Source: Synechocystis sp. PCC 6714 (GTDB taxonomy: Bacteria; Cyanobacteriota; Cyanobacteriia; Cyanobacteriales; Microcystaceae). From it: a stretch of 64,000 bases of DNA. The translations under genes were made by a program, and so were the position numbers. Position 1 is the stretch's first letter. The number at the start of each line of letters is the position of its first letter. The stretch spans positions 2,170,001-2,234,000 of the forward strand of contig NZ_CP007542.1 of assembly GCF_000478825.2 (NCBI RefSeq). The letters run 5' to 3'. This document shows positions 1 to 64,000 of the stretch, piece after piece. The notes under the pieces are model-generated. The model saw only the letters and a program-made list of their open reading frames with translations. It searched no databases and was not told where the DNA came from.

Positions 1-570
1 TGCAAGCGCTAAATGATCGCTTTCACAGAGATTATGGGAGAGAAAACCGCTAATACCTGCTGGCAGACTCCCCGCTAACATTGCCCCCTGAACCCCCAAT
101 CGAGAACCGGGCACGCAGGGATTGTAAAGATCCGTTTGCACTGGCGAATATTCCGGATTAATTCGTAAACCCGCCTTTGCTTTTGTCCCTTGGAGTAAAT
201 CTCCATATCTCTGCCACTGGCCCAGGGAATTAAAGGTTATGTGGCTAGCCAAGGGAATGATGGCTGGCAAATCATCAGGGCGATAGGTGGGGGCATAAAC
301 GTGCACTTCCTTGCCAAATTCCTCCGCCGCCAGCCGTGCTTCCCATAGGGAACTAGCGGAGGCTCCAGCCAGACCGGATCGCAACCAAGGAAAACAGTGA
401 AAGAGGGCAAAACCTTTGAGGGCCAACATCACTTCGATGGGAGCGGACCTTTGCAGACGCTCAAAAACCTCTAAGTTACGTTGCAACAATTCCTCTTCCA
501 GCACAAAACAGGGGGAAGGTAGGCTAGATAAAACCGGCTTTTGGACGATACTCACCTTGAAACTGCTCAC
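1..570 (-). CDS. nspC: Carboxynorspermidine decarboxylase, N-terminal part (cut by window edge)
   Basis: The minus strand is open from a GTG at 570 to the left edge, about 190 codons. The translation has the look of a fold-type III PLP decarboxylase: an ALKGF segment near residue 50, where the PLP lysine of this family sits, then a conserved SHNLCE motif near residue 180. NspC decarboxylates carboxynorspermidine or carboxyspermidine in the alternative polyamine pathway, in the cytoplasm. An in-frame TAG just upstream (595-597) limits the start to GTG 570 or GTG 555; neither has a convincing Shine-Dalgarno sequence. The gene lies downstream of hliC on the same strand, with a hairpin terminator between them, so it probably has its own promoter or depends on read-through. 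The C-terminal catalytic half is outside the window. The family call is fairly firm; the start is not. Confidence 0.8.
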   Translation of the reverse strand, partial: MSSFKVSIVQKPVLSSLPSPCFVLEEELLQRNLEVFERLQRSAPIEVMLALKGFALFHCFPWLRSGLAGASASSLWEARLAAEEFGKEVHVYAPTYRPDDLPAIIPLASHITFNSLGQWQRYGDLLQGTKAKAGLRINPEYSPVQTDLYNPCVPGSRLGVQGAMLAGSLPAGISGFLSHNLCESDHLALA

Positions 571-586
571 TCCAGCTAGAACAAAG

Positions 587-612
587 AAAAAAGACTACTG
601 TTAAAACAGTAG
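587..612 (-). terminator. Intrinsic terminator after hliC
   Basis: Read on the minus strand, CTACTGTT/AACAGTAG (595-612) forms a near-perfect 7-8 bp hairpin with a tiny loop. It is followed at once by TCTTTTTTC (the A-run at 587-592 on the plus strand). It lies about 100 nt after the hliC stop codon and about 25 nt before the nspC start. It probably ends the hliC transcript and separates it from nspC. Confidence 0.7.
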
Positions 613-709
613 CCCAATCAAGTCTTGAGATTAACGGAGGTTGCCGGAGCTATGGGTTCACAATGCTCTGGGCGAAAAAACCTGAAAAAAGTTAAATATA
701 GTTAAATAT

Positions 710-853
710 TTAGAGAATGCCGAAGAAGTGGAGCACACCTTGACCAGAAACAAGCTCAAGGATCAAAGCGGAAGAAAAGCCGATCATAGCCAAGCGGCCA
801 TTCCAGTTTTCGGCGAAAGCGGTGAATCCAAATTTAGAGTTTTCGTTGTTCAT
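710..853 (-). CDS. hliC: High-light-inducible protein HliC (ScpB), 47 aa
   Basis: This short gene encodes 47 aa starting [10 protein letters not shown] and containing the chlorophyll-binding CAB helix signature [12 protein letters not shown] followed by one hydrophobic helix ending at HFFGIL. The length and sequence match what I remember of HliC/ScpB (ssl1633) of Synechocystis PCC 6803. Hlips are single-helix thylakoid proteins that bind chlorophyll and carotenoid, dissipate energy and protect newly made chlorophyll-proteins. HliC pairs with HliD and acts in chlorophyll synthesis and photosystem II assembly under light stress. The start at 853 is the only ATG that gives the family N-terminus. 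An HLR1 box lies 36 nt upstream and a hairpin terminator lies downstream, so the gene is probably mainly monocistronic and light-controlled. Confidence 0.95.
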
Positions 854-888
854 GGTTAAGAATGTTGTTACGAGCTGGGAGGGTTGTC

Positions 889-906
889 TATGTAAATAAA
901 TGTAAC
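889..906 (-). promoter_or_regulatory. HLR1 box (RpaB binding site) upstream of hliC
   Basis: The minus strand reads GTTACATTTATTTACATA. This fits every position of the HLR1 consensus, (G/T)TTACA(T/A)(T/A)NN(T/G)TTACA(A/T)(A/T). It sits 36 nt before the hliC start codon. HLR1 is the known target of the response regulator RpaB, which represses hli genes in low light and releases them in high light. The closeness to the start codon suggests that it overlaps the core promoter, which is the repressor arrangement; this position effect is inferred. Confidence 0.75.
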
Positions 907-1000
907 AGAGTATTGCGTGAATAGCAAGTCTGTGGTGAAAAAGCCGACGGAAGGATGATGTTAGGCTCGAACAGGAGTTACATATCCCTGGGGGAATGAA

Positions 1001-1315
1001 GTGATGTTGTCTACAATCCTGGCGATCGCCCTATTGCTGGGGCTGTTCTGGTGGGCTAGACATAGGGCAGGTCGAAAAATTTCCTGGAGCAGAGGACGAC
1101 GGCGATCATCGGGGTTTCAACAGGCCATTGACAATTCCCGTTCAACATCCACTAGGGTTCCCGGTAGATTGCGGCGAGATCTAATCCGCATTGCCGGTAA
1201 TGCCCAAATAGCGGAGAGGTTAGTGCGAAATCTGCGGGCCAAGCATCCCGATCGCCCGGAGAACTGGTATTGGGAAAAGGCAATTTTTGATCTGGAACGC
1301 GATCGCCATTATTAG
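1001..1315 (+). CDS. Conserved hypothetical membrane-anchored protein, 104 aa
   Basis: I do not recognise a named family. The protein has one N-terminal transmembrane helix (about residues 3-19, ending in WWARH), a strongly basic middle rich in Arg and Ser, and a C-terminal segment (about residues 66-104) that looks folded and ends in a [16 protein letters not shown] stretch. That last part suggests a conserved cyanobacterial domain. The start is GTG 1001 or ATG 1004, both behind a GGGGGAA Shine-Dalgarno sequence at about 990. It is transcribed away from hliC. An in-frame HIP1 site at 1021-1030 lies in the membrane segment. The function is unknown; the orientation (short N-terminus outside, basic region in the cytoplasm) is inferred from charge. 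Confidence 0.7.
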
Positions 1316-1401
1316 TTCGATTGGGAGAGTTTTCCTCCCCCTCCCAGCGGCCCCCCTATTAGTTTGCCTGGGGTTTAGGGCCATGGGAACAACCAACTTG
1401 C

Positions 1402-1695
1402 CTATTTTTTGACCGATTCTAGGACTTTGAGAACCTGAATTTTTTGTTGGGGGGACAAATTGAGAGTTGGCAAAATAGCTTTAACTTCTTGGCCCTGGGC
1501 CAAACCAGCTTCGAGTTTACCTTTCTGTTGCTCATCAAGAATCGCACCCAATTTTTCGAGCACTTCTAGTTTTTCAGGGCTAATTTGCGGAGCCGCAGTG
1601 CCGGTCATGGTTTGGGCAAATGCTCCATAAAAGGGAGTAAAGGTGGTTAATGCTAAGGATAACCCTAGAATTAGGGATTTTAAAATTAATTTCAT
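1402..1695 (-). CDS. Exported hypothetical protein, 97 aa
   Basis: This small secreted protein is of unknown function. From ATG 1695 it starts with Lys and a hydrophobic stretch (about residues 2-21) and a likely signal-peptidase I site after GAFAQ. The mature part of about 70 residues is mostly helical and charged, with an LSPQQKIQVLKVLES motif near the C-terminus. It loosely recalls Spy/CpxP-like LTxxQ periplasmic helices, but the match is too weak to assign. The frame stays open upstream to a TTG at 1740, but that would put 15 polar residues before the signal peptide, so ATG 1695 is preferred. The nearest upstream feature on this strand is a possible 31-aa peptide gene at 1787-1882. Confidence 0.65.
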   Translation of the reverse strand: MKLILKSLILGLSLALTTFTPFYGAFAQTMTGTAAPQISPEKLEVLEKLGAILDEQQKGKLEAGLAQGQEVKAILPTLNLSPQQKIQVLKVLESVKK

Positions 1696-1786
1696 CGGCA
1701 ATACCATTAATTTTTCAAATTTTGAGGAATTTACTGTCAATTATAGCCCCAGCCAATAGAACTGATTGCTAGTCTTTAAGGTAGCC

Positions 1787-1882
1787 TCAGTAAATCCCAA
1801 ACAAAGCAAGGAAAATAAGCCATGTAATGATACCCATGGCCGTAACCCAACTTCCATTAGTCAGCCATGATTGAACTGTCAT
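1787..1882 (-). CDS. Possible 31-aa single-helix membrane protein
   Basis: A short reading frame encodes 31 residues: a polar start (MTVQSWLTNGS), then a hydrophobic, Trp-containing helix of about 20 residues that runs to the last residues (FGIY). An AAGGGG Shine-Dalgarno sequence lies about 9 nt before the ATG. Size and layout resemble the tiny thylakoid subunits of cyanobacteria (PetN, PsaM, PsbT, NdhP classes), but I cannot match it to any of them. It lies in the gap between the exported protein gene (1402-1695) and the LptF/G gene. Coding status rests on the ribosome site and the membrane profile only. Confidence 0.45.
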   Translation of the reverse strand: MTVQSWLTNGSWVTAMGIITWLIFLALFGIY

Positions 1883-2047
1883 CCCCCGGGACCCCTTTGG
1901 CCAAGTTCTTGATTAAGCTCTGGAAAGGGGCCCGCCCGCTCCGTTGCCCTTACCCTATGCTTGGTATGGTGGAAACCGCGAATTTTTACTATTTTCCCAA
2001 CCTAGGCTGAATTAGATATTATTTGCCCTAACTTTTTATTTTTGACT

Positions 2048-3226
2048 ATGGCCGTTGGCACCTTCAAACAAAGTAGATTTCAAATTCCTTTGCCCCGCCT
2101 TTCCGTCATGGATCGGTACCTGTTTGTGGAACTGTTCCTGCCCTTCATTTTTGGCATGGGCATGTTCACGTCCCTGGCCCTATCCATTGGCACCCTATTT
2201 GACCTGGTGCGACGGGTGACGGAATCGGGACTTCCCATGGACATTGCGGTGAAGATTCTCTTCTTAAAGATGCCGGAGTTTGTCGTGCTGGCATTTCCCA
2301 TGTCCATGCTGTTGGCAAGTTTGATGGCCTATAGCCGTTTGTCCAGTGACAGTGAATTGATTGCCCTGCGTAGCATTGGGGTGAGCATTTATCGTCTGGT
2401 GGTGCCGGCCTTACTGTTTGGCATGATAGTTACGGGCATTGCCTTTATTTTTAACGACCGCATTACTCCGGCGGCGAGCTACGAAGCTTTGGCCACGTTG
2501 GATCGGGCTGTGAACGAAGACCGCCCCCCCCGCCAGGAACAAAATATTATTTATCCGGAATATGGCCCAGTGCGCCAGCCAGATGGCAATGAAAAGACTA
2601 TTTTGAAGCGATTGTTCTATGCTGAAGAGTTCAACGGCAGTGATATGACGGGGCTAACCATCCTCGACCGTACCCAGAGCGGAGTTAATCAAGTGCTGAC
2701 AGCGGAGCGGGCCAGTTGGAATATTTCTGAAAATACTTGGGATTTTTACGATGGCACAGTGTACCTCATTGCCCCCGATGGCTCTTACCGCAATATTGTC
2801 CGTTTCCGTCACCAACAATTGGCTTTGCCCCGGGCTCCCCTAGATTTAGCTAGTCAGGAACGCAAGGACGGAGAAATGACCATTGCCCAGTCCCGCCGCT
2901 ACCTGGAAGTACTACGCCTAAGTGGGGATGACAAAAAAGTCCGTAAGCTGGAAGTCCGCATCCAAAAGAAATATGCTCTGCCCTTTGTCTGCTTTGTGTT
3001 TGGCCTCATCGGGGCGGCGATCGGGGTCCGGCCGCAAAACACCAACAAGGCCACCAGCTTTGGCATCTGTGTGGGTCTAATTTTCTTCTATTACCTACTT
3101 TCTTTCCTGAGTGAGTCCATGGGGATTTGGGGAGCACTGGACCCCATCACTGCCGCTTGGTTCCCCAACATCCTCGGACTGATTGCGGGCACCATTCTGC
3201 TGGTGCAATCTTCCCGCCTGCGTTGA
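2048..3226 (+). CDS. LptF/LptG (YjgP/YjgQ) family permease
   Basis: This is an inner-membrane permease of the LptF/LptG family, which with the ATPase LptB pulls lipopolysaccharide out of the membrane and feeds the LptC-A-D bridge. The profile fits: three N-terminal helices (about residues 28-130, beginning MDRYLFVELFLPFIFGMGMF), a long periplasmic domain (about 135-285) and three C-terminal helices (about 300-385). The segment ELIALRSIGVSIYRLVVP is the cytoplasmic loop typical of the family and contacts LptB. At about 392 aa it has the usual size. ATG 2048 is chosen over TTG 2042. Cyanobacteria often have a single LptF/G-type gene, so I do not choose between F and G. No other lpt gene is adjacent. 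Confidence 0.88.
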   Translation: MAVGTFKQSRFQIPLPRLSVMDRYLFVELFLPFIFGMGMFTSLALSIGTLFDLVRRVTESGLPMDIAVKILFLKMPEFVVLAFPMSMLLASLMAYSRLSSDSELIALRSIGVSIYRLVVPALLFGMIVTGIAFIFNDRITPAASYEALATLDRAVNEDRPPRQEQNIIYPEYGPVRQPDGNEKTILKRLFYAEEFNGSDMTGLTILDRTQSGVNQVLTAERASWNISENTWDFYDGTVYLIAPDGSYRNIVRFRHQQLALPRAPLDLASQERKDGEMTIAQSRRYLEVLRLSGDDKKVRKLEVRIQKKYALPFVCFVFGLIGAAIGVRPQNTNKATSFGICVGLIFFYYLLSFLSESMGIWGALDPITAAWFPNILGLIAGTILLVQSSRLR

Positions 3227-3253
3227 AGTTGTTCCGATGTCCAGTTTCCAGCC

Positions 3254-3403
3254 CTAGTCTTCTTTTTGTCCACAGGTCTGGAGCTGGCGCAGAAGCACAT
3301 TCAGTTCCGCTTCAAGGTAGAGATATTGTACCTGTTGGGGCGTTTGGTAAACTTGTTTTTGGTGATCGCCTACTGGCTTGGCAAGAACGGCAGATTTACT
3401 CAT
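3254..3403 (-). CDS. Small conserved hypothetical protein, about 49 aa
   Basis: The reading frame from ATG 3403 encodes 49 aa with no membrane segment. The second half, QQVQYLYLEAELNVLLRQLQ, is a strongly amphipathic helix resembling short cyanobacterial proteins I remember only as conserved hypotheticals. The frame opens further upstream (to 3508), but those residues are Ser/Lys-rich with no sign of conservation. There is no clear Shine-Dalgarno sequence. The gene converges on the LptF/G gene, with only 27 nt between the two stop codons. It may be real because the helix is orderly, but the evidence is modest. Confidence 0.5.
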   Translation of the reverse strand: MSKSAVLAKPVGDHQKQVYQTPQQVQYLYLEAELNVLLRQLQTCGQKED

Positions 3404-3739
3404 GAAGGTATTTTTATAAAGGGTTTTATCAAGCGAGGGCATTATACTGCTTTTTCGATGAAAAAACACAAACTTTTGTGACGATTTTTGTGACTGACCA
3501 TCCTGCATTGCCCTAAAGTATCGGTTTAACTAGATGCAACCAGGGCATCCTAGGGGAAAACGAACAAGAATCCGGCAAAACGGTAACTTTCCCCACTGTT
3601 AGGTTAAGCAAAAATACTCAATAATTTCCTCCAGGACCGTTGTTGTCTGGGGTTGACCAGTGGAACAATGGGCTCTTTGGTGTTATCTGTATAGGTTAAG
3701 TTTCAGCTTGTTAACAAATCAGTGTGGTGTTGAGGTTGT
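3404..3739. other. Intergenic gap before the LCP gene
   Basis: About 335 bp between two divergent genes. It must hold promoters for both the small minus-strand gene and the LCP gene. I see no convincing -35/-10 pair, RNA gene or repeat. Confidence 0.4.
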
Positions 3740-5206
3740 ATGACGAATGGTACCGAGTCTGCTTCGTTGCAGTCCTCCAGCACAGTCAAGGTTCGTTCCC
3801 ATTATCGACCCAACAGCGGCACTGGTTCCCCCGGGGGACGTCCCCGCCCCAAAAGGGGTTTTCCTCCCCTGGGCAAGGGCTTAGTTTGGGGTGGTTTGGT
3901 AACTTTGACCGCCACCGTAGCGGCGATCGCCGGTGTGGGTATCGGCTTTTTTTCCCCCTGGACTAGGGGCCTAGTTCAGCAAATTGTGCCGGGGCAATCC
4001 GGTGCATTGGAACAGAGTCAGGGAGACCTATTTCCCTATCACATCAGTCGTCCAATCAATATTTTGGTCATGGGCATTGACCGGGTGGAGCCGACGGAAG
4101 CGGAACCAAATGTGGATGAGTTTGGTGGCCGCAGTGACACCATGCTGTTGGTGCGGTTTGATCCCCGGGAGAATAGTCTGAAATTGCTCTCCATTCCCAG
4201 GGACACTAGGGTTTTTATTCCCGATGTAGGCTATACCAAAATCAATGACGCCAATGCCTATGGCGGCCCCCAATTGGCGGCGAGAGTGATTAATCGCAAC
4301 TTGGGGGAAGTCCCCATCGACCGCTATGTCAGGGTTACCACCGACGCATTACAAGAATTGGTGGATTTGGTGGGAGGGGTAGAAGTATTTGTGCCCCGCC
4401 CCATGTTTTATGAGGATAAAACCCAGCAGTTGTTGATTGATTTGCCCGCTGGCTTACAAACCCTCAATGGGCAACAGGCAGAGCAATTTGTCCGTTTTCG
4501 CTACGACGCCAACGGGGATATTGGTCGGGTACAACGGCAGGAAACCCTACTGAAAGCGTTGCAAAATCGCCTTAGCCATCCCAGTATGATCGCCCGCATT
4601 CCCAAAGCCATTGGCATTATGCACAAAACCGTTGATACTAATCTGACCATGGAAGAAATCCTCGCCTTGGTTAATTTTGGCCGTCAGCTCGATCGCCAGG
4701 AAGTACAGATGGTGATGTTACCGGGGCGTTTCAGTCAAGAGTCGGAATTTGATGGGCGCAGTTATTGGGTCATGTCCGATGCGGGCAAAAGGCAGGTGCT
4801 GAGGAATTATTTTGATGTGATTGAAGAAGTTCCCACCTGGGCGGAGACCCCCGGGCGATCGCCGGAAAGATTACGCATTGCCCTGCAAAACGCCACTGAC
4901 GATCCCCAGGCATTGGAGCGGGTCAAAGAATATTTACTTGCCAAGGATTTTCGTAATTTTTATGAGACCTCGGAATCACCTCAGTTATTGGCGGAGACAA
5001 AAATTTTGGTCCAGCGGGGGGATTTGGACGGGGCCCATTATCTCCAACAAACCCTAGGAGGTGGTGTGGTGGAGGCTTCCTCCGTCGGCGATTTGGGTTC
5101 AGATTTAACTATCCAAGTAGGTCTGGATATTAATCAGTGGTTGCAAAACCCCGCCACAACGGACAATCTTTCCCCCCAGCCGCAATCTGGAGAACCTGGT
5201 TTCTAG
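3740..5206 (+). CDS. LytR-CpsA-Psr (LCP) family cell-envelope transferase
   Basis: LCP proteins transfer undecaprenyl-linked polymers (teichoic acids, capsule or other glycans) onto peptidoglycan or proteins on the outer face of the cytoplasmic membrane. This 488-aa protein has a basic, Pro/Gly-rich cytoplasmic tail (1-45), one transmembrane helix (about 48-72), then the LCP domain (about 105-290). The core motifs are visible: NILVMGIDR, GGRSDTMLLVRFDP, LSIPRDTRV, then KINDANAYGG and RFRYDANGDIGRVQRQ, which carry the Asp/Arg residues that bind the pyrophosphate. The C-terminal third (about 370-470) is LytR_C-like. A cyanobacterial role in extracellular polysaccharide or wall glycan attachment is inferred. 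It converges on the GH116 gene. Confidence 0.88.
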   Translation: MTNGTESASLQSSSTVKVRSHYRPNSGTGSPGGRPRPKRGFPPLGKGLVWGGLVTLTATVAAIAGVGIGFFSPWTRGLVQQIVPGQSGALEQSQGDLFPYHISRPINILVMGIDRVEPTEAEPNVDEFGGRSDTMLLVRFDPRENSLKLLSIPRDTRVFIPDVGYTKINDANAYGGPQLAARVINRNLGEVPIDRYVRVTTDALQELVDLVGGVEVFVPRPMFYEDKTQQLLIDLPAGLQTLNGQQAEQFVRFRYDANGDIGRVQRQETLLKALQNRLSHPSMIARIPKAIGIMHKTVDTNLTMEEILALVNFGRQLDRQEVQMVMLPGRFSQESEFDGRSYWVMSDAGKRQVLRNYFDVIEEVPTWAETPGRSPERLRIALQNATDDPQALERVKEYLLAKDFRNFYETSESPQLLAETKILVQRGDLDGAHYLQQTLGGGVVEASSVGDLGSDLTIQVGLDINQWLQNPATTDNLSPQPQSGEPGF

Positions 5207-5310
5207 ACGTAAAGATTCCCTGGGGATATGTCTATTTTTTCGTGTTCAAGATTGATTGTTTAATGACGCTCCCTACGGATCAATCCAGCGGTATTCCCGT
5301 GCCATGGGTT

Positions 5311-7764
5311 TTAATAAAAATCGCCAGTGGGCACCTCGTCATCCTCTGGGGCGATGGGTAAATTAGCAAAGCCTTCCAGTAAACCATACACAGCCCAAAT
5401 GGCCATGGCCCGCAGGTAATGGCTAGCTCGGAAAGTCCCCACAGCAGTGATCGCCTCCGGGGTACGGAATTGTAAGCCGTTGCCATAAACCTGGTTAACA
5501 ACTTTTTCTGTCATGGTCAGCGCCTCCTCTTTTTTGCCCATTTGAATTAAAAAGGCCGCCAAACCAAAATTAATACCTGTCCACACCTCCAAAGGATGGG
5601 TATCGTTGGGATTTTGGGGGGAACCATCGGGCAAAAGACCGTTGGCCGCCCCTAGCTGACCGTTGGCAAATTTAAGGAAACAGGTATCATAAACCTTTGC
5701 TAAAGCCTTTTCCGCGTACTGATTTTCCACCACGTCCGGCAGATCTAATAACCGGGCATAAAATTGCCCACAGAGTTGATCGGCCATCACCACTTGGGAA
5801 CCGCTTTGGCTATCCAGGTTGTAATATTCCCCATTCCATAGGGTGTCGTGGTATAAACTCCGGGCTTGGGCTAACCATTGCTGATATTTGGCGATCGCCA
5901 TTGCCATATCCCCGGGATCTAAATGGGTTTGTTGGGGAGGGTTGTCCAAGAGGTATTTACCCATAACCAAAGCGGCTTCTAGGGCCGCAATCCAAAGACC
6001 ACCACAATAGGCACTAATACCCTGTAACCGCCAATCGTCAAAGGTTTGATCCGGTGCGCCGGAATTTTCGGGAATACCATCGTTATCAAGATCAAATCCT
6101 TTCAGATAATCCAACGCTGCCACAATGCTGGGCCAACATTCTCCTAAAAATTCCCCATCGGCATCGGGTAATAGGAGAAAATCTCGATACACCAACAGAA
6201 CAAAATCACTGCCTAAATCCTTCCACAAATTACAATCCTGGTAAGCGGTGTAATTGCTCCTTTCCCAGGGATGCTCATTGGGCGCTCCCAAATCGTGGGG
6301 CGTGGCATTTTTGACCTTGCGGGGGGCGAGGGAAAGATTATAACCAATGACCCGTTCCTTTGGATCTTCGGTGGGAATGGCCCGAGCAAAGGCCAACATC
6401 ACCGCCTTCTCCAGTTTTGGCCAGTGCATCAGCAACCCAAAGGAGCCGTAAAGCCGCACGTCTAAGCTTTCATACCAGCGGTAATCCATACATTCACAGA
6501 CCCCGAACTGCCCCACCGGATCATTTTCCGTGGCCGCAGTCCATAAAGTTCCCCCCTGGGTCAATAGATATAACTCGTTGAATAGGGACATTTTTAGCCA
6601 ATCCGGTAAACGAGGATTTTCCAGAATGAGGGCTTGCCAAGCTTCAATTTTTTTCCGCCAAGTATCGCTATGTTTCAAAGCCGTGCGGATCATGGACCAG
6701 ACATTTTTGCCGTTGCGGCCGTAGAAATCCGTATAACGCCGGTAATAGGTCACCCCCTGGGCAAATTCCGTAATGGGCAAATCCCAGGCCAACAGGAAAG
6801 GAATTTTCTTTGTTTTTCCCGGTCGCACAGTGAAGCGCAAACAGAATGCCCCAGCAATTTGTTCCCCCGGTTCCGCTGCGGTTTCGTCTTGAATATCCGG
6901 TAGGGAACCATTCCCGGCAAACCAGTCCCACACTGCCGAGCCATCGCCACTGGGATTCCAACGGTTATGGTAAAACACTTCTACACTGGGATTGCTGACG
7001 CTGGCGATGCACATTTGCCCTTCCCCTTCCCGGAGAGCATCGTGGGGTTGCACTCGATTAAAAAGACAACCGATCCGGAAACCATCCTGGATCCATTGGT
7101 TAAAATTCCCCGTACTATCCCCCCAGCGGGGTTGATACTCATACTCCGGGCTACCGTCATCCCGCAATTTGACAGTGGGGGATTTGATGGCATTGGTAAA
7201 CCAACCAACACTGTTTTGCCAGGTGAGCATAATGCTCAGGGTAATGGGCTTATCGGTGGGATTGTGGACAGTCCAATCAAAAACCGCTAGGGGATAACTA
7301 CTTTCTTGATAGTTTCCGCCCCACACCGGGGAAAATTGCTCACAAATCAGTTCACTTTTAAAAACGCCCTGATATTCATACCAACTACGGGGATAGAGGG
7401 CGCTGTATTGTCCTTTTTCTTTGGGATACCATTGCCAACGGCTGAGACTACCATCTTCCGGAGCTTCGGTGGCCATGGCGTAGGCTTGGGCTTGTTCCCC
7501 TTCTACCTGCTCGTAAACGCTGAACTGACAAGCCGGCAAGTTTTTAAAAATATGGTTGCCCCCATCCAAATGCCAGAGGTTAAATTTCCCCGTTGGCGAT
7601 CGCCCGATGCAACCGGCCCCAAACCCCCCTAGGGGCATGCCGTGGTCGGGGCCATCGTCAAGGTTACTGGCATAGCGTACGGTGTAGGGCTTTTCCCAAT
7701 CTTTACCAATGGGTCGTTGCCAAGCACAGGATGGAATTTCTGGTTTTTGGACTAGCAGGGACAT
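5311..7764 (-). CDS. GH116 family glycosidase (GBA2-type beta-glucosidase)
   Basis: This 817-aa protein has the two-part layout of glycoside hydrolase family 116, the family of non-lysosomal glucosylceramidase GBA2 and bacterial beta-glucosidases/xylosidases. The N-terminal beta-sandwich domain begins with PLGGFGAGCIGRSPTGKF (about 43-60). The C-terminal (alpha/alpha)6 barrel covers about residues 380-800. The expected catalytic residues are present: the nucleophile Glu432 in YESLDVRLYGS and the acid/base Asp576 in DQTFDDW. No signal peptide is visible, so it is probably cytoplasmic. The natural substrate in cyanobacteria is not known to me; glucosylated lipids or small glucosides such as glucosylglycerol are possibilities only. 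It is transcribed towards the LCP gene. Confidence 0.9.
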   Translation of the reverse strand: MSLLVQKPEIPSCAWQRPIGKDWEKPYTVRYASNLDDGPDHGMPLGGFGAGCIGRSPTGKFNLWHLDGGNHIFKNLPACQFSVYEQVEGEQAQAYAMATEAPEDGSLSRWQWYPKEKGQYSALYPRSWYEYQGVFKSELICEQFSPVWGGNYQESSYPLAVFDWTVHNPTDKPITLSIMLTWQNSVGWFTNAIKSPTVKLRDDGSPEYEYQPRWGDSTGNFNQWIQDGFRIGCLFNRVQPHDALREGEGQMCIASVSNPSVEVFYHNRWNPSGDGSAVWDWFAGNGSLPDIQDETAAEPGEQIAGAFCLRFTVRPGKTKKIPFLLAWDLPITEFAQGVTYYRRYTDFYGRNGKNVWSMIRTALKHSDTWRKKIEAWQALILENPRLPDWLKMSLFNELYLLTQGGTLWTAATENDPVGQFGVCECMDYRWYESLDVRLYGSFGLLMHWPKLEKAVMLAFARAIPTEDPKERVIGYNLSLAPRKVKNATPHDLGAPNEHPWERSNYTAYQDCNLWKDLGSDFVLLVYRDFLLLPDADGEFLGECWPSIVAALDYLKGFDLDNDGIPENSGAPDQTFDDWRLQGISAYCGGLWIAALEAALVMGKYLLDNPPQQTHLDPGDMAMAIAKYQQWLAQARSLYHDTLWNGEYYNLDSQSGSQVVMADQLCGQFYARLLDLPDVVENQYAEKALAKVYDTCFLKFANGQLGAANGLLPDGSPQNPNDTHPLEVWTGINFGLAAFLIQMGKKEEALTMTEKVVNQVYGNGLQFRTPEAITAVGTFRASHYLRAMAIWAVYGLLEGFANLPIAPEDDEVPTGDFY

Positions 7765-8376
7765 TTGGGGGCAGGGGCGATAAATTTGGCTGATCAGCTG
7801 TCCGCATCATGGTAATGGAATAGGGCGAATGGGGGAAGGTACGACGTTTTTCTATCGACATTCTTCCCCATCAATGGCGGCCATGGGTGAGTCGGAGTAA
7901 AGGAACTTTTCAAATGTATCATAGGGGGAATATAAGGTGATATGAGGGGAAAGATCTGCCATTACCGGCATCGGTGGTTAGGGCTAAAAAATAGGGAGTA
8001 AGCATTTAATTCCATAACAAATTCATCAAAAAATCAGTCAACTAAGGAGATTTAAACACCGTGCAAATTTATTTGATATATATAGTTGATTTAATTGAAA
8101 GTAAGACATTACCAGAGCTAAAAGCGTCTTTGGCAAAGACTTTAGTCGTCTCAATTTTACTTTGATTGATTATATCTTTATTTTTTTAGCCAGACTGATG
8201 AAAGAAAGATTTTTTGCCTTAAATAAACTAAAAGTTAATACAAAAATTTATACTTGCCCACTGGCCAAGGGCATAGGGGCGATCACCCAGAAAATAAATT
8301 AAGTAAGATAATGATTGCATAACGGTAGACTATGGGCGTCTGCAGGTATTTGTTTAAACGTTTCCTCTGAACCAAA
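7765..8376. other. AT-rich intergenic region between GH116 and PAS/GGDEF genes
   Basis: About 610 bp separate two divergent genes. The right half is clearly AT-rich. It holds a possible 34-codon frame (8061-8165, listed separately) and a small GTCTTT/AAAGAC hairpin inside that frame. Both neighbouring promoters should lie here, but I see no strong -35/-10 pair. Confidence 0.4.
8061..8165 (+). CDS. Possible 34-aa peptide with a strong ribosome site
   Basis: A GTG frame of 34 codons follows an AAGGAG Shine-Dalgarno sequence at 8044-8049. The peptide begins with a hydrophobic stretch (IYLIYIVDLI), has a charged middle (ESKTLPELKASLAK) and ends hydrophobic (TLVVSILL). It resembles no family I know. 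A short hairpin (GTCTTT GGC AAAGAC) lies within it. The strong ribosome site is the main support, and chance is quite possible in such AT-rich DNA. Confidence 0.28.
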   Translation: MQIYLIYIVDLIESKTLPELKASLAKTLVVSILL

Positions 8377-10920
8377 TTGAGTGTTCCCCCCCCTAAATGG
8401 CAAATTTCGTTGCACTGGGTCTCGGTTTTCCCCTTTGTGCTCCAAATTGTCGGGGCCGGGGTGTTGGTGTTGATATTTGCGCCGAAATTTAATTTTTTAA
8501 ACCAATTGGACGGCGATCGCCAGCTTTTCCTGTTATTTGCCATTGTCATTTTTTTAATTCCTGTCCTAGTTAGCCTCTACATTGCCCACTCAGTTGCCAG
8601 ACCCCTACAAAGGCTAACTGACACCATTCACAACCTACGACAAGGTCATTGGCATCGGCCAATATCCGAGGACATTCCCATTGCCGAAATTCAGCAATTA
8701 TTTAGTACATTTAATCGAATGGCCGTGGGTCTACAAAAATCCCTGGAACAAGCCAGGGAAGAACTCCAGGGCTCCAGGGAGTTGTATCAACAGGTGGTGC
8801 AAAGTCAAACGGATTTTATTTTGCGCTCCCAACCGGATACCACCATAACCTTTGCCAATGATGCCCTTTGCCAAGCTCTGGGTCTTTCCCTCTCGGAAGT
8901 AATTGGTTTGCGATGGCTGGATTTTGTTGAGGAGGAAGACCTCAAAGGAGTAATGGAGAAAATCGCTTCCTTAAGGCCAGAGCAATCCCAGTTCATTAAT
9001 GAGAATCGGGATCAAAGGGCGGAGGCAGTGGTGGGCTACACCCAATGGATTAACCAAGGCATTTTTGACGAAAGGGGCAACTTACTTGAAATTCAGTCCG
9101 TTGGTCGGGATATTTCTGCCTTGAAAGAAACCCAATTGGAATTAAGAAAAAGTCAAAAATTCATTGAAAGTATTGCCGAAGCAACCCCTAGCCTTCTTTA
9201 TATTTATGATCATATTAAACAAGCCAATGCCTATAGTAATCGCTCCGTTGCGGAAATTCTTGGTTATTCCCCTGAGCAAATCAAAGCCATGGGGGCTAGT
9301 TTATTTATCAATATCTGCCATCCAGAGGATTTATCTCGGGTTTTAGCCGCAGTGGAAAAGTGCTCCACTTTAGCCGATGGAGAAATGATCGAAATTGAGT
9401 ACCGAGTCAAAAATGCCCAAGGTCAGTGGCGTTGGCTGCTGAGCCGGGACTTAGTATTCAGTCGCACCGAAACAGGGGCAGTCTGGCAAACTTTAGGGAC
9501 AGCCCAGGATATTACCCAACGCAAAGAAGCAGAGCTTGAACTGCAAAAAATCAAAAGCTTCCTTGCTTCCATTGTAGAAAATATTCCTGATATGATTTTT
9601 GTTAAAGATGCAGAAACTTTAAAGTATTTAGAATTAAATAAAACCGGAGAAAACCTGATTGGCTGTAGCAAAGAGGAGGTACTAGGGAAAAATGATTACG
9701 ACCTATTCCCCCAGGAGCAAGCTGACTGGTTTTATCAAGAGGATCAGGAGGTTTTGCTATCCGGGCAAGTTAAAAATATTCCAATGGCAACTATCCAAAC
9801 TCGCATCCTGGGCCCACGAATTTTACACACCAAGAAAATTCCTATTTTTAATGATCTAGGTCGAATTCAATATTTATTAGGCATCTCCGCTGACGTCACT
9901 GATTTACGAGAATTGGAACAGCGTTTACGGGAGTTAGCCCGTCATATTCCTGGGGTTATTTATCAGTTTAGGATGCGCCCCGATGGAACTTTTCACTTTC
10001 CCTACGCCAGTGAAGGCATCCGTGATATTTATGGTGTTACCCCTGAGGAAATGCTGGAAAGTTCTGACGGATTATTAAAAGTGCTCCATCCAGATGAGGT
10101 AGAGGAAATTTTCCAATCAATTTACAGGTCAGCGGCCACTTTAACCCCTTGGCATCATGAGTATCGAGTTTGTTTTCCCGATGGAAGAATTATCTGGGTG
10201 CTGGGCCATGCCACACCACAACGGCAAAGTGATGGGGGAACTATTTGGCACGGTTACATTAAAGACATTACCGAACAAAAAGAAAAAGAATATCTATTAG
10301 TCACAGAAAAAGAAAGGGCAGAAAATGCTGAGAAAATTCTTCAAAAAGCTCAGATTCGTCTGGAAAGATTTAATAAAAAGCTGAGTCAGTTGGTGGACAT
10401 TGATGGACTCACAAAGGTTGCCAACCGTCGCTGTTTCAATATCCGCATCAAACAGGAATGGCGTAGATTATCTCGCTCCCAACAGCCATTGTCGTTAATT
10501 TTATTTGACATTGATTATTTTAAAAACTACAACGATTACTATGGCCACCCAGAAGGAGACAACTGTTTAATCAAGGTAGCCCATGGGGTACGACGGGTTG
10601 TTAGTCGTCCAGCGGATTTACTTGCCCGCTTTGGGGGGGAAGAGTTTGCCATTATACTGCCGGAAACCAGTGGGGATGGGGTTCTACCAGTGGCGGAAAG
10701 AGTTACCGATGCCATTGCCCAATTGGCGATCGCCCATGCCGGTTCGGCCATCAGTGATCAAATCACCGTTAGTTTGGGCATTAGCACCCAGTATCCTTCC
10801 CGGGAAAATTACCCCAGGGCCATCATTGAACAGGCAGATCAGGCCCTGTACGAAGCAAAACGTCGGGGCAGAAATCAATACGTGGTTTGGACTGAAGAAC
10901 TGGCCGAAGAATCTTCGTAG
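8377..10920 (+). CDS. Membrane-bound diguanylate cyclase: HAMP, four PAS domains, GGDEF
   Basis: This 847-aa sensor probably makes c-di-GMP from two GTP. Order: two N-terminal transmembrane helices (about 12-33 and 47-68) with almost no periplasmic loop, a HAMP linker (about 70-120, [14 protein letters not shown]), four PAS/PAC units (about 130-255, 262-385, 390-510 and 515-640, each ending in a DIT/DVT-type junction), a short coiled coil, then GGDEF (about 680-840). The active site is GGEEF at about 753-757. An RPAD sequence exactly five residues upstream is an intact inhibitory I-site. An in-frame TGA at 8368 means TTG 8377 is the earliest possible start. The last 46 nt overlap the 3' end of bicA on the other strand. 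The stimulus is unknown. Confidence 0.88.
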
Positions 10921-12563
10921 GGTCCCAGGGCCAGCACGGCATTTTTCAAGGCCTCAGAACGATCGCCATAGCAATGACTTTCGGGCACAAAACGAAATAC
11001 CTGGAGTTTTTCCAAGCGCCGTTTAGTTTGGCCCGCCGCTCCGACAATGTACACCGCTCGACCTTTTTCCGCCGCCTCTTCGATAGCATTTTCTAAAGCC
11101 AGGGAAGCGGTTACTCCCAAATGGGGCACATCACTGACATCAAAAACAATGGCCGCACATTCTTTAATGGCATTATGTTCCCTGGCGATCGCCTTGGCAA
11201 CACCAAAAATCATCGGACCACTGAGTTGGAAAAGTAAAACCCTGCCATTGCCTTCGTCCAACCAACGTTTTTCATTGGGGGAAAGGAGAATTTCATCATC
11301 GGCATCGGTAATACTTTTGACTGATTTAGACTGCAGCGCACTCATGCGGTCAATGGTGAGAATATTGGCAATAAATACTCCAATACCAACCGCCGCAATC
11401 AGATCCACCAACACCGTCAGGGCAATGACCGCGTACATGATCAACGCCCCCTTGATGGAGACGTGGTGGGCCCGTTTCAGGAAGCCCCAATCAATAATGT
11501 CCACCCCCACCTTGAAGGCGATGCCCGCCAATACTGCTAGGGGAATGGTGGCGGCCAAGTTAGCTGCACCCAAAATTACCACCAACAGCACCATGGCCCG
11601 AATTAAACCCGACAGGGCTGTGCGACCACCGGACTGGATATTCACCACTGTTCCCATGGTGGCTCCCGCTCCCCCAAGGCCCCCAAACAAACCGGACATG
11701 AGGTTGCCAATGCCTTGGCCGACTAATTCTTTATTGGAGTCATGTTCTGTACGGGTCAAACTATCCGCCACCACCGAGGTCAACAGGGCATCAATACAGC
11801 CCAACATCCCCAGCACCGCGGCATCAATCAGCATTCTCTGGATTTGATCCGGTTGAAACAGGGGCAATTGCAAAGCCGGTAAGCCCGCTTGGATCTCACC
11901 AATGCGACGAATATCTAAATCACTAAATATGGTGACGGAAATGATGGTGCCCAACACCAGAGCAACTAACTGGGGCGGAGCAAACTTTTTCCATTTCGAA
12001 GGCATAAACCAAATAATGCCCACCGTCATCAAGGCCAGTAGGGTTTCCACCGGTCTGACATTGGTCACCAGGGTTGGTAGAGCCTGCAGGGTTCCAATGA
12101 CGCCCCCTTTGGGACTAGCCTGGCCCAGAAAAGGAGCCAACTGCAAAATCACCAGAATAATGCCAATGCCGGACATAAAACCGGAAATGACCGTGTAGGG
12201 CATCATGGTGACGTATTTGCCCAGCTTGAGAAAACCAAAGGCAATTTGGAATAATCCCGCCATCATGACCACGGTGAAGGCCATAGCCATGCCATTTTCC
12301 GGATCCGCCGCCACCAAACTAGCAATTACTGCCGTCTGTACCACTGTCATGGGCCCCGTCGGCTCGGAAATTAAGGTGGGGGTACCGCCAAACAGGGCCG
12401 CAAAAAAGCCGACAATTACAGCTCCCCAGAGTCCCGCCGTTGCCCCCGCCCCAGAGGCAATTCCGAAGGCCAGGGCCATGGGCAGAGCAATAACCGCCGC
12501 TGTTAAGCCGCCGAAAATGTCCCCCTGCAGGTTCCTAAAGTGAATTTTATTTGTTATCTGCAT
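10875..12563 (-). CDS. bicA: SulP-family bicarbonate transporter BicA
   Basis: BicA is the Na+-dependent, low-affinity, high-flux bicarbonate importer of the cyanobacterial CO2-concentrating mechanism, in the cytoplasmic membrane. The 562-aa protein starts [20 protein letters not shown] and follows the known BicA sequences closely through the SulP transmembrane domain (about residues 1-395), including the [33 protein letters not shown] and [19 protein letters not shown] segments. A C-terminal STAS domain (about 430-540) follows. Length and similarity fit sll0834 of PCC 6803, once annotated as a sulfate transporter. An ATAG-N8-CTAT motif lies 29 nt before the ATG. As in PCC 6803 (from memory), an oligopeptide-type permease gene and ycf3 lie nearby. 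The 3' end overlaps the convergent GGDEF gene by 46 nt. Confidence 0.93.
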
Positions 12564-12591
12564 TATTCAATTCCCAAAAAATGGGTTAGTC

Positions 12592-12607
12592 ATAGTCTTT
12601 AGTCTAT
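12592..12607 (-). promoter_or_regulatory. NdhR/CcmR-like motif (ATAG-N8-CTAT) before bicA
   Basis: The minus strand reads ATAGACTAAAGACTAT, an exact match to ATAG-N8-CTAT. As I remember it, this motif was described for the LysR-type carbon regulator NdhR (CcmR) in Synechocystis. It ends 29 nt before the bicA start codon. An overlapping inverted repeat, TCTATT/AATAGA, lies at 12603-12617. The match is exact but short; binding is inferred. Confidence 0.5.
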
Positions 12608-12748
12608 TAAAAATAGATTTCCATAGAGGATATTCTAGGGGTGCTTTTCAATTCAGGCAATGATGTGGATAAACTCAAGCCCCATAAATTACCGATGGTT
12701 AGGGCTAAGGGAAACTTATCAAAGTCAAAGGGAGGAACAATAATGGTT

Positions 12749-13864
12749 TCACCGGCTCAAACTACGGGGATCTAGGGCATCTCGCAAACCATCCCCCACT
12801 AAGTTGAAAGCTAACACTGTCAAAATAATCAGCAAAGCTGGGGGCCAGACTAGCCAAGGTTGCAATACTAGTACAGAAGCATTAGTGGCAATGGAAAGTA
12901 AATTTCCCCAACTGGGATCCGGTTGTTGAATACCCAGGCCAATTAAGCTCAGTACGGATTCCGCCACAATGAAGCTGGGCACCGCTAAAGTTGCGGAGAT
13001 GATAATGTAACTGGCGGTTTGGGGCAAAATATGGCGCACAATAATTCGCCCTGAACCAGCGCCCATGGCTTGGGCCGCTTGGACGTATTCCTGTTGTTTA
13101 AGGGAAAGTACCTGGCCTCGAATTACCCTAGCCAATCCTGACCAACTAATAAAGGATGTGATCACCACAATGAGTAAGAACCTTTGGGCACTGCTTAAGC
13201 CGGGGGGCAACACTGCGGCCAAGGCCACCAACAGGTAGATACCAGGAATGGTCATTAGCACCTCCACTAGGCGCATTAGAACAACGTCTAGCCAGCCGCC
13301 AAAGTAGCCCGCCACTCCTCCCACCAGCATGCCGAGGGGAAAGGAAATGGTAATGCCCACCAGGCCGATGAATAAGCTAATGCGGCCCCCAAAGAGGAGA
13401 CGACTGAATTGATCTCGCCCCTGTTCATCGGTGCCGAGAAAATTCAACTTGCCCGGGCCTAGGGTGCCAATTAAATGGCGATCGCCTTGGATGCCGGAAA
13501 AAATTTCCACTGGGGTAAAACTGGGCGGTAAGGGCAGTTTAATTTGTCCCCAAACGTAACTATCCCCTTTGACCCAGAAGCGCACTGGGGACGGTTGATT
13601 AAAATCTATCTCTAAAGGCCTTAATCCCGTTGCTAGATCCGTGGGTAACTGACGGGTGGGATAGACCGTGGGGCCAATCCATCTCCCCTCCGGCGATCGC
13701 CAATGGATTTGGGTCGGGGGTAATAGGGAACCATCTACTTGGGCGTTGTAGGGATTATAAGGAGCAAAAATATCTGCCCCAATGACAGCAATGTAAAAGA
13801 ATAAGAGTAAAATTGACCCCCAACGGGCCAGGCTATTGCGCCGCAGTTTTTTCCACCAATCCAT
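12749..13864 (-). CDS. Oligopeptide/dipeptide ABC transporter permease (DppC/OppC type)
   Basis: This is an inner-membrane subunit of a peptide- or nickel-type ABC importer. The 371-aa protein begins with an OppC_N-like cytoplasmic helix and a first transmembrane segment (about 14-32). A long periplasmic stretch (about 35-150) is larger than in typical 300-aa DppC proteins. The permease core follows (about 155-365). The EAA loop that contacts the ATPase is visible as EYVQAAQAMGAGSGRIIVRHILPQ. The C-terminus EDGLRDALDP-like (GDGLRDALDPR) is typical of the family. The gene starts 13 nt after the RuvC-like gene stops on the same strand, so the two are probably co-transcribed. Partner genes are not in the window, which is usual for scattered cyanobacterial opp genes. 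It resembles sll0833 of PCC 6803. Confidence 0.88.
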   Translation of the reverse strand: MDWWKKLRRNSLARWGSILLLFFYIAVIGADIFAPYNPYNAQVDGSLLPPTQIHWRSPEGRWIGPTVYPTRQLPTDLATGLRPLEIDFNQPSPVRFWVKGDSYVWGQIKLPLPPSFTPVEIFSGIQGDRHLIGTLGPGKLNFLGTDEQGRDQFSRLLFGGRISLFIGLVGITISFPLGMLVGGVAGYFGGWLDVVLMRLVEVLMTIPGIYLLVALAAVLPPGLSSAQRFLLIVVITSFISWSGLARVIRGQVLSLKQQEYVQAAQAMGAGSGRIIVRHILPQTASYIIISATLAVPSFIVAESVLSLIGLGIQQPDPSWGNLLSIATNASVLVLQPWLVWPPALLIILTVLAFNLVGDGLRDALDPRSLSR

Positions 13865-13877
13865 AAAGATTTATCCC

Positions 13878-14288
13878 CTAGCAACGGCCGCTATCCACAT
13901 CCAGATAACGTTCAATCAACAAAATAGCAACAATATCGTCCACCGGCCGGGGAGGAGTTCTCAAACCTAGGGGCACTAGGCGCCCTAACCCTTGGGGGGG
14001 ATACATTTGCCAATATCTCTGCCTCGCTTCCACGGTGCTGTTTTTTTCATCCACCAACGTTAAGGCCATGGCCGGGGGGAGATAACTTTTTAATTGTTTT
14101 TGCCATTGTTTGGCGGTGGTTTGGTTGCCCATCACCACTTGCCCCACCTGATATTGCTCACATAGGGCAGGTAACTGTTGGGACACCGTTTGCGAGGGCA
14201 CTGTGGCATGGTACAAAATCTGGCGATCGCCGGTCATGACAGCCACCCCACATTTATCCCGACCGGGATCAAATCCCAAATAATTCAT
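13878..14288 (-). CDS. RNase H-fold (RuvC/YqgF-like) resolvase-type protein
   Basis: This 136-aa protein starts MNYLGFDPGRDKCGVAVM, the first strand of an RNase H-like fold with a catalytic-type Asp (D7 in FDPGRDKCGVA). A VVMGN strand and a C-terminal PPRPVDDIVAILLIERYL helix with paired Asp residues complete the pattern seen in RuvC/YqgF nucleases. ATG 14288 is chosen over TTG 14300 because it places the first strand at the N-terminus. YqgF/RuvX trims pre-16S rRNA, but this protein is only loosely like it, so its substrate is uncertain. It lies 13 nt upstream of the permease gene, a pairing that does not suggest a shared function. Confidence 0.65.
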   Translation of the reverse strand: MNYLGFDPGRDKCGVAVMTGDRQILYHATVPSQTVSQQLPALCEQYQVGQVVMGNQTTAKQWQKQLKSYLPPAMALTLVDEKNSTVEARQRYWQMYPPQGLGRLVPLGLRTPPRPVDDIVAILLIERYLDVDSGRC

Positions 14289-14453
14289 AACTTTTCTCAA
14301 TTTTTCTTGATTTTTCAGCTAGACCAACGCTCCATGGTAGCCGTTAGGCCCTAAATCTTCTAGAAAATGACCCAGACAATCTCACTCTGGCGATCGCCAT
14401 TAGCCCCAACGCATTAGATTAGAATGGATGCCAGAGAAAATCATTGAATAACT

Positions 14454-14975
14454 ATGCCCCGTACCCAACGTAACGATAACTTCATTGATAAGTCCTTTAC
14501 CGTTATGGCGGACATTATCCTAAAAATTCTGCCCACTAACCAAAAAGCCAAGGAAGCCTTTGTTTACTATCGGGATGGCATGTCAGCCCAGGCGGACGGG
14601 GAATACGCAGAGGCGCTGGATAACTACGAAGAGGCGTTACGGTTGGAGGAAAATCCCAATGACCGCAGTTACATTCTCTATAACATGGCCCTGATCCACG
14701 CCAGTAACGGTGACCATGAAAAAGCCTTGGGACTTTATCAAGAAGCCATTGAACTAAACCCGAAAATGCCTTCGGCGTTGAATAACATTGCCGTGATCTA
14801 CCATTTTCAAGGGGAAAAGGCCAAGGAAGCAGGGCAGGAGGACGACGCAGAAAATTTGTTTGATAAGGCGGCGGAGTATTGGAAACAAGCCATACGTCTA
14901 GCCCCCAACAATTACATTGAGGCCCAAAACTGGCTCAAGATCACCGGGCGATCGGAAATGGACGTATTTTTCTAA
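14454..14975 (+). CDS. ycf3: Photosystem I assembly protein Ycf3 (TPR protein)
   Basis: Ycf3 is a stromal-side thylakoid chaperone needed to assemble photosystem I. The 173-aa protein has the invariant start [20 protein letters not shown] and three tetratricopeptide repeats (about 34-67, 71-104 and 120-153), e.g. [46 protein letters not shown] across two helices pairs. The ending [11 protein letters not shown] is also typical. The length equals that of plastid and cyanobacterial Ycf3. It corresponds to slr0823 of PCC 6803 and is divergent from the RuvC-like gene, with a 165-bp shared promoter region. No intron or truncation. Confidence 0.96.
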
Positions 14976-15000
14976 CTTTTCCTAACTCCGTCTACTCCGT

Positions 15001-16341
15001 TCAACTAGGATTATCCACTCCATCGACCAACCGCCTGAGCATACTTTCCGGAGGAGCAGAATTTTGGATTTTGGCGATCGCCGTGCTGGTGCCGGTATTG
15101 CCCCAACTGGCCCCCTGGGCCAAATAAATTTTTGTTCCTTCCCCAACAATGTAAGTACTGTAGGCGGCCACTCCTCCCTGGAGTACTGCTCCGCCAGCAT
15201 AGGCTGCTAGGTTACCGGGGTTTTCAAAAAGACTGACGGTTTTTTGTAAGCCTAAAAATAAAGCTGATACCCATTGGCTCAATAAAATGCCGCCGGAACC
15301 GATCAGCACCTTTTTCCAAATGCGTCCCGCTTCGTGGCTGGTGATGGGCAAACCGTAAAGCCGAGCTAAGCCTCGAATTAGCAACAAGTCGGTGATTAAA
15401 CTGGCGGCCAAATCCAACAAGCCGATGGGATTCGCGGCGATCGCCAGGGCTTTATAGCGCATATATTTACTAATCAGCTGATCTGCTTCAGCGGTACGGA
15501 TCTGAATGGTTTTAGTGGCAATATTTTGTTCTGCCTGTTCCACCTGGCGCAGGGCATTAAGGGCCAATAGTTGACTGCCATCCCGGTTGAGAATGGTAAA
15601 AATTTTCTGCCGTAGCTGGTCCAGTTGGGGTTCCGGTTTTTCCCACCGTTCCTCCGTTGGGCGATCGCCATATTCCAGCCGCACCGGGATAGGGGGGGGA
15701 TCGGCGGAAACCAAGACAATGTCCTGGGGCGAAAAAATAGGAGTATCCTCTCCGGGGGGCGTTAGGGCCTGTAACTGCTCAAAAATTTGTCCTTGATCCT
15801 GCTCTGGATATAAATCAATTTTATTGAATACCAGCAGCAGAGGTTTTTGGGCCCGGCGCAATGTCTGGAGAGCTATAAATTCCGTTTGGGTAATATCCCC
15901 CGCAATGACAAACAAAATTAAATCTGCCTGTTGAGCTACGGTTTGGGCCATGGCGGCCCGAGCTCCCCCGGCAATTTCGTCCAACCCTGGCGTGTCAATT
16001 AAATCAATTTGAATTTTGTCGTTACTGGACCACCGCACCGATTGGGGCCATTGGGTTACGCCGTGGAGAGGCCCTGTTTCCAGGCGTTTTTCCCCCAACA
16101 AAGCATTAATGACAGTGGACTTGCCCCGGCTGACCAAGCCAAAGGCAGCAATTTTAAAGATCCTTTGCTCTAATTTGGCCAGGGCTTGATTCATGGCTTG
16201 AATGTCCTGCCGCACCGCCCCCTGCAATTCCGGATTAGGGGGGTAGTTCCAATGGCGACGCTGGCTGGCATACCAATTTAAGGATTGTTGGATGCTGGCG
16301 ATCGCCGCAGAGAGGGCAGAATCAGGGACAAAAGAACTCAT
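15001..16341 (-). CDS. Dynamin/Era-like GTPase with C-terminal DUF697
   Basis: This 446-aa protein has a GTPase domain (about 55-270) with P-loop GLVSRGKS at 68-75, DTPGLDE switch II at about 116, and NKIDL, the guanine-specificity motif, at about 170. A helical linker and a DUF697 region with hydrophobic segments (about 300-420, e.g. GLLDLAASLITDLLLIRGLARLYG) follow, suggesting membrane association. The P-loop has Ser-Arg before GKS, common in the YcjX/HflX-like cyanobacterial group. GTPases with DUF697 are widespread in cyanobacteria and plastids; a role in membrane or ribosome homeostasis is suspected but not established. It resembles sll0831 of PCC 6803 and ends 26 nt after ycf3, converging on it. 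Confidence 0.85.
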   Translation of the reverse strand: MSSFVPDSALSAAIASIQQSLNWYASQRRHWNYPPNPELQGAVRQDIQAMNQALAKLEQRIFKIAAFGLVSRGKSTVINALLGEKRLETGPLHGVTQWPQSVRWSSNDKIQIDLIDTPGLDEIAGGARAAMAQTVAQQADLILFVIAGDITQTEFIALQTLRRAQKPLLLVFNKIDLYPEQDQGQIFEQLQALTPPGEDTPIFSPQDIVLVSADPPPIPVRLEYGDRPTEERWEKPEPQLDQLRQKIFTILNRDGSQLLALNALRQVEQAEQNIATKTIQIRTAEADQLISKYMRYKALAIAANPIGLLDLAASLITDLLLIRGLARLYGLPITSHEAGRIWKKVLIGSGGILLSQWVSALFLGLQKTVSLFENPGNLAAYAGGAVLQGGVAAYSTYIVGEGTKIYLAQGASWGNTGTSTAIAKIQNSAPPESMLRRLVDGVDNPS

Positions 16342-16366
16342 TCAGCTACGGGAATTACGGAAAAAA

Positions 16367-16810
16367 CTAATCGGGAAAGAATTCTGCATCAAGGACTTCC
16401 GCCAGGGAAAAGGGACAATCCACCGGAAAGTTCGAGAGATGTAAGGATGTCTCCCTGGCCGCATCCCTACGGGCAACTTGATAACAATCGGGAAAATGAT
16501 CGGCCAAAAACGGCTTCAAACTAGGGCTATCGCCGGTAATCAAGTCTAGCTGACGGCGTTGTTCGTTAATAGTCGCTGTCCAACTGTTAGAGCGCTTTTT
16601 CGGCTGATAACACCATTTAAGCAAATGAGTAATTAAAACGATAAGCCTATTTTTAACTTCCCGCCTATCACTGCGACCCATGGACTCTATTTCTTCAATC
16701 AAATTCTCTAAATCCAGGGATTGCCAATCACCCTGTTTAAGCTGACCCACGGTTTGCTCAATCCAAAGATTGAAATCGGTATCGTACAGAGTCGCGGTTT
16801 GTTGCCCCAT
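16367..16810 (-). CDS. DUF29 family protein
   Basis: This 147-aa protein has the DUF29 pattern: LYDTDFNLWIEQTVGQLKQGDWQSLD near the start, then LIEEIESMGRSDRREVKNRL and HLLKWCYQPKKRSNSW in the middle. DUF29 proteins are small soluble helical proteins found in large paralogous sets in cyanobacteria; their function is unknown. The start ATG 16810 matches the family start. It lies 25 nt upstream of the GTPase gene on the same strand, so the two may share a transcript. The family often sits in accessory regions, but nothing here indicates transfer. Confidence 0.85.
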   Translation of the reverse strand: MGQQTATLYDTDFNLWIEQTVGQLKQGDWQSLDLENLIEEIESMGRSDRREVKNRLIVLITHLLKWCYQPKKRSNSWTATINEQRRQLDLITGDSPSLKPFLADHFPDCYQVARRDAARETSLHLSNFPVDCPFSLAEVLDAEFFPD

Positions 16811-16910
16811 GCTTTTTCTTCCTCTGCTTTAACTCACCCCTAAAAGCTCACCGGCCACCGCAGAAATAAACCGACGATGGCGATGCTCCAAGATTAGATT
16901 AATTGGACTA

Positions 16911-17096
16911 TTAAGTGCTTGCTCCCGAAGCCACCACCGCCACTGCAATTAGCCCCGCCACCAGAACAACGGTAATGGCCGCCATAATCAAATAATTCCG
17001 TTTGTCGGCTTTGCTGGGGGCATCGGCCGCATAGATCTTGGGTTCGACGGCAAAATTATTCAGCCGTCCATCATCGTCTTTAGTATATTTGTTCAT
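16911..17096 (-). CDS. psb34: Photosystem II assembly factor Psb34 (Ssl1498 family)
   Basis: This 61-aa single-helix protein has the family N-terminus DDGRLNNFAVEPKIYAADAP, a Lys/Arg-rich stretch (KADKRNY) and one C-terminal transmembrane helix (about residues 35-57). Ssl1498-family proteins were annotated as light-harvesting-like and later identified as Psb34, which binds CP47 in photosystem II assembly intermediates, near the site used by Hlips. The N-terminal arm is stromal/cytoplasmic. ATG 17096 is the only reasonable start. It is a separate minus-strand unit between the CDF gene and the DUF29 gene. PCC 6803 has more than one related protein, so exact orthology is uncertain. Confidence 0.8.
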   Translation of the reverse strand: MNKYTKDDDGRLNNFAVEPKIYAADAPSKADKRNYLIMAAITVVLVAGLIAVAVVASGAST

Positions 17097-17197
17097 ATTT
17101 TAAAGGTTCTCCTGTCGTCGCAAGGGACAAAAAAGTTTGTTATGCTACCCGGGGCCGGAATCTGCCGGAGCCAAGTTTTTGCATAATACCCCAAAAC

Positions 17198-18130
17198 CTA
17201 ATCGGGCTTGTCCTGGTCTAAAGGGGGAGATGGGGGAAATTCATCGGGATGTTGCCAAGATTTAGGGTCTTCCAGGGGTTCTAAATGGGTAGTCACCCTG
17301 GAACCAGCAATGCGTTCGGCGATCGCCGTTTCGATGGATTCACAGAGATCATGGCCCTGTTGAACAGTCCAATGCCCTGGCACCAGGATGTGGAAGGAGA
17401 TAAAAGACTGGGAGCCGGCCTGTCTAGTTTGCAATAAATGAAAACGAACTCCTTGGTCTTCGTAGGGCAAAAAACAGTTAGTGATTTCCTGCAGTTGGGC
17501 CGGGGGCAAAGATTGATCCATTAAGCTGGAGATGGTTTCCCTGAGTAAATTAACCCCAGTCCAAAGCACATTGAGGCCCACCCCTAGGGCAATGAGGGGG
17601 TCTAACCATTGCCAACCAGTGAAAAAAATTAACACTACCGCCACCACCACCCCTACCGAAGTCCACACATCCGTCAACAGATGATAGGCATCGGCCCGCA
17701 GGGTAATGGAATTTAATCTTTTGCCAGTCCCCATCAAAATCCAAGCCACTACCCCGTTAATCCCAGTGGCGGCGATCGCCAGACCAATACCGAGGATACT
17801 TTGCTCCAAAGGTTGGGGGCTGAGCAAACGTTCCACTGCGCTGTAACCGATACCAAAGGCCGCCACCAGAATAAAAGCCCCCTCTAGGCCACTGGAAAAG
17901 TATTCCGCTTTACTATGGCCAAAGGGGTGTTCGAAATCCGCTGGGGTCGCCGCCAAAGACAGGGCCCAAAAGGCCATGATCGCCGAAGCCAGATTCACAG
18001 TGGATTCCAGCGCATCGGACAACAGGCCTACGGAACCAGTGATGGCGTAGGCCCCCAACTTCAAACCCATGGTGGCCAAGGCCGCACCGATGGAAAGAAC
18101 CGCATAGGGACGGGCGATACGGGCGGTCAT
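17198..18130 (-). CDS. Cation diffusion facilitator (CDF) metal exporter
   Basis: CDF transporters exchange divalent metals (Zn, Fe, Mn, Co) for protons across the membrane. The 310-aa protein has the usual six helices in residues 1-205 and a cytoplasmic C-terminal domain. The metal-site motifs are present: SDALES in helix 2, HPFGH in the loop after it, and LRADAYHLLTD in helix 5. The C-terminal tail is Pro/Asp-rich. ATG 18130 is preferred over TTG 18139. It resembles sll1263 of PCC 6803. The His/Asp set (HLLTD) suggests Zn, Fe or Mn; the exact metal cannot be read from the sequence. It follows ndhN on the same strand with a 64-nt gap. Confidence 0.9.
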   Translation of the reverse strand: MTARIARPYAVLSIGAALATMGLKLGAYAITGSVGLLSDALESTVNLASAIMAFWALSLAATPADFEHPFGHSKAEYFSSGLEGAFILVAAFGIGYSAVERLLSPQPLEQSILGIGLAIAATGINGVVAWILMGTGKRLNSITLRADAYHLLTDVWTSVGVVVAVVLIFFTGWQWLDPLIALGVGLNVLWTGVNLLRETISSLMDQSLPPAQLQEITNCFLPYEDQGVRFHLLQTRQAGSQSFISFHILVPGHWTVQQGHDLCESIETAIAERIAGSRVTTHLEPLEDPKSWQHPDEFPPSPPLDQDKPD

Positions 18131-18194
18131 TGGGTTCAAAAATTAAGACTAAAAGACAGTGGCTAGCAAATTAGGCTGGTTGAAAGACAAAAAC

Positions 18195-18680
18195 CTAGGC
18201 CGCCCGCAAACAATCCAGTAAAGGTTGCCAACGGAAAACTCGATCGCCGCCCATTTCCAAAATGATCTTCAGCCGGGGTTCCCGTTTGGTCAGGCTAATT
18301 AAATCTTGAATTTCCGTTTGGGAGAGGATATAACCCTCCAAAACCCAGAGCACTAATCCTTTACTCTGGGGCGGCAAATTGTCCAACTGATAACCGGCCA
18401 TGGGCTGGGCAAAGTAAATTGGACCCACCGCCCCTTCCTGGGCAATATTTTTCTTACCTAGATGGGCTGGACGCACCCCATGGACCTCCATGAGATAGGC
18501 TCCCACATCCCCCAATCCGCGGGCTGAAAGGGAAATACTGCTGTAGCCATGGGCCCGCAACCGCCTTTGGTAACGACCTTCATAACCACCCTCCAGGGGA
18601 GCATAGACCGCCAAAGCTCCGGCATTTTCCAAAGCGCGGATAAATCCTTTTCCGTTGGCAATTAATGGCAATGGCAACAT
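18195..18680 (-). CDS. ndhN: NAD(P)H-quinone oxidoreductase subunit N
   Basis: NdhN is one of the oxygenic-photosynthesis-specific soluble subunits of NDH-1, the thylakoid complex that accepts electrons from ferredoxin and drives cyclic flow, respiration and CO2 uptake. The 161-aa protein begins MLPLPLIANGKGFIRALENAG and has the conserved GYEGRYQRRLRAHGY, ARGLGDVGAYLMEVHGVRP and ILEMGGDRVFRWQPL segments. The length is near the family's 150-160 aa. ATG 18680 is chosen; TTG 18692 would add four residues not seen in the family. It corresponds to sll1262 and lies after the tsf terminator, so it has its own promoter in the 18681-18795 gap. Confidence 0.93.
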   Translation of the reverse strand: MLPLPLIANGKGFIRALENAGALAVYAPLEGGYEGRYQRRLRAHGYSSISLSARGLGDVGAYLMEVHGVRPAHLGKKNIAQEGAVGPIYFAQPMAGYQLDNLPPQSKGLVLWVLEGYILSQTEIQDLISLTKREPRLKIILEMGGDRVFRWQPLLDCLRAA

Positions 18681-18795
18681 GGCAATAATCAAAGGTTACG
18701 GGGAACTAGAGCAGATTAATCACCAACGATTTTGACACACTCTCCGGGCAAAACAAAGATGGGTCGGCAAGATTTTCCCAAACTTACCCCCAAAG

Positions 18796-18838
18796 AAAAA
18801 CCCAAATCTCCCCTGGCCTGTGGCGGTGGAAATTCGGG
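18796..18838 (-). terminator. Intrinsic terminator after tsf
   Basis: On the minus strand CCCGAATTTCC (18828-18838) pairs fully with GGAGATTTGGG (18801-18811), 11 bp including two G-U pairs. It is followed at once by TTTTTC (18796-18800). It lies 56 nt after the tsf stop codon and ends the rpsB-tsf transcript before ndhN. Confidence 0.72.
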
Positions 18839-18893
18839 TTCCGTGGGCTTACAAATTTAACTAAAAATTAGCCTGGCAAGGAAGCCTGACCCA

Positions 18894-19550
18894 TTAGCCT
18901 TTGACGGCGGCGGCCACTTCTTCCGCAAAGTTGGTTTCCGCTTTTTCAATGCCTTCCCCGAGGTTAAAGCGAATGAAACGACGGACTTGGATGTTTTCCC
19001 CCAACTCGGCGATCGCCTGTTTGACCAATTCTTCAATGGTGATATTTTGGTCTTTGATGTAGGGCTGATCCAGCAAAGATAACTCCTTCAGACGCTTATC
19101 AATGCGGCCTTGGACAATTTTTTCCTTGATGTTGGCAGGCTTTTTCCCAAGGTCATCCCGACCCATTTCAATTTCTTTTTCTTTGGCCACCATTTCCTGG
19201 GGAATATCGGCAACGCTGACGTATTCCACATTAGGACAAGCGGCAATCTGCATCGCCACATCATTGACCAAATCTTTAAAACGATCGCCCCGGGCAACGA
19301 AGTCAGTTTCGCAATTTACTTCCACCAACACGCCAATGCGACCACCAAAGTGGATATAGCTATGGACTAAACCTTCAGCGGCGGTGCGGCCAGATTTTTT
19401 ATCCGCTGAGGCAATGCCCTTCTGGCGGAGCCATTCAATGGACTTTTCTAAATTACCCTCATTTTCCTTTAGGGCTTTTTTACAGTCCATCATGCCTGCG
19501 CCGGTTTTTTCACGCAGTTCCTTAACGAGTTGAGCGGTAATTTCTGCCAT
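18894..19550 (-). CDS. tsf: Translation elongation factor Ts
   Basis: EF-Ts exchanges GDP for GTP on EF-Tu. The 218-aa protein has the N-terminal UBA-like domain with the signature [16 protein letters not shown] (about 12-27), the [15 protein letters not shown] core strand (about 74-88) and a [13 protein letters not shown] helix. It is the short form (about 218 aa) typical of cyanobacteria. It lies 154 nt after rpsB on the same strand, the classical rpsB-tsf pair, and ends at a strong hairpin terminator. The start ATG 19550 gives the family start [14 protein letters not shown]. It corresponds to sll1261. Confidence 0.97.
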
Positions 19551-19704
19551 GGTTATTGTTCCTAATCAATTTTTCTATAATTGCACGGTAATTATCGAGC
19601 CGAGGGACAAAGAGTAATGGAAAACACCAACTATTTATCCCCCAGCACCAAAACTACATTTTTCTCAAGTCTAGGGTTAGGGGAAGGGGGCAAAGAGCTG
19701 TAAC

Positions 19705-20517
19705 CTAAGCTTCTGGAGTACCTTCGGTTTCCGCTTCGGCCACTTCATCCGCCACATCTTCAGCGACATCCATTTCCAAGCTGTCCCCATCCAAACCTTC
19801 GTCAAACTCTTCGTAGTCATCGCTGACATCCGGTTGACCGTGGCGACCTTCGTAGATGGCATCGGCCAGTTTGCCCACAATCAGCTTAATGGAACGGATA
19901 GCATCGTCGTTGGCGGGAATGGGTACATCCACCACATCGGGGTCACAGTTGGTATCCAACATGGCAATGATGGGAATGCCCAGCTTTTGGCATTCATGGA
20001 TGGCGTTATGTTCCCGTCGTTGGTCCACAATGACCACCACGTCGGGGAGTTTACGCATATTTTTAATGCCGCCGAGGTACTTTTGCAATTTGCCCAATTC
20101 CCGCCGGAGCATGGAACCTTCTTTTTTGGGGCGGCGGTCAATGGCACCACTGCTTTCCAGGGCTTCCAATTCCTTCAGGCGATCAACCCGTTTGCGGATG
20201 GTTTCCCAGTTGGTTAGCATGCCCCCCAACCAGCGTTGGTTAACATAATGGGCGCCACAGCGTTGGGCCTCTTGGGAAATAATGCCGGCAGCCTGGCGTT
20301 TAGTCCCGACGAATAAAAACTTTTTGCCGTTAATGGTGGAAGACCGGACATATTCATAGGCCTCCTCCATTAGTTGGGCGGTTTGCACTAGATCAATAAT
20401 ATGCACACCATTGCGGGCAGTGTAGATATATTGATCCATGCGGGGGTTCCAGCGGCGGGTTTGATGGCCGAAGTGAACACCGGACTCCAGCAAATCTGCG
20501 AGAGAGACTACGGGCAT
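19705..20517 (-). CDS. rpsB: 30S ribosomal protein S2
   Basis: S2 binds the head-body junction of the small ribosomal subunit. The 270-aa protein has the family start [19 protein letters not shown] and the [22 protein letters not shown] and [14 protein letters not shown] signatures. The last 35 residues form a very acidic tail ([19 protein letters not shown] region), an extension seen in cyanobacterial S2. An AGGAG ribosome site lies about 11 nt before ATG 20517. It is the first gene of the rpsB-tsf unit and corresponds to sll1260. The promoter lies in 20518-20700. Confidence 0.97.
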
Positions 20518-20703
20518 GTTAAATTTTCTCCTATTCGGGTTTATCCTTCATCCAAGGGAATTTTCGTCTGTGACAAAAACACCCGAAAGCTTGGATGTGC
20601 GAATTTTTGACAACCTTCCCAGTTTAGCAGGCGATCGCCATGGTTACCAATGGCGGGTAACTCTGGTTGCGCTCCATAGAGGTGGAAATCCTTCAGTAGC
20701 CAC

Positions 20704-20759
20704 AAAAAACAGCATGGCCAACCTAGTCTTTGTTCAACTCTTGGTGAACTAGGTCGGCC
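20704..20759 (-). terminator. Intrinsic terminator after glnA
   Basis: On the minus strand GGCCGACCTAGT pairs with ACTAGGTTGGCC across 12 bp with one G-U pair (outer ends 20716 and 20759). TTTTTT follows (20704-20709). It lies about 57 nt after the glnA stop codon and separates glnA from the rpsB promoter. Confidence 0.7.
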
Positions 20760-20816
20760 ATTCAAATGGGTTCCAGGAATTTCTACCCGTAATAAAAGGT
20801 CAGAAGACTTCCCGGT

Positions 20817-22238
20817 CTAGCAATCGTAGTAGAGGGAGAATTCATAGGGGTGGGGACGAAGACGCATGGGGTTAACTTCGTTATCGAGTTTGTACTCAAT
20901 CCAACTCTCGACAAAATCGAGAGAAAATACACCAGTGCCGGTAAGGAACTCGTGGTCTTTTTCCAATGCCTCCAGCGCCGCTTCCAGGGAGCCGGGGGTA
21001 GAAGGAATCTTGGCCAATTCTTCCGGGCTTAGGTCATAGATGTCTACATCCAATGGTTCACCGGGGTCAATCTGGTTTTTAATCCCGTCAATACCAGCGC
21101 AGAGCATGGCAGCAAAAGCCAGATAGGGATTAGAGGTGGCATCGGGGCAACGGAATTCTAGGCGTTTAGCCTTGGGGTTACCACCGGAGAGGGGAATCCG
21201 CACGGAGGCGGAACGGTTGCCCTGGGAGTAGGCCAAGTTAACGGGGGCTTCAAAGCCGGGCACCAGGCGTTTGTAGGAGTTGGTGGTGGGGTTGGTGAAG
21301 GCCAACAGAGCAGGGGCGTGTTTCAAAATACCACCGATGTACCACAGACCCATTTGGCTAAAGCCAGCGTATTTATCCCCGGCAAAGAGGGGTTGACCAT
21401 CTTTCCAGAGGGACTGGTGCACATGCATGCCAGAACCGTTATCATTGAAGATGGGCTTGGGCATAAAGGTAACGGTCTTGCCGTACTTTTTCGCCACGTT
21501 TTTGATCACATATTTATAGATCATCAAGTTGTCAGCGGAATTAACCAACTTGTCGAACTTGATGCCCAACTCGTTTTGACCACCGGAAGCCACTTCGTGG
21601 TGATGCTTTTCGATGGGGACGCCGAAGGCCGCCATGGTCAACAACATTTCGGTGCGGATGTCCTGGGCGGTGTCGGTGGGAGCAACGGGAAAATAACCTT
21701 GTTTGTAGCCGGGTTTGTAGCCGAGGTTGCCCCCTTCTTCTTCTCGACCGGTGTTCCAACGGCCTTCAACGCTGTCGGCAAAGTAGTAGCTGGAGTTTTC
21801 TGTTTGCCCAAAGCGAATGTCATCGAAGAGAAAAAATTCTGCTTCGGGGCCAAAATAGACGGTGTCGGCAATGCCGGTACTGCGGAGATATTCAGCGGCT
21901 TTAGCGGCAATGGTGCGGGGGTCCCGGTTATACCATTCCCCGGTGCGGGGCTCCTTGATGCTACAAATCATAGTCAAGGTAGGTTCTTTACAGAAGGGAT
22001 CGATGGTGGCGGTGTTTGGGTCGGGCACCATGCACATGTCGGATTCGTTAATGGCTTTCCACCCCCGGATACTGGAGCCATCAAAGGGGATACCTTCGAC
22101 GAAGGAGTTTTCGTCTAGTTGATCGTAGTAGAAGGAGCAGTGCTGCCAGATCCCCGGCGTGTCAATAAATTTCAGGTCGATGATCTTAATTTTTTCGTCT
22201 TGGATCCACTTGAGGACTTCCTGGGGGGTTTTAGCCAT
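20817..22238 (-). CDS. glnA: Glutamine synthetase type I
   Basis: GlnA joins ammonium to glutamate using ATP and is the entry point of nitrogen in the GS-GOGAT cycle; it forms a cytoplasmic dodecamer. The 473-aa length is typical for GSI. Motifs are visible: the Asp50-type loop [17 protein letters not shown], the [11 protein letters not shown] metal strand, [17 protein letters not shown], and the ATP-site [19 protein letters not shown] (in parts). In cyanobacteria it is controlled not by adenylylation but by small inactivating factors (GifA/GifB), which are not in this window. It has an NtcA-type promoter, an AAGGAG ribosome site and its own terminator, so it is a single-gene unit. It corresponds to slr1756. 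Confidence 0.98.
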
Positions 22239-22293
22239 TTTTTCTCCTTAGTGCAGTCAGATAGATTACGATTTTGCGCTGCGTCGACTATCC

Positions 22294-22335
22294 ATCCTAA
22301 AGAGTCAAGTAGTTAGAAAATGTATTTTTAGCTAC
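22294..22335 (-). promoter_or_regulatory. NtcA-activated promoter of glnA
   Basis: The minus strand carries GTAGCTAAAAATAC (22322-22335), a perfect GTA-N8-TAC NtcA box. Exactly 22 nt after it is TAGGAT (22294-22299), a -10 box. This is the canonical class II layout for NtcA activation under nitrogen limitation. Transcription should start about 50 nt before the glnA ATG. Confidence 0.88.
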
Positions 22336-22447
22336 CAATTTTTTCGGTGTCACTTTGGCGATCGCCGAGAAATGGAGGAAACAATGGCAAATCCCATTAA
22401 CATTTAGATCAGTGACCATATCAAACCCGCAAGCACTTAATATTGCT

Positions 22448-22966
22448 GTGATCCCATCTGACCTTTTCCTCCGGGATGCCATCATTACGGATTTAGATTC
22501 CATTGTTGCTATCTATAATGCCAACATTCCCCAAAATGTAGCCACCGGAGACACCGATGCGATCACGGTGGAGAGTCGTCGTCAGTGGTTTGCGGATCAT
22601 AGCCCGGACACCTATCCCCTCTGGGTTTTGGCCACTGAGAAAAAACAAATCTTGGGTTGGTTGGGCTTTCAAAGGTTTTATGGTCGTCCGGCCTACCACC
22701 GCACTGCGGAGTTAAGCATCTATATTGATCCCCAATGGCATCACCGTGGCCTAGGGCAGTATTTACTAAAAATGGCGATCGCCAAGGCGCCCCAATTGGG
22801 CTTAAAAACCTTACTGGGATATATTTTTGCCCATAATCAACCCAGCGTTCGTTTGTTCCAACACCATGGCTTTGAACAATGGGGCTTATTACCAAAGGTA
22901 GCGGAGTTGGGAGGACAGGAAAGGGATTTGCTAATTCTCGGCCTACGGTTGACAGAATCAGAATGA
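22448..22966 (+). CDS. GNAT acetyltransferase, phosphinothricin-acetyltransferase-like
   Basis: This protein is a GCN5-related N-acetyltransferase of the Pat/YncA type, which acetylates small amines with acetyl-CoA. From GTG 22448 it has 172 aa and begins close to the family start (LFLRDAIITDLDSIVAIYNANIP). The acetyl-CoA loop is HHRGLGQYLL (about 103-112), and the NQPSVRLFQHHGFEQWG motif near the C-terminus is typical. The frame is open to TTG 22355, but that would place the start next to the glnA promoter and add residues unlike the family. The substrate is unknown; YncA-like enzymes act on methionine sulfone or sulfoximine. It is divergent from glnA and converges on gpsA. Confidence 0.8.
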   Translation: MIPSDLFLRDAIITDLDSIVAIYNANIPQNVATGDTDAITVESRRQWFADHSPDTYPLWVLATEKKQILGWLGFQRFYGRPAYHRTAELSIYIDPQWHHRGLGQYLLKMAIAKAPQLGLKTLLGYIFAHNQPSVRLFQHHGFEQWGLLPKVAELGGQERDLLILGLRLTESE

Positions 22967-23000
22967 TAGCTTTTTTATTTGGATTTAGATAAAGAAGTAT

Positions 23001-23960
23001 TTAAAGATCAAAATCTTCAAATTCCGCTTTCAATTCCCTTTCCATCAAAGCTTCCACCGCCTGGGGAGGGGTGATTTTACCGTGGAGTAAACGGTAGACT
23101 TGCCTAGTGATGGGCACAGCAATTTTTTCCCGATTGGCAATTTTGATTAGTACGTTAGTGGTGTTTACCCCTTCGGCGGTACCTCCCAAATTAAGCAAAA
23201 TTTCCTCCAAGGATTGACCTTTGGATAAGCCGTAGCCCACCCGGTAGTTACGGCTGAGCATACTAGAACAGGTGGCCAAAAGGTCTCCTAACCCCGCCAG
23301 TCCCCAAAAGGTGTCCGGTTGAGCACCAAAATGTAGCCCCACCCTAGTGATTTCCGGCAGTGCCCTAGTGATCAGGGCGGATTTGGCATTGGTCCCCAGC
23401 CCTAGCCCCTCACACACTCCAACGGCGATCGCCATAACATTTTTTAAGGTGCCCCCCAACTCCGTGCCTAGGGGATCATTGTTGGTGTAGACCCGGAAGT
23501 TCTCCGACGCAAAAATTGTCTGTATTTCCTCCGCCGCCTGCTGGTTACTGCTGGCCACTACCGTTGCCGCCGGCAAACCCTGATCAATTTCCTTGGATAG
23601 ATTGGGCCCCGACAGAACGGCGATCGGCTGGGAGGGGAGAGATTGTTGCCAAATTTGGGAAGGGGTCATCATAGTCTGGGGATCTAAACCTTTGGTAGCG
23701 GTGACCAAAATGATCCGCCGTTGGAGGTCCATGGCTTGTAACCGAGCCGCCACCGATGGCACCCCCTTAATGGAAACCGCAGAGACAATTACATCCGCCC
23801 CAGCCACCATCGATTCCAAGCTTTGTTGGGGATCCCTACCGCGAGACCACACTTGGGTGGAGATACCATTGCTATCTAGCAGATAGGTAAGACTAGAGCC
23901 CCAGGCCCCAGCCCCTAGAACGGTGACATGGAGAGGAGCATTAGTATTGACAAAGGACAT
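23001..23960 (-). CDS. gpsA: NAD(P)-dependent glycerol-3-phosphate dehydrogenase
   Basis: GpsA reduces dihydroxyacetone phosphate to sn-glycerol-3-phosphate for membrane lipids. The protein has the N-terminal Rossmann motif VLGAGAWGSSL, the KGLDPQTMMTPS segment, the LSGPNLSKEIDQGLPAA motif and the catalytic-helix GLGDLLATCSSMLSRNYRVG. ATG 23960 gives 319 aa, near the usual length; ATG 24017 would add 19 polar residues and cannot be excluded. It lies just downstream of the shorter TPS-CHAT gene on the same strand (145 nt gap). It converges on the GNAT gene. It corresponds to slr1755. Confidence 0.95.
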   Translation of the reverse strand: MSFVNTNAPLHVTVLGAGAWGSSLTYLLDSNGISTQVWSRGRDPQQSLESMVAGADVIVSAVSIKGVPSVAARLQAMDLQRRIILVTATKGLDPQTMMTPSQIWQQSLPSQPIAVLSGPNLSKEIDQGLPAATVVASSNQQAAEEIQTIFASENFRVYTNNDPLGTELGGTLKNVMAIAVGVCEGLGLGTNAKSALITRALPEITRVGLHFGAQPDTFWGLAGLGDLLATCSSMLSRNYRVGYGLSKGQSLEEILLNLGGTAEGVNTTNVLIKIANREKIAVPITRQVYRLLHGKITPPQAVEALMERELKAEFEDFDL

Positions 23961-24104
23961 GGTAGTTTTTGGTAATTCGTCTTCGCTTCCATTATGGCCA
24001 TGGATTGGTACTCCCATTGCCCCTGTTTGTAATTTAGTAAATATGCTTCAAACCCCAAGGAAGTTCATGAAGCGTCTCCGTTGATCTATGATCTATGGGC
24101 CTCT

Positions 24105-27100
24105 CTACCAAGGGCTACCCACCAGGGTGAAACTACTCCAGAAATAGGGGTGGCTCAAATCGTCCGTTACTAAGCGTTGCCGAATATCCGGCGGTAAGTT
24201 CGCCAAGGAAATGGTGGTACCATCCCCAAGGACTAGATTGCCGTCGACCACCTTGATCTTCTTCTGGAGCAGACTGAGTTGAGCCTGCTGTAAGGCTTTA
24301 GCCTTAATTGGGGCGTGTTGTAGTCGGTCATATAAACTGGTCATCAAAGCAAAAGTCCCCTCATCGCTGACATACCACAGACTACCGATCGCCGTTTTAA
24401 CTCCGGTTTTTACCGCCAGACCAGCAAAGCCCAATTCTGCATCGAAGTCCCCAACCGCGGTGCGACAGGCCGATAGAACCATCAAGTCAATAGGTTTATT
24501 TAAACCAACGTTGGCAAATTGGTCTAAATCTAAGGATCTGTCACTAAAAACGATAAAGGAATTGTTACGATTGCCGGGCAAAAATTCCCCATGGGTGGCT
24601 AGGTGTACCAGTCGATATTCCTGGGTAGCAAGGGACTGCACAAAATTATCCACAGTAAATTGCTCGTTCAGGAAGGCACTGCCCCGCCAGAGTTGATTGG
24701 TGATGGTATCCACCTCCACCGCCGCCGCTGGCAATGGATTTTGGTTGGCAAATGTCTCCGCCCCCATGGCTAGAATCCGGGCCCCATTTAGGGGAGCATA
24801 ATCCCGGTTGGTGAGGGCCAAACTAGGCATTAGTCCCACACTGTATTGTTCGATTAGGTATTGCTCCGACTGGCGATCGTACATCGCAGCCATGGGTAAA
24901 GAACGTAACCCTCGATCGAGAATAAAGCTAATATTTTCAATTTCCCTTTCTTTATTCCTCAAAATCGGCATAATTGGCCTAATTAACCAGTCATATAACT
25001 GAGATGCTTGGGCTTGGTAATTGTCTCCTCGATTTGCCGCAGTTAGGTTCCGGTTCAGAATCTCCACTTGGCGGATTACTTCCCGACGGCTGACATTGAC
25101 TGGAATCGGCTCGGTAATGCCATCTTCCGTCACCACCACAATCACCAATTGATCATCGGGCTGGGGACTGTTATTGGGAGGAATTATAAGTTGTTCGGCC
25201 GATGCTACCCGCCAATCTCTAATCTGGGGATAGAGTGCCACAGGGGGAATAGCGCCTTCATTGTTCGAAGAAAATTGCCATTCAGGAAGAATTTCCTCCA
25301 AAGTTCCTGGGGGATAGAAATAGATGTAAACCAAGGCAGAATTAACCCCAGTGTTAAGGTTCAATTCTCCCAGCACTTCAACGGGATTAACTAGTTCAAG
25401 CTCAACATTCAAATTAAGGTGACTGGTAAACTGTGCAGAAATTCTTTCCTCTACGTTTTCATTGAGTTGTTGTTGTAAAGCAACTTGATTAGAAGGGAAA
25501 TTAACCCCCATATTACCGGTGAAAAGATTAATACCCGGAACGCTGTCTTGGCTCTGAATTTCCAGACTTGGGGTATTAGTAACAGTGGATCGCTCAATCT
25601 CAAACGATATCTGCCTCTCATCATCGACTTCTTCAACATCCGGAGGAGTCGGGGGCTCCACAGATATGGGAGGAGTTGGCGGCTCGGGTTCAGGTTCCGG
25701 CTCGGGCTCAGGTTCAGGTTCTGGCTCGGGCTCGGGTTCCGGTTCAGGTTCCGGCTCGGGCTCAGGTTCCGGTTCCGGTTCCGGCTCGGGCTCAGGTTCC
25801 GGCTCAGGTTCCGGCTCGGGTTCCGGTTCAGGTTCAGGTTCCGGCTCGGGCTCAGGTTCAGGTTCTGGCTCGGGCTCGGGTTCAGGTTCTGGCTCGGGTT
25901 CCGGTTCAGGTTCTGGCTCAGGCTCGGGTTCAGGTTCTGGCTCGGGTTCCGGTTCAGGTTCCGGCTCGGGCTCAGGTTCAGGTTCCGGCTCGGGTTCAGG
26001 TTCCGGCTCGGGTTCAGGTTCCGGCTCGGGTTCAGGTTCCGGCTCGGGCTCAGGTTCCGGCTCGGGTTCAGGTTCCGGCTCGGGTTCAGGTTCCGGCTCG
26101 GGTTCAGGTTCCGGCTCGGGTTCAGGTTCCGGCTCGGGTTCAGGTTCCGGCTCGGGTTCAGGTTCAGGTTCAGGTTCAGGTTCCGGCTCGGGTTCAGGTT
26201 CCGGCTCGGGCTCAGGTTCCGGCTCGGGTTCAGGTTCCGGCTCGGGTTCAGGTTCCGGCTCGGGTTCAGGTTCCGGCTCGGGTTCAGGTTCCGGCTCGGG
26301 TTCAGGTTCCGGCTCGGGTTCAGGTTCAGGTTCAGGTTCAGGTTCCGGCTCGGGTTCAGTAGTTATGGTTATATTATCAAGGGTAAAAGTATCAAAAATG
26401 GGGGGTGTACCGATTGGCACAGTATTGTCGTCTCCCGAACTAATTGCCCCAAGAGTCCCATTGGTAATGGGATTACCAACGATGAAAGGTTCAGTTCCAC
26501 CAAACTGAATGTAGACCGATCCTCCAGCTGTGGCGCCAGCCGTATAAATACTGAGAGGCAGTGCTTCTTCACCTAGGAAAAAGCCATCGATCGCCCGAAA
26601 ATAACGAGCAGCCTCAACATAGACGTCCCCTCCCGTACCTTCATACCCTTTGGTGAATAAATAACCAACTTCGATATCTCCCCCCGACTGAATAAAAATA
26701 TCACCACCATTGACTGCCGACGTATCTATGTAACTAGTGGTAATATCTCCCCCTGCTTGTAGGAATACATTCCCTGGTGCCCCATTCCCCCCAGTGTATA
26801 TGTAGGAGCCAATTAAAATGTTCAGCGGAGCCTCAACATATACATCTCCACTGGTTTGACTGCCATAGGTATTTAAATAATCAATGATCTGTATATTCTG
26901 GCCCGCCTGAAAGAAAATATCGCCTCCATTTTTGCCAGCGGTGAATATGTAATTCGTGGTAATGCTACCATCTGCTGTGAGGAAAACATTTCCTCCCGTA
27001 CCTTCATTGAGAGATTCACTCGAATAGGCCCCAGTATCAATAAAGGCAGTGGTAATGTCTCCCTTGCTTTCGATAGAAACAGCTCCCCCCAAGCTGTCTA

Positions 27101-29411
27101 TTTCTAAGCCATCTCCAAATCCTCGAGCATCAATGTAGGCAGTATTAGTATCACCACCGGAAGATAGGGTGACGTTACCGCCATTGGTTCCCGATGTTTC
27201 TATATAGCCAGTGGCGAGATTTCCCCCAGCATTAAGGACTACATTACCTGCGGAGCCACTCAATGGAGAGGTAACTATTGATCCAGTTGAAATATTGCCC
27301 AAAGCTTGTATGTCTAAATTTCCACCCTGGGTGTTGATATTACCAAAAGAAACATTCTTCCCCGCGCTAAGCAGTACATCGGATGCTATTTCCGCCGCGC
27401 CAATAGAAAAAGAAGAGAGGGTAATTGTATTGAGAAAAGAAGAAAATGGGCTAGTTATATTTTGAGCAGCCTGAACCTGAAGACCTCCATTAACTAGAAT
27501 ATTGTTAGTGAAAATCACTGAGCCCACACTACTGGTCAAATTGACCGGCTGTAACCCATAGAATATCCCGTCAAAAATTTGATTTTCCTGGGCAAGGATA
27601 TCATTACTAACATAAATCTCCGTAGCGGTGACACCGAAACTTTTCAGGGGAGTAGTAGTACCAGCTCCGTTATCAAAATAAATAAAGTTAGCGTTGCCTA
27701 ATAGATCAAATCCACCGTTGACAGCCTTACGGAAATAAATATCGTATCCCGGAGCAGTAAATGTTGTGTTGGCATTGAGTTGAATTTTATTGTCAAAATT
27801 TAAATTGGTGAAAGGGGATGTGACTAATGTATTTCCAGTATCAATAGGCCCTGTGTTGGCAAAAATGATCGAACCTGTTCCTAAAAATACCGGCGCCTCT
27901 AGGGTGACTAGGGACGAATCAAAAGTGATGTTATTAGGGGAATTTGTAGCAAATATCGGCTGACTGACAGCAATGGATTTGTCTGCCTGGAGGACAACAT
28001 TGCTCAAAAGCAAATTACTTTCAACGGTGGAAGCGGAAATAAGACCAGGCTCAGCATTAGGATTATTGACAAGACCAACAATCAATTCCTGGGGATCCAA
28101 CAACCAAATCCCTGTTTCCCCCATGGTTGCTAAGGTATTTACCCTGGCAGTGTCGCCAATAATCAAACTTTTAGCACCGGAGGTCTCCACCAAACCTCCG
28201 TCCCCCCCCATGGTTCCGCCCTGGGCAAAAATGTTGCCACTAAAACGGGTAGAGTCATCGGCCCAAACAATAACGGTCCCCCCATCCCCTGCTAATAGAC
28301 CATCGGCTTTAATTACCGAATTACTATCCACCAGGGCTTGGGATGCACTAGGGAAAGTAGGTTGACCCTGAAAATCACCACCAATACGGACTGTACCGCC
28401 GCCGCCATTGCCTGAAACATCCACCGTAGCCCCTTGCAATGCAACCCGATCGCCGGCGATCGCCACTTGGCCCCCGGAGGAAATATTAGTGCTTTTACCA
28501 CTGGCATCAACATTGCCCGATACGGTGACAGAACCCGGTAATGAAGAAATCGTTGTATTTGTACTTGTGTTAATTACACTGCCATCAGGTTGCACCGCTA
28601 AACCTAGATCGAGATTTTGTGCTCCCCGGGTCAACAGGGTCGGTAGATCCAGCACCGAAAAAGAACCATTTTTGCCAATCTGGGGAGCAACTTCCACCTC
28701 CAAACTCAGTAGACTGCCGACTTGGGAAATGCGGATACGATTTTGCCCTGGCACGGCGGCCACGGTGATACTTCCCCCCGGTGCTGACAATGAACCAGTG
28801 TTGACAACGGTACTTCCCAAAAAGGTGATACTTTTACCTTCCGTGACTGATAAATCCCCAGCATTAATGATCAGCCCAGGGTTAGCCAAATCAAAGGCAA
28901 ATTGGCTTGGATTGCCTATCAATGAACTGTAATCATTGTCAGAAAAAGCCTGGAACCATTGGTCATTACCAAAACCGATCGCCGAGCCGGTGGTGACGAC
29001 AAAATCTCCCGGTACATTGATGCTGGCATTGGGACCAAAAATCATCCCTGCTGGGTTCATCAAAAAGAGATTGGAATTGCCCCCGGTAACTTGGATGAGA
29101 CCGTTAATAATCGACGCATCCCCCCCCACAATTCGGGTGAGAATGTTCCGAATATCGGGGTTAGAAAGGAAATTGGCAATTTGTCCTTGGTCTAGCCCAA
29201 ACTGTTGCAAACTGTGGAATAAATTCTTCCCATCGCCCGATAAACTGCCCCCACCAATGTTGAATTGATTTCCCTGGCTATCAACCGTTGTGCCAGTGCC
29301 GTCCGCAGCTGGGGTGATGTTCTGGGCCAGCGTACTCGGCATAGTACCAGTCAAACAAACCAGCAAACTCGAGCCGAACAAGCGGAGCAAGCGGAAAGGG
29401 GGGATGAACAC
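24105..29411 (-). CDS. Giant secreted TPS (haemagglutinin)-PE repeat-CHAT protein, short copy
   Basis: This 1,768-aa protein is probably exported by two-partner secretion. Order: signal peptide (about 1-30, ending at TLAQ); TPS/filamentous-haemagglutinin N-domain (about 31-330) with [17 protein letters not shown], the local form of the NPNG(I) motif; a beta-helix-type region rich in GG(N/D)V/I repeats (to about 1000); a Pro-Glu dipeptide tract (about 1019-1244); a linker; and a CHAT caspase-like domain (about 1440-1768). The CHAT dyad is intact: His1607 in HLATHGEF and Cys1649 in [12 protein letters not shown] 29411 is chosen because it aligns with the GTG start of the longer paralogue; an ATG further upstream (29510) would bury the signal peptide. 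It resembles slr1753 of PCC 6803. Substrate and role are unknown. Confidence 0.88.
25680..26357. repeat. Pro-Glu coding tandem repeat, shorter and mixed array
   Basis: About 680 bp of tandem DNA built from GGTTCAGGTTCCGGCTCG-type 18-bp units (plus strand), mixed with 12- and 24-bp variants. On the coding (minus) strand it reads as about 226 alternating Pro and Glu residues. The unit order is irregular, especially in 25680-25960, unlike the array in the neighbouring gene. Confidence 0.95.
28366..29329. repeat. 964-bp block nearly identical to 37204-38167
   Basis: This block codes for the end of the signal peptide and the TPS domain of the short TPS-CHAT protein. By eye it differs from the block at 37204-38167 at about 11 positions with no insertion or deletion. 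Similarity falls sharply on both sides. Confidence 0.9.
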
Positions 29412-29543
29412 AGCTATTTCCAGCAAAATGGGACGCTGACGACAATTAATGGACAAAATAGACCCACTAACTACCCATCGATTATATCCAACCCTTCGCC
29501 GGGACGACATCTGAAATTAAATGGGGCTCGAAAAGACGGACAA

Positions 29544-32500
29544 TTACCACGGGCTACCCACTAAAGTAAAACCACTCCAGAAGTAAGGATGACTCAATTC
29601 ATGGGTGGCTAACTGTTCTTGAAGTTTGATTGGTAATTCCGCCAGGGAAATAGTTATTCCATTCCCCAAGATTAAATTTCCGTCTTCCACTCGGATTTCT
29701 CGATTCAGCAGACTGAGTTGAGCCTGTTGTAGAGCCTTAGCTTTAATGGGAGACCCCTGCAAATGGTTATAGAAACTACTCATCAGCGCAAAGGTCCCTT
29801 CGTCACTAACAAACCAAAGGCTACCAATCGCCGTTTTAACTCCGGTTTTTACCGCCAATCCAGCAAAGCCCAATTCCGCGTCAAAGTCCCCCACGGCTGT
29901 GCGACAGGCTGATAGCACCATTAAGTCGATGGGCTTGTCCAAACCAACATTGGCAAATTGGTCTAAATTCAAAGACCTATCACTGAAAACCACAAAGGAA
30001 TTGTTACGATTACCAGGCAAGAATTCCCCATGGGTAGCTAGGTGCACCAGTCGATATTCGTTGGTAGCAAGGGACTGCACAAAATTATCTACAGTAAATT
30101 GCTCGTTCAAGAAAGCACTGCCCCGCCAGAGTTGACTAGTGATGGTATCCACTTCTACCGCCGCCGCCGGCAGTGGACTTTGGTTTGCAAATCTCTCTGC
30201 TCCCATGGCCAATATCTGGGCTCCAGTTAATGGTGCATACTCCCGGTTAGTTAAAGCCAAACTAGGCATTAACCCCACGCTATAGTCCTCAATCAAATAC
30301 CGCCCCAACTGGCGATCGTACATAGTTGCCATCGGCAGAGACCGCAGACCCCGGTCGAGAACAAAACTAATATGTTGAACTTTGCGTTGCTCCAAAATTG
30401 ACTTAATAGGTCTAATCAACCAGTCATATAGCTGGGAAGCTTGAATTTGATAGTCATCACTCTGACTGACAGCCGTTAAATTGCGGTGTAACAACTCCGT
30501 CTGGCGCACCACTTCCCGACGAGTAATGTTCAGGGGAATAGGTTTGGCAATGCCATCCGCTGTCACTACCACAATCACCAATTGATCATCTCCTTGGGGA
30601 TCATTATTGGGGGGAATAATCAATTGTTCCGTCGAAGCAATCTGCCATTCATGTAACTTCTGGGCGATCGCCACTGGGGGAATAACTTCTCCATCTAAAA
30701 AGGAAAATTGCCATTCCGGCACACTTTCTTCCGCTTTACCTGGGGGATAGAAGTAAATATAAACCAGTGATGACTTAACCCCCGTTTGGGCATCAAGATC
30801 CTGGAGGGCTTGTTGGACATTCACTGGTTCAACAATTACGTCAATGTCTAGGTAATTGATGAATTCAGAGGCGATCGTCTCCTCCACATTATCGAACAGT
30901 TGTTGCTCGAGGGTGAGCTGATCAAAAGGCAAACTTTGACCGACGGTAAGCTCAGAAGATTGATTTTGCTGGGTTAGATTTGTTTCAAGAGTAAAACGGG
31001 CTAACTCCTCCATTTGCAAATTGGGGGTATTGAGGTTAGTGGATCTTTCTACGTCGAAGAAAATCGGCCGTCCATCATCCCTGTCATCGACATCTGGAGG
31101 AACGGGTCTTTCCGGCTCGGGTTCAGGTTCCGGCTCGGGTTCAGGTTCCGGCTCGGGTTCAGGTTCCGGCTCGGGTTCAGGTTCCGGCTCGGGTTCAGGT
31201 TCCGGCTCGGGTTCAGGTTCCGGCTCGGGTTCAGGTTCCGGCTCGGGTTCAGGTTCCGGCTCGGGTTCAGGTTCCGGCTCGGGTTCAGGTTCCGGCTCGG
31301 GTTCAGGTTCCGGCTCGGGTTCAGGTTCCGGCTCGGGTTCAGGTTCCGGCTCGGGTTCAGGTTCCGGCTCGGGTTCAGGTTCCGGCTCGGGTTCAGGTTC
31401 CGGCTCGGGTTCAGGTTCCGGCTCGGGTTCAGGTTCCGGCTCGGGTTCAGGTTCCGGCTCGGGTTCAGGTTCCGGCTCGGGTTCAGGTTCCGGCTCGGGT
31501 TCAGGTTCCGGCTCGGGTTCAGGTTCCGGCTCAGGTTCAGGTTCCGGCTCGGGTTCAGGTTCCGGCTCAGGTTCAGGTTCCGGCTCGGGTTCAGGTTCCG
31601 GCTCGGGTTCAGGTTCCGGCTCGGGTTCAGGTTCCGGCTCGGGTTCAGGTTCCGGCTCGGGTTCAGGTTCCGGCTCGGGTTCAGGTTCCGGCTCGGGTTC
31701 AGGTTCCGGCTCGGGTTCAGGTTCCGGCTCGGGTTCAGGTTCCGGCTCGGGTTCAGGTTCCGGCTCGGGTTCAGGTTCCGGCTCGGGTTCAGGTTCCGGC
31801 TCGGGTTCAGGTTCCGGCTCGGGTTCAGGTTCCGGCTCGGGTTCAGGTTCCGGCTCGGGTTCAGGTTCCGGCTCGGGTTCAGGTTCCGGCTCGGGTTCAG
31901 GTTCCGGCTCGGGTTCAGGTTCCGGCTCAGGTTCAGGTTCCGGCTCGGGTTCAGGTTCCGGCTCAGATGGGAGATCTCCAATGGCAATAGTAATATCGCC
32001 GTCAACAGTGGTTTCGAAAAAAGACGTACCGATACTGATTGTATTGTCCGTGCCGGTGGTCAACGTTCCGGCCGTACCATTAACACTGGCATCTCCCACA
32101 ATGAATGGTGCTGTGTCACTACCAACTTGGATAAAAATTTGTCCACGACCATCGCCAAAGGTTGTAATTACGGGACCAAGTTGAGAAGCAGTGGAAATAC
32201 TTGCATTATTAAAGTCATCAATGATGCCCAGTGCACGGAAGGTATTGCCTGCAACGATTTTGACATTACCGCCAAATCCATTTAATCCCTCGGCATTGAT
32301 GAATTTGACTGTAATATTTTTACCGGCCGTTAGAGTAACATCGCCGCCATTATCTCCCGTTACGACAATATCTTCTGTTGTGATACTTCCCGACACGGCT
32401 TCTAGATTTACATTTCCTCCAAAACTATTTAGGGCTGTTGCTTCTGTAGAAATCGAGCCCGTCTGAATACTACCACCGGCTTTTAGAGATATTTCACCGC

Positions 32501-35500
32501 CAGCTGCGGATGCAAAAGTGTTAATTTCTTCCGTTGTAATGTTCCCCGTTGTGGAGCTTAAAGTGACATTGCCGGCATTTTGATTAGACCCAAAGGCCTC
32601 TATGGCTTTTGTGGTAATGTTACCCGCAGAATTGATGGTTACATTACCTCCGGATCCCCCGACCCCAAGTGAATAGGCGCCTATTGTATTTGTTGCTTCA
32701 ATACTGCCTCCAAAGGAAGTAATGTTGATGTCTCCGGCAAATGCATTGGCACTCCAAGTTTCCATCTTGCCGACGCTAATATCTCCATTGGCTGTTAAGT
32801 CTATGATCCCTCCGTCAAATCCCCCAGTAGCAGAATAAGCTTCTATTCCCCCCATTGTGATGTTGCCCACAGCACTAAGGCTCACATTACCTACTGCAGC
32901 GCCAATTGCAATCGTGCTTATTTGCCCTGGGAAGGTGATGTTGCCCGCAGAATTCAGTGTTACGTCCCCCCCAGCCCCAGAGCCCCCCACTAGCGAGTTG
33001 GCGTCTATATTCCCTGTTACAGCAATATCGCCGGAAAGGGAAGTTATGGTCACGTCCCCAGCAGATGTATTGGTGGTGGTGGTGTTAGAAGTCCGGGTGG
33101 AAATACTATCCACCTGAACATTGTCTCCCATAATGTTGACTTCCCCACCAGAACCAGTGAATCCTTGGGAATCGATGGAGCTAACGATAATACCCTGACC
33201 AGCTGTTAGTTCAACTTTACCGCCAATATTGCCTTTAGTTAAAATATCCCCTATGTCTGCACTGTCCTTGGCATCAATCAAAACAATGCCAGATGTCCCC
33301 CCTGTCTCTGTATCCAAAGCGGAGGCATTTACATCCCCTGCCACCACTTTACCCGCAGAATTTAGCGTTACGTTACCTCCAAATCCAGATGGAGCAAACT
33401 GTGCAGTGGCATCTATTTCCCCTACTGTAATGTCGCCGGCAAAGGAAGTGATGCTCACATCCCCAGCGGATGTAATTTCAGTGGTGGAATTGGACGTCAG
33501 AGTGGAGATGCTATCTACCTCAACACTTTCACCCAAAATGGTGACCTTACCACCGGAGCCGACGTTCCCCTCGGTGTCGATGATACTCACAGCAACAGCT
33601 TGACCGGCTTGCAAATTGACATTGCCGCCATTGTTCCCGTCGGTCAAAATTTCCTGTACGTTGATGGTGCCCCCAGCATCGATGAAGACGCTCCCTCCCG
33701 TGCTCTCAGATCCCGTAATAGCGGCCGAGGTATCTATCTGCCTCACCACAACTGAACCCGCAGAGTTTAGTGTTACATTACCCCCAGATTTACCAAATTC
33801 AAATGTGTCTATAACATCCATGGAAATGTTAGCGGATTTTACAACTTCCAGATTCCCGCCACGGGTCCTAATATCCCCCATGGCAATTTCATTTCCTGCC
33901 TCCAGAGTTATATTGACAGTTGCTTCTTCAGGTTGTAGGGATAACAAAGATGGACTGGTAATATTTTGTCCGGCAATGATTTTGAAGTCTCTATTGATCG
34001 AGATCTTATCGGTGAAGATTATCGATTCATTGATACTTTCTAGAGTTATTGGTTGAAGCTGTCCACTAAATGCCCCACTAAAAAGTTGGCTGCCCTGGGT
34101 GGTTATGTCATCGCCAACGTATATGCCTAAAGCCTTAGCTTCCAAGCTTCTGAGTGGAATAATATCCCCCAATTTTTTATTAAAATAAATATTGTCGGCC
34201 TCAATAATTAAGGCAAATTCACCGTTAATGGAGTCATCAAAAGTAATATCGTTGCCTAGAATATTAAAAGTTGCGTTGGCATCCAGTTCAATTCTATTTT
34301 CAATAGTTAGCTTGGTGGGTGATGTGATTAATATATTTCCAGTATTATTGATGGATGTATTAGCTAAGGTAATGAATCCTGTGCCTAGGGAAATTGGCGA
34401 AACCGGTGAAGTAATTTCTACTGTGGGGGAATCAAAAGTGAGGTTGCCACCGTCGCCATTCTTTGCTTGGGCATCAATCGAACCAACCGTAATTCCTTGA
34501 CTAGCTTTTAAGTTTATATCGCCTGCTTTAAAACCACCTTTTGTATCTATGTCGCCAATGGCGATATTCCCTTCTCCAGTTATATCAATTCGTCCCCCTG
34601 CACTAGCGTTGTTGTCAAAGGTTCCAGAGGAAAAGAGATCTCCAGTTTGTATATCTCCAATAGCCTGAAGATTAATAGAACCGGCGGTAGTTTCCCCTGC
34701 TGTATTTATGGTTTCGGTATCAATAGTGCCATCGGCAATTAGGTTAACGCTCCCTCCACTAAGCCCAGGATCTGTGGAGCGCCCAGAAGATAAATTTTTA
34801 GTTGTTATATTTTCCCCAGCGCTGAGATTAATTTGCCCACTGCTAAATTTTCCGACGGTGGTTATGTCCCCTGTCTCGATGGTCCCATCTGCAACTATGT
34901 CAACATTGCCTCCATTGGTGCCGACGGGAGTTTCTAGAAGACTAAAGGTTTTTAAATCTCCAGTTGTTACACTCCCACTGGATTGGAGATTAATATAACC
35001 TCCCGAAAATCCACCCATTGTGTCTATGAAACCGGTATTGATATTGCCGTCCGCAATGATGTCAATACTGCCTCCATTGCTACCCAAAACCAAAAAAGAA
35101 CCAAAAGCAGTTATGTCTCCTGTTGTTACGTTGGCGCTGGATTCAAAATTGATAGAACCTCCGCCAGAGCCAGCTAGGGTGTCGATGGAACCAGTAATGA
35201 TATCGCCTTGGCTGTTAACCACCACGTCCCCGCCAAAACCGCCAGGATCCTCTGTTCCTTTCGTGTTTATATTTCCTATGTCAACGACACCATCGGCAGT
35301 AATAAAGATATCTCCCCCCTGCACACCAGATGTCTCGACATCCCCGTCAATAAAGACATCAACCCCTGCATTAATATCAACTAATCTGCCGCTGGTTAAA
35401 ATACGCGTTCCTGTTACTGTGCCCCCATCTGCCCGAAAACTTCCCTTTGTGGTTGTTACTATTACCTTGCCAGTCTCATTTGCTTTACCAGTTTTTAAGG

Positions 35501-38240
35501 AAACAACATCAATATCTCCCTCTGCTGTAAGTTTGATATCACCACTACTTGCGACGCTATTCGTATTGATTGAATCTGTGGTGATCTTTCCCTGGCTTTC
35601 AATTAAAACATCTCCACCAAAACCTTCATTTCCTGAACCATCATCAAATCCACCGGTATTTATAGTTCCAGTGGTTGTGTCGCTTCCCGATACGATGGTT
35701 ACACCTCCCCCATTTACTCCACTAGTATCTATTAAACCAGTTCTAGTTATGCCTGAAGAAGTAATGTTTACTAGTCCACCATTTCCAATGCCTTGACCGT
35801 TAGAAAATATATCTTGAATATCTATGTTGCCTAGGGAAGAAAGTATATTTATATTTCCACCGTTACCATTGGAACCTCCTGTAGATAAACTATTAAGCTC
35901 AATACTACCCAAGGCGTTAATGGTTATATCTCCACCATCAATACCATAAGTATCTATCGCACCTAATGTGATCGCTGAGTTGGAAAATATATCAACTTTA
36001 CCGCCAGTAAAATTCTCGCCGAAAGCGCTTAAGAATCCTGAAGAAATTATGTCATCTCCCGACTTAAGGGTAATGTTACCACCGCTTTGAAAGCTAGATG
36101 CATTTATATTATTTAAAATAATCTCACCCACTGCCTGGATGTCAACATTGCCTCCCTTAATACCTCCGCTCCCCAATGCTGAAACGGAAATATCACCAAC
36201 CTGGATATTGCCTCCTGATTTTAAATTCACATCTCCACCATTACCATCAGGAAATTCAGATAATATTCTGGATGTTGATATGTCCCCTTCTGCAATGATG
36301 TTGATTGGACTACCAAGACCAGAAAATATATCAAATGTTGAAATACTACCAGTGTTGCTAACCAACTCTAGTGGATTAGCCTGGGTAAAAATGTCATTTC
36401 TAAAAACTTGATCTCCCTGTGTAGTTATCTTATTGCTAAGAAAAATATTTACCGCTTTAACATCAAGACTTGCTAGTGAATTGACATTTCCAGCTCCGTT
36501 GTTGAAGTAGACCGAGCCCGCCTCAATATCAACTAAAAGGTCAAAATTGCCATTTACAGACTCCCCAAAAGTGATGTCATATCCCGAAACCCTGAACGTT
36601 GTATCGGCGTTAAGCTCAACGTTGTTTTCAAAATTTAAGCCAGTAGATGAAGATGTGACTAATGTTTTTCCAGTATCAATAGGCCCTGTATTAGCAAAAA
36701 TAATTGAGCCAGTTCCTAAAGAAAAAAGGGCATCGATAGTGGTCGTGGGAGAATCGAAAGTGAGATTACCAGGGGCTGACGGATCTGCACTAAAATTTGA
36801 CTGAACGGCAATGGATTCATCTGCTTGAAGGATGACATTACCAGTGTCCAAGGCGGTTGTAATTGTGAATACAGAAACAAGCTTTGGTTCAGCAAAGAAA
36901 TCATCAGTAGTTCCGACAATTATTTCTAGGGGATCTAGCAACCAAGTACCTAGTTCCCCCATAGTCGCCAAGGTATTTACCCTGGCAGTTTCATCAACCA
37001 TCAAATTCTTAGCGCCGGAGGTTTCTACAAAACCCCCATCACCACCCAACAATCCCCCTCGAGCATTGATAGTGCCCCCAAAACGAGCAGAATCATCGGC
37101 CCAAACGATAACTGTTCCTCCATCCCCTGCGCCTAGGGCATCGGCGTTTATTGTCGATCCGGCATCTACAAGGGTTTGAGTTGCGCCAGGCAGATTGGGT
37201 TGGCCCTGAAAATCACCACCAATACGGACTGTACCGCCGCCGCCATTGCCTAAAACATCCACCGTAGCCCCTTGCACTGCAACCCGATCGCCGGCGATCG
37301 CCACTTGGCCACCGGAGGAAATATTAGTGCTTTTACCACTGGCATCAACATTGCCCGATACGGTGACAGAACCCGGTAATGAAGAAATCGTTGTATTTGT
37401 ACTTGTGTTAATTACACTGCCATCGGGTTGCACCGCTAAACCTAGATCGAGATTTTGTGCTCCCCGGGTCAACAGGGTCGGTAGATCCAGCACCGAAAAA
37501 GAACCATTTTTGCCAATCTGGGGAGAAACTTCCACCTCCAAACTCAGTAGACTGCCGACTTGGGAAATGCGGATACGATTTTGCCCTGGCACGGCGGCCA
37601 CGGTGATACTTCCCCCCGGTGCTGACAATGAACCAGTGTTGACAACGGTACTTCCCAAAAAGGTGAGACTTTTACCTTCCGTGACTGATAAATCCCCAGC
37701 ATTAATGATCAGCCCAGGGTTAGCCAAATCAAAGGCAAATTGGCTTGGATTGCCTATCAATGAACTGTAATCATTGTCAGAAAAAGCCTGGAACCATTGG
37801 TCATTACCAAAACCGATCGCCGAGCCGGTGGTGACGACAAAATCTCCCGGTACATTGATGCTGGCATTGGGACCAAAAATCATCCCCGCTGGGTTCATCA
37901 AAAAGAGATTGGAATTGCCCCCGGTAACTTGGATGAGACCGTTAATAATCGACGCATCCCCCCCCACAATTCGGGTGAGAATGTTACGAATATCGGGATT
38001 AGAAAGGAAATTGGCAATTTGTCCTTGGTCTAGCCCAAACTGTTGCAAACTGTGGAATAAATTCTTCCCATCGCCCGACAAACTGCCCCCACCAATGTTG
38101 AATTGATTTCCCTGGCTATCAACTGTTGTGCCAGTGCCGTCCGCAGCTGGGGTGATGTTCTGGGCCAAGACATTGGAGGGAAAACCAGGCAAACAAGCCA
38201 GTAAAGCTAGGCAAAAGAGGCGGAAACTGCGGTGCAACAC
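29544..38240 (-). CDS. Giant secreted TPS (haemagglutinin)-PE repeat-CHAT protein, long copy
   Basis: This 2,898-aa paralogue has the same plan: signal peptide (about 1-27, cut after VLAQ), TPS domain (about 28-330), a very long repeat region (about 400-2060) of [16 protein letters not shown]-type strands as in right-handed beta-helices, a Pro-Glu tract (about 2092-2376), a linker, and a CHAT domain with His2737 (HLATHGEF) and Cys2779 (LSACRTAVG). TPS proteins pass through an Omp85-type TpsB pore; CHAT domains are caspase-like peptidases. Together they suggest a cell-surface or released protease or a self-cleaving adhesin; this is inference. It lies 132 nt upstream of the short copy, same strand. 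GTG 38240 is the start. No TpsB gene is adjacent. Confidence 0.9.
31112..31966. repeat. Pro-Glu coding tandem repeat, longer and homogeneous array
   Basis: About 855 bp of head-to-tail 18-bp units, GGCTCGGGTTCAGGTTCC (plus strand), with only occasional GGCTCA variants (31531, 31567 and 31926 regions). On the minus strand it encodes about 285 alternating Pro and Glu residues. The homogeneity suggests recent expansion by slippage or unequal crossing-over. Confidence 0.95.
37204..38167. repeat. 964-bp block nearly identical to 28366-29329
   Basis: Partner of the block in the short TPS-CHAT gene, in the same orientation about 8.8 kb away. Same length, about 11 mismatches by eye. It spans the signal-peptide end and the TPS domain. 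Confidence 0.9.
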
Positions 38241-38529
38241 AACTATCAGGAGCTAAATTAACAACATTTCCACCACAAAGCCCAGGGACAGGGACTTTTT
38301 GGCCAGTCCATTATAGCGGCCACCCAGGTGGAGTTGGCCATGGAAAAGAATGAATTATTTTAGTACTTTAGATAGTTCTTTGCTTCCTAGACTGTTAAAT
38401 TTAACTCAGAAAAGCAAAAAGTGTTTTATTTGAGCATCCTTTTTCGGGAAACTGGTTAAGATGTGGAAGGGAAAATTCCCCCAGATATGGTTCTAGATTG
38501 CTCTTGGAGTACTATTCGCAGGCATTGTT

Positions 38530-38802
38530 ATGGAAAATATTATCAATAATGTGGAAGAGTATCTGTTATCGAGGGAAGAACGGATCCTCCAGGTGCGTAA
38601 TTTAGTGGAAACCCTACGGGCCGCTGAAGAAATTGCCAAGCAGGGCTACTTAATTACCAGTTCAGAGTTGGCAGATTTAATGGATATTAACCCCAGTGCT
38701 GTCACTAGCCGGGGAGATCATTGGTCTTGGCGCAATTGGGTGGTGTCTCGGGTGAGAAGGGAGGGGAACCAAATTCTCTGGCAGTTGGAGCGGGTGGATT
38801 AG
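38530..38802 (+). CDS. Small HTH-like conserved protein, 90 aa
   Basis: This soluble 90-aa protein has a helical N-terminus (EEYLLSREERILQVRNLVETL) and a segment that looks like a winged-helix or MarR/HTH core, GYLITSSELADLMDINPSAVTSRGDHWSWRNWVVSRVRREG, shown here as separate parts around residues 37-77. It could bind DNA, but I know no function. It is divergent from the long TPS-CHAT gene. It starts an apparent plus-strand unit with the ABC ATPase (22-nt gap) and the MCE gene, so it may regulate or belong to the lipid-transport unit. ATG 38530 follows no strong ribosome site. Confidence 0.7.
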   Translation: MENIINNVEEYLLSREERILQVRNLVETLRAAEEIAKQGYLITSSELADLMDINPSAVTSRGDHWSWRNWVVSRVRREGNQILWQLERVD

Positions 38803-38824
38803 GGTTTGGGCCGGATTATTCAAT

Positions 38825-39607
38825 ATGACAGAACCCCTCATTCAACTTCGGGGCATTAGTAAGTCCTTTGGCGATCGCCAAATTTTGGACAATGTGAACT
38901 TGGATTTATATCCAGGGGAAGCATTGGTGGTGATTGGGCCCTCCGGCACAGGAAAGTCCACTATCTTGCGGATTATTGCTGGACTATTGTCACCGGACAG
39001 TGGGGAAGTGATTATTAAAGCCCAACCCCGGCGGGGCCTTGTGGAAGACGACAATGAACGCATCCGCATCGCCCTAGTGTTCCAACAATCAGCCCTATTT
39101 GATTCCCTCACTGTGGCGGAAAATGTCGGCTTTTTTCTACTGGAGCATTCTTCCCTGTCCAAGGAAATAATTCGGGAGCAGGTGGCCCAAAAACTGGCTC
39201 TGGTGGGTTTAACCGGCATTGAGGATTATTATCCAGCCCAACTATCGGGGGGTATGCGTAAACGAGTTAGCTTTGCCCGGGCCATTATGTCCAATCCCCA
39301 TCAACCGGAGGATAACCCGGAGGTGATTTTGTACGATGAACCCACCGCCGGTTTAGATCCCATCGCCTCCACGGTGATTGAGGACTTAGTGCGACGGTTA
39401 CAAAGATCCCCGGAGGGTTGTGGCACCTATATTATGGTGAGTCATCAAGAAAGTACCATTCGTCGGACAGCGGATCGGGTGGTCTTGCTCTACGACGGTA
39501 GAATTCAATGGCAGGGGTCAGTCAAAGCCATCGACGAAACTGATAATCCTTTGGTGCGCCAATTCTTTGAGGCCAAGGTGGATGGCCCCATCCGAATTTT
39601 GGATTAG
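38825..39607 (+). CDS. MlaF-like ABC transporter ATPase
   Basis: This is the ATP-binding subunit of an MlaFEDB/TGD-type phospholipid transporter. The 260-aa protein has Walker A GPSGTGKST (about 38-46), Q-loop VFQQSALFDSLT, signature LSGGMRKRVSFARAI, Walker B VILYDEPTAGLDP and an H-loop in MVSHQEST. The LFDSLTVAENVGF pattern after the Q-loop is typical of the MlaF group. It is followed by an MCE protein gene (148-nt gap). The permease (MlaE/Ycf63 type) is not in the window, as in PCC 6803 where it is encoded elsewhere. It resembles sll1001. In plastids the matching TGD complex carries lipids from the ER. Confidence 0.88.
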   Translation: MTEPLIQLRGISKSFGDRQILDNVNLDLYPGEALVVIGPSGTGKSTILRIIAGLLSPDSGEVIIKAQPRRGLVEDDNERIRIALVFQQSALFDSLTVAENVGFFLLEHSSLSKEIIREQVAQKLALVGLTGIEDYYPAQLSGGMRKRVSFARAIMSNPHQPEDNPEVILYDEPTAGLDPIASTVIEDLVRRLQRSPEGCGTYIMVSHQESTIRRTADRVVLLYDGRIQWQGSVKAIDETDNPLVRQFFEAKVDGPIRILD

Positions 39608-39755
39608 CCAACACGGGGGTAAGATGGGGGAACCCTTTGCCCTCCTGAGGTTTCCTAGGAATAGAAGGCGAGGGTGAGCGAACTTTTACCATTGTTACCA
39701 TTGGTAGAAAGCTACGCGGATCGCCCTGTTTTTTCGGATCTATTTAGACATCGTT

Positions 39756-41159
39756 ATGCTCAGACCCCGCACCATCAAAGAAGGCTCCGTTGGTCTGTTT
39801 GCCCTATTGGGGCTATTTATCATTGGTGGCATAGCATTGTGGCTAAGGGGGGGCGGCTTTGGCAATCCAGGCTATCAAGTTTTGGTGAGGTTCACCGATG
39901 CCAGTGGACTCCAGGTGGGGGGACCTGTGCGTTATCGAGGGGTGCCAGTGGGGCGTGTGGCCAAGCTCATCCCAGGTAGTAATGGAATTTTAGCCCAGCT
40001 AGAAATTAGTTCCACTCAGTTACGCATTCCCGCTGATGTGCAAGTGGAAATTAGTCGTTACGGCTTGCTGGGGGAAGCGGCCATTGAGATGATTCCCGAT
40101 CGCCAATTGTCTGAAGCCGCTTTAGCTATTGATCCCCTCAGTGCAGACTGTACCGAAAGCGGTAAAATCCTCTGCAATGGAGATGAGTTGGTGGGACAAT
40201 CTGGTAGTCAATTGACCAATAGCGTTGCCCGTTTGGCCCAGGCCTACAGTGATCCCCAGTTCGTGGCCGATATCAATGCCACCGTCAAAAGTGCCAACCT
40301 GGCCGCCGCCCGCATTGCCACCATGAGCGAGGAAATTACCGCCCTCAGCAAAACCGCTAATCAACAGGTGCGAGGCTTTGGCCGTACCTCTGAGGCGATC
40401 GCCAACGCCGCTGACAACGCTTCTTTGCTGACCAGCCGGGTCAACCAAGTGGTGCTGACCAACCAAGACCACATCAATCGCACCATTGAAGAAGCTTCCC
40501 TCTTAATGGTTAACCTCAATCAACTGGTGGGGGAAAATCGAGCCCAGGTGAACCTAACTCTGAAAAGTATTGAAACCACTAACCAAGACCTCCAGGCGAT
40601 CGGCCGGGAAATCAATACTGCGGTGGCCACTATCAACCATGGGCTAGCGGCGATCGACACCCAAAAACTAACCAGAGACCTGGCTCTGTTGATGGAAAAT
40701 GCTGCTGTCACCAGCAATAATATCCGGCAAATTTCTGCGGACCTCAGCAACCCCACCCTTTTGCTTACCCTGCAACAAACCCTGGATGCGGCTCGACTCA
40801 CCTTTGAAAATGCCCAGAAAATCACCAGCGATGTGGAGCAACTGACCGGCGACCCTGCTTTCCGTGACAACCTGAGAAAATTGGTGGACGGTCTGGGGCA
40901 ACTGGTTTCCTCCACCGAAAATCTTCAGGAACAGGTTTACACGGCCCACACCCTGGAACGGAGTAGTCAACAATTACGATTTCAATTGGATCATCAACAA
41001 CAATTGGCTTTGTACTATCAAAGGTGGGGGGCAGTTAATCCCATGGGGACATCCCAGGGCCAATGGGGCCAATTAGCTCAACCCGCCAAAATCAAGCTTT
41101 CCCACCCCGGAGAAAGTAATTTAACAGAGAACTTTTCGGCACCAGCAGGAAAAAATTAG
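39756..41159 (+). CDS. MCE-domain lipid-transport protein (Ycf22/MlaD/TGD2-like)
   Basis: MCE proteins form hexameric rings or tubes that carry lipids between membranes. The 467-aa protein has a short cytoplasmic N-terminus, one transmembrane helix (about 13-32, VGLFALLGLFIIGGIALWL), the MCE domain (about 40-125, VLVRFTDASGLQVGGPVRYRGVPVGRV in parts), and a long helical C-terminal region (about 170-400) rich in Asn/Thr/Ala heptads, probably a coiled-coil barrel. The last 60 residues are low complexity. It corresponds to Ycf22/Sll1002. The ATG at 39756 is the first good start. It works with the upstream ATPase; both ends of the complex are inferred from family knowledge. Confidence 0.88.
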   Translation: MLRPRTIKEGSVGLFALLGLFIIGGIALWLRGGGFGNPGYQVLVRFTDASGLQVGGPVRYRGVPVGRVAKLIPGSNGILAQLEISSTQLRIPADVQVEISRYGLLGEAAIEMIPDRQLSEAALAIDPLSADCTESGKILCNGDELVGQSGSQLTNSVARLAQAYSDPQFVADINATVKSANLAAARIATMSEEITALSKTANQQVRGFGRTSEAIANAADNASLLTSRVNQVVLTNQDHINRTIEEASLLMVNLNQLVGENRAQVNLTLKSIETTNQDLQAIGREINTAVATINHGLAAIDTQKLTRDLALLMENAAVTSNNIRQISADLSNPTLLLTLQQTLDAARLTFENAQKITSDVEQLTGDPAFRDNLRKLVDGLGQLVSSTENLQEQVYTAHTLERSSQQLRFQLDHQQQLALYYQRWGAVNPMGTSQGQWGQLAQPAKIKLSHPGESNLTENFSAPAGKN

Positions 41160-41353
41160 TTGCTAAAACCTGTGTGTACAGTCTTGATTGATCCCCTAAA
41201 TCTCCTCGGGCAACACTGGAGAATTTTTGCCTAGTTTCTCCCAAAAACTTGGGAAGCTATTAAAACACACTCTTAGCTTCAGCTATTTTGTGGGTTACTG
41301 GGGTCATGGGGCCTTGGTTGATTCCAAAACGGTTTTCTATACTGTGTTTTTGA

Positions 41354-42979
41354 CTATGTATTTTCAGCCCCAAAGTCAGAAGAGCCAGAAAGATCAAACA
41401 CTGGCATGGGGTGAGACTTACCATTGGCAGAGGGCTGAATATCATCGAAAACCACAAATAACATACCGTTCTTTTTAGCTTCGTACATGGCCACGTCAGC
41501 ATGGTGGACTAGGCGATCGTGGTCGGTATGGGAACCGTTGCCGATAACAATGCCCACACTGGCCGACACCGAGAGGCGATGATTATCCAGCACCATAGGT
41601 TGGGAAAAAGCATGGTGGATACGGTAAGCACAGTTTTTGGCATCGTTCACCGATTGGATCGATTTGAGAACGATTACAAATTCATCCCCACTTAGACGAG
41701 CTACCTGGTCTCCATCCCTTACACACTTTAGAAGATTTTCCGCCACTTTTATTAGAACTTTATCGCCAAAATCATGGCCAAATTGATCATTAATTCGCTT
41801 GAATTTATTTAAATCTAAAAGTAAAAGTGCAAATAATTGTTTTTGGGAATGGCAATTGCTACTGAGTAACTCTGTTAAAAAATGGGAGAGAGAGCGACGA
41901 TTTGGCAAACTGGTTAAAGTATCATGACGAGAGTCATAATAAAGTTGATCGTTCATAGACTTCAATGAAGTCGTATCATTGAGTAACCAATAAAAACCAA
42001 TTACTTTTCCCTGGGTATCCCGTTGTTGGCTCACTTGAATATCTACACTGATGGGGGCGATCGCCAAGGTTTGTAATTGCATCGACCAACGATAGGGAAT
42101 TGACCATTTTTCCTCATCATTGACCATGGTCTTGAGTTGATTTTCAAAGATTAAAATTTGTTGTTGGGGCACATAATAAACTAATGGTTCTCCTTGCAAA
42201 ACATTGACGGGAAAGTTTAGCAAACGACAAGTATTAGCATTAGCATCTTTGATTCTGCCTTGCAAATCAGTGGTCAAATAATTACCCGGTAGCCAATTTA
42301 GTTGCCAAGATGATGGCGTATGTAAAACTTGAAGTTCTGACTTTTGTCGATAAAGTCTTTTACAATTTTCCCAAAGTCTTTTTTGATCTTCCTTAAGTTC
42401 TTCTGGGCAATCAATTATCGTTAATTTATCTGGATTACCCTGATAAATACTGGTAAAAATTCCCACAGCCTTTTCCGCTCTTAAATCTTCCCTATACCCT
42501 GGAGCAAAAATTTTGGCTTCTCCCTTGTCCACAAATGGACCAAAATAGTAGGTAACACAGGGAATCATGGTATGTATTTTTACCCAGCAATTGGCATGAG
42601 ATACCTGTTCAGAACCACCGTTACCATTATCAATACTGTTGGAAATATTACTTTGCACAGGGGAAAATTCCAGTAAAGAAAGATCATTTTTCCTGCCGTT
42701 AATCATTTCTGGCATAACTTGCCGAATTTCATTTTCAATGGCTAATCTTTCAGTGATGATATTTGATATATAATAGTCAGAGGAAAACTGCGAACTTTTC
42801 TCCCCTCTAGTTTTATGGCGGTTGGGGATTTTACTCAGGATTCTGGCTTTTAGCTCCAGACGGAAATAGGGAATGGACAAAGCCATGGCAAAAGGATGAT
42901 TCTGGGGAAATTCAAGCAAGAACTGGTCGATTTCTTCATCGACAATCATCAGAGTTTCGTTGACAAGATAGTGGGGCAC
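41354..42979 (-). CDS. ComFB-like + DUF1816 + PAS + GGDEF signalling protein
   Basis: This cytoplasmic 541-aa protein has an uncommon domain order. Residues 1-95 resemble the late-competence ComFB domain (N-terminal VDEEIDQFLLEFP, then FRLELKARILSKIPNRH), a family that binds cyclic dinucleotides in cyanobacteria. Residues about 128-200 are DUF1816 (CWVKIHTMIPCVTYYFGPF). A PAS domain (about 225-345) follows, then GGDEF (about 365-535). The active site is SGDEF at 430-434, with Ser at the first Gly, a variant found in some active cyclases. An RDGD I-site lies exactly five residues upstream. It probably makes and senses c-di-GMP. The start is GTG 42979. The Crp/Fnr gene lies upstream on the same strand. 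Confidence 0.8.
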   Translation of the reverse strand: MPHYLVNETLMIVDEEIDQFLLEFPQNHPFAMALSIPYFRLELKARILSKIPNRHKTRGEKSSQFSSDYYISNIITERLAIENEIRQVMPEMINGRKNDLSLLEFSPVQSNISNSIDNGNGGSEQVSHANCWVKIHTMIPCVTYYFGPFVDKGEAKIFAPGYREDLRAEKAVGIFTSIYQGNPDKLTIIDCPEELKEDQKRLWENCKRLYRQKSELQVLHTPSSWQLNWLPGNYLTTDLQGRIKDANANTCRLLNFPVNVLQGEPLVYYVPQQQILIFENQLKTMVNDEEKWSIPYRWSMQLQTLAIAPISVDIQVSQQRDTQGKVIGFYWLLNDTTSLKSMNDQLYYDSRHDTLTSLPNRRSLSHFLTELLSSNCHSQKQLFALLLLDLNKFKRINDQFGHDFGDKVLIKVAENLLKCVRDGDQVARLSGDEFVIVLKSIQSVNDAKNCAYRIHHAFSQPMVLDNHRLSVSASVGIVIGNGSHTDHDRLVHHADVAMYEAKKNGMLFVVFDDIQPSANGKSHPMPVFDLSGSSDFGAENT

Positions 42980-43251
42980 CCTATTGAACCGCCAGAATAT
43001 GGTATAAATACATCAAAAATCGCACCTAAAGCTACCTTCATTCCTAAAAATTTGTCCTACCTCGCAAAACCCATTGCCCAAAAATCAAACAAAATAAAAA
43101 CTAAAGACCGTTTATATTTGCATCCTCAAGTTTTAAAAAACTACTCTGACACTCTTTCAGTGGCACAGCAATAGAACTAAAATTTATTTCTATCCACTCC
43201 CCATTCCAAGGTACACAAAATATCATTTTTTGTCTGTACGATTATGATCCT

Positions 43252-43968
43252 TTACCCCCGACGGAACCCCAGCAAACGAATATATTCATCCTGGACCAAT
43301 TTATAACACTCGCAGCTAGTTTGTTTGAGAGCATCGTAGTCCAACAAAGTTATTTTTCCCCGGCGATAGGTAATCATGCCGGACTGTTGTAGAGAATTGG
43401 CCGCAATGGTTACCCCCGATCGCCTGACTCCGAGCATATTAGCCACAAATTCCTGGGTGAGGGGAATTTCATCTGCCTGGACACAATCATGGACAGACAT
43501 TAACCAGCGGGCCAAACGCTCTTCAATTTTATGCTGGCGGTTACAGGCTGCGCTTTGGGAAACCTGAGTTAGTCTGGCTTGGGTATAGAGCAACAAAATT
43601 CTTTGGGTAGGGGGAGACTGCTGAAACTCCCGGAGTAGAATTTCTGCACTCAGTTTCCATGTTTCTCCCGACACCTGGACGATCACCCGACTAATATTTT
43701 GCTTTCCCCCCAAAATAATTGGCAATCCCACCATGCCTTCATTGCCAATCAAACCAATTTCTGTGGTGGAGCCATCTTCCATAATTGAAACAACCGAGAT
43801 CATGGCCGTGTTGGGAAAATAAGCAAAATCCATTACCTCATTGGGTTCGTAGAGTACTGTTCCGCTCTTATAGGAAACTTTTTGCAGATGGGGAGCTAAA
43901 CGTTCATAACTTTCAACGGGTAGAAGTCCTAATAACTGGTTGAGTTTTAGGGGACGGTTTTGGTTCAT
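43252..43968 (-). CDS. Crp/Fnr-family transcription regulator
   Basis: This 238-aa regulator has a cyclic-nucleotide-binding-type beta-barrel (about 15-125) and a C-terminal winged helix-turn-helix (about 170-215, LTQEFVANMLGVRRSGVTIAA). The phosphate-binding cassette of true cAMP receptors (FGE..L..R.A) is absent; the matching region reads IGNEGMVGLPIILGG, so it probably does not bind cAMP. It also lacks the Cys set of Fnr iron-sulfur proteins. This subgroup is common in cyanobacteria and alphaproteobacteria, with unknown ligands. It starts at ATG 43968, next to the long AT-rich spacer, and is divergent from the HerA-type ATPase gene. Confidence 0.88.
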   Translation of the reverse strand: MNQNRPLKLNQLLGLLPVESYERLAPHLQKVSYKSGTVLYEPNEVMDFAYFPNTAMISVVSIMEDGSTTEIGLIGNEGMVGLPIILGGKQNISRVIVQVSGETWKLSAEILLREFQQSPPTQRILLLYTQARLTQVSQSAACNRQHKIEERLARWLMSVHDCVQADEIPLTQEFVANMLGVRRSGVTIAANSLQQSGMITYRRGKITLLDYDALKQTSCECYKLVQDEYIRLLGFRRG

Positions 43969-44843
43969 TGGGAACGGACTTTTGGGAAAAATAAGTGCCT
44001 TTAATTACTTAAGAACACAAGTAGTTTAATTCTAATTTGAATTGATGAATTTTGGCGGTTTTGCTGAACAGAGTAATGGGGGCTTAGATCACCAGAGATT
44101 CCAAAAACGACTGTGAGCCTGTTCTGCACTGAAGTTAAGCTAGATCTCAATTACTAAAAATTATTGTGGAAATTTTACTTAAAACAGTGATTATTCGCCT
44201 GGGAAAGGACCAAAACTGCCTCCGACAAAAAAATGCAGCATCAAGACAGAGCACTAGTTCCATAAGCAGACGTGACGATCAAACTCATTTTCATAACTAA
44301 AAGTATATCTTCATAACTATTCTTTCATCTGTACGAAATATGACTTTAGGGAAAATTATTTAGAATAAAAATATTTTTTAAGAGTAAATGAAGCCTCTAT
44401 TTTCGTTGATAATAATAGCTTTTGCGCTATGATTTAAACAAACAATAATTCTATTTTGTGAGTTTTGTGGTCTTCTATTGGCCCTTCTTTTTACTCTCTC
44501 TAAACAATTTGTAAAAAAATATATGCATTTTCAATGGGTAATATCCATTCATTTTTTATTTGAATCTCTACACTTCTAGAAATCAATTTGAATCTAAATC
44601 TGACTCTTGTTGAGTGTGTTTGAATTTATAAATTGGCAAATTTAGACCACAAAAAATAAAAGCTATCTTAAAATCTGTTTGTAGAGCGTTTTATTTATTA
44701 ATACAAATTTTCGATATGACTACTCCCAATGGTCCAATCGATGATTGGGATATGGGGTTCTCGTCGAGGTTAGCCCGGAACTGAAGTATGCAAAGCAAAA
44801 GATGGCCTCAGACCTGCTTTTTGCTAGATTGAAGGGGTGATTT
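43969..44843. other. 875-bp AT-rich spacer between crp-like and herA-like genes
   Basis: The spacer is far more AT-rich than its surroundings and holds no long frame. It contains a good sigma70-type promoter (44406-44433, listed separately), a 22-codon frame at 44716-44784 (starting MTTPNGPIDDWDMGF) with a CCAATC/GATTGG hairpin inside, and a long leader to the ATPase gene. A small RNA or leader-peptide control could lie here. No tRNA, IS remnant or riboswitch is recognisable. Confidence 0.45.
44406..44433 (+). promoter_or_regulatory. Sigma70-type promoter in the AT-rich spacer
   Basis: TTGATA (44406-44411) and TATGAT (44428-44433) are separated by 16 bp, close to consensus. Transcription would start near 44440, giving a leader of about 400 nt to the HerA-type ATPase gene or a separate small RNA. 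Confidence 0.5.
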
Positions 44844-46586
44844 GTGTTTTCAATACTTATGCCAGACCATGCCCTCGGCTCTGTTACCCAAGGTTCCCTT
44901 AGTAAAGGCTTGGAAGTACGTCTCCATGCGGACGTTTCCGTGGAAGAAATGCGGGTAGGAAAATTTCTAGTTATTCAAGGTCGGCGATCGCGCTTTTTTT
45001 GTTTGCTCACCGATGTTTCTTTGGGAACGGCAAATCCAAGAATTTTGGCTAATCCTCCTAACATTAACGATGATTTTTTGATTGACGTGTTGGCCGGCAG
45101 CGGGACCTACGGCACCCTAGAATTGGCCCCCATGTTGATGTTAACGGAGTCAGAAAAAGAAACTGGTTCTAGTTCAACAAAGGGAGAAAGTTCAACTGAG
45201 CAAAATAACGGTAATGGCGTTGCTTCCTACCAAGCTAACAGTAATGCGGACGTGGAATTATTACCAGTGAAGACAATTCCAGCCCATTTTAGCCAGGTTT
45301 TTGAAGCTAGTGAACGGGATTTTCGGATGGTTTTTGGCTGGGAAGATGACCCTTTTTGCCGTAATTTTGCCATTGGTGAACCGTTAGATATGGCGGTGCC
45401 AGTTTGTTTAGACTTAGACCGTTTTGTGGAACGGAGCAATGGGGTATTCGGGAAATCAGGCACTGGGAAATCTTTTTTAACTAGATTATTAATTTCCGGC
45501 ATTATCCACAAACAGGCAGCGGTTAATTTGATGTTTGATATGCACTCGGAGTATGGTTGGGAGGCCATGAAGGAAGGCAAAACCGTTTCCACTGTTAAGG
45601 GTCTGCGGCAACTCTTTCCGGGAGAAGTGGAAATTTTTACCCTCGATGCAGAATCCACTAAACGGCGGGGGGTGAGGGGTGCCCAGGAACTCTATTTAAG
45701 CTTTGATCAAATTGAAATTGAAGACATTCGTTTAGTGGGTTTTGAGTTAGGCCTATCGGAAGCAGCATTGGACAATGCCAATATTTTATTTTCTGAATTT
45801 GGCTCTAGTTGGATTTCCCGTTTATTGGTGATGACTAATGAAGAAATTAAGGTTTTTTGTGAAGAAAAACAAGGACATCCCGGTTCTATTATGTCTTTGC
45901 AAAGAAAGTTAAAACGGTTGGAAAATTTAAAATACTTAAAACAAATTAGTACCCATAACTACATTGACCAACTGTTGCAATGTTTGGAAGCGGGTAAACA
46001 TGTGGTAATTGAATTTGGTTCCCAATCTAATTTGCTTTCCTACATGTTGGCTACCAACATGATCACCAGACGTATCCATGGTATTTACGTTAAAAAAGCA
46101 GAAAAATTTCTCCAAACTAAACACGTTGGCGATCGCCCGAGGCAATTGGTGATCACCATTGAGGAAGCCCACCGCTTTTTGGATTCTGCCATTGTCCACC
46201 AAACTATTTTTGGCACCATTGCTAGGGAAATGCGGAAATACTTTGTCACTTTGTTGGTGGTGGACCAGCGGCCGTCTGGCATTGACAATGAGGTTATGTC
46301 CCAAATTGGCACCCGCATCACTTGTTTACTGAACGACGAAAAGGATATTGAAGCCATTTTTACTGGGGTATCAGGGGGGCAAAACTTACGTTCCGTGCTG
46401 GCCAAGCTGGATTCCAAGCAACAGGCTTTGGTGTTGGGCCATGCGGTGCCTATGCCCGTGGTAGTGCGGACCCGGGCCTACGACCAGCAGTTTTATAGTG
46501 AAATTGGTTGCAGTGATTGGGGCGAGAAAACCGATGCGGAAGTGTTGGCCGAAGCGGCGATCGCCAGGGAGGATCTAGGCTTTTAG
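44844..46586 (+). CDS. HerA/VirB4-type ATPase (DUF87)
   Basis: This 580-aa protein belongs to the HerA-FtsK branch of hexameric ATPases. The N-terminal 130 residues form a HAS-barrel-like beta domain. A Ser/Glu/Asn-rich linker (about 98-130) follows. The ATPase core has Walker A FGKSGTGKSFL (about 203-213), Walker B LVITIEEAHRF (about 435) and an arginine-finger-type region near RPSGIDNEVMSQIGTR. HerA proteins translocate DNA, usually with the nuclease NurA, which is not adjacent here; the natural role in cyanobacteria is unclear to me. GTG 44844 follows an AAGGGG ribosome site at 6 nt spacing and is preferred over ATG 44859. Codon use matches its neighbours. Confidence 0.85.
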   Translation: MFSILMPDHALGSVTQGSLSKGLEVRLHADVSVEEMRVGKFLVIQGRRSRFFCLLTDVSLGTANPRILANPPNINDDFLIDVLAGSGTYGTLELAPMLMLTESEKETGSSSTKGESSTEQNNGNGVASYQANSNADVELLPVKTIPAHFSQVFEASERDFRMVFGWEDDPFCRNFAIGEPLDMAVPVCLDLDRFVERSNGVFGKSGTGKSFLTRLLISGIIHKQAAVNLMFDMHSEYGWEAMKEGKTVSTVKGLRQLFPGEVEIFTLDAESTKRRGVRGAQELYLSFDQIEIEDIRLVGFELGLSEAALDNANILFSEFGSSWISRLLVMTNEEIKVFCEEKQGHPGSIMSLQRKLKRLENLKYLKQISTHNYIDQLLQCLEAGKHVVIEFGSQSNLLSYMLATNMITRRIHGIYVKKAEKFLQTKHVGDRPRQLVITIEEAHRFLDSAIVHQTIFGTIAREMRKYFVTLLVVDQRPSGIDNEVMSQIGTRITCLLNDEKDIEAIFTGVSGGQNLRSVLAKLDSKQQALVLGHAVPMPVVVRTRAYDQQFYSEIGCSDWGEKTDAEVLAEAAIAREDLGF

Positions 46587-46709
46587 AGATTCACCAGGGG
46601 GAAGCAATCAGAGCTTATACTTAGAATTTGAAGCCCATTGTCCACGTTGCAGTCCTGCCTAGTCTTTTTCCCTTTGTCCACCCCAGCTTGTTCTTAAACG
46701 CCCAACGGC

Positions 46710-47225
46710 ATGGTTTTTTGGAAACGCTTTTTTAATCCTGATTCAGCTAGTTCACCATCCCTGGGCACAGCGGGGGCAGAAGAATTTCTCACCAATGACA
46801 ACGATAAAGGGCGGATATTTTTCAGCACTGACCGGGAAATTGACCTCTACGAGCTAGAAGAACTCTGTGATGCAGTGGGTTGGGCCCGGCGTCCCATTCG
46901 CAAAGTCAAAAAAGCCGTAGAGTGTAGTTTCTTAGTGGTCACCATGTGGGAAATCCGGGGTAATCGGCGGCGGTTAGTGGGTTTTGCCCGGGCCACTTCC
47001 GACCATGCTTTTAATGCCACAGTTTGGGATGTGGTGGTCCACCCCAGTTTACAGAGTAAAGGTTTGGGCAAAGCTCTGATGCAATATATCATCCGCAAAT
47101 TACGCCATTACGACATCAGTAATATCACCCTCTTTGCCGACCCCCAAGTGGTAGATTTTTATCGCCGTCTGGGTTTTGTGCTGGACCCGGAAGGCATTAA
47201 GGGCATGTTTTGGTATCCGGATTAG
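46710..47225 (+). CDS. Ycf52-type GNAT acetyltransferase
   Basis: This 171-aa protein has a GNAT fold with the acetyl-CoA loop [17 protein letters not shown] (about 108-124) and the C-terminal [21 protein letters not shown]. The middle, [23 protein letters not shown] in parts, matches red-algal Ycf52 and the plant plastid acetyltransferases of the NSI/GNAT2 group. Those plastid enzymes acetylate lysines and N-termini, and NSI is needed for state transitions; transfer of that role to cyanobacteria is inference. The start ATG 46710 fits. The gene lies 7 nt from the end of the convergent 5'-nucleotidase gene. Confidence 0.82.
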
Positions 47226-47231
47226 TTCACC

Positions 47232-48755
47232 CTACGGTTCCCCCAAATCGGTAAAAGCTTGCTGGGCATTGTTTTGTAGATAGTCCACCAGTATGGAACG
47301 GATATCTCGACCGTAGTCAATCACTTTTAATCCAGGGTTGTTGACGGTGAGATAATCCAAGCCCACCTCCTGGCCGGTTAGCAAATATTCCATCAATGCC
47401 ACCCGGTAAGTTTTGCTCAGTTCAATAGTGTTTGGAGCTATGCCCCCTAGCTGGAGATAGCCACCGGTACCGTTATTTTTCTCCCCTTGGGCTAATACTT
47501 TTTGCAACAAAGTCCCGTCCATTTCCACTGTTACTACCCGACCACCAAAGGGTAAGAGGCGGATAATATCGTATTGAGTGATGGCTCCGGCACTGAGTAG
47601 GTCATCGAGGCGTACCATGCCGCCATTGAAAATCACCATGGCCGCATTGGGGTTTTCCTGCTCCATGGCCTTGGTAATTAACCGGGTGAGATTGGTGGGG
47701 GCACTACGCACATGGGCGTCAAGGGCATCAAGGCTGATGGGAGAGTTCACCACCACCGCCATTGGCTCAAATCCCTGTTGGCGAAAAGCATTAAAGCCAA
47801 TTTCCTGCCATTGCTCAACCACTTTTTCCGTGGCCGGATCACTGGCGATCGCCGCGGTGATGGGTTGGAGTTGGGAATCAATCTGTAAACATTGCCGGTC
47901 AGTGTCGTAGGTTAGTTGGTGAATGTAAACTGTGCGGGCATTGGCATCGGCTTTAAAAATCGGTGTTTGGGCCCGGGGACAACTGGGGGAACTGTTGGGC
48001 TTAATAATTAAATGGTTGCGCTGGATGTTTTCATGCTCATGGCCGCCCAAAATTAAATCCAGTTCGGGAATAGCTTCTGCCAAGGCCAAATCTTCAGCCA
48101 GGGAAAGATGGGTTAAGGCCACCCAAACATCCACTTCTCCCTTGAGATTATCTACGTAACCGCGAGCCGTGGTAATGGGATCGCTGTAGGTGACATAGTC
48201 AACGGGGTTACTGGCAATGGTCAGGGTCAAAATGCCCACTTTTACTTCTTCCCCTGCCGCCCCAGGAATGGTCAGAATCTTGTAAGGTTCAATGCCGGAA
48301 AACCTATTGCCTGCGGCATCGGCAATATTGGCTGATAACCATTGAAATTCTGATTCCCCAATGCGTTGCAAAAATTGTTGGGCATTAACGTCAAATTCAT
48401 GGTTGCCCACAGCAGCATAGTCCAAGCCCATAGCATTGAGCACCGCCACCATTTGTCTGCCCGCTAGGCGATCGCCATTGTAGGGAGCAGTACCTAGGGC
48501 CGAAGGACTGAGGAAATCCCCCGCAAGGACAGTGTAGGTGTGGGGATTAGCCTGTTGTAACTGCCGGCGTAAATGTGCCACCCGGGCCAAGCCGCCCCAC
48601 CGGCCATTATCAATGGGGGCAATTTCATAGACATCATTAAGCTGGAGTAGAGTGAAGGGAATGGTTTCGGCCCGACAAACCGTTGCCATTACTCCCCAGA
48701 TCAGTAGGCTCCACAGTCCCCGAGTTAGACTAACGGTCTTATTTTTAGCCATCAT
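47232..48755 (-). CDS. Periplasmic 5'-nucleotidase / UshA-family metallophosphatase
   Basis: This 507-aa exported enzyme hydrolyses nucleotides or related phosphate esters. It has a signal peptide (about 1-29, cut after CRA), an N-terminal calcineurin-like domain with LQLNDVYE, GNHEFDV and LGGHEHEN dimetal motifs, and a C-terminal 5_nucleotid_C domain (about 335-490) with FNGGMVRLDDLLSAG and the substrate-stacking LLPFGGRVV. Unlike E. coli UshA (LQTNDIHG), the first motif has Val-Tyr, seen in cyanobacterial members. A role in phosphate scavenging is likely. I see no clear Pho box. The start may be ATG 48755 or the next codon (two Met in a row). Confidence 0.9.
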   Translation of the reverse strand: MMAKNKTVSLTRGLWSLLIWGVMATVCRAETIPFTLLQLNDVYEIAPIDNGRWGGLARVAHLRRQLQQANPHTYTVLAGDFLSPSALGTAPYNGDRLAGRQMVAVLNAMGLDYAAVGNHEFDVNAQQFLQRIGESEFQWLSANIADAAGNRFSGIEPYKILTIPGAAGEEVKVGILTLTIASNPVDYVTYSDPITTARGYVDNLKGEVDVWVALTHLSLAEDLALAEAIPELDLILGGHEHENIQRNHLIIKPNSSPSCPRAQTPIFKADANARTVYIHQLTYDTDRQCLQIDSQLQPITAAIASDPATEKVVEQWQEIGFNAFRQQGFEPMAVVVNSPISLDALDAHVRSAPTNLTRLITKAMEQENPNAAMVIFNGGMVRLDDLLSAGAITQYDIIRLLPFGGRVVTVEMDGTLLQKVLAQGEKNNGTGGYLQLGGIAPNTIELSKTYRVALMEYLLTGQEVGLDYLTVNNPGLKVIDYGRDIRSILVDYLQNNAQQAFTDLGEP

Positions 48756-48824
48756 CTACAACAATTTCCAGAAAACAGTCAAATTCCAGACTAACTCGGC
48801 TTTTGGGTGATTTAACCTAATTCA

Positions 48825-49052
48825 TCATTTAGTTTGCCACCATTCCCAAACATTAACCCCCAGATAAATGGCCAACACCGCCGGAGTAATCCAGCCAGAA
48901 ATGTACAACGCCCCCAGGCCACAGGCCATGGCCACAATTAAAAAAGCCCAGGAAAAAGACCCAGCTAAATCATCCGATAACCAGGCAAAACCAAGGGAAA
49001 TGACTCCAGCGGCGATCGCCCCGATAAAAAAATGGACTAGATAGGTGAACAA
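48825..49052 (-). CDS. Small membrane protein, 75 aa
   Basis: This 75-aa hydrophobic protein of unknown function has three probable helices (about 3-22, 29-48 and 51-68) and a short polar C-terminus WEWWQTK. A TAA lies directly before TTG 49052, so TTG is the only possible start for the full first helix. It lies between the 5'-nucleotidase gene and the 85-aa hypothetical gene on the same strand and may be co-transcribed with the latter. I do not recognise a family. Confidence 0.65.
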   Translation of the reverse strand: MFTYLVHFFIGAIAAGVISLGFAWLSDDLAGSFSWAFLIVAMACGLGALYISGWITPAVLAIYLGVNVWEWWQTK

Positions 49053-49089
49053 TTAATCAATCAACTTAGCCATATTTTTCTAGCCGCTT

Positions 49090-49344
49090 CTAGAAATAGT
49101 CGTAGTCCTTTTCCGTTTCAAAAGCGGAGTAATTAAAGTTAGAAGGGTCCCTTAAAAAAGCAAAGACCTCCTCCTCCAGACGATGAACCAAATAGGGTTC
49201 AATGTACTCGGTGTAACGCAGACAGGCAATAAACCCATCGACATAGAGGCGGATTTCGTCCATTGAACGGCTACGGTTCCATAGATCCACCATTGCATCG
49301 GTTAACTTTTGATAAAAACGAATGGTCTGGGGGTCTTGCAACAT
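49090..49344 (-). CDS. Cyanobacterial conserved hypothetical (DUF6761-like), about 84 aa
   Basis: This small soluble helical protein begins MLQDPQTIRFYQKLTDAMVD and continues LWNRSRSMDEIRLYVDGFIACLR, EPYLVHRLEEEVFAFLRDPSNF, a pattern I remember from a protein found throughout cyanobacteria and classed as DUF6761; the number is from memory. The C-terminus ends in acidic/Tyr residues (YDYF). Met codons at 49353 and 49344 and a GTG at 49383 are possible starts; 49344 matches the family start. Function unknown. Confidence 0.72.
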   Translation of the reverse strand: MLQDPQTIRFYQKLTDAMVDLWNRSRSMDEIRLYVDGFIACLRYTEYIEPYLVHRLEEEVFAFLRDPSNFNYSAFETEKDYDYF

Positions 49345-49428
49345 TATGGACATGGCTTTTGATTGACTATTCTCAGGTATCACCTTTGATTCTACCGAGA
49401 CTGTAATGCCTTTGGAAAGTTTCGCCTC

Positions 49429-49932
49429 CTAGGGACAAACGTAACGCTCCGTCACCCAGCCTCTCAAACCATTGATGGTTTCCACCAAGAAGAAACCATT
49501 ACTGTTGCTTTCTGTGCTGACGGCGGTGCCATTGCTTAGAGTTCGATTAGCATTTTGGCTGGCATTACTGGGTCGATCACGTAAATACACTCGTCCCGTC
49601 TCAGCGCCGCAAATATAGGAGGGATAGCCTCCAAAGGAGGAACTGCCACAAAGGTACCGTTCTGTGACCCAGCCGGAAGATCCATTGGCTGTTTGCACAA
49701 AAATAAAACCATTACTAATTTCATACCCCTGTACGGAAGTACCATTACTCAGGGTTCGATTGGCATTCTGGCTGGCATTACTGGGACGATCCCTCAAATA
49801 TACCCGTCCCGTCTCAGCTCCACAGATGGTGAGGGCCCTTTGGGCTAACGCTGGGGCCTGGAGAAACCAAGCCTGAACCAGTAGACTCGCTGTGGCCATG
49901 AGTGGAAAGATTTGGTTAGAAGAAATATTCAT
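49429..49932 (-). CDS. Exported protein with two near-identical SH3b repeats
   Basis: This 167-aa secreted protein has a signal peptide (about 1-31, cut after ALAQ) and two bacterial SH3 (SH3b) domains. Each begins ICGAETGRVYLRDRPSNASQ and continues through NANRTLSNGT with no change between copies, then ends in GW-VTERY. SH3b domains bind peptidoglycan or help proteins attach to the wall. A Gly/Ser linker (SSFGGYPSY) separates the repeats. ATG 49932 is preferred over ATG 49956 because it places the signal peptide correctly. No enzymatic domain is present, so it may be a periplasmic adaptor. Confidence 0.82.
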   Translation of the reverse strand: MNISSNQIFPLMATASLLVQAWFLQAPALAQRALTICGAETGRVYLRDRPSNASQNANRTLSNGTSVQGYEISNGFIFVQTANGSSGWVTERYLCGSSSFGGYPSYICGAETGRVYLRDRPSNASQNANRTLSNGTAVSTESNSNGFFLVETINGLRGWVTERYVCP

Positions 49933-50125
49933 CCTTGCATTGACGTGGCCTGCCATGGTGATGCACCACTGAATTCGACAAAAATAAAAATACTGAAAAG
50001 ATTTTGATTGCCCCCCATATTATCTAACATTATAGTTGGACAATTATGACAGGTTAAAGTAGGTGTTAACTGGCTTAACAAATAAGCCCAATTAGGTAGC
50101 CCAAATTAACAAGAAATTAAGAAAA

Positions 50126-51115
50126 ATGAAGCAATTATCTGTGATTGTTGTTGGTGGGGGCCTGTGCGGTTTAATGGCGGCGGTGGTGCTTCAACGTCAG
50201 GGCCTGGGGGTGACGGTGCTCGATAAGGGTAAAGGCATTGGCGGTAGACTTGCCTCCCGGAGACTGCGCCATGGGGACATCCTGGGTTGTTGCGATTTTG
50301 GAGCCCAATATTTCAAGGCTCAACATCCCCTTTTTCTGGCTTGGGTAGAGGATTGGCTGAAAACCGGTGTGGTCAAGGTTTGGGCTGAAGGCATGGGAAC
50401 AGAAACGGGAGCAATACGCAGTGAGGGGGTAAAACTGTATCGAGGGGAGCCGAGTAACCGTAGTTTAGCCCAATACTTAGCCCAAGATTTAAAGGTAATT
50501 AACCAGGAAAGGGTAAATTCTTTCCACTGGCAGGATGGTATTTGGCAAGTTCGTTGTGACTCAGGGCAGTTTTACGTAGGCGATCGCCTGATTGTGACGG
50601 CCCCGTTACCCCAGACCCTAGAATTATTGACAACATCCAACATCAATTTGCCTGCCGATATTCAACAGACCTTAACCGGGGTGGTATATGACCCTTGCTT
50701 TAGTTTGTCTTTACTATTAGAGCAGCCCAGCTTGGTCCCTGATCCCGGTGGACTCTGGTTATCGGGCGAACCTCTGGCATGGATTGCTTGCAGTACGAAA
50801 AAAGGTATTTCCCCCCAAGGTTACGGGGTGACGGTGCAGGCCGGTCCAGAGTTTAGTCGTCATCATTTAAAAACCGATGCCGAACAAGTTATCCAGTTAA
50901 TGACCGAAGCGGCTCACCCCTGGTTGGGCTCTAAAGTACTAAATTCCCATCTCCATCTCTGGCGCTATAGCCACCCCCAAAACTCCCTAGATCAACCCTT
51001 CCTGTTTGGAGATTTTCCCGGGCCAGTTTACTTTGGGGGAGATGCTTTCTGTGGTGGCAAAGTGGAGGGGGCCGCCCTATCGGGACTGGCGATCGCCGAA
51101 CATCTATTGGGTTGA
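50126..51115 (+). CDS. FAD-dependent oxidoreductase, renalase-like
   Basis: This 329-aa flavoprotein has a Rossmann FAD motif at the N-terminus, VVGGGLCGLMAAVVLQ, with an Asp/Lys second motif (LDKGKGIGGRLASRR), and a C-terminal FAD motif VYFGGDAFCGGKVEGAALSG. The layout matches the renalase/amine-oxidase-like NAD(P)-binding group found in cyanobacteria and plants; renalase oxidises alpha/6-dihydro-NAD(P)H isomers. The actual substrate is unknown. The start ATG 50126 is clear. It is divergent from the SH3b gene and converges on prfC with a 32-nt gap. Confidence 0.8.
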   Translation: MKQLSVIVVGGGLCGLMAAVVLQRQGLGVTVLDKGKGIGGRLASRRLRHGDILGCCDFGAQYFKAQHPLFLAWVEDWLKTGVVKVWAEGMGTETGAIRSEGVKLYRGEPSNRSLAQYLAQDLKVINQERVNSFHWQDGIWQVRCDSGQFYVGDRLIVTAPLPQTLELLTTSNINLPADIQQTLTGVVYDPCFSLSLLLEQPSLVPDPGGLWLSGEPLAWIACSTKKGISPQGYGVTVQAGPEFSRHHLKTDAEQVIQLMTEAAHPWLGSKVLNSHLHLWRYSHPQNSLDQPFLFGDFPGPVYFGGDAFCGGKVEGAALSGLAIAEHLLG

Positions 51116-51147
51116 GTACAAACTATCAGATTCGTTGCTGCAATCTT

Positions 51148-52791
51148 TCAAATGGAAGGGGGAATGGCGATCGCACTTAATTTTAAATCTGGGCAATCCC
51201 CTGCAACTTGCTCTAAATTCCACTGATTTTTAAACAGTAAGACCGGAGCATCCCAACGGTCTTTGACCACCACTGTATTGAATAGTCTTCCCGCTTTTTC
51301 TAGGGCATCCCAACCTTCCACTACCCAGCGGGCGAGGGAGAATCCCAACGGTTCCAGGCGGGTTTCCACTCCGTATTCTTCCTGCAAACGATACTGCACC
51401 ACTTCAAATTGTAGTTGTCCCACAGCCGCTAAAATGGGATCCCGTTTACTTTCATCGAGGGATTGGAGAATTTGCACCGCCCCTTCTTCCTGTAACTCTG
51501 CTACCCCTTTCTTAAAGTTTTTATACTGACTAGGATCGGTGGATTTGAGGTAGGCAAATAGCTCAGGAGAAAAGGAAGGAATGGGGGGATAAATTAACTT
51601 TTCCCCAGTGTGTACCGTGTCCCCAATGGTAAACGCCCCCGGATTATTCAATCCAATTACATCCCCTGCATAGGCAATGTCCACCGATTCCCTTTCTTGG
51701 GCAAAAAGCTTTTGGGGCCTGGACAAACGCACTGTTTTTCCCGTTCTGGGATGCTTGACCACCATGTCCTTTTCAAATTTGCCAGAACAAACCCGCAAAA
51801 AGGCAATGCGGTCCCGGTGTTTGGGGTCCATATTAGCCTGGAGTTTGAAGACAAAACCAGAAAATTCTTCGTAGGTGGGTTCAATGGTGCCCCGGTTACT
51901 GTCGTGGGCTTCCGGCTTGGCGGCGTACTGCAAAAAAGCTTGCAAAAATAGTTCTACGCCAAAGTTATTCATGGCACTGCCGAAAAACACTGGGGTCATT
52001 TCTCCAGCATGGACCGCAGGCAAATTGAATTCTGCCCCCACTTCTTCAATTAATTCCAACTCATCTTGAAATTCGGCATATAAATCACTGCCCAGCAAAT
52101 GTTCCAACTGCGGATCATCCAGGGCAACGGTTTGATCAGAAGCTTTTTTACTGCCATGGGTACCCGTACGCTCAAAGAGATGAATGGTTTGGCTCAAACG
52201 GTCATACACCCCCCGGAAACGATCACCGGTGCCGATGGGATAGTTCACCGCATAGGTGGTCATGCCCAGTTCCTGCTCAATTTCGTCCATCAACTCCAGG
52301 GGGGTCAAACTGGGGCGATCAAGCTTGTTGATAAAGGTAAAAATGGGTAAATGGCGCAGACGGCAGACTTCAAAAAGTTTACGGGTCTGGGTTTCTAAAC
52401 CCTTAGCAGCGTCAATTAACATCACCGCATTATCCGCCGCCGCTAGAGTACGGTAGGTATCTTCACTGAAATCTTGGTGCCCCGGGGTATCCAACAAATT
52501 AAGAATTTTGCCCCGGTAGTCGAACTGCAGCACGGTGGAAGTGATGGAAATACCCCGCTGTTGCTCCATGGCCATCCAGTCGGAAGTGGCACTGCGCTGA
52601 CTACGGCGGGCTTTCACTGCCCCTGCTTCTTGGATTGCTCCACCATAAAGCAATAATTTTTCCGTCAGGGTGGTTTTACCCGCATCGGGGTGGGAAATGA
52701 TAGCAAAGTTACGACGGCGATCGACTTCTTGCAAAAGATCGTCCAGAGCTTTATCCGCAGACGGAATGGTTGAAGACAGGGAAGTTTGCAT
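51148..52791 (-). CDS. prfC: Peptide chain release factor 3
   Basis: RF3 is the translational GTPase that removes RF1/RF2 from the ribosome after termination. The 547-aa protein has G1 [15 protein letters not shown], the [20 protein letters not shown] switch, G3 DTPGHQDF and G4 NKLDRP, then the EF-G-like domains II and III. ATG 52791 gives 547 aa, which fits slr1228 as I remember it; earlier starts (52815, 52830) would add hydrophobic residues not seen in RF3. It lies downstream of the Omp85 gene on the opposite side of a 113-nt gap, same strand. No unusual features. Confidence 0.96.
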
Positions 52792-52904
52792 GGATGGAAA
52801 AAAGTAAGCGGGCATTAGCAATGGGCCCACTCTACCTAGGCTTTAGCTGGGAATATTGTCTCAAGTTACCGGCGGATCTGTCCAATGGCAGTTTTGGCTT
52901 TCTC

Positions 52905-55481
52905 CTAGAACTTCTCGCCAATGCCGAAGTTAATGCGGGATTCCCCTTCACCAGTAAAGCCGAGGTCAATGCGGATGGGGCCCACGGGGGATTGAATCCT
53001 TACCCCTAAACCATAACCAACCCCGGAACCGGGCAGCCCCCGCACGATCGCCGGAAAACCGGGCACTGCTCCCTGGGAACCCAGGTTAGAACCGTAATCC
53101 ACAAATAGGGCCCCTCCCACCGCCGCAATAATGGGAAAACGATATTCCGCTGTGGCTTGGAAGAAACTGCGACCGTTGCCCAGCTCCCCTTCTTGGTAAC
53201 CCCTTACAGAATTACTGCCCCCTAAGATAAACGCTTCATAGGGCGGCAAATCCCCCAACACAGTGCCCGCCTGGACATTGAATGCTACCGTTTGGGGCTG
53301 GGTGGATTCCACCAAACCAAAGCCAGTTAAATCTAGCCAGTCCACAGGAATGTAATAACTGTAACTCCCCCGCAACCGGGTCATCATAATATTGCCTGTA
53401 CCAACGGGAATGGTTTGTTCCGCCCCAAAGCGCACGAGGGAACCACTGGTGGGTTGGAGGGGGTTGTTACGGTTATCTTGGGAAGCTCCAAAGGAAAGGG
53501 TGAACAGTTCATCCACCCCATAGTCACTGAAGGACAGGGGCTGGGAATCAAAACCATTCAGGGGGGCTGAAAAGGGAGACAGGGCCCCGGCGGCATTTTC
53601 TACCCGGACATTTTGGTAACCAAACCCTGCTGATAGGCGCCAATCGGGAGGGGAAAACACATCATCGGCGATCGGTCTAAAAAAGGTCAGCCCTAAACCC
53701 GTACGTACAACCCTAGGACTGTCAAAGCCGTTAAAGGTACGAATAGAGGAATCAGCCCCGTCAAACACCAGGGAGATGGTCCGGCGACGGAACAGATTGG
53801 CGGTGTAGGAAGTGCGGAAGGGATCGCCGCCAATCCAGGGATCAGTGAAACTGACATCAAATAACAATTCCCGCTGACCCACCTGGGCTTCCACGCCGAG
53901 GGTTTGGTTATTACCCCCCAGGTTTTTCTCTTGGTAACTGATGGTTCCAAACAAACCACTGGTGCTACTAATTCCCCCCCCAGCAGCGATGGAACCTGTA
54001 TTACCTTCCACCACATCAACGTTGACAATTACTTCGGTGGGGTCACTGCCAGGATTAAAGGACAGCCGCACGTCTTCAAACAAACCAAGACTATACACCC
54101 GTTGCAAATCTGTCTGGGCCCGGTTGCGGTTAAACACATCCCCCGGTTTAAGGCGCATTTCCCTGGTGATGATGAAATCCCTAGTCCTGCCCTGTACCGG
54201 TTCATCTTCGGAATCAAAGAAGCGCACTTGGATATTTTCCACAATGCCCTCGGCAATGACTAGGGTAACCTGGCCATCGGCCCCTACCTGGGGAGACCCC
54301 ACCACCTGGGCTAGGTCGTAGCCTTGGCTGGAATACCATTCATTGATGGCTTTAATCCCTTCCTGTAATTCTCGGAGGTTGAGGATTTTACCGTACTGTT
54401 CTCCAAAGGTTTCATCCACCACTTCCTGGGGCAGGATACGTTCCTTCCCTTCCGCCACTTCGGGCACTGTGCGGATATCGATACCGGTGAAAACTGGGTT
54501 GGCCTGTACCTCAAAAGTCACCCTCACCCCCAAGGGAGTATCACTGGGGGCTACCCGCACATTACTGAAATAGCCCGTGGCATAGATGGCGTTAACATCT
54601 TCCTGCAATTGACTGCGGGTGGTGGTGCGCCCGGGTTGGGTACGTATGGCGTTATAGACCAATAACTCCAGTTCGGGGGTGGTGCCGGTGATCAAAACCT
54701 CACTGACCAAAACCCTTGGTTCTTCCTGGGCTGGAGCGGGGGTAGTGGTGCTGGGGCCACTAGGGGGCGTAGGCGTAAAGCTGGGTAGGCTTTGGGTGGG
54801 GCCAGGAGTCCCTTCGGTGGTGGTGGGAGGGGCATCGGGGGTAAAGGAGGGGGTTGCCTGTGGCGCTTCTTCCGTTGTTTCGGTGGTTTCTTCCGTCGCC
54901 TCCATCTCCACCGCTTCAACTTCTTCTTCCACCACGGCTTGGGCCATTAGTGGTGATTGCGGCTCAACTTGACCGATCTGATTATCTGTCCTTGCTTCTG
55001 CGGTTAAATTTTCCTGTTCTGCCTGCTGGGCTACCGTCGGAGCAACCTGTCCAACGGTAGTGCTATGGGGTAATTTGTTAGCTTGGTCTAATTGAACGGA
55101 ATCGATGGAGGGAAAATCATCAACTCCACCATCTAAATTTCCGGCATTGATCTCCATTGTCTGGCCCAGGCGATCGCCGTCAATTTGCTCAATTTCAGCA
55201 GGGATAACACTGATCTGGCCATCAAGAGCATTTACGGCGGAGGGGGCAGCTTCCTGGAGAGTTGAATAATTAAAAGCTTCGGACTCGGAAGTAGGGCCAG
55301 GAAAATTGAGGTCTGCAGAGGGGGGAACTAATAACTCGGTGTTTTGCCCCTCCTCTAGCATATTCAAGGGAGAAAATGGCTGAGTTGCCTGGGCTGGAGA
55401 TGCCCCCAGAACAAGACCACTGGTTAACAAAAGAAGTCGATAGTAAGGAGAAAGAGTCACGCTTTTGTTCTGGTTTGACAC
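52905..55481 (-). CDS. Outer-membrane Omp85 (BamA/Toc75-like) protein
   Basis: Omp85 inserts beta-barrel proteins into the outer membrane; the cyanobacterial form is the likely ancestor of plastid Toc75. The 858-aa protein has a signal peptide (about 1-33, cut after AQA), a Pro/Thr/Glu-rich region (about 170-255) unlike E. coli BamA, three POTRA domains (about 260-480, e.g. VLVSEVLITGTTPELELLVYNAI in parts) and a 16-strand barrel (about 500-858) ending in a Phe, as required for outer-membrane insertion. It corresponds to slr1227. GTG 55481 is the start. It could also serve as the export pore for TPS proteins, but a dedicated TpsB usually has two POTRAs; that link is speculation. Confidence 0.92.
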   Translation of the reverse strand: MSNQNKSVTLSPYYRLLLLTSGLVLGASPAQATQPFSPLNMLEEGQNTELLVPPSADLNFPGPTSESEAFNYSTLQEAAPSAVNALDGQISVIPAEIEQIDGDRLGQTMEINAGNLDGGVDDFPSIDSVQLDQANKLPHSTTVGQVAPTVAQQAEQENLTAEARTDNQIGQVEPQSPLMAQAVVEEEVEAVEMEATEETTETTEEAPQATPSFTPDAPPTTTEGTPGPTQSLPSFTPTPPSGPSTTTPAPAQEEPRVLVSEVLITGTTPELELLVYNAIRTQPGRTTTRSQLQEDVNAIYATGYFSNVRVAPSDTPLGVRVTFEVQANPVFTGIDIRTVPEVAEGKERILPQEVVDETFGEQYGKILNLRELQEGIKAINEWYSSQGYDLAQVVGSPQVGADGQVTLVIAEGIVENIQVRFFDSEDEPVQGRTRDFIITREMRLKPGDVFNRNRAQTDLQRVYSLGLFEDVRLSFNPGSDPTEVIVNVDVVEGNTGSIAAGGGISSTSGLFGTISYQEKNLGGNNQTLGVEAQVGQRELLFDVSFTDPWIGGDPFRTSYTANLFRRRTISLVFDGADSSIRTFNGFDSPRVVRTGLGLTFFRPIADDVFSPPDWRLSAGFGYQNVRVENAAGALSPFSAPLNGFDSQPLSFSDYGVDELFTLSFGASQDNRNNPLQPTSGSLVRFGAEQTIPVGTGNIMMTRLRGSYSYYIPVDWLDLTGFGLVESTQPQTVAFNVQAGTVLGDLPPYEAFILGGSNSVRGYQEGELGNGRSFFQATAEYRFPIIAAVGGALFVDYGSNLGSQGAVPGFPAIVRGLPGSGVGYGLGVRIQSPVGPIRIDLGFTGEGESRINFGIGEKF

Positions 55482-55711
55482 GTCCTGACACCCAATTCAA
55501 GCCATCAATGTTGATAAAGATATAAACGAAGTATGGGAAAATTCCCAATAACAACGCCGCGACTGGCTAGGGTTTCGCCGCGATTGCTTGCCCATTATCG
55601 AGTCCAGTCGGTTTCCTGACAAGTGATTTGTGCAAGGTCTTAAACTGGTAGGTTGACCCAGACCCAGTGGAAAGGTTCCAATCAAGGCAAAGGGGAACAG
55701 GAACGGCCGAT

Positions 55712-56443
55712 TCAAGTCTGAAGGCGCTCAATTTGGCTCAAAACCCGTTTTTCCACCGTTTGGTAGGCGGACTCAATTTGGCCCAAATCCCGCCGAAACC
55801 GGTCTTTATCTAGCACCCTAGCCTGGGGATCGCTCTGGGTGTTGTCCCACAAACGGCAGGTATCGGGGCTAATTTCATCGGCTAAAATGATCCTCCCCTG
55901 GCGATCGCCCCCGAATTCCAATTTGAAGTCCACCAGGGTAATGTCGCACTGGGCAAAAAAACGCCGCAGATGTTGGTTAATGTTGAGGGCTAAATCCCTG
56001 AGAGTCTGTAATCCCGCTTCATCGGTTACGCCCAACAGCAAGGCCCGTTCCCAGGTCAGCAGAGGATCCCCCAGGGCATCGTCTTTGAGATAAAACTCCA
56101 CCAACGGAGTTGGCAACACTAAACCTTCTTTTAGACCTGTTTGCTTGCACAAACTACCGGCGGCAATGTTACGCACCACCACCTCTAGGGGAATAATCTG
56201 CACAGCTTTGACCAACATTTGGTCTTCCTGGGGGCAGTCAATGTAGTGGGTGGGAATTCCTAGGGTTTCTAGCCAGCGGAATAGGGCCGCTGAGATGGTG
56301 CAATTGATGGCTCCTTTGCCCTGGATTTGGCCCTTTTTTTGGGCATTGAACGCGGTGGCATCATCCTTAAAAATGGTCAGGAGGACGTCGGGATTCTCTG
56401 TGGGGTAGAGGATTTTTGCTTTGCCTTCGTACAGTTTTTCCAT
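55712..56443 (-). CDS. purC: Phosphoribosylaminoimidazole-succinocarboxamide synthase
   Basis: PurC (SAICAR synthetase) joins aspartate to CAIR in purine synthesis. The 243-aa protein starts MEKLYEGKAKILYPTENPD and has the FKDDATAFNAQKKGQI substrate loop, the EVVVRNIAAGSL motif and LVDFKLEFGG, ILADEISPDTCRLWD signatures. ATG 56443 gives the family start; ATG 56485 would add 14 residues. The enzyme is of the bacterial single-domain type. It is upstream of the Omp85 gene on the same strand (230-nt gap), the same order as slr1226-slr1227 in PCC 6803. It is divergent from the HAD gene. Confidence 0.96.
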   Translation of the reverse strand: MEKLYEGKAKILYPTENPDVLLTIFKDDATAFNAQKKGQIQGKGAINCTISAALFRWLETLGIPTHYIDCPQEDQMLVKAVQIIPLEVVVRNIAAGSLCKQTGLKEGLVLPTPLVEFYLKDDALGDPLLTWERALLLGVTDEAGLQTLRDLALNINQHLRRFFAQCDITLVDFKLEFGGDRQGRIILADEISPDTCRLWDNTQSDPQARVLDKDRFRRDLGQIESAYQTVEKRVLSQIERLQT

Positions 56444-56602
56444 GGAAAAGTTACAAAAATGGACGGAGACCCCTAGGGGCCGCATCTGAACCGATTTTAG
56501 CTGAGATGGGTATTAATACTTGGTGCTGAAGCAGAAAAGATTATCATGGGGTTGTGGGCATGGCCCGTTCCATTGCCCTAGGGAGAAAGAGGCAGGATTT
56601 AA

Positions 56603-57349
56603 ATGTTAAAGGCAGTGTTATTGGACTTCAATGGTGTGGTGATCAATGACGAAGCCATTCACCGGGCCCTCATTGACGATTTATTGCTGAGTGAAAATTT
56701 ACGCCCCCTCACCCCGGCCGATTATCAACAGTTTTGTCTGGGCCGCAGTGACCGGGCTTGTTTGGTAGATTTGTTTGAACATCGTGGCCGGGGTTTGACG
56801 GAAGCCTATCTGCAAAAGCTAATTGACCGCAAGGCAGAAAATTACCATCAAAAATTGGTGGCCTTGGAAACCCTACCCATTTATGATGGACTGCCTGAGT
56901 TTTTGGCCCATCTACAACTACGGCGGTTGGCGATCGCCTTGGTGACGGGGGCCGTGAGAGCAGAGGTGGAATATATCCTAGACCGGGCAGGGCTGAAAAC
57001 TTACTTTCCGGTTATTGTGGCCGGGGACGACATCACTGCCAGTAAACCCCAACCGGATGGTTATCAGTTGGCCATTAATAAGCTCAACCAATGGCGCCAA
57101 AGCCAAGCTGTGGCCAATAGTCTAACCAATGATACCACTCCCCTTTTGCCGGAAAATTGTTTGGCGATTGAGGACACCTTTGCGGGCATTGAAGCGGCCA
57201 AAAAAGCTGGTGTAGCCGTGGTGGGCATTGCCCACACCTATCCCTATCACTTCATGCAAAGGCAAGCTAACTGGGCGGTGGATCGCTTTGATCAACTAGA
57301 CCTAGATCGTTTACAGGTAATTTTTTGCCGCCGTAAACAGCCAGCTTAA
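56603..57349 (+). CDS. HAD-superfamily protein, beta-phosphoglucomutase-like, with altered active site
   Basis: This 248-aa protein has the HAD fold and a helical C1 cap (about 15-90). The nucleophile motif is LLDFNGVVIND: Asp8 is present, but Asn10 replaces the second Asp, the usual general acid/base in phosphatases and mutases. Other motifs are intact: ALVTGAV (motif II), SKPQPDGY (motif III Lys) and IEDTFAGIEAAKKAG (motif IV). The change suggests altered chemistry, slow turnover or a binding role. It is divergent from purC and its stop overlaps that of spkF by 4 nt. The substrate is unknown. Confidence 0.82.
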   Translation: MLKAVLLDFNGVVINDEAIHRALIDDLLLSENLRPLTPADYQQFCLGRSDRACLVDLFEHRGRGLTEAYLQKLIDRKAENYHQKLVALETLPIYDGLPEFLAHLQLRRLAIALVTGAVRAEVEYILDRAGLKTYFPVIVAGDDITASKPQPDGYQLAINKLNQWRQSQAVANSLTNDTTPLLPENCLAIEDTFAGIEAAKKAGVAVVGIAHTYPYHFMQRQANWAVDRFDQLDLDRLQVIFCRRKQPA

Positions 57350-58827
57350 ACTTTACTTAAAATCGCAAATAAGAGTTTTAGAATAAGTAAAAATAGGGCA
57401 ATGGTAATTACCACGGCGATCGCCCCGGCAAGGGCCGCAACAATTACCGTAACTAGGACAGGGAAATCTAACTGGGCCGCCAATGCTAAGATCCATGGCC
57501 AGCGGCTCAGACCCGGTATGGCCAACAAAGCCAAAATGGTTAGGGTATTAAGGCTCAACATTTCCGTTACTTCTAACAGTCGTTTAAATTGAGCCAAAAG
57601 CATCAATGCCACCGCCATCCCCAAAATGCCCAAACTGATATTAGTTTGCGGAAAAATACTCAGAGCAATGATGCCCCAAAAAACGATGGCTGAACCAGTT
57701 AAAGCCCCCTGGAACAAAACTTTAACTACAGGCAAATTTTGCACTGCTTGGCTGATTTTACCCGGTGTTTTTGGCGCCACTGGCGTTGGGATAGAACTGG
57801 CTGAAGCTGGTTGAATTTGGGTCTTAGAACCCTGGGATACGTTTGCGACAGTTCCCGATTGACCTTTATTTCCTTTGCTCCCATCGAGGGCCGATAAAAC
57901 TTCCTCCGCACTGCTGTAGCGGTCCTTAGGAGTGGGCAACAGCAGACGATCAATCACCTCCGCCAAGGACTGACTAACCTTTAAACCAGGCGATCGCCAA
58001 TTCCATTGGTTATGGTAAGCGTCATATAAATCCTGGGCTGTTTTACCCGTCAATAAATAAAGACAGGTGACGGCTAGGGAATATAAATCCGTTGCGGGGT
58101 AGACCTGACTGCCGGTCATTTGTTCTGGCGGAGCAAAACCCATGGAGTAAATGCCGGTGGAACTTTCATTACCTGTCCCTACCCCCGCTGTTACCTGCTT
58201 AACGGCGCCAAAATCCAACAGGTATAATTTACCCTCTTGATCCCGCATTAAATTAGAGGGTTTAATGTCCCGATGAATAGCTCCGGTGCCATGGACAAAA
58301 CTGAGAATATTGAGCATTTCCGTCAACACCCAACGCACTTCCGATTCTTGCATTGGGCCATGTTTTTCAATGGTCTTTTCTAAGTCCTGGCCATTAATAA
58401 ATTCCTGTACCAAATAAAAAAATTGATCCTGTCTCCCCGTACGGGGATTGTCTACCAGGAGGGGAAAGTAGGCAAACAAATCGGGAATCTGACCATGGCG
58501 ATTGCCCAACTTTTCCAACACCACCGCTTCCCTTTCAAACAGGGACAAAGCCAAATCCAATTGTTGCTGATTTAAATTGCCCGACGGCTGAAACTGTTTA
58601 ACTACGCAAAAGGGCATGGTGGGGGTAAATCGGTCCAGGGCTAGATAGGCTGCTCCAAACCCTCCCTGGCCTAATAATTTAACCGGCAAATATCGGCCCG
58701 CCAAGATTAAAGGCATCCGACAACTGGTGCAAAACTTTTGTGGCGCCGTTTGCAGAGTGTTGCGGTTATCTAGGTCAGGAAAAGAATTTAAACGGGCACA
58801 ACCGGGGCGGGTGCAGAGCAGATCCAT
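57346..58827 (-). CDS. spkF: Serine/threonine protein kinase SpkF type
   Basis: This 493-aa membrane-anchored eukaryotic-type kinase has an N-terminal zinc ribbon (Cys5, Cys10, Cys33, Cys36), then a kinase domain (about 44-310) with GQGGFG loop (53-58), Lys77, catalytic HRDIKPSN (185-192) and DFG (205-207). A Ser/Pro/Gln linker (about 312-355) leads to a C-terminal region with three or four hydrophobic helices (about 370-490). All catalytic residues are intact. It corresponds to slr1225 (SpkF). The activation segment reads GAVKQVTAGVGTG. Targets are unknown. It converges on the HAD gene with a 4-nt overlap. Confidence 0.88.
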   Translation of the reverse strand: MDLLCTRPGCARLNSFPDLDNRNTLQTAPQKFCTSCRMPLILAGRYLPVKLLGQGGFGAAYLALDRFTPTMPFCVVKQFQPSGNLNQQQLDLALSLFEREAVVLEKLGNRHGQIPDLFAYFPLLVDNPRTGRQDQFFYLVQEFINGQDLEKTIEKHGPMQESEVRWVLTEMLNILSFVHGTGAIHRDIKPSNLMRDQEGKLYLLDFGAVKQVTAGVGTGNESSTGIYSMGFAPPEQMTGSQVYPATDLYSLAVTCLYLLTGKTAQDLYDAYHNQWNWRSPGLKVSQSLAEVIDRLLLPTPKDRYSSAEEVLSALDGSKGNKGQSGTVANVSQGSKTQIQPASASSIPTPVAPKTPGKISQAVQNLPVVKVLFQGALTGSAIVFWGIIALSIFPQTNISLGILGMAVALMLLAQFKRLLEVTEMLSLNTLTILALLAIPGLSRWPWILALAAQLDFPVLVTVIVAALAGAIAVVITIALFLLILKLLFAILSKV

Positions 58828-58896
58828 TGGCTGGTGGCGGTTTGATAGGTTTAGGCACAGAACTCAGCCCCAGTTTATCTTGTTTTTTTACTTGCC

Positions 58897-60702
58897 CTAC
58901 TGGGCCCCAATATCGTCCCCTAAAAAAATACGGAGGGAGACCTGGGTTGGTTCCCCTACTTTTGTGGTTTCCTGGACTCGGTTATCGGAAATTTGCCAGT
59001 TATCGCTCAGATAGGCTCTAATTTGCTCTGTTTGGGAAAAAAGACTGGCGGGATTGCTATCTGGGGGACGTTGGATGGCAAGCCGTAAATACAGAGAGGG
59101 ATGGGATCGGAGAATTTGTCCCACATTGTCGAGCACTGCTTGGGTCTGGCTGGAAAGTTTCAGGGGAGCACTGGCGATCGCCGCAGTTTCATCCACAATG
59201 GTGAGGGGAATAAGCCCTTGGTCGATGGCGAGACGTTGGTATTCCACAATGGCATCATTGATCTGTAACGATCGCCGAATTTGATTGGTAAGAATAACCT
59301 GGGCATCTTCCTGTAGGTCCCGGTCACCAAGGTACACAACCACCAGCTTAAAAGCGGAATTATCGCTCCGGAGTACTACTTGGTAATCTGCTAATTGCAG
59401 AGCGTCAGGCAAGCTCACCAGGGCGAGGGAACGACTAATTTCCCCCATTAATTCCCCCCGTAGATTCGGTAGATAACTAACCTGGGTAATGACCGGAATG
59501 GATTCCGTATTGACCGCTTGACTAGTGGGAATTTGCACAAACCGCAAAGTAATGTCACTGGGGCTAAGGTCGAGGGCAGAGGCCAACTTGTCCACAAAGC
59601 GGTCTTCATCTTCCCGGCTGTAGAGCTTGTCGGTCACCACCTGGAGTTGCACTGTCACTTGGTTGTCATCCCGTTTCGCTTTCACCTGGTCAATGTAAGA
59701 ACGAAATTCATCATCGCCCCCGTCAAAATTATCCTGCCAGACCTGTTTAATGGTGGAATTAAGTTGGTTTTCTTCCCGTTGGTGGGTCACTTGGCGTCGC
59801 ACCTGTTCCAGGGATTTGGTCAAAGGAAAGGAAATCATCCCTAGGGTAACCAGGATCAAGAAAAAGCGACTGGGCAATCCCCCCACCCGCTGGAAGGTCG
59901 TATAGGCAGGGAAATTCCTCAGCCAAGCACTAACCGCGCGACTTTCTGGATTTTCCTGTTTCCATTCCCCAATGGCTTCCCGCACCGCCCGCACGTCGAA
60001 GTTGACAAAAAAGAACACGATCATGGCGGTGAAAATAATGGCCACTAGGTTGGTGATAAATAACAATCCTCCCCCCCTGGCCACGGTCAAGCCCTGGGAA
60101 GAACCCAAGCTGAAATAGGTGCCAATGCCATAGCCCACCACGCATAATGGCGGCATCAATGCTACGGCGATCGCCACCCCCGGTAAAGAAGCAGCCACCC
60201 CCTTGGCCTGTTTACAGGTGGCCACCGAGCCCACGGCCCCGGAAAATAGGGCCACAATTAGGTCTAACAGGGTAGGGTTAGTTCTAGCTAAAATTTCCGG
60301 AGTAATTTCCTTAAAAGGAACGATGACCACCAGAATGGTGGCGAAAACAATGGCTAAACTACAGCTCAGTAATAAATTGAGCGCCGCCCTCAACCACAGC
60401 ACCACGTCCCCCGATGCCAACCCCATACCATTGGACAAAATTGGCCCCATCAAAGGGGAAATCAGCATTGCGCCAATGATTACCGCCGGACTATTGAGTA
60501 CCAAACCCAGGGTGGCAATGCCCGCCGCAAATAAAACCTCAATCCAATAGCTTATGTCCCTGAGGCTAACGGACTCACATAACTGGGTGTAGATTTGCAC
60601 CTTATGTCCATCGGTCAAATCCAAATTAGTCGTAAAGCCACGGCGCAGACGCAGTAACATCAGCAGGGAAAAACGGTGGCCGGAGGACTTGGACTTTGAC
60701 AT
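58897..60702 (-). CDS. DUF389 membrane protein
   Basis: This 601-aa protein has the DUF389 membrane domain in its first half, beginning RDISYWIEVLFAAGIATLGL and continuing NSPAVIIGAMLISPLMGPIL, with about seven helices (about 50-310). The second half is soluble, with a predicted periplasmic or cytoplasmic domain of mixed structure. DUF389 proteins are common in cyanobacteria and actinobacteria; function unknown, sometimes described as transporter-like. The ATG start 60702 gives the typical MSKSKSSGHRF tail. It is divergent from the small DUF1816 gene. It resembles sll1151, from memory. Confidence 0.85.
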   Translation of the reverse strand: MSKSKSSGHRFSLLMLLRLRRGFTTNLDLTDGHKVQIYTQLCESVSLRDISYWIEVLFAAGIATLGLVLNSPAVIIGAMLISPLMGPILSNGMGLASGDVVLWLRAALNLLLSCSLAIVFATILVVIVPFKEITPEILARTNPTLLDLIVALFSGAVGSVATCKQAKGVAASLPGVAIAVALMPPLCVVGYGIGTYFSLGSSQGLTVARGGGLLFITNLVAIIFTAMIVFFFVNFDVRAVREAIGEWKQENPESRAVSAWLRNFPAYTTFQRVGGLPSRFFLILVTLGMISFPLTKSLEQVRRQVTHQREENQLNSTIKQVWQDNFDGGDDEFRSYIDQVKAKRDDNQVTVQLQVVTDKLYSREDEDRFVDKLASALDLSPSDITLRFVQIPTSQAVNTESIPVITQVSYLPNLRGELMGEISRSLALVSLPDALQLADYQVVLRSDNSAFKLVVVYLGDRDLQEDAQVILTNQIRRSLQINDAIVEYQRLAIDQGLIPLTIVDETAAIASAPLKLSSQTQAVLDNVGQILRSHPSLYLRLAIQRPPDSNPASLFSQTEQIRAYLSDNWQISDNRVQETTKVGEPTQVSLRIFLGDDIGAQ

Positions 60703-60868
60703 AGGCGGGGATGGGGTTAATCGTCTCCATTGTGCTTGACCAATACTATACTCTGGGGAGAGTTGGCTGAATTATTGCTATCCACCTTTTCGGGGTCGGG
60801 CTATCCCAGGTTATATTGCCTTACATTATCCCCATATCATTCATTATTTCCCATCGAGCGAGTTGTTT

Positions 60869-61123
60869 ATGTTTGGCGTTCTGCTGTTCCTTGTTTTCTT
60901 CTGTGCCGTCAGTCTAGCCTTTTTTGCCAACCGTAAATGGTGGATTCGTGTTTCCACCCAATCTCCCCGCTGTATCTACTATTTTGGCCCCTTTACTTCC
61001 CAAGAAGAGGCGATCGCCCACCACCAAGGTTACCTCCAGGATTTGGAAATGGAGGGAGCCCAGGGCATCGAATATAAGATAGAACTCTCCCATAAACCGA
61101 AAAAATTAACCGTCGAAGATTAA
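60869..61123 (+). CDS. Small membrane-anchored DUF1816 protein, 84 aa
   Basis: This 84-aa protein has one N-terminal transmembrane helix (about 1-20) and a DUF1816 domain (about 23-75), KWWIRVSTQSPRCIYYFGPF followed by SQEEAIAHHQGYLQDLE. The domain is the same as in the GGDEF fusion protein at 41354-42979 (VKIHT...CVTYYFGPF). DUF1816 is a cyanobacterial family of unknown function. ATG 60869 is preferred to TTG 60863. It is divergent from the DUF389 gene and converges on the Bax-inhibitor-1 gene, with a terminator for the latter in between. Confidence 0.82.
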   Translation: MFGVLLFLVFFCAVSLAFFANRKWWIRVSTQSPRCIYYFGPFTSQEEAIAHHQGYLQDLEMEGAQGIEYKIELSHKPKKLTVED

Positions 61124-61171
61124 GAAAACCACAAGCAATGGGGAGGCTGTTGGATAATTTCTCCCCAAAGT

Positions 61172-61204
61172 AAAAATCCCCTAGTTATTCTTTAACCAGG
61201 GGAT
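61172..61204 (-). terminator. Intrinsic terminator after the Bax-inhibitor-1 gene
   Basis: On the minus strand ATCCCCT and AGGGGAT (61198-61204 and 61176-61182) form a 7-bp stem extended by GTTA/TAAC. TTTTT follows (61172-61176). It lies about 50 nt after the stop codon. Confidence 0.72.
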
Positions 61205-61253
61205 CCGGCCTATGTTCTAGCTAGAATTCGGAGCAACGAGGCCCTGCTAAAAA

Positions 61254-61982
61254 TTAGTCCCGACCGTTAAGGGCGATCAATAGACGCAGAATGAAAATGA
61301 ACAGGTTGATATAGGTCAAATACATGGAGAGGGAAGCGGCCAAATACTGATCATCCCGATAGGTGCGGGGCAAAACAAAAAAGTCCACCACCGAAACCCC
61401 AGCAAACAGCAACACACCGAAGCCAGAAATAGCTACTTCCAAAAAGGTGGGGGTAATGACTCCAAAAAAGCTCAGCACTATTTGGAGAAGCATCACCACT
61501 ACTAAGCCAATTAAGGCTAAGCTGACGGTTTTGCTCAGGGCAATGCCATCTTCTTCCGATAAGTTAGAACCAATACTACGGGCCACCACAAAGGTTACGC
61601 CACAGCCCAAGGCCGCCACACCAATGCCTTGGATACCTACCCCACTGGTTTGCAGGGCCAGGTAAATAATGCCACTCAGGGTATAACCAGATAGCAAACT
61701 ATACAGGGTTAACAGGGGCAAAGCTGTTGCGTTATTGCCACTTTCCGCCACCCGCATGGCAACAAAAAAGAGAATAAAGTTGCCGATTAAAGCAGCCCAA
61801 AAAGTGGGCATAAATAGGCCGGGATTACCCTGAATAATGCTGAGACCACCGAAGGTTCCCGCCGCCGTCAGCACCAAACCTCCGCCAAGATAGGGGAGGG
61901 CATTTTTTATCACGTTTGGCCCGATCAGACTTTGGCCTTTTGCCTCCGCCATGATCTGACGAAAATTGCTGGTATTACTCAT
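61254..61982 (-). CDS. Bax inhibitor-1 (YccA/UPF0005) family membrane protein
   Basis: This 242-aa protein has seven predicted transmembrane helices in the BI-1/YccA family layout, with VSVVDFFVLPRTYRDDQYLAASLSMYLTYINLFIFILRLL in the last two helices (the family Asp pair is there in separate parts). Family members act as pH-sensitive calcium leak channels or modulate FtsH proteases. In cyanobacteria the role is not established. ATG 61982 is chosen over upstream TTG 62012. It is a single-gene unit with a clear terminator. Confidence 0.87.
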   Translation of the reverse strand: MSNTSNFRQIMAEAKGQSLIGPNVIKNALPYLGGGLVLTAAGTFGGLSIIQGNPGLFMPTFWAALIGNFILFFVAMRVAESGNNATALPLLTLYSLLSGYTLSGIIYLALQTSGVGIQGIGVAALGCGVTFVVARSIGSNLSEEDGIALSKTVSLALIGLVVVMLLQIVLSFFGVITPTFLEVAISGFGVLLFAGVSVVDFFVLPRTYRDDQYLAASLSMYLTYINLFIFILRLLIALNGRD

Positions 61983-62213
61983 AAAAAGTAGATTTTTGAT
62001 TAGGATAATCACAGGGGAGAAAAGTTTTTTCCCTTCTACCTAATATACTATCGACAACCATAGCCTTGCTTTAAGTGCTGGTAAGTCCCCCTGAGCGTTG
62101 ATTATTTGGGCATTGTCTGGGCTATTTTCGCCCCTGGATCCCGCCGGCTGAGCTAAGCATGAACTGTGTATTGTTCTATATTTCAGACTTTCAGACCAGG
62201 AGGCCCTAACCCT

Positions 62214-62489
62214 ATGAATTACCGTGTTGTTGTCCTGAGCGGTGTTATGACTGCCCTATTGGGAACTGTGTTTGGTTGGGGCATGGGACAGATTGCCCTA
62301 CGTCAACGCCCCAGCCAGGTTCAAGTTACGATGAGCCAGCCCTATCGCATTTTCTACGGACGACGGTTAATCTGGTTCGGGGCGATCGCCGGTTTTGTAC
62401 TGGGGGCGGGCCAAGCTTGTGTGTTAGCAGAAAGGAAAAGGGAAAAAGAGGAAATGGAAAAAGCAGAGGCCGAGGAAGACTACTCCTGA
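62214..62489 (+). CDS. Small conserved cyanobacterial membrane protein, 91 aa
   Basis: This 91-aa protein has two hydrophobic helices (about 5-24, VVLSGVMTALLGTVFGWGMG, and 52-70) joined by a polar segment, and a very acidic charged C-terminus (EEMEKAEAEEDYS). I do not recognise a named family, but the GRRLIWFGAIAGFVLGAGQACV stretch looks conserved. ATG 62214 follows an AGGAGG ribosome site at about 9 nt. It is the gene just upstream of crtP, same strand, with a 207-nt gap holding the crtP promoter. Confidence 0.75.
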   Translation: MNYRVVVLSGVMTALLGTVFGWGMGQIALRQRPSQVQVTMSQPYRIFYGRRLIWFGAIAGFVLGAGQACVLAERKREKEEMEKAEAEEDYS

Positions 62490-62629
62490 GTCTGTTAGCC
62501 ACAATGAACCCCTAGCCAAAATTGGCCATTATCCCCCAAATTACCCTGGGCGCTGGATTTCTTCGGCCAGGCGATCGCCATGGCGACATTTGATACAAAC
62601 TAGCTATCTTGGCAAAATTCGCCGAAATA

Positions 62630-62650
62630 TTACGAAACGTAAAGTATAAT
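62630..62650 (+). promoter_or_regulatory. crtP promoter with a palindrome next to the -10 box
   Basis: TATAAT (62645-62650) is a perfect -10 box. Directly upstream is the palindrome TTACGAAACGTAA (62630-62642), which would lie in the -35/-10 spacer. No good -35 box is seen at the usual distance, which fits activator- or repressor-controlled transcription. The leader would be about 40 nt. Confidence 0.55.
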
Positions 62651-62693
62651 AACAACCAATCTGTAAACCCCAAATGCCTTAGCGAGACAGTAA

Positions 62694-64000
<1,307 letters not shown>

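Follow-up and report, generated by a model that had tools for sequence, protein, structure and literature searches.

A ComFB-like, DUF1816, PAS and GGDEF domain protein encoded beside a CRP-family regulator in Synechocystis sp. PCC 6714

What does a diguanylate cyclase gain from an N-terminal part that resembles a cyclic dinucleotide receptor, and with which partner might that part act? The question is raised by a gene in a 64,000-nucleotide stretch of Synechocystis sp. PCC 6714 DNA (the window), in which ComFB-like, DUF1816, PAS and GGDEF domains had been recognized within a single protein. This domain make-up was confirmed by the open reading frame, by a Pfam-A scan, and by profile and fold comparison (Table 1). 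The reading frame begins with GTG; methionine occupies the equivalent position in four translated orthologues, where the codon is ATG, and the plus-strand reading of 41354-42979 contains many stops. The Pfam-A scan detected PAS_4 at residues 230-339 (E 7.1e-7; 29.9 bits relative to a cut-off of 23.1) and returned no match within residues 1-127. The strings VDEEI (residues 13-17) and LELKARILSKIPNRH (residues 41-55) are both found in the protein. Elsewhere in the window, a 2898-aa open reading frame (29544-38240, minus strand) resembles, as judged by eye, secreted proteins of the haemagglutinin type and has a very long tract of Glu-Pro repeats ahead of a C-terminal part that looks CHAT-like, and a gene for a HerA-like ATPase with a HAS-barrel (44844-46586, plus strand) is transcribed away from the CRP gene.

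Table 1. Positions in the window of the fusion gene, its domains and motifs, and two further genes
Feature	Position	Strand	Basis or remark
Fusion gene, ComFB-like/DUF1816/PAS/GGDEF, 541 aa	41354..42979	-	ORF and Pfam-A scan
ComFB-like domain, residues 1-100	42680..42979	-	profile homology and predicted fold
DUF1816 domain (PF08846), residues 128-188	42416..42598	-	72.1 bits, cut-off 27, E 3.9e-20
PAS domain, residues 230-339	41963..42292	-	PF08448 and PF00989 above cut-offs
GGDEF domain (PF00990), residues 351-506	41462..41929	-	160.8 bits, cut-off 23.8, E 2.9e-47
I-site RxxD (R421-D424)	41708..41719	-	sequence motif
Catalytic SGDEF motif, residues 430-434	41678..41692	-	sequence motif
CRP/FNR-family regulator, 238 aa	43252..43968	-	HTH_Crp_2 and cNMP_binding both above cut-off
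Separate small DUF1816 gene (domain part)	60926..61114	+	~18 kb from fusion gene

The architecture is a variant of the sensory diguanylate cyclases, a known kind of enzyme. The C-terminal part combines a PF00990 match above cut-off with a GG(D/E)EF-type motif, the DxxxFKxxND motif, and an RxxD I-site. DxxxFKxxND (DLNKFKRIND in the window protein) and RxxD (RDGD) are kept in all eight full-length fusion proteins that were examined (the window protein among them), which bears out the earlier assignment of a diguanylate cyclase with an I-site. The catalytic motif among these eight proteins is SGDEF in six and GGDEF in two, with the window protein having S for the first G. The I-site ends five residues ahead of SGDEF in the window protein; its assignment follows the spacing rule of PleD, and DxxxFKxxND, RxxD and SGDEF are read in their usual functional sense. 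In a fold search with the full-length model the list of matches was taken up by structures of the GGDEF and PAS-GGDEF types, at Z about 18-21, and these masked DUF1816. The PAS-GGDEF part of PA0861 (PDB 5xgb/5xgd/5xge) has PAS and GGDEF parts and catalytic motifs in common with the fusion protein, which differs from PA0861 in having no EAL domain and in having N-terminal ComFB-like and DUF1816 parts. On these motifs the fusion protein should be an enzyme that makes c-di-GMP.

The identity of the N-terminal domain, which the original prediction took to be ComFB-like, was probed with profiles. The window protein gave no match to PF10719 (ComFB) at a limit of E 10, at which HMMER filters discard most matches above about 0.1, and no ComFB match in an NCBIfam scan; its own genome contains three separate canonical ComFB genes. 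Profile A2, built from the N-termini of five fusions, matched sequences in 55 of 386 cyanobacterial genomes; most of these matches lie in stand-alone frames about 80-200 aa long. Ten such stand-alone relatives were compared with PF10719: three scored above the cut-off, six below it, and one (L041), which is among the relatives closest to the fusion, gave no match. Alignment A4, of 30 ComFB-like domains from fusion and stand-alone proteins, gave a profile that matched the one of 26 canonical ComFB domains from cyanobacteria (A5) at a probability of 91% and E 9.7e-7 over 77 columns; in the shuffle control the repeat comparison gave 89% and the best of 100 column shuffles 3.4%. The profile of eight fusion N-termini alone gave a probability of 0.5% against canonical ComFB, a value that 20 of 100 shuffles equalled or exceeded, so the ComFB link depends on the stand-alone intermediates. 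A profile of the N-terminal family run against PDB sequences returned seven weak matches (best E 0.069), none of which is a ComFB chain.

The structure of residues 1-100 was predicted (pLDDT 79.7) from alignment A4, which holds zero A5 rows and includes three relatives that exceed the Pfam ComFB cut-off. Foldseek placed Bacillus ComFB (4wai) first, with E 0.32 and a probability of 0.82, and listed Synechocystis CdgR (8hja) eleventh. Re-examination of the Foldseek list by VIA, which is not independent of Foldseek, ranked 4wai first (Z 7.1, 3.8 Å, 84 residues aligned) and 8hja second (Z 6.7, 4.3 Å, 88 residues aligned), with the next row at Z 5.5. Scores of this size (Z near 7 for a helical domain) are modest and by themselves insufficient to settle a ComFB fold; the matches gain weight from the fact that the top structures belong to the family already indicated by the sequences. 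Residues 1-100 are thus best described as a divergent ComFB-like domain and not as a canonical ComFB, a distant relationship that runs through the intermediates and is supported by the fold comparison. Homology was borne out by the profile that includes the stand-alone relatives, and a ComFB fold by the leading Foldseek and VIA matches; the assignment failed with the Pfam HMM and with the fusion-only profile.

How much of ComFB is retained was evaluated at individual residues. Nine positions are invariant in the 26 canonical cyanobacterial domains. The window protein keeps three of them (N, L, P); the changed residues are E, N, P, Y, G, and Q, of which the conserved G and Q follow the LNRLPPLY motif and lie where the alignment is uncertain. 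Bacillus ComFB is an obligate dimer with N4, E7 and Y46 in the interface and C25, C27, C30 and C88 as zinc ligands (PMC4381287). At the interface positions the window protein has N, L, and H, replacing the E and the Y of Bacillus subtilis ComFB, and its residues 1-100 contain zero cysteines and hence no counterparts of the zinc ligands; the identity to this top structural match is 13%. The stand-alone ComFB-like small proteins of cyanobacteria are homologous to fusion residues 1-100 and have no fused cyclase. Some of them pass the Pfam ComFB cut-off, unlike the fusion protein, and at the end of the core motif they mostly have Y where the fusions mostly have H.

The best-characterized relatives are the CdgR/ComFB proteins (Slr1970 in Synechocystis, Alr3277 in Nostoc/Anabaena; PF10719; 8hja), whose fold resembles that predicted for the fusion head and which share with it an N-terminal N and an L..[IL]P core. 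The fusion head differs from them in being missed by the Pfam ComFB model and in the six altered invariants. ComFB/CdgR binds c-di-AMP and c-di-GMP at micromolar strength, with a KD of about 2.6 µM for c-di-AMP in the case of Synechocystis ComFB (PMC12313861). In Anabaena, CdgR works partly through the CRP-family factor DevH, and CdgR is reported not to interact with the major cyclases of that organism (PMC13075795); a review (PMC10519070) adds nothing further on CdgR ligand contacts. CdgR is a separate protein, whereas the fusion head and the cyclase form one chain. A CRP-family link is common to both, through DevH in Anabaena and through the neighbouring gene at the fusion locus.

The distribution of the family was followed in ranked profile-search lists, so that stand-alone and fusion loci are counted among the matches listed. 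Related genomes are not independent. A ComFB-like match is present in 174 of 388 genomes of the window's order. Among the matches listed, ten genomes contain the fused ComFB-like/DUF1816/GGDEF gene (G000, G003, G004, G009, G046, G166, G199, G238, G507, and G536), and a further fusion copy is found in G568 (L164), where the contig ends inside the gene. Of the DUF1816 matches listed across 292 genomes, only seven lie in open frames longer than 200 aa, and all seven are fusions. In a tree of 121 ComFB-like domains, which omits two short rows (L174 and the second hit in L175), the 11 fusions form one clade (100/91) that is nested with three CRP-linked stand-alone genes from G012, G027, and G058 (99/91). 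The CRP-linked stand-alone genes do not form one clade (3 changes) and are placed around the fusion clade, on a tree of a short domain in which many forks are unresolved and the root serves for drawing only. The simplest reading of this tree, which is not proof, would be that the CRP link is older than the fusion.

The CRP gene lies directly upstream of the fusion gene on the same strand; the two need not form one operon because they are 272 bp apart. Of the 11 fusion loci, 10 have a CRP-family regulator upstream in the same orientation (nine of the ten intact fusions and the G568 copy), the exception being G009. At five fusion loci (G046, G199, G238, G166, and G507) a second CRP-type gene, or its start, is found downstream. 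When 58 relatives were searched for the regulator at an identity of at least 59%, it was detected in 10 genomes, nine of which have a ComFB-like gene just downstream: fused in four (G000, G003, G004, G046) and stand-alone in five (G012, G013, G020, G027, G034). The stand-alone ComFB-like genes nearest to the fusion follow a CRP gene of the type that precedes the fusion itself. In the tenth genome (G001) the contig continues for 692 nt beyond the CRP gene and contains no ComFB-like gene over that distance. Around CRP genes of lower similarity (L132-L151) a single, weak ComFB-like match was found (L150, E 2.5e-4); the link thus holds for the closest CRP genes only.

The converse search started from 112 stand-alone ComFB-like loci. 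This set excludes L164 (G568), which is grouped with the fusions, and includes one degenerate copy, the second hit in L175; with L164 added, 103 of 113 rows have at least 1.5 kb on both sides. At seven of the 112 a CRP gene of this type precedes the ComFB-like gene on its own strand, at one more it is divergent, and no such gene is present within 1.5 kb of sequence covered at the other 104. Control loci, searched up to 1.5 kb on each side for a match to this CRP protein at E 1e-6, gave 0/32 for canonical ComFB, 0/15 for GGDEF, and 0/10 for DUF1816. At three loci (L095, L165, and L191, in G012, G027, and G058) the stand-alone ComFB-like gene is flanked by two CRP-type genes, of which the downstream one has the opposite orientation. 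The CRP-family neighbour, which did not figure in the original prediction, may be the best clue to the function of the fusion.

The fusion had been taken as a hint that DUF1816 belongs to c-di-GMP signalling. In 47 of 50 genomes from the window's cyanobacterial family the domain exceeds the Pfam cut-off, mostly in small proteins. Among the matches listed, all 35 genomes with DUF1816 from one family of small-genome cyanobacteria (f36), which we take to be probably marine picocyanobacteria, were checked for GGDEF, and the domain is absent from 30. DUF1816 exceeds the Pfam cut-off in all 30 of these genomes, PF10719 is found in none, and with the ComFB-like profile a single weak match was obtained, in an 844-aa frame of G290 (E 0.002). 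DUF1816 as such is therefore independent of c-di-GMP and of Pfam-detectable ComFB, and the general claim that it is a c-di-GMP module was rejected.

A narrower association is nevertheless observed, in that DUF1816 recurs beside ComFB-like genes that have no fused GGDEF domain. A DUF1816 gene or fragment lies within 1.5 kb of 9 of the 112 stand-alone ComFB-like genes (L210 being included in the count), on the same strand in all nine cases, where about 0.16 would be expected by chance assuming 2.5 DUF1816 copies per 6 Mb. The nine pairs span seven taxonomic families, and three of the nine come from one family. Up to 1.5 kb on each side of control loci DUF1816 was found at 0/32 canonical ComFB and 0/15 GGDEF genes. 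A smaller sample, the first 20 stand-alone ComFB-like loci, had no DUF1816 within 8 kb, the link being visible only in the larger set, and none of the 112 loci has both a DUF1816 gene and a CRP gene within 1.5 kb. A GGDEF gene is located within 1.5 kb of one of the 112 and within about 3 kb of six more, in genomes where GGDEF genes are common and with a profile built from fusions only, so that no conclusion is drawn from these cases. Thus DUF1816 recurs next to ComFB-like genes, as CRP genes do in one branch, separately from the cyclase.

Individual neighbourhoods vary in form. Two of the nine DUF1816 neighbours are fragments, apparently of decayed genes (L171 in G048 and L186 in G044). At L178 in G036 (958-1728, plus strand) a protein with pentapeptide repeats, recognized by eye, and DUF1816 is encoded directly downstream of the stand-alone ComFB-like gene on the same strand. 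L240 (G052) contains a CRP-type gene (40% identity), then a DUF1816 gene on the same strand, then an ORF that by eye is response-regulator-like, and no ComFB-like gene; this locus was chosen for its CRP-DUF1816 pair and, having no ComFB-like match, stands outside the counts.

We tentatively favor a model, possible though short of probable, in which a cyclase under PAS control uses its ComFB-like/DUF1816 head to dock the neighbouring CRP regulator, beside which c-di-GMP is made. The ComFB-like part would most likely dimerize, as ComFB does, and the head would contact the product of the adjacent upstream gene, in a manner comparable to the action of CdgR through DevH in Anabaena (PMC13075795). 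Synthesis by the GGDEF domain would be controlled by the PAS domain and subject to feedback at the I-site; c-di-GMP would thus be produced beside the CRP protein, whose DNA binding may be affected by docking. Several observations weigh against this model: the failure of PF10719 and of the fusion-only profile, the three of nine invariants, the E-to-L and Y-to-H changes at the interface, the modest fold scores, the G009 and G001 exceptions, the 272-bp gap, the restriction of the link to the closest CRP genes, the scatter of the CRP-linked stand-alone genes on the tree, and the 104 of 112 stand-alone loci with no such CRP gene within 1.5 kb. Gene neighbours can, moreover, be inherited passively. 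Diguanylate cyclases function as dimers, and the head could merely pair two cyclases, the CRP gene being inherited gene order with no physical partnership. The obligate dimer formed by Bacillus ComFB (PMC4381287) is in keeping with such a scaffold, as is the single fusion clade, from which one placement beside a CRP gene could have been passed on; the CRP link, however, reaches stand-alone relatives in other genera, outside that clade, and we consider a plain scaffold somewhat unlikely. About equally doubtful is an extension of the docking model in which the locus is a self-contained second-messenger switch, the head physically holding the CRP regulator and the fused cyclase loading it with local c-di-GMP, and in which ComFB-like and DUF1816 proteins are a general, unrecognized cyanobacterial pair that acts on CRP-type regulators with or without c-di-GMP.

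The original prediction was that the N-terminus could sense the product of its own cyclase. In this reading it would bind c-di-GMP (or c-di-AMP) and allosterically switch the cyclase behind it. A ComFB-like domain at the N-terminus and the micromolar affinities of ComFB/CdgR for both dinucleotides (PMC12313861) are consistent with this idea, which so far is not supported by the residues: six of the nine canonical invariants are changed, among them G and Q, where the alignment is uncertain, and the I-site could already give product feedback. Product sensing by the head is, in our judgment, distinctly unlikely. The serine in place of the first glycine of GGDEF might instead mark an inactive domain that acts as a c-di-GMP sensor, but all eight fusion proteins that were examined keep DxxxFKxxND and (S/G)GDEF, with GGDEF itself in two, and such a sensor role is very unlikely. 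A general role for DUF1816 as a c-di-GMP signalling module finds some encouragement in the fusion and in the DUF1816 genes or fragments beside nine stand-alone ComFB-like genes; the 30 of 35 small-genome carriers with neither GGDEF nor PF10719 largely refute it, and it is scarcely credible in that general form.

Searches that left out preprints and most subscription papers, and so are weak evidence of absence, found no paper on DUF1816 and none that joins ComFB with GGDEF or diguanylate. The new content of the present analysis is in the neighbourhood links, of the fusion to a CRP regulator and of ComFB-like genes to DUF1816 genes, and the notion of DUF1816 as inherently a c-di-GMP domain is corrected. 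The fusion and the CRP gene together suggest a compact signal-to-gene switch. The locus unites in testable form the receptor family of ComFB and CdgR, for which connections with competence and cell size have recently emerged, the cyanobacterial domain DUF1816, which has no assigned role, and a CRP-family regulator. If the head does dock the regulator, this would provide a functional context for DUF1816 and would show how a ComFB-type domain relays a c-di-GMP signal to a transcription factor.
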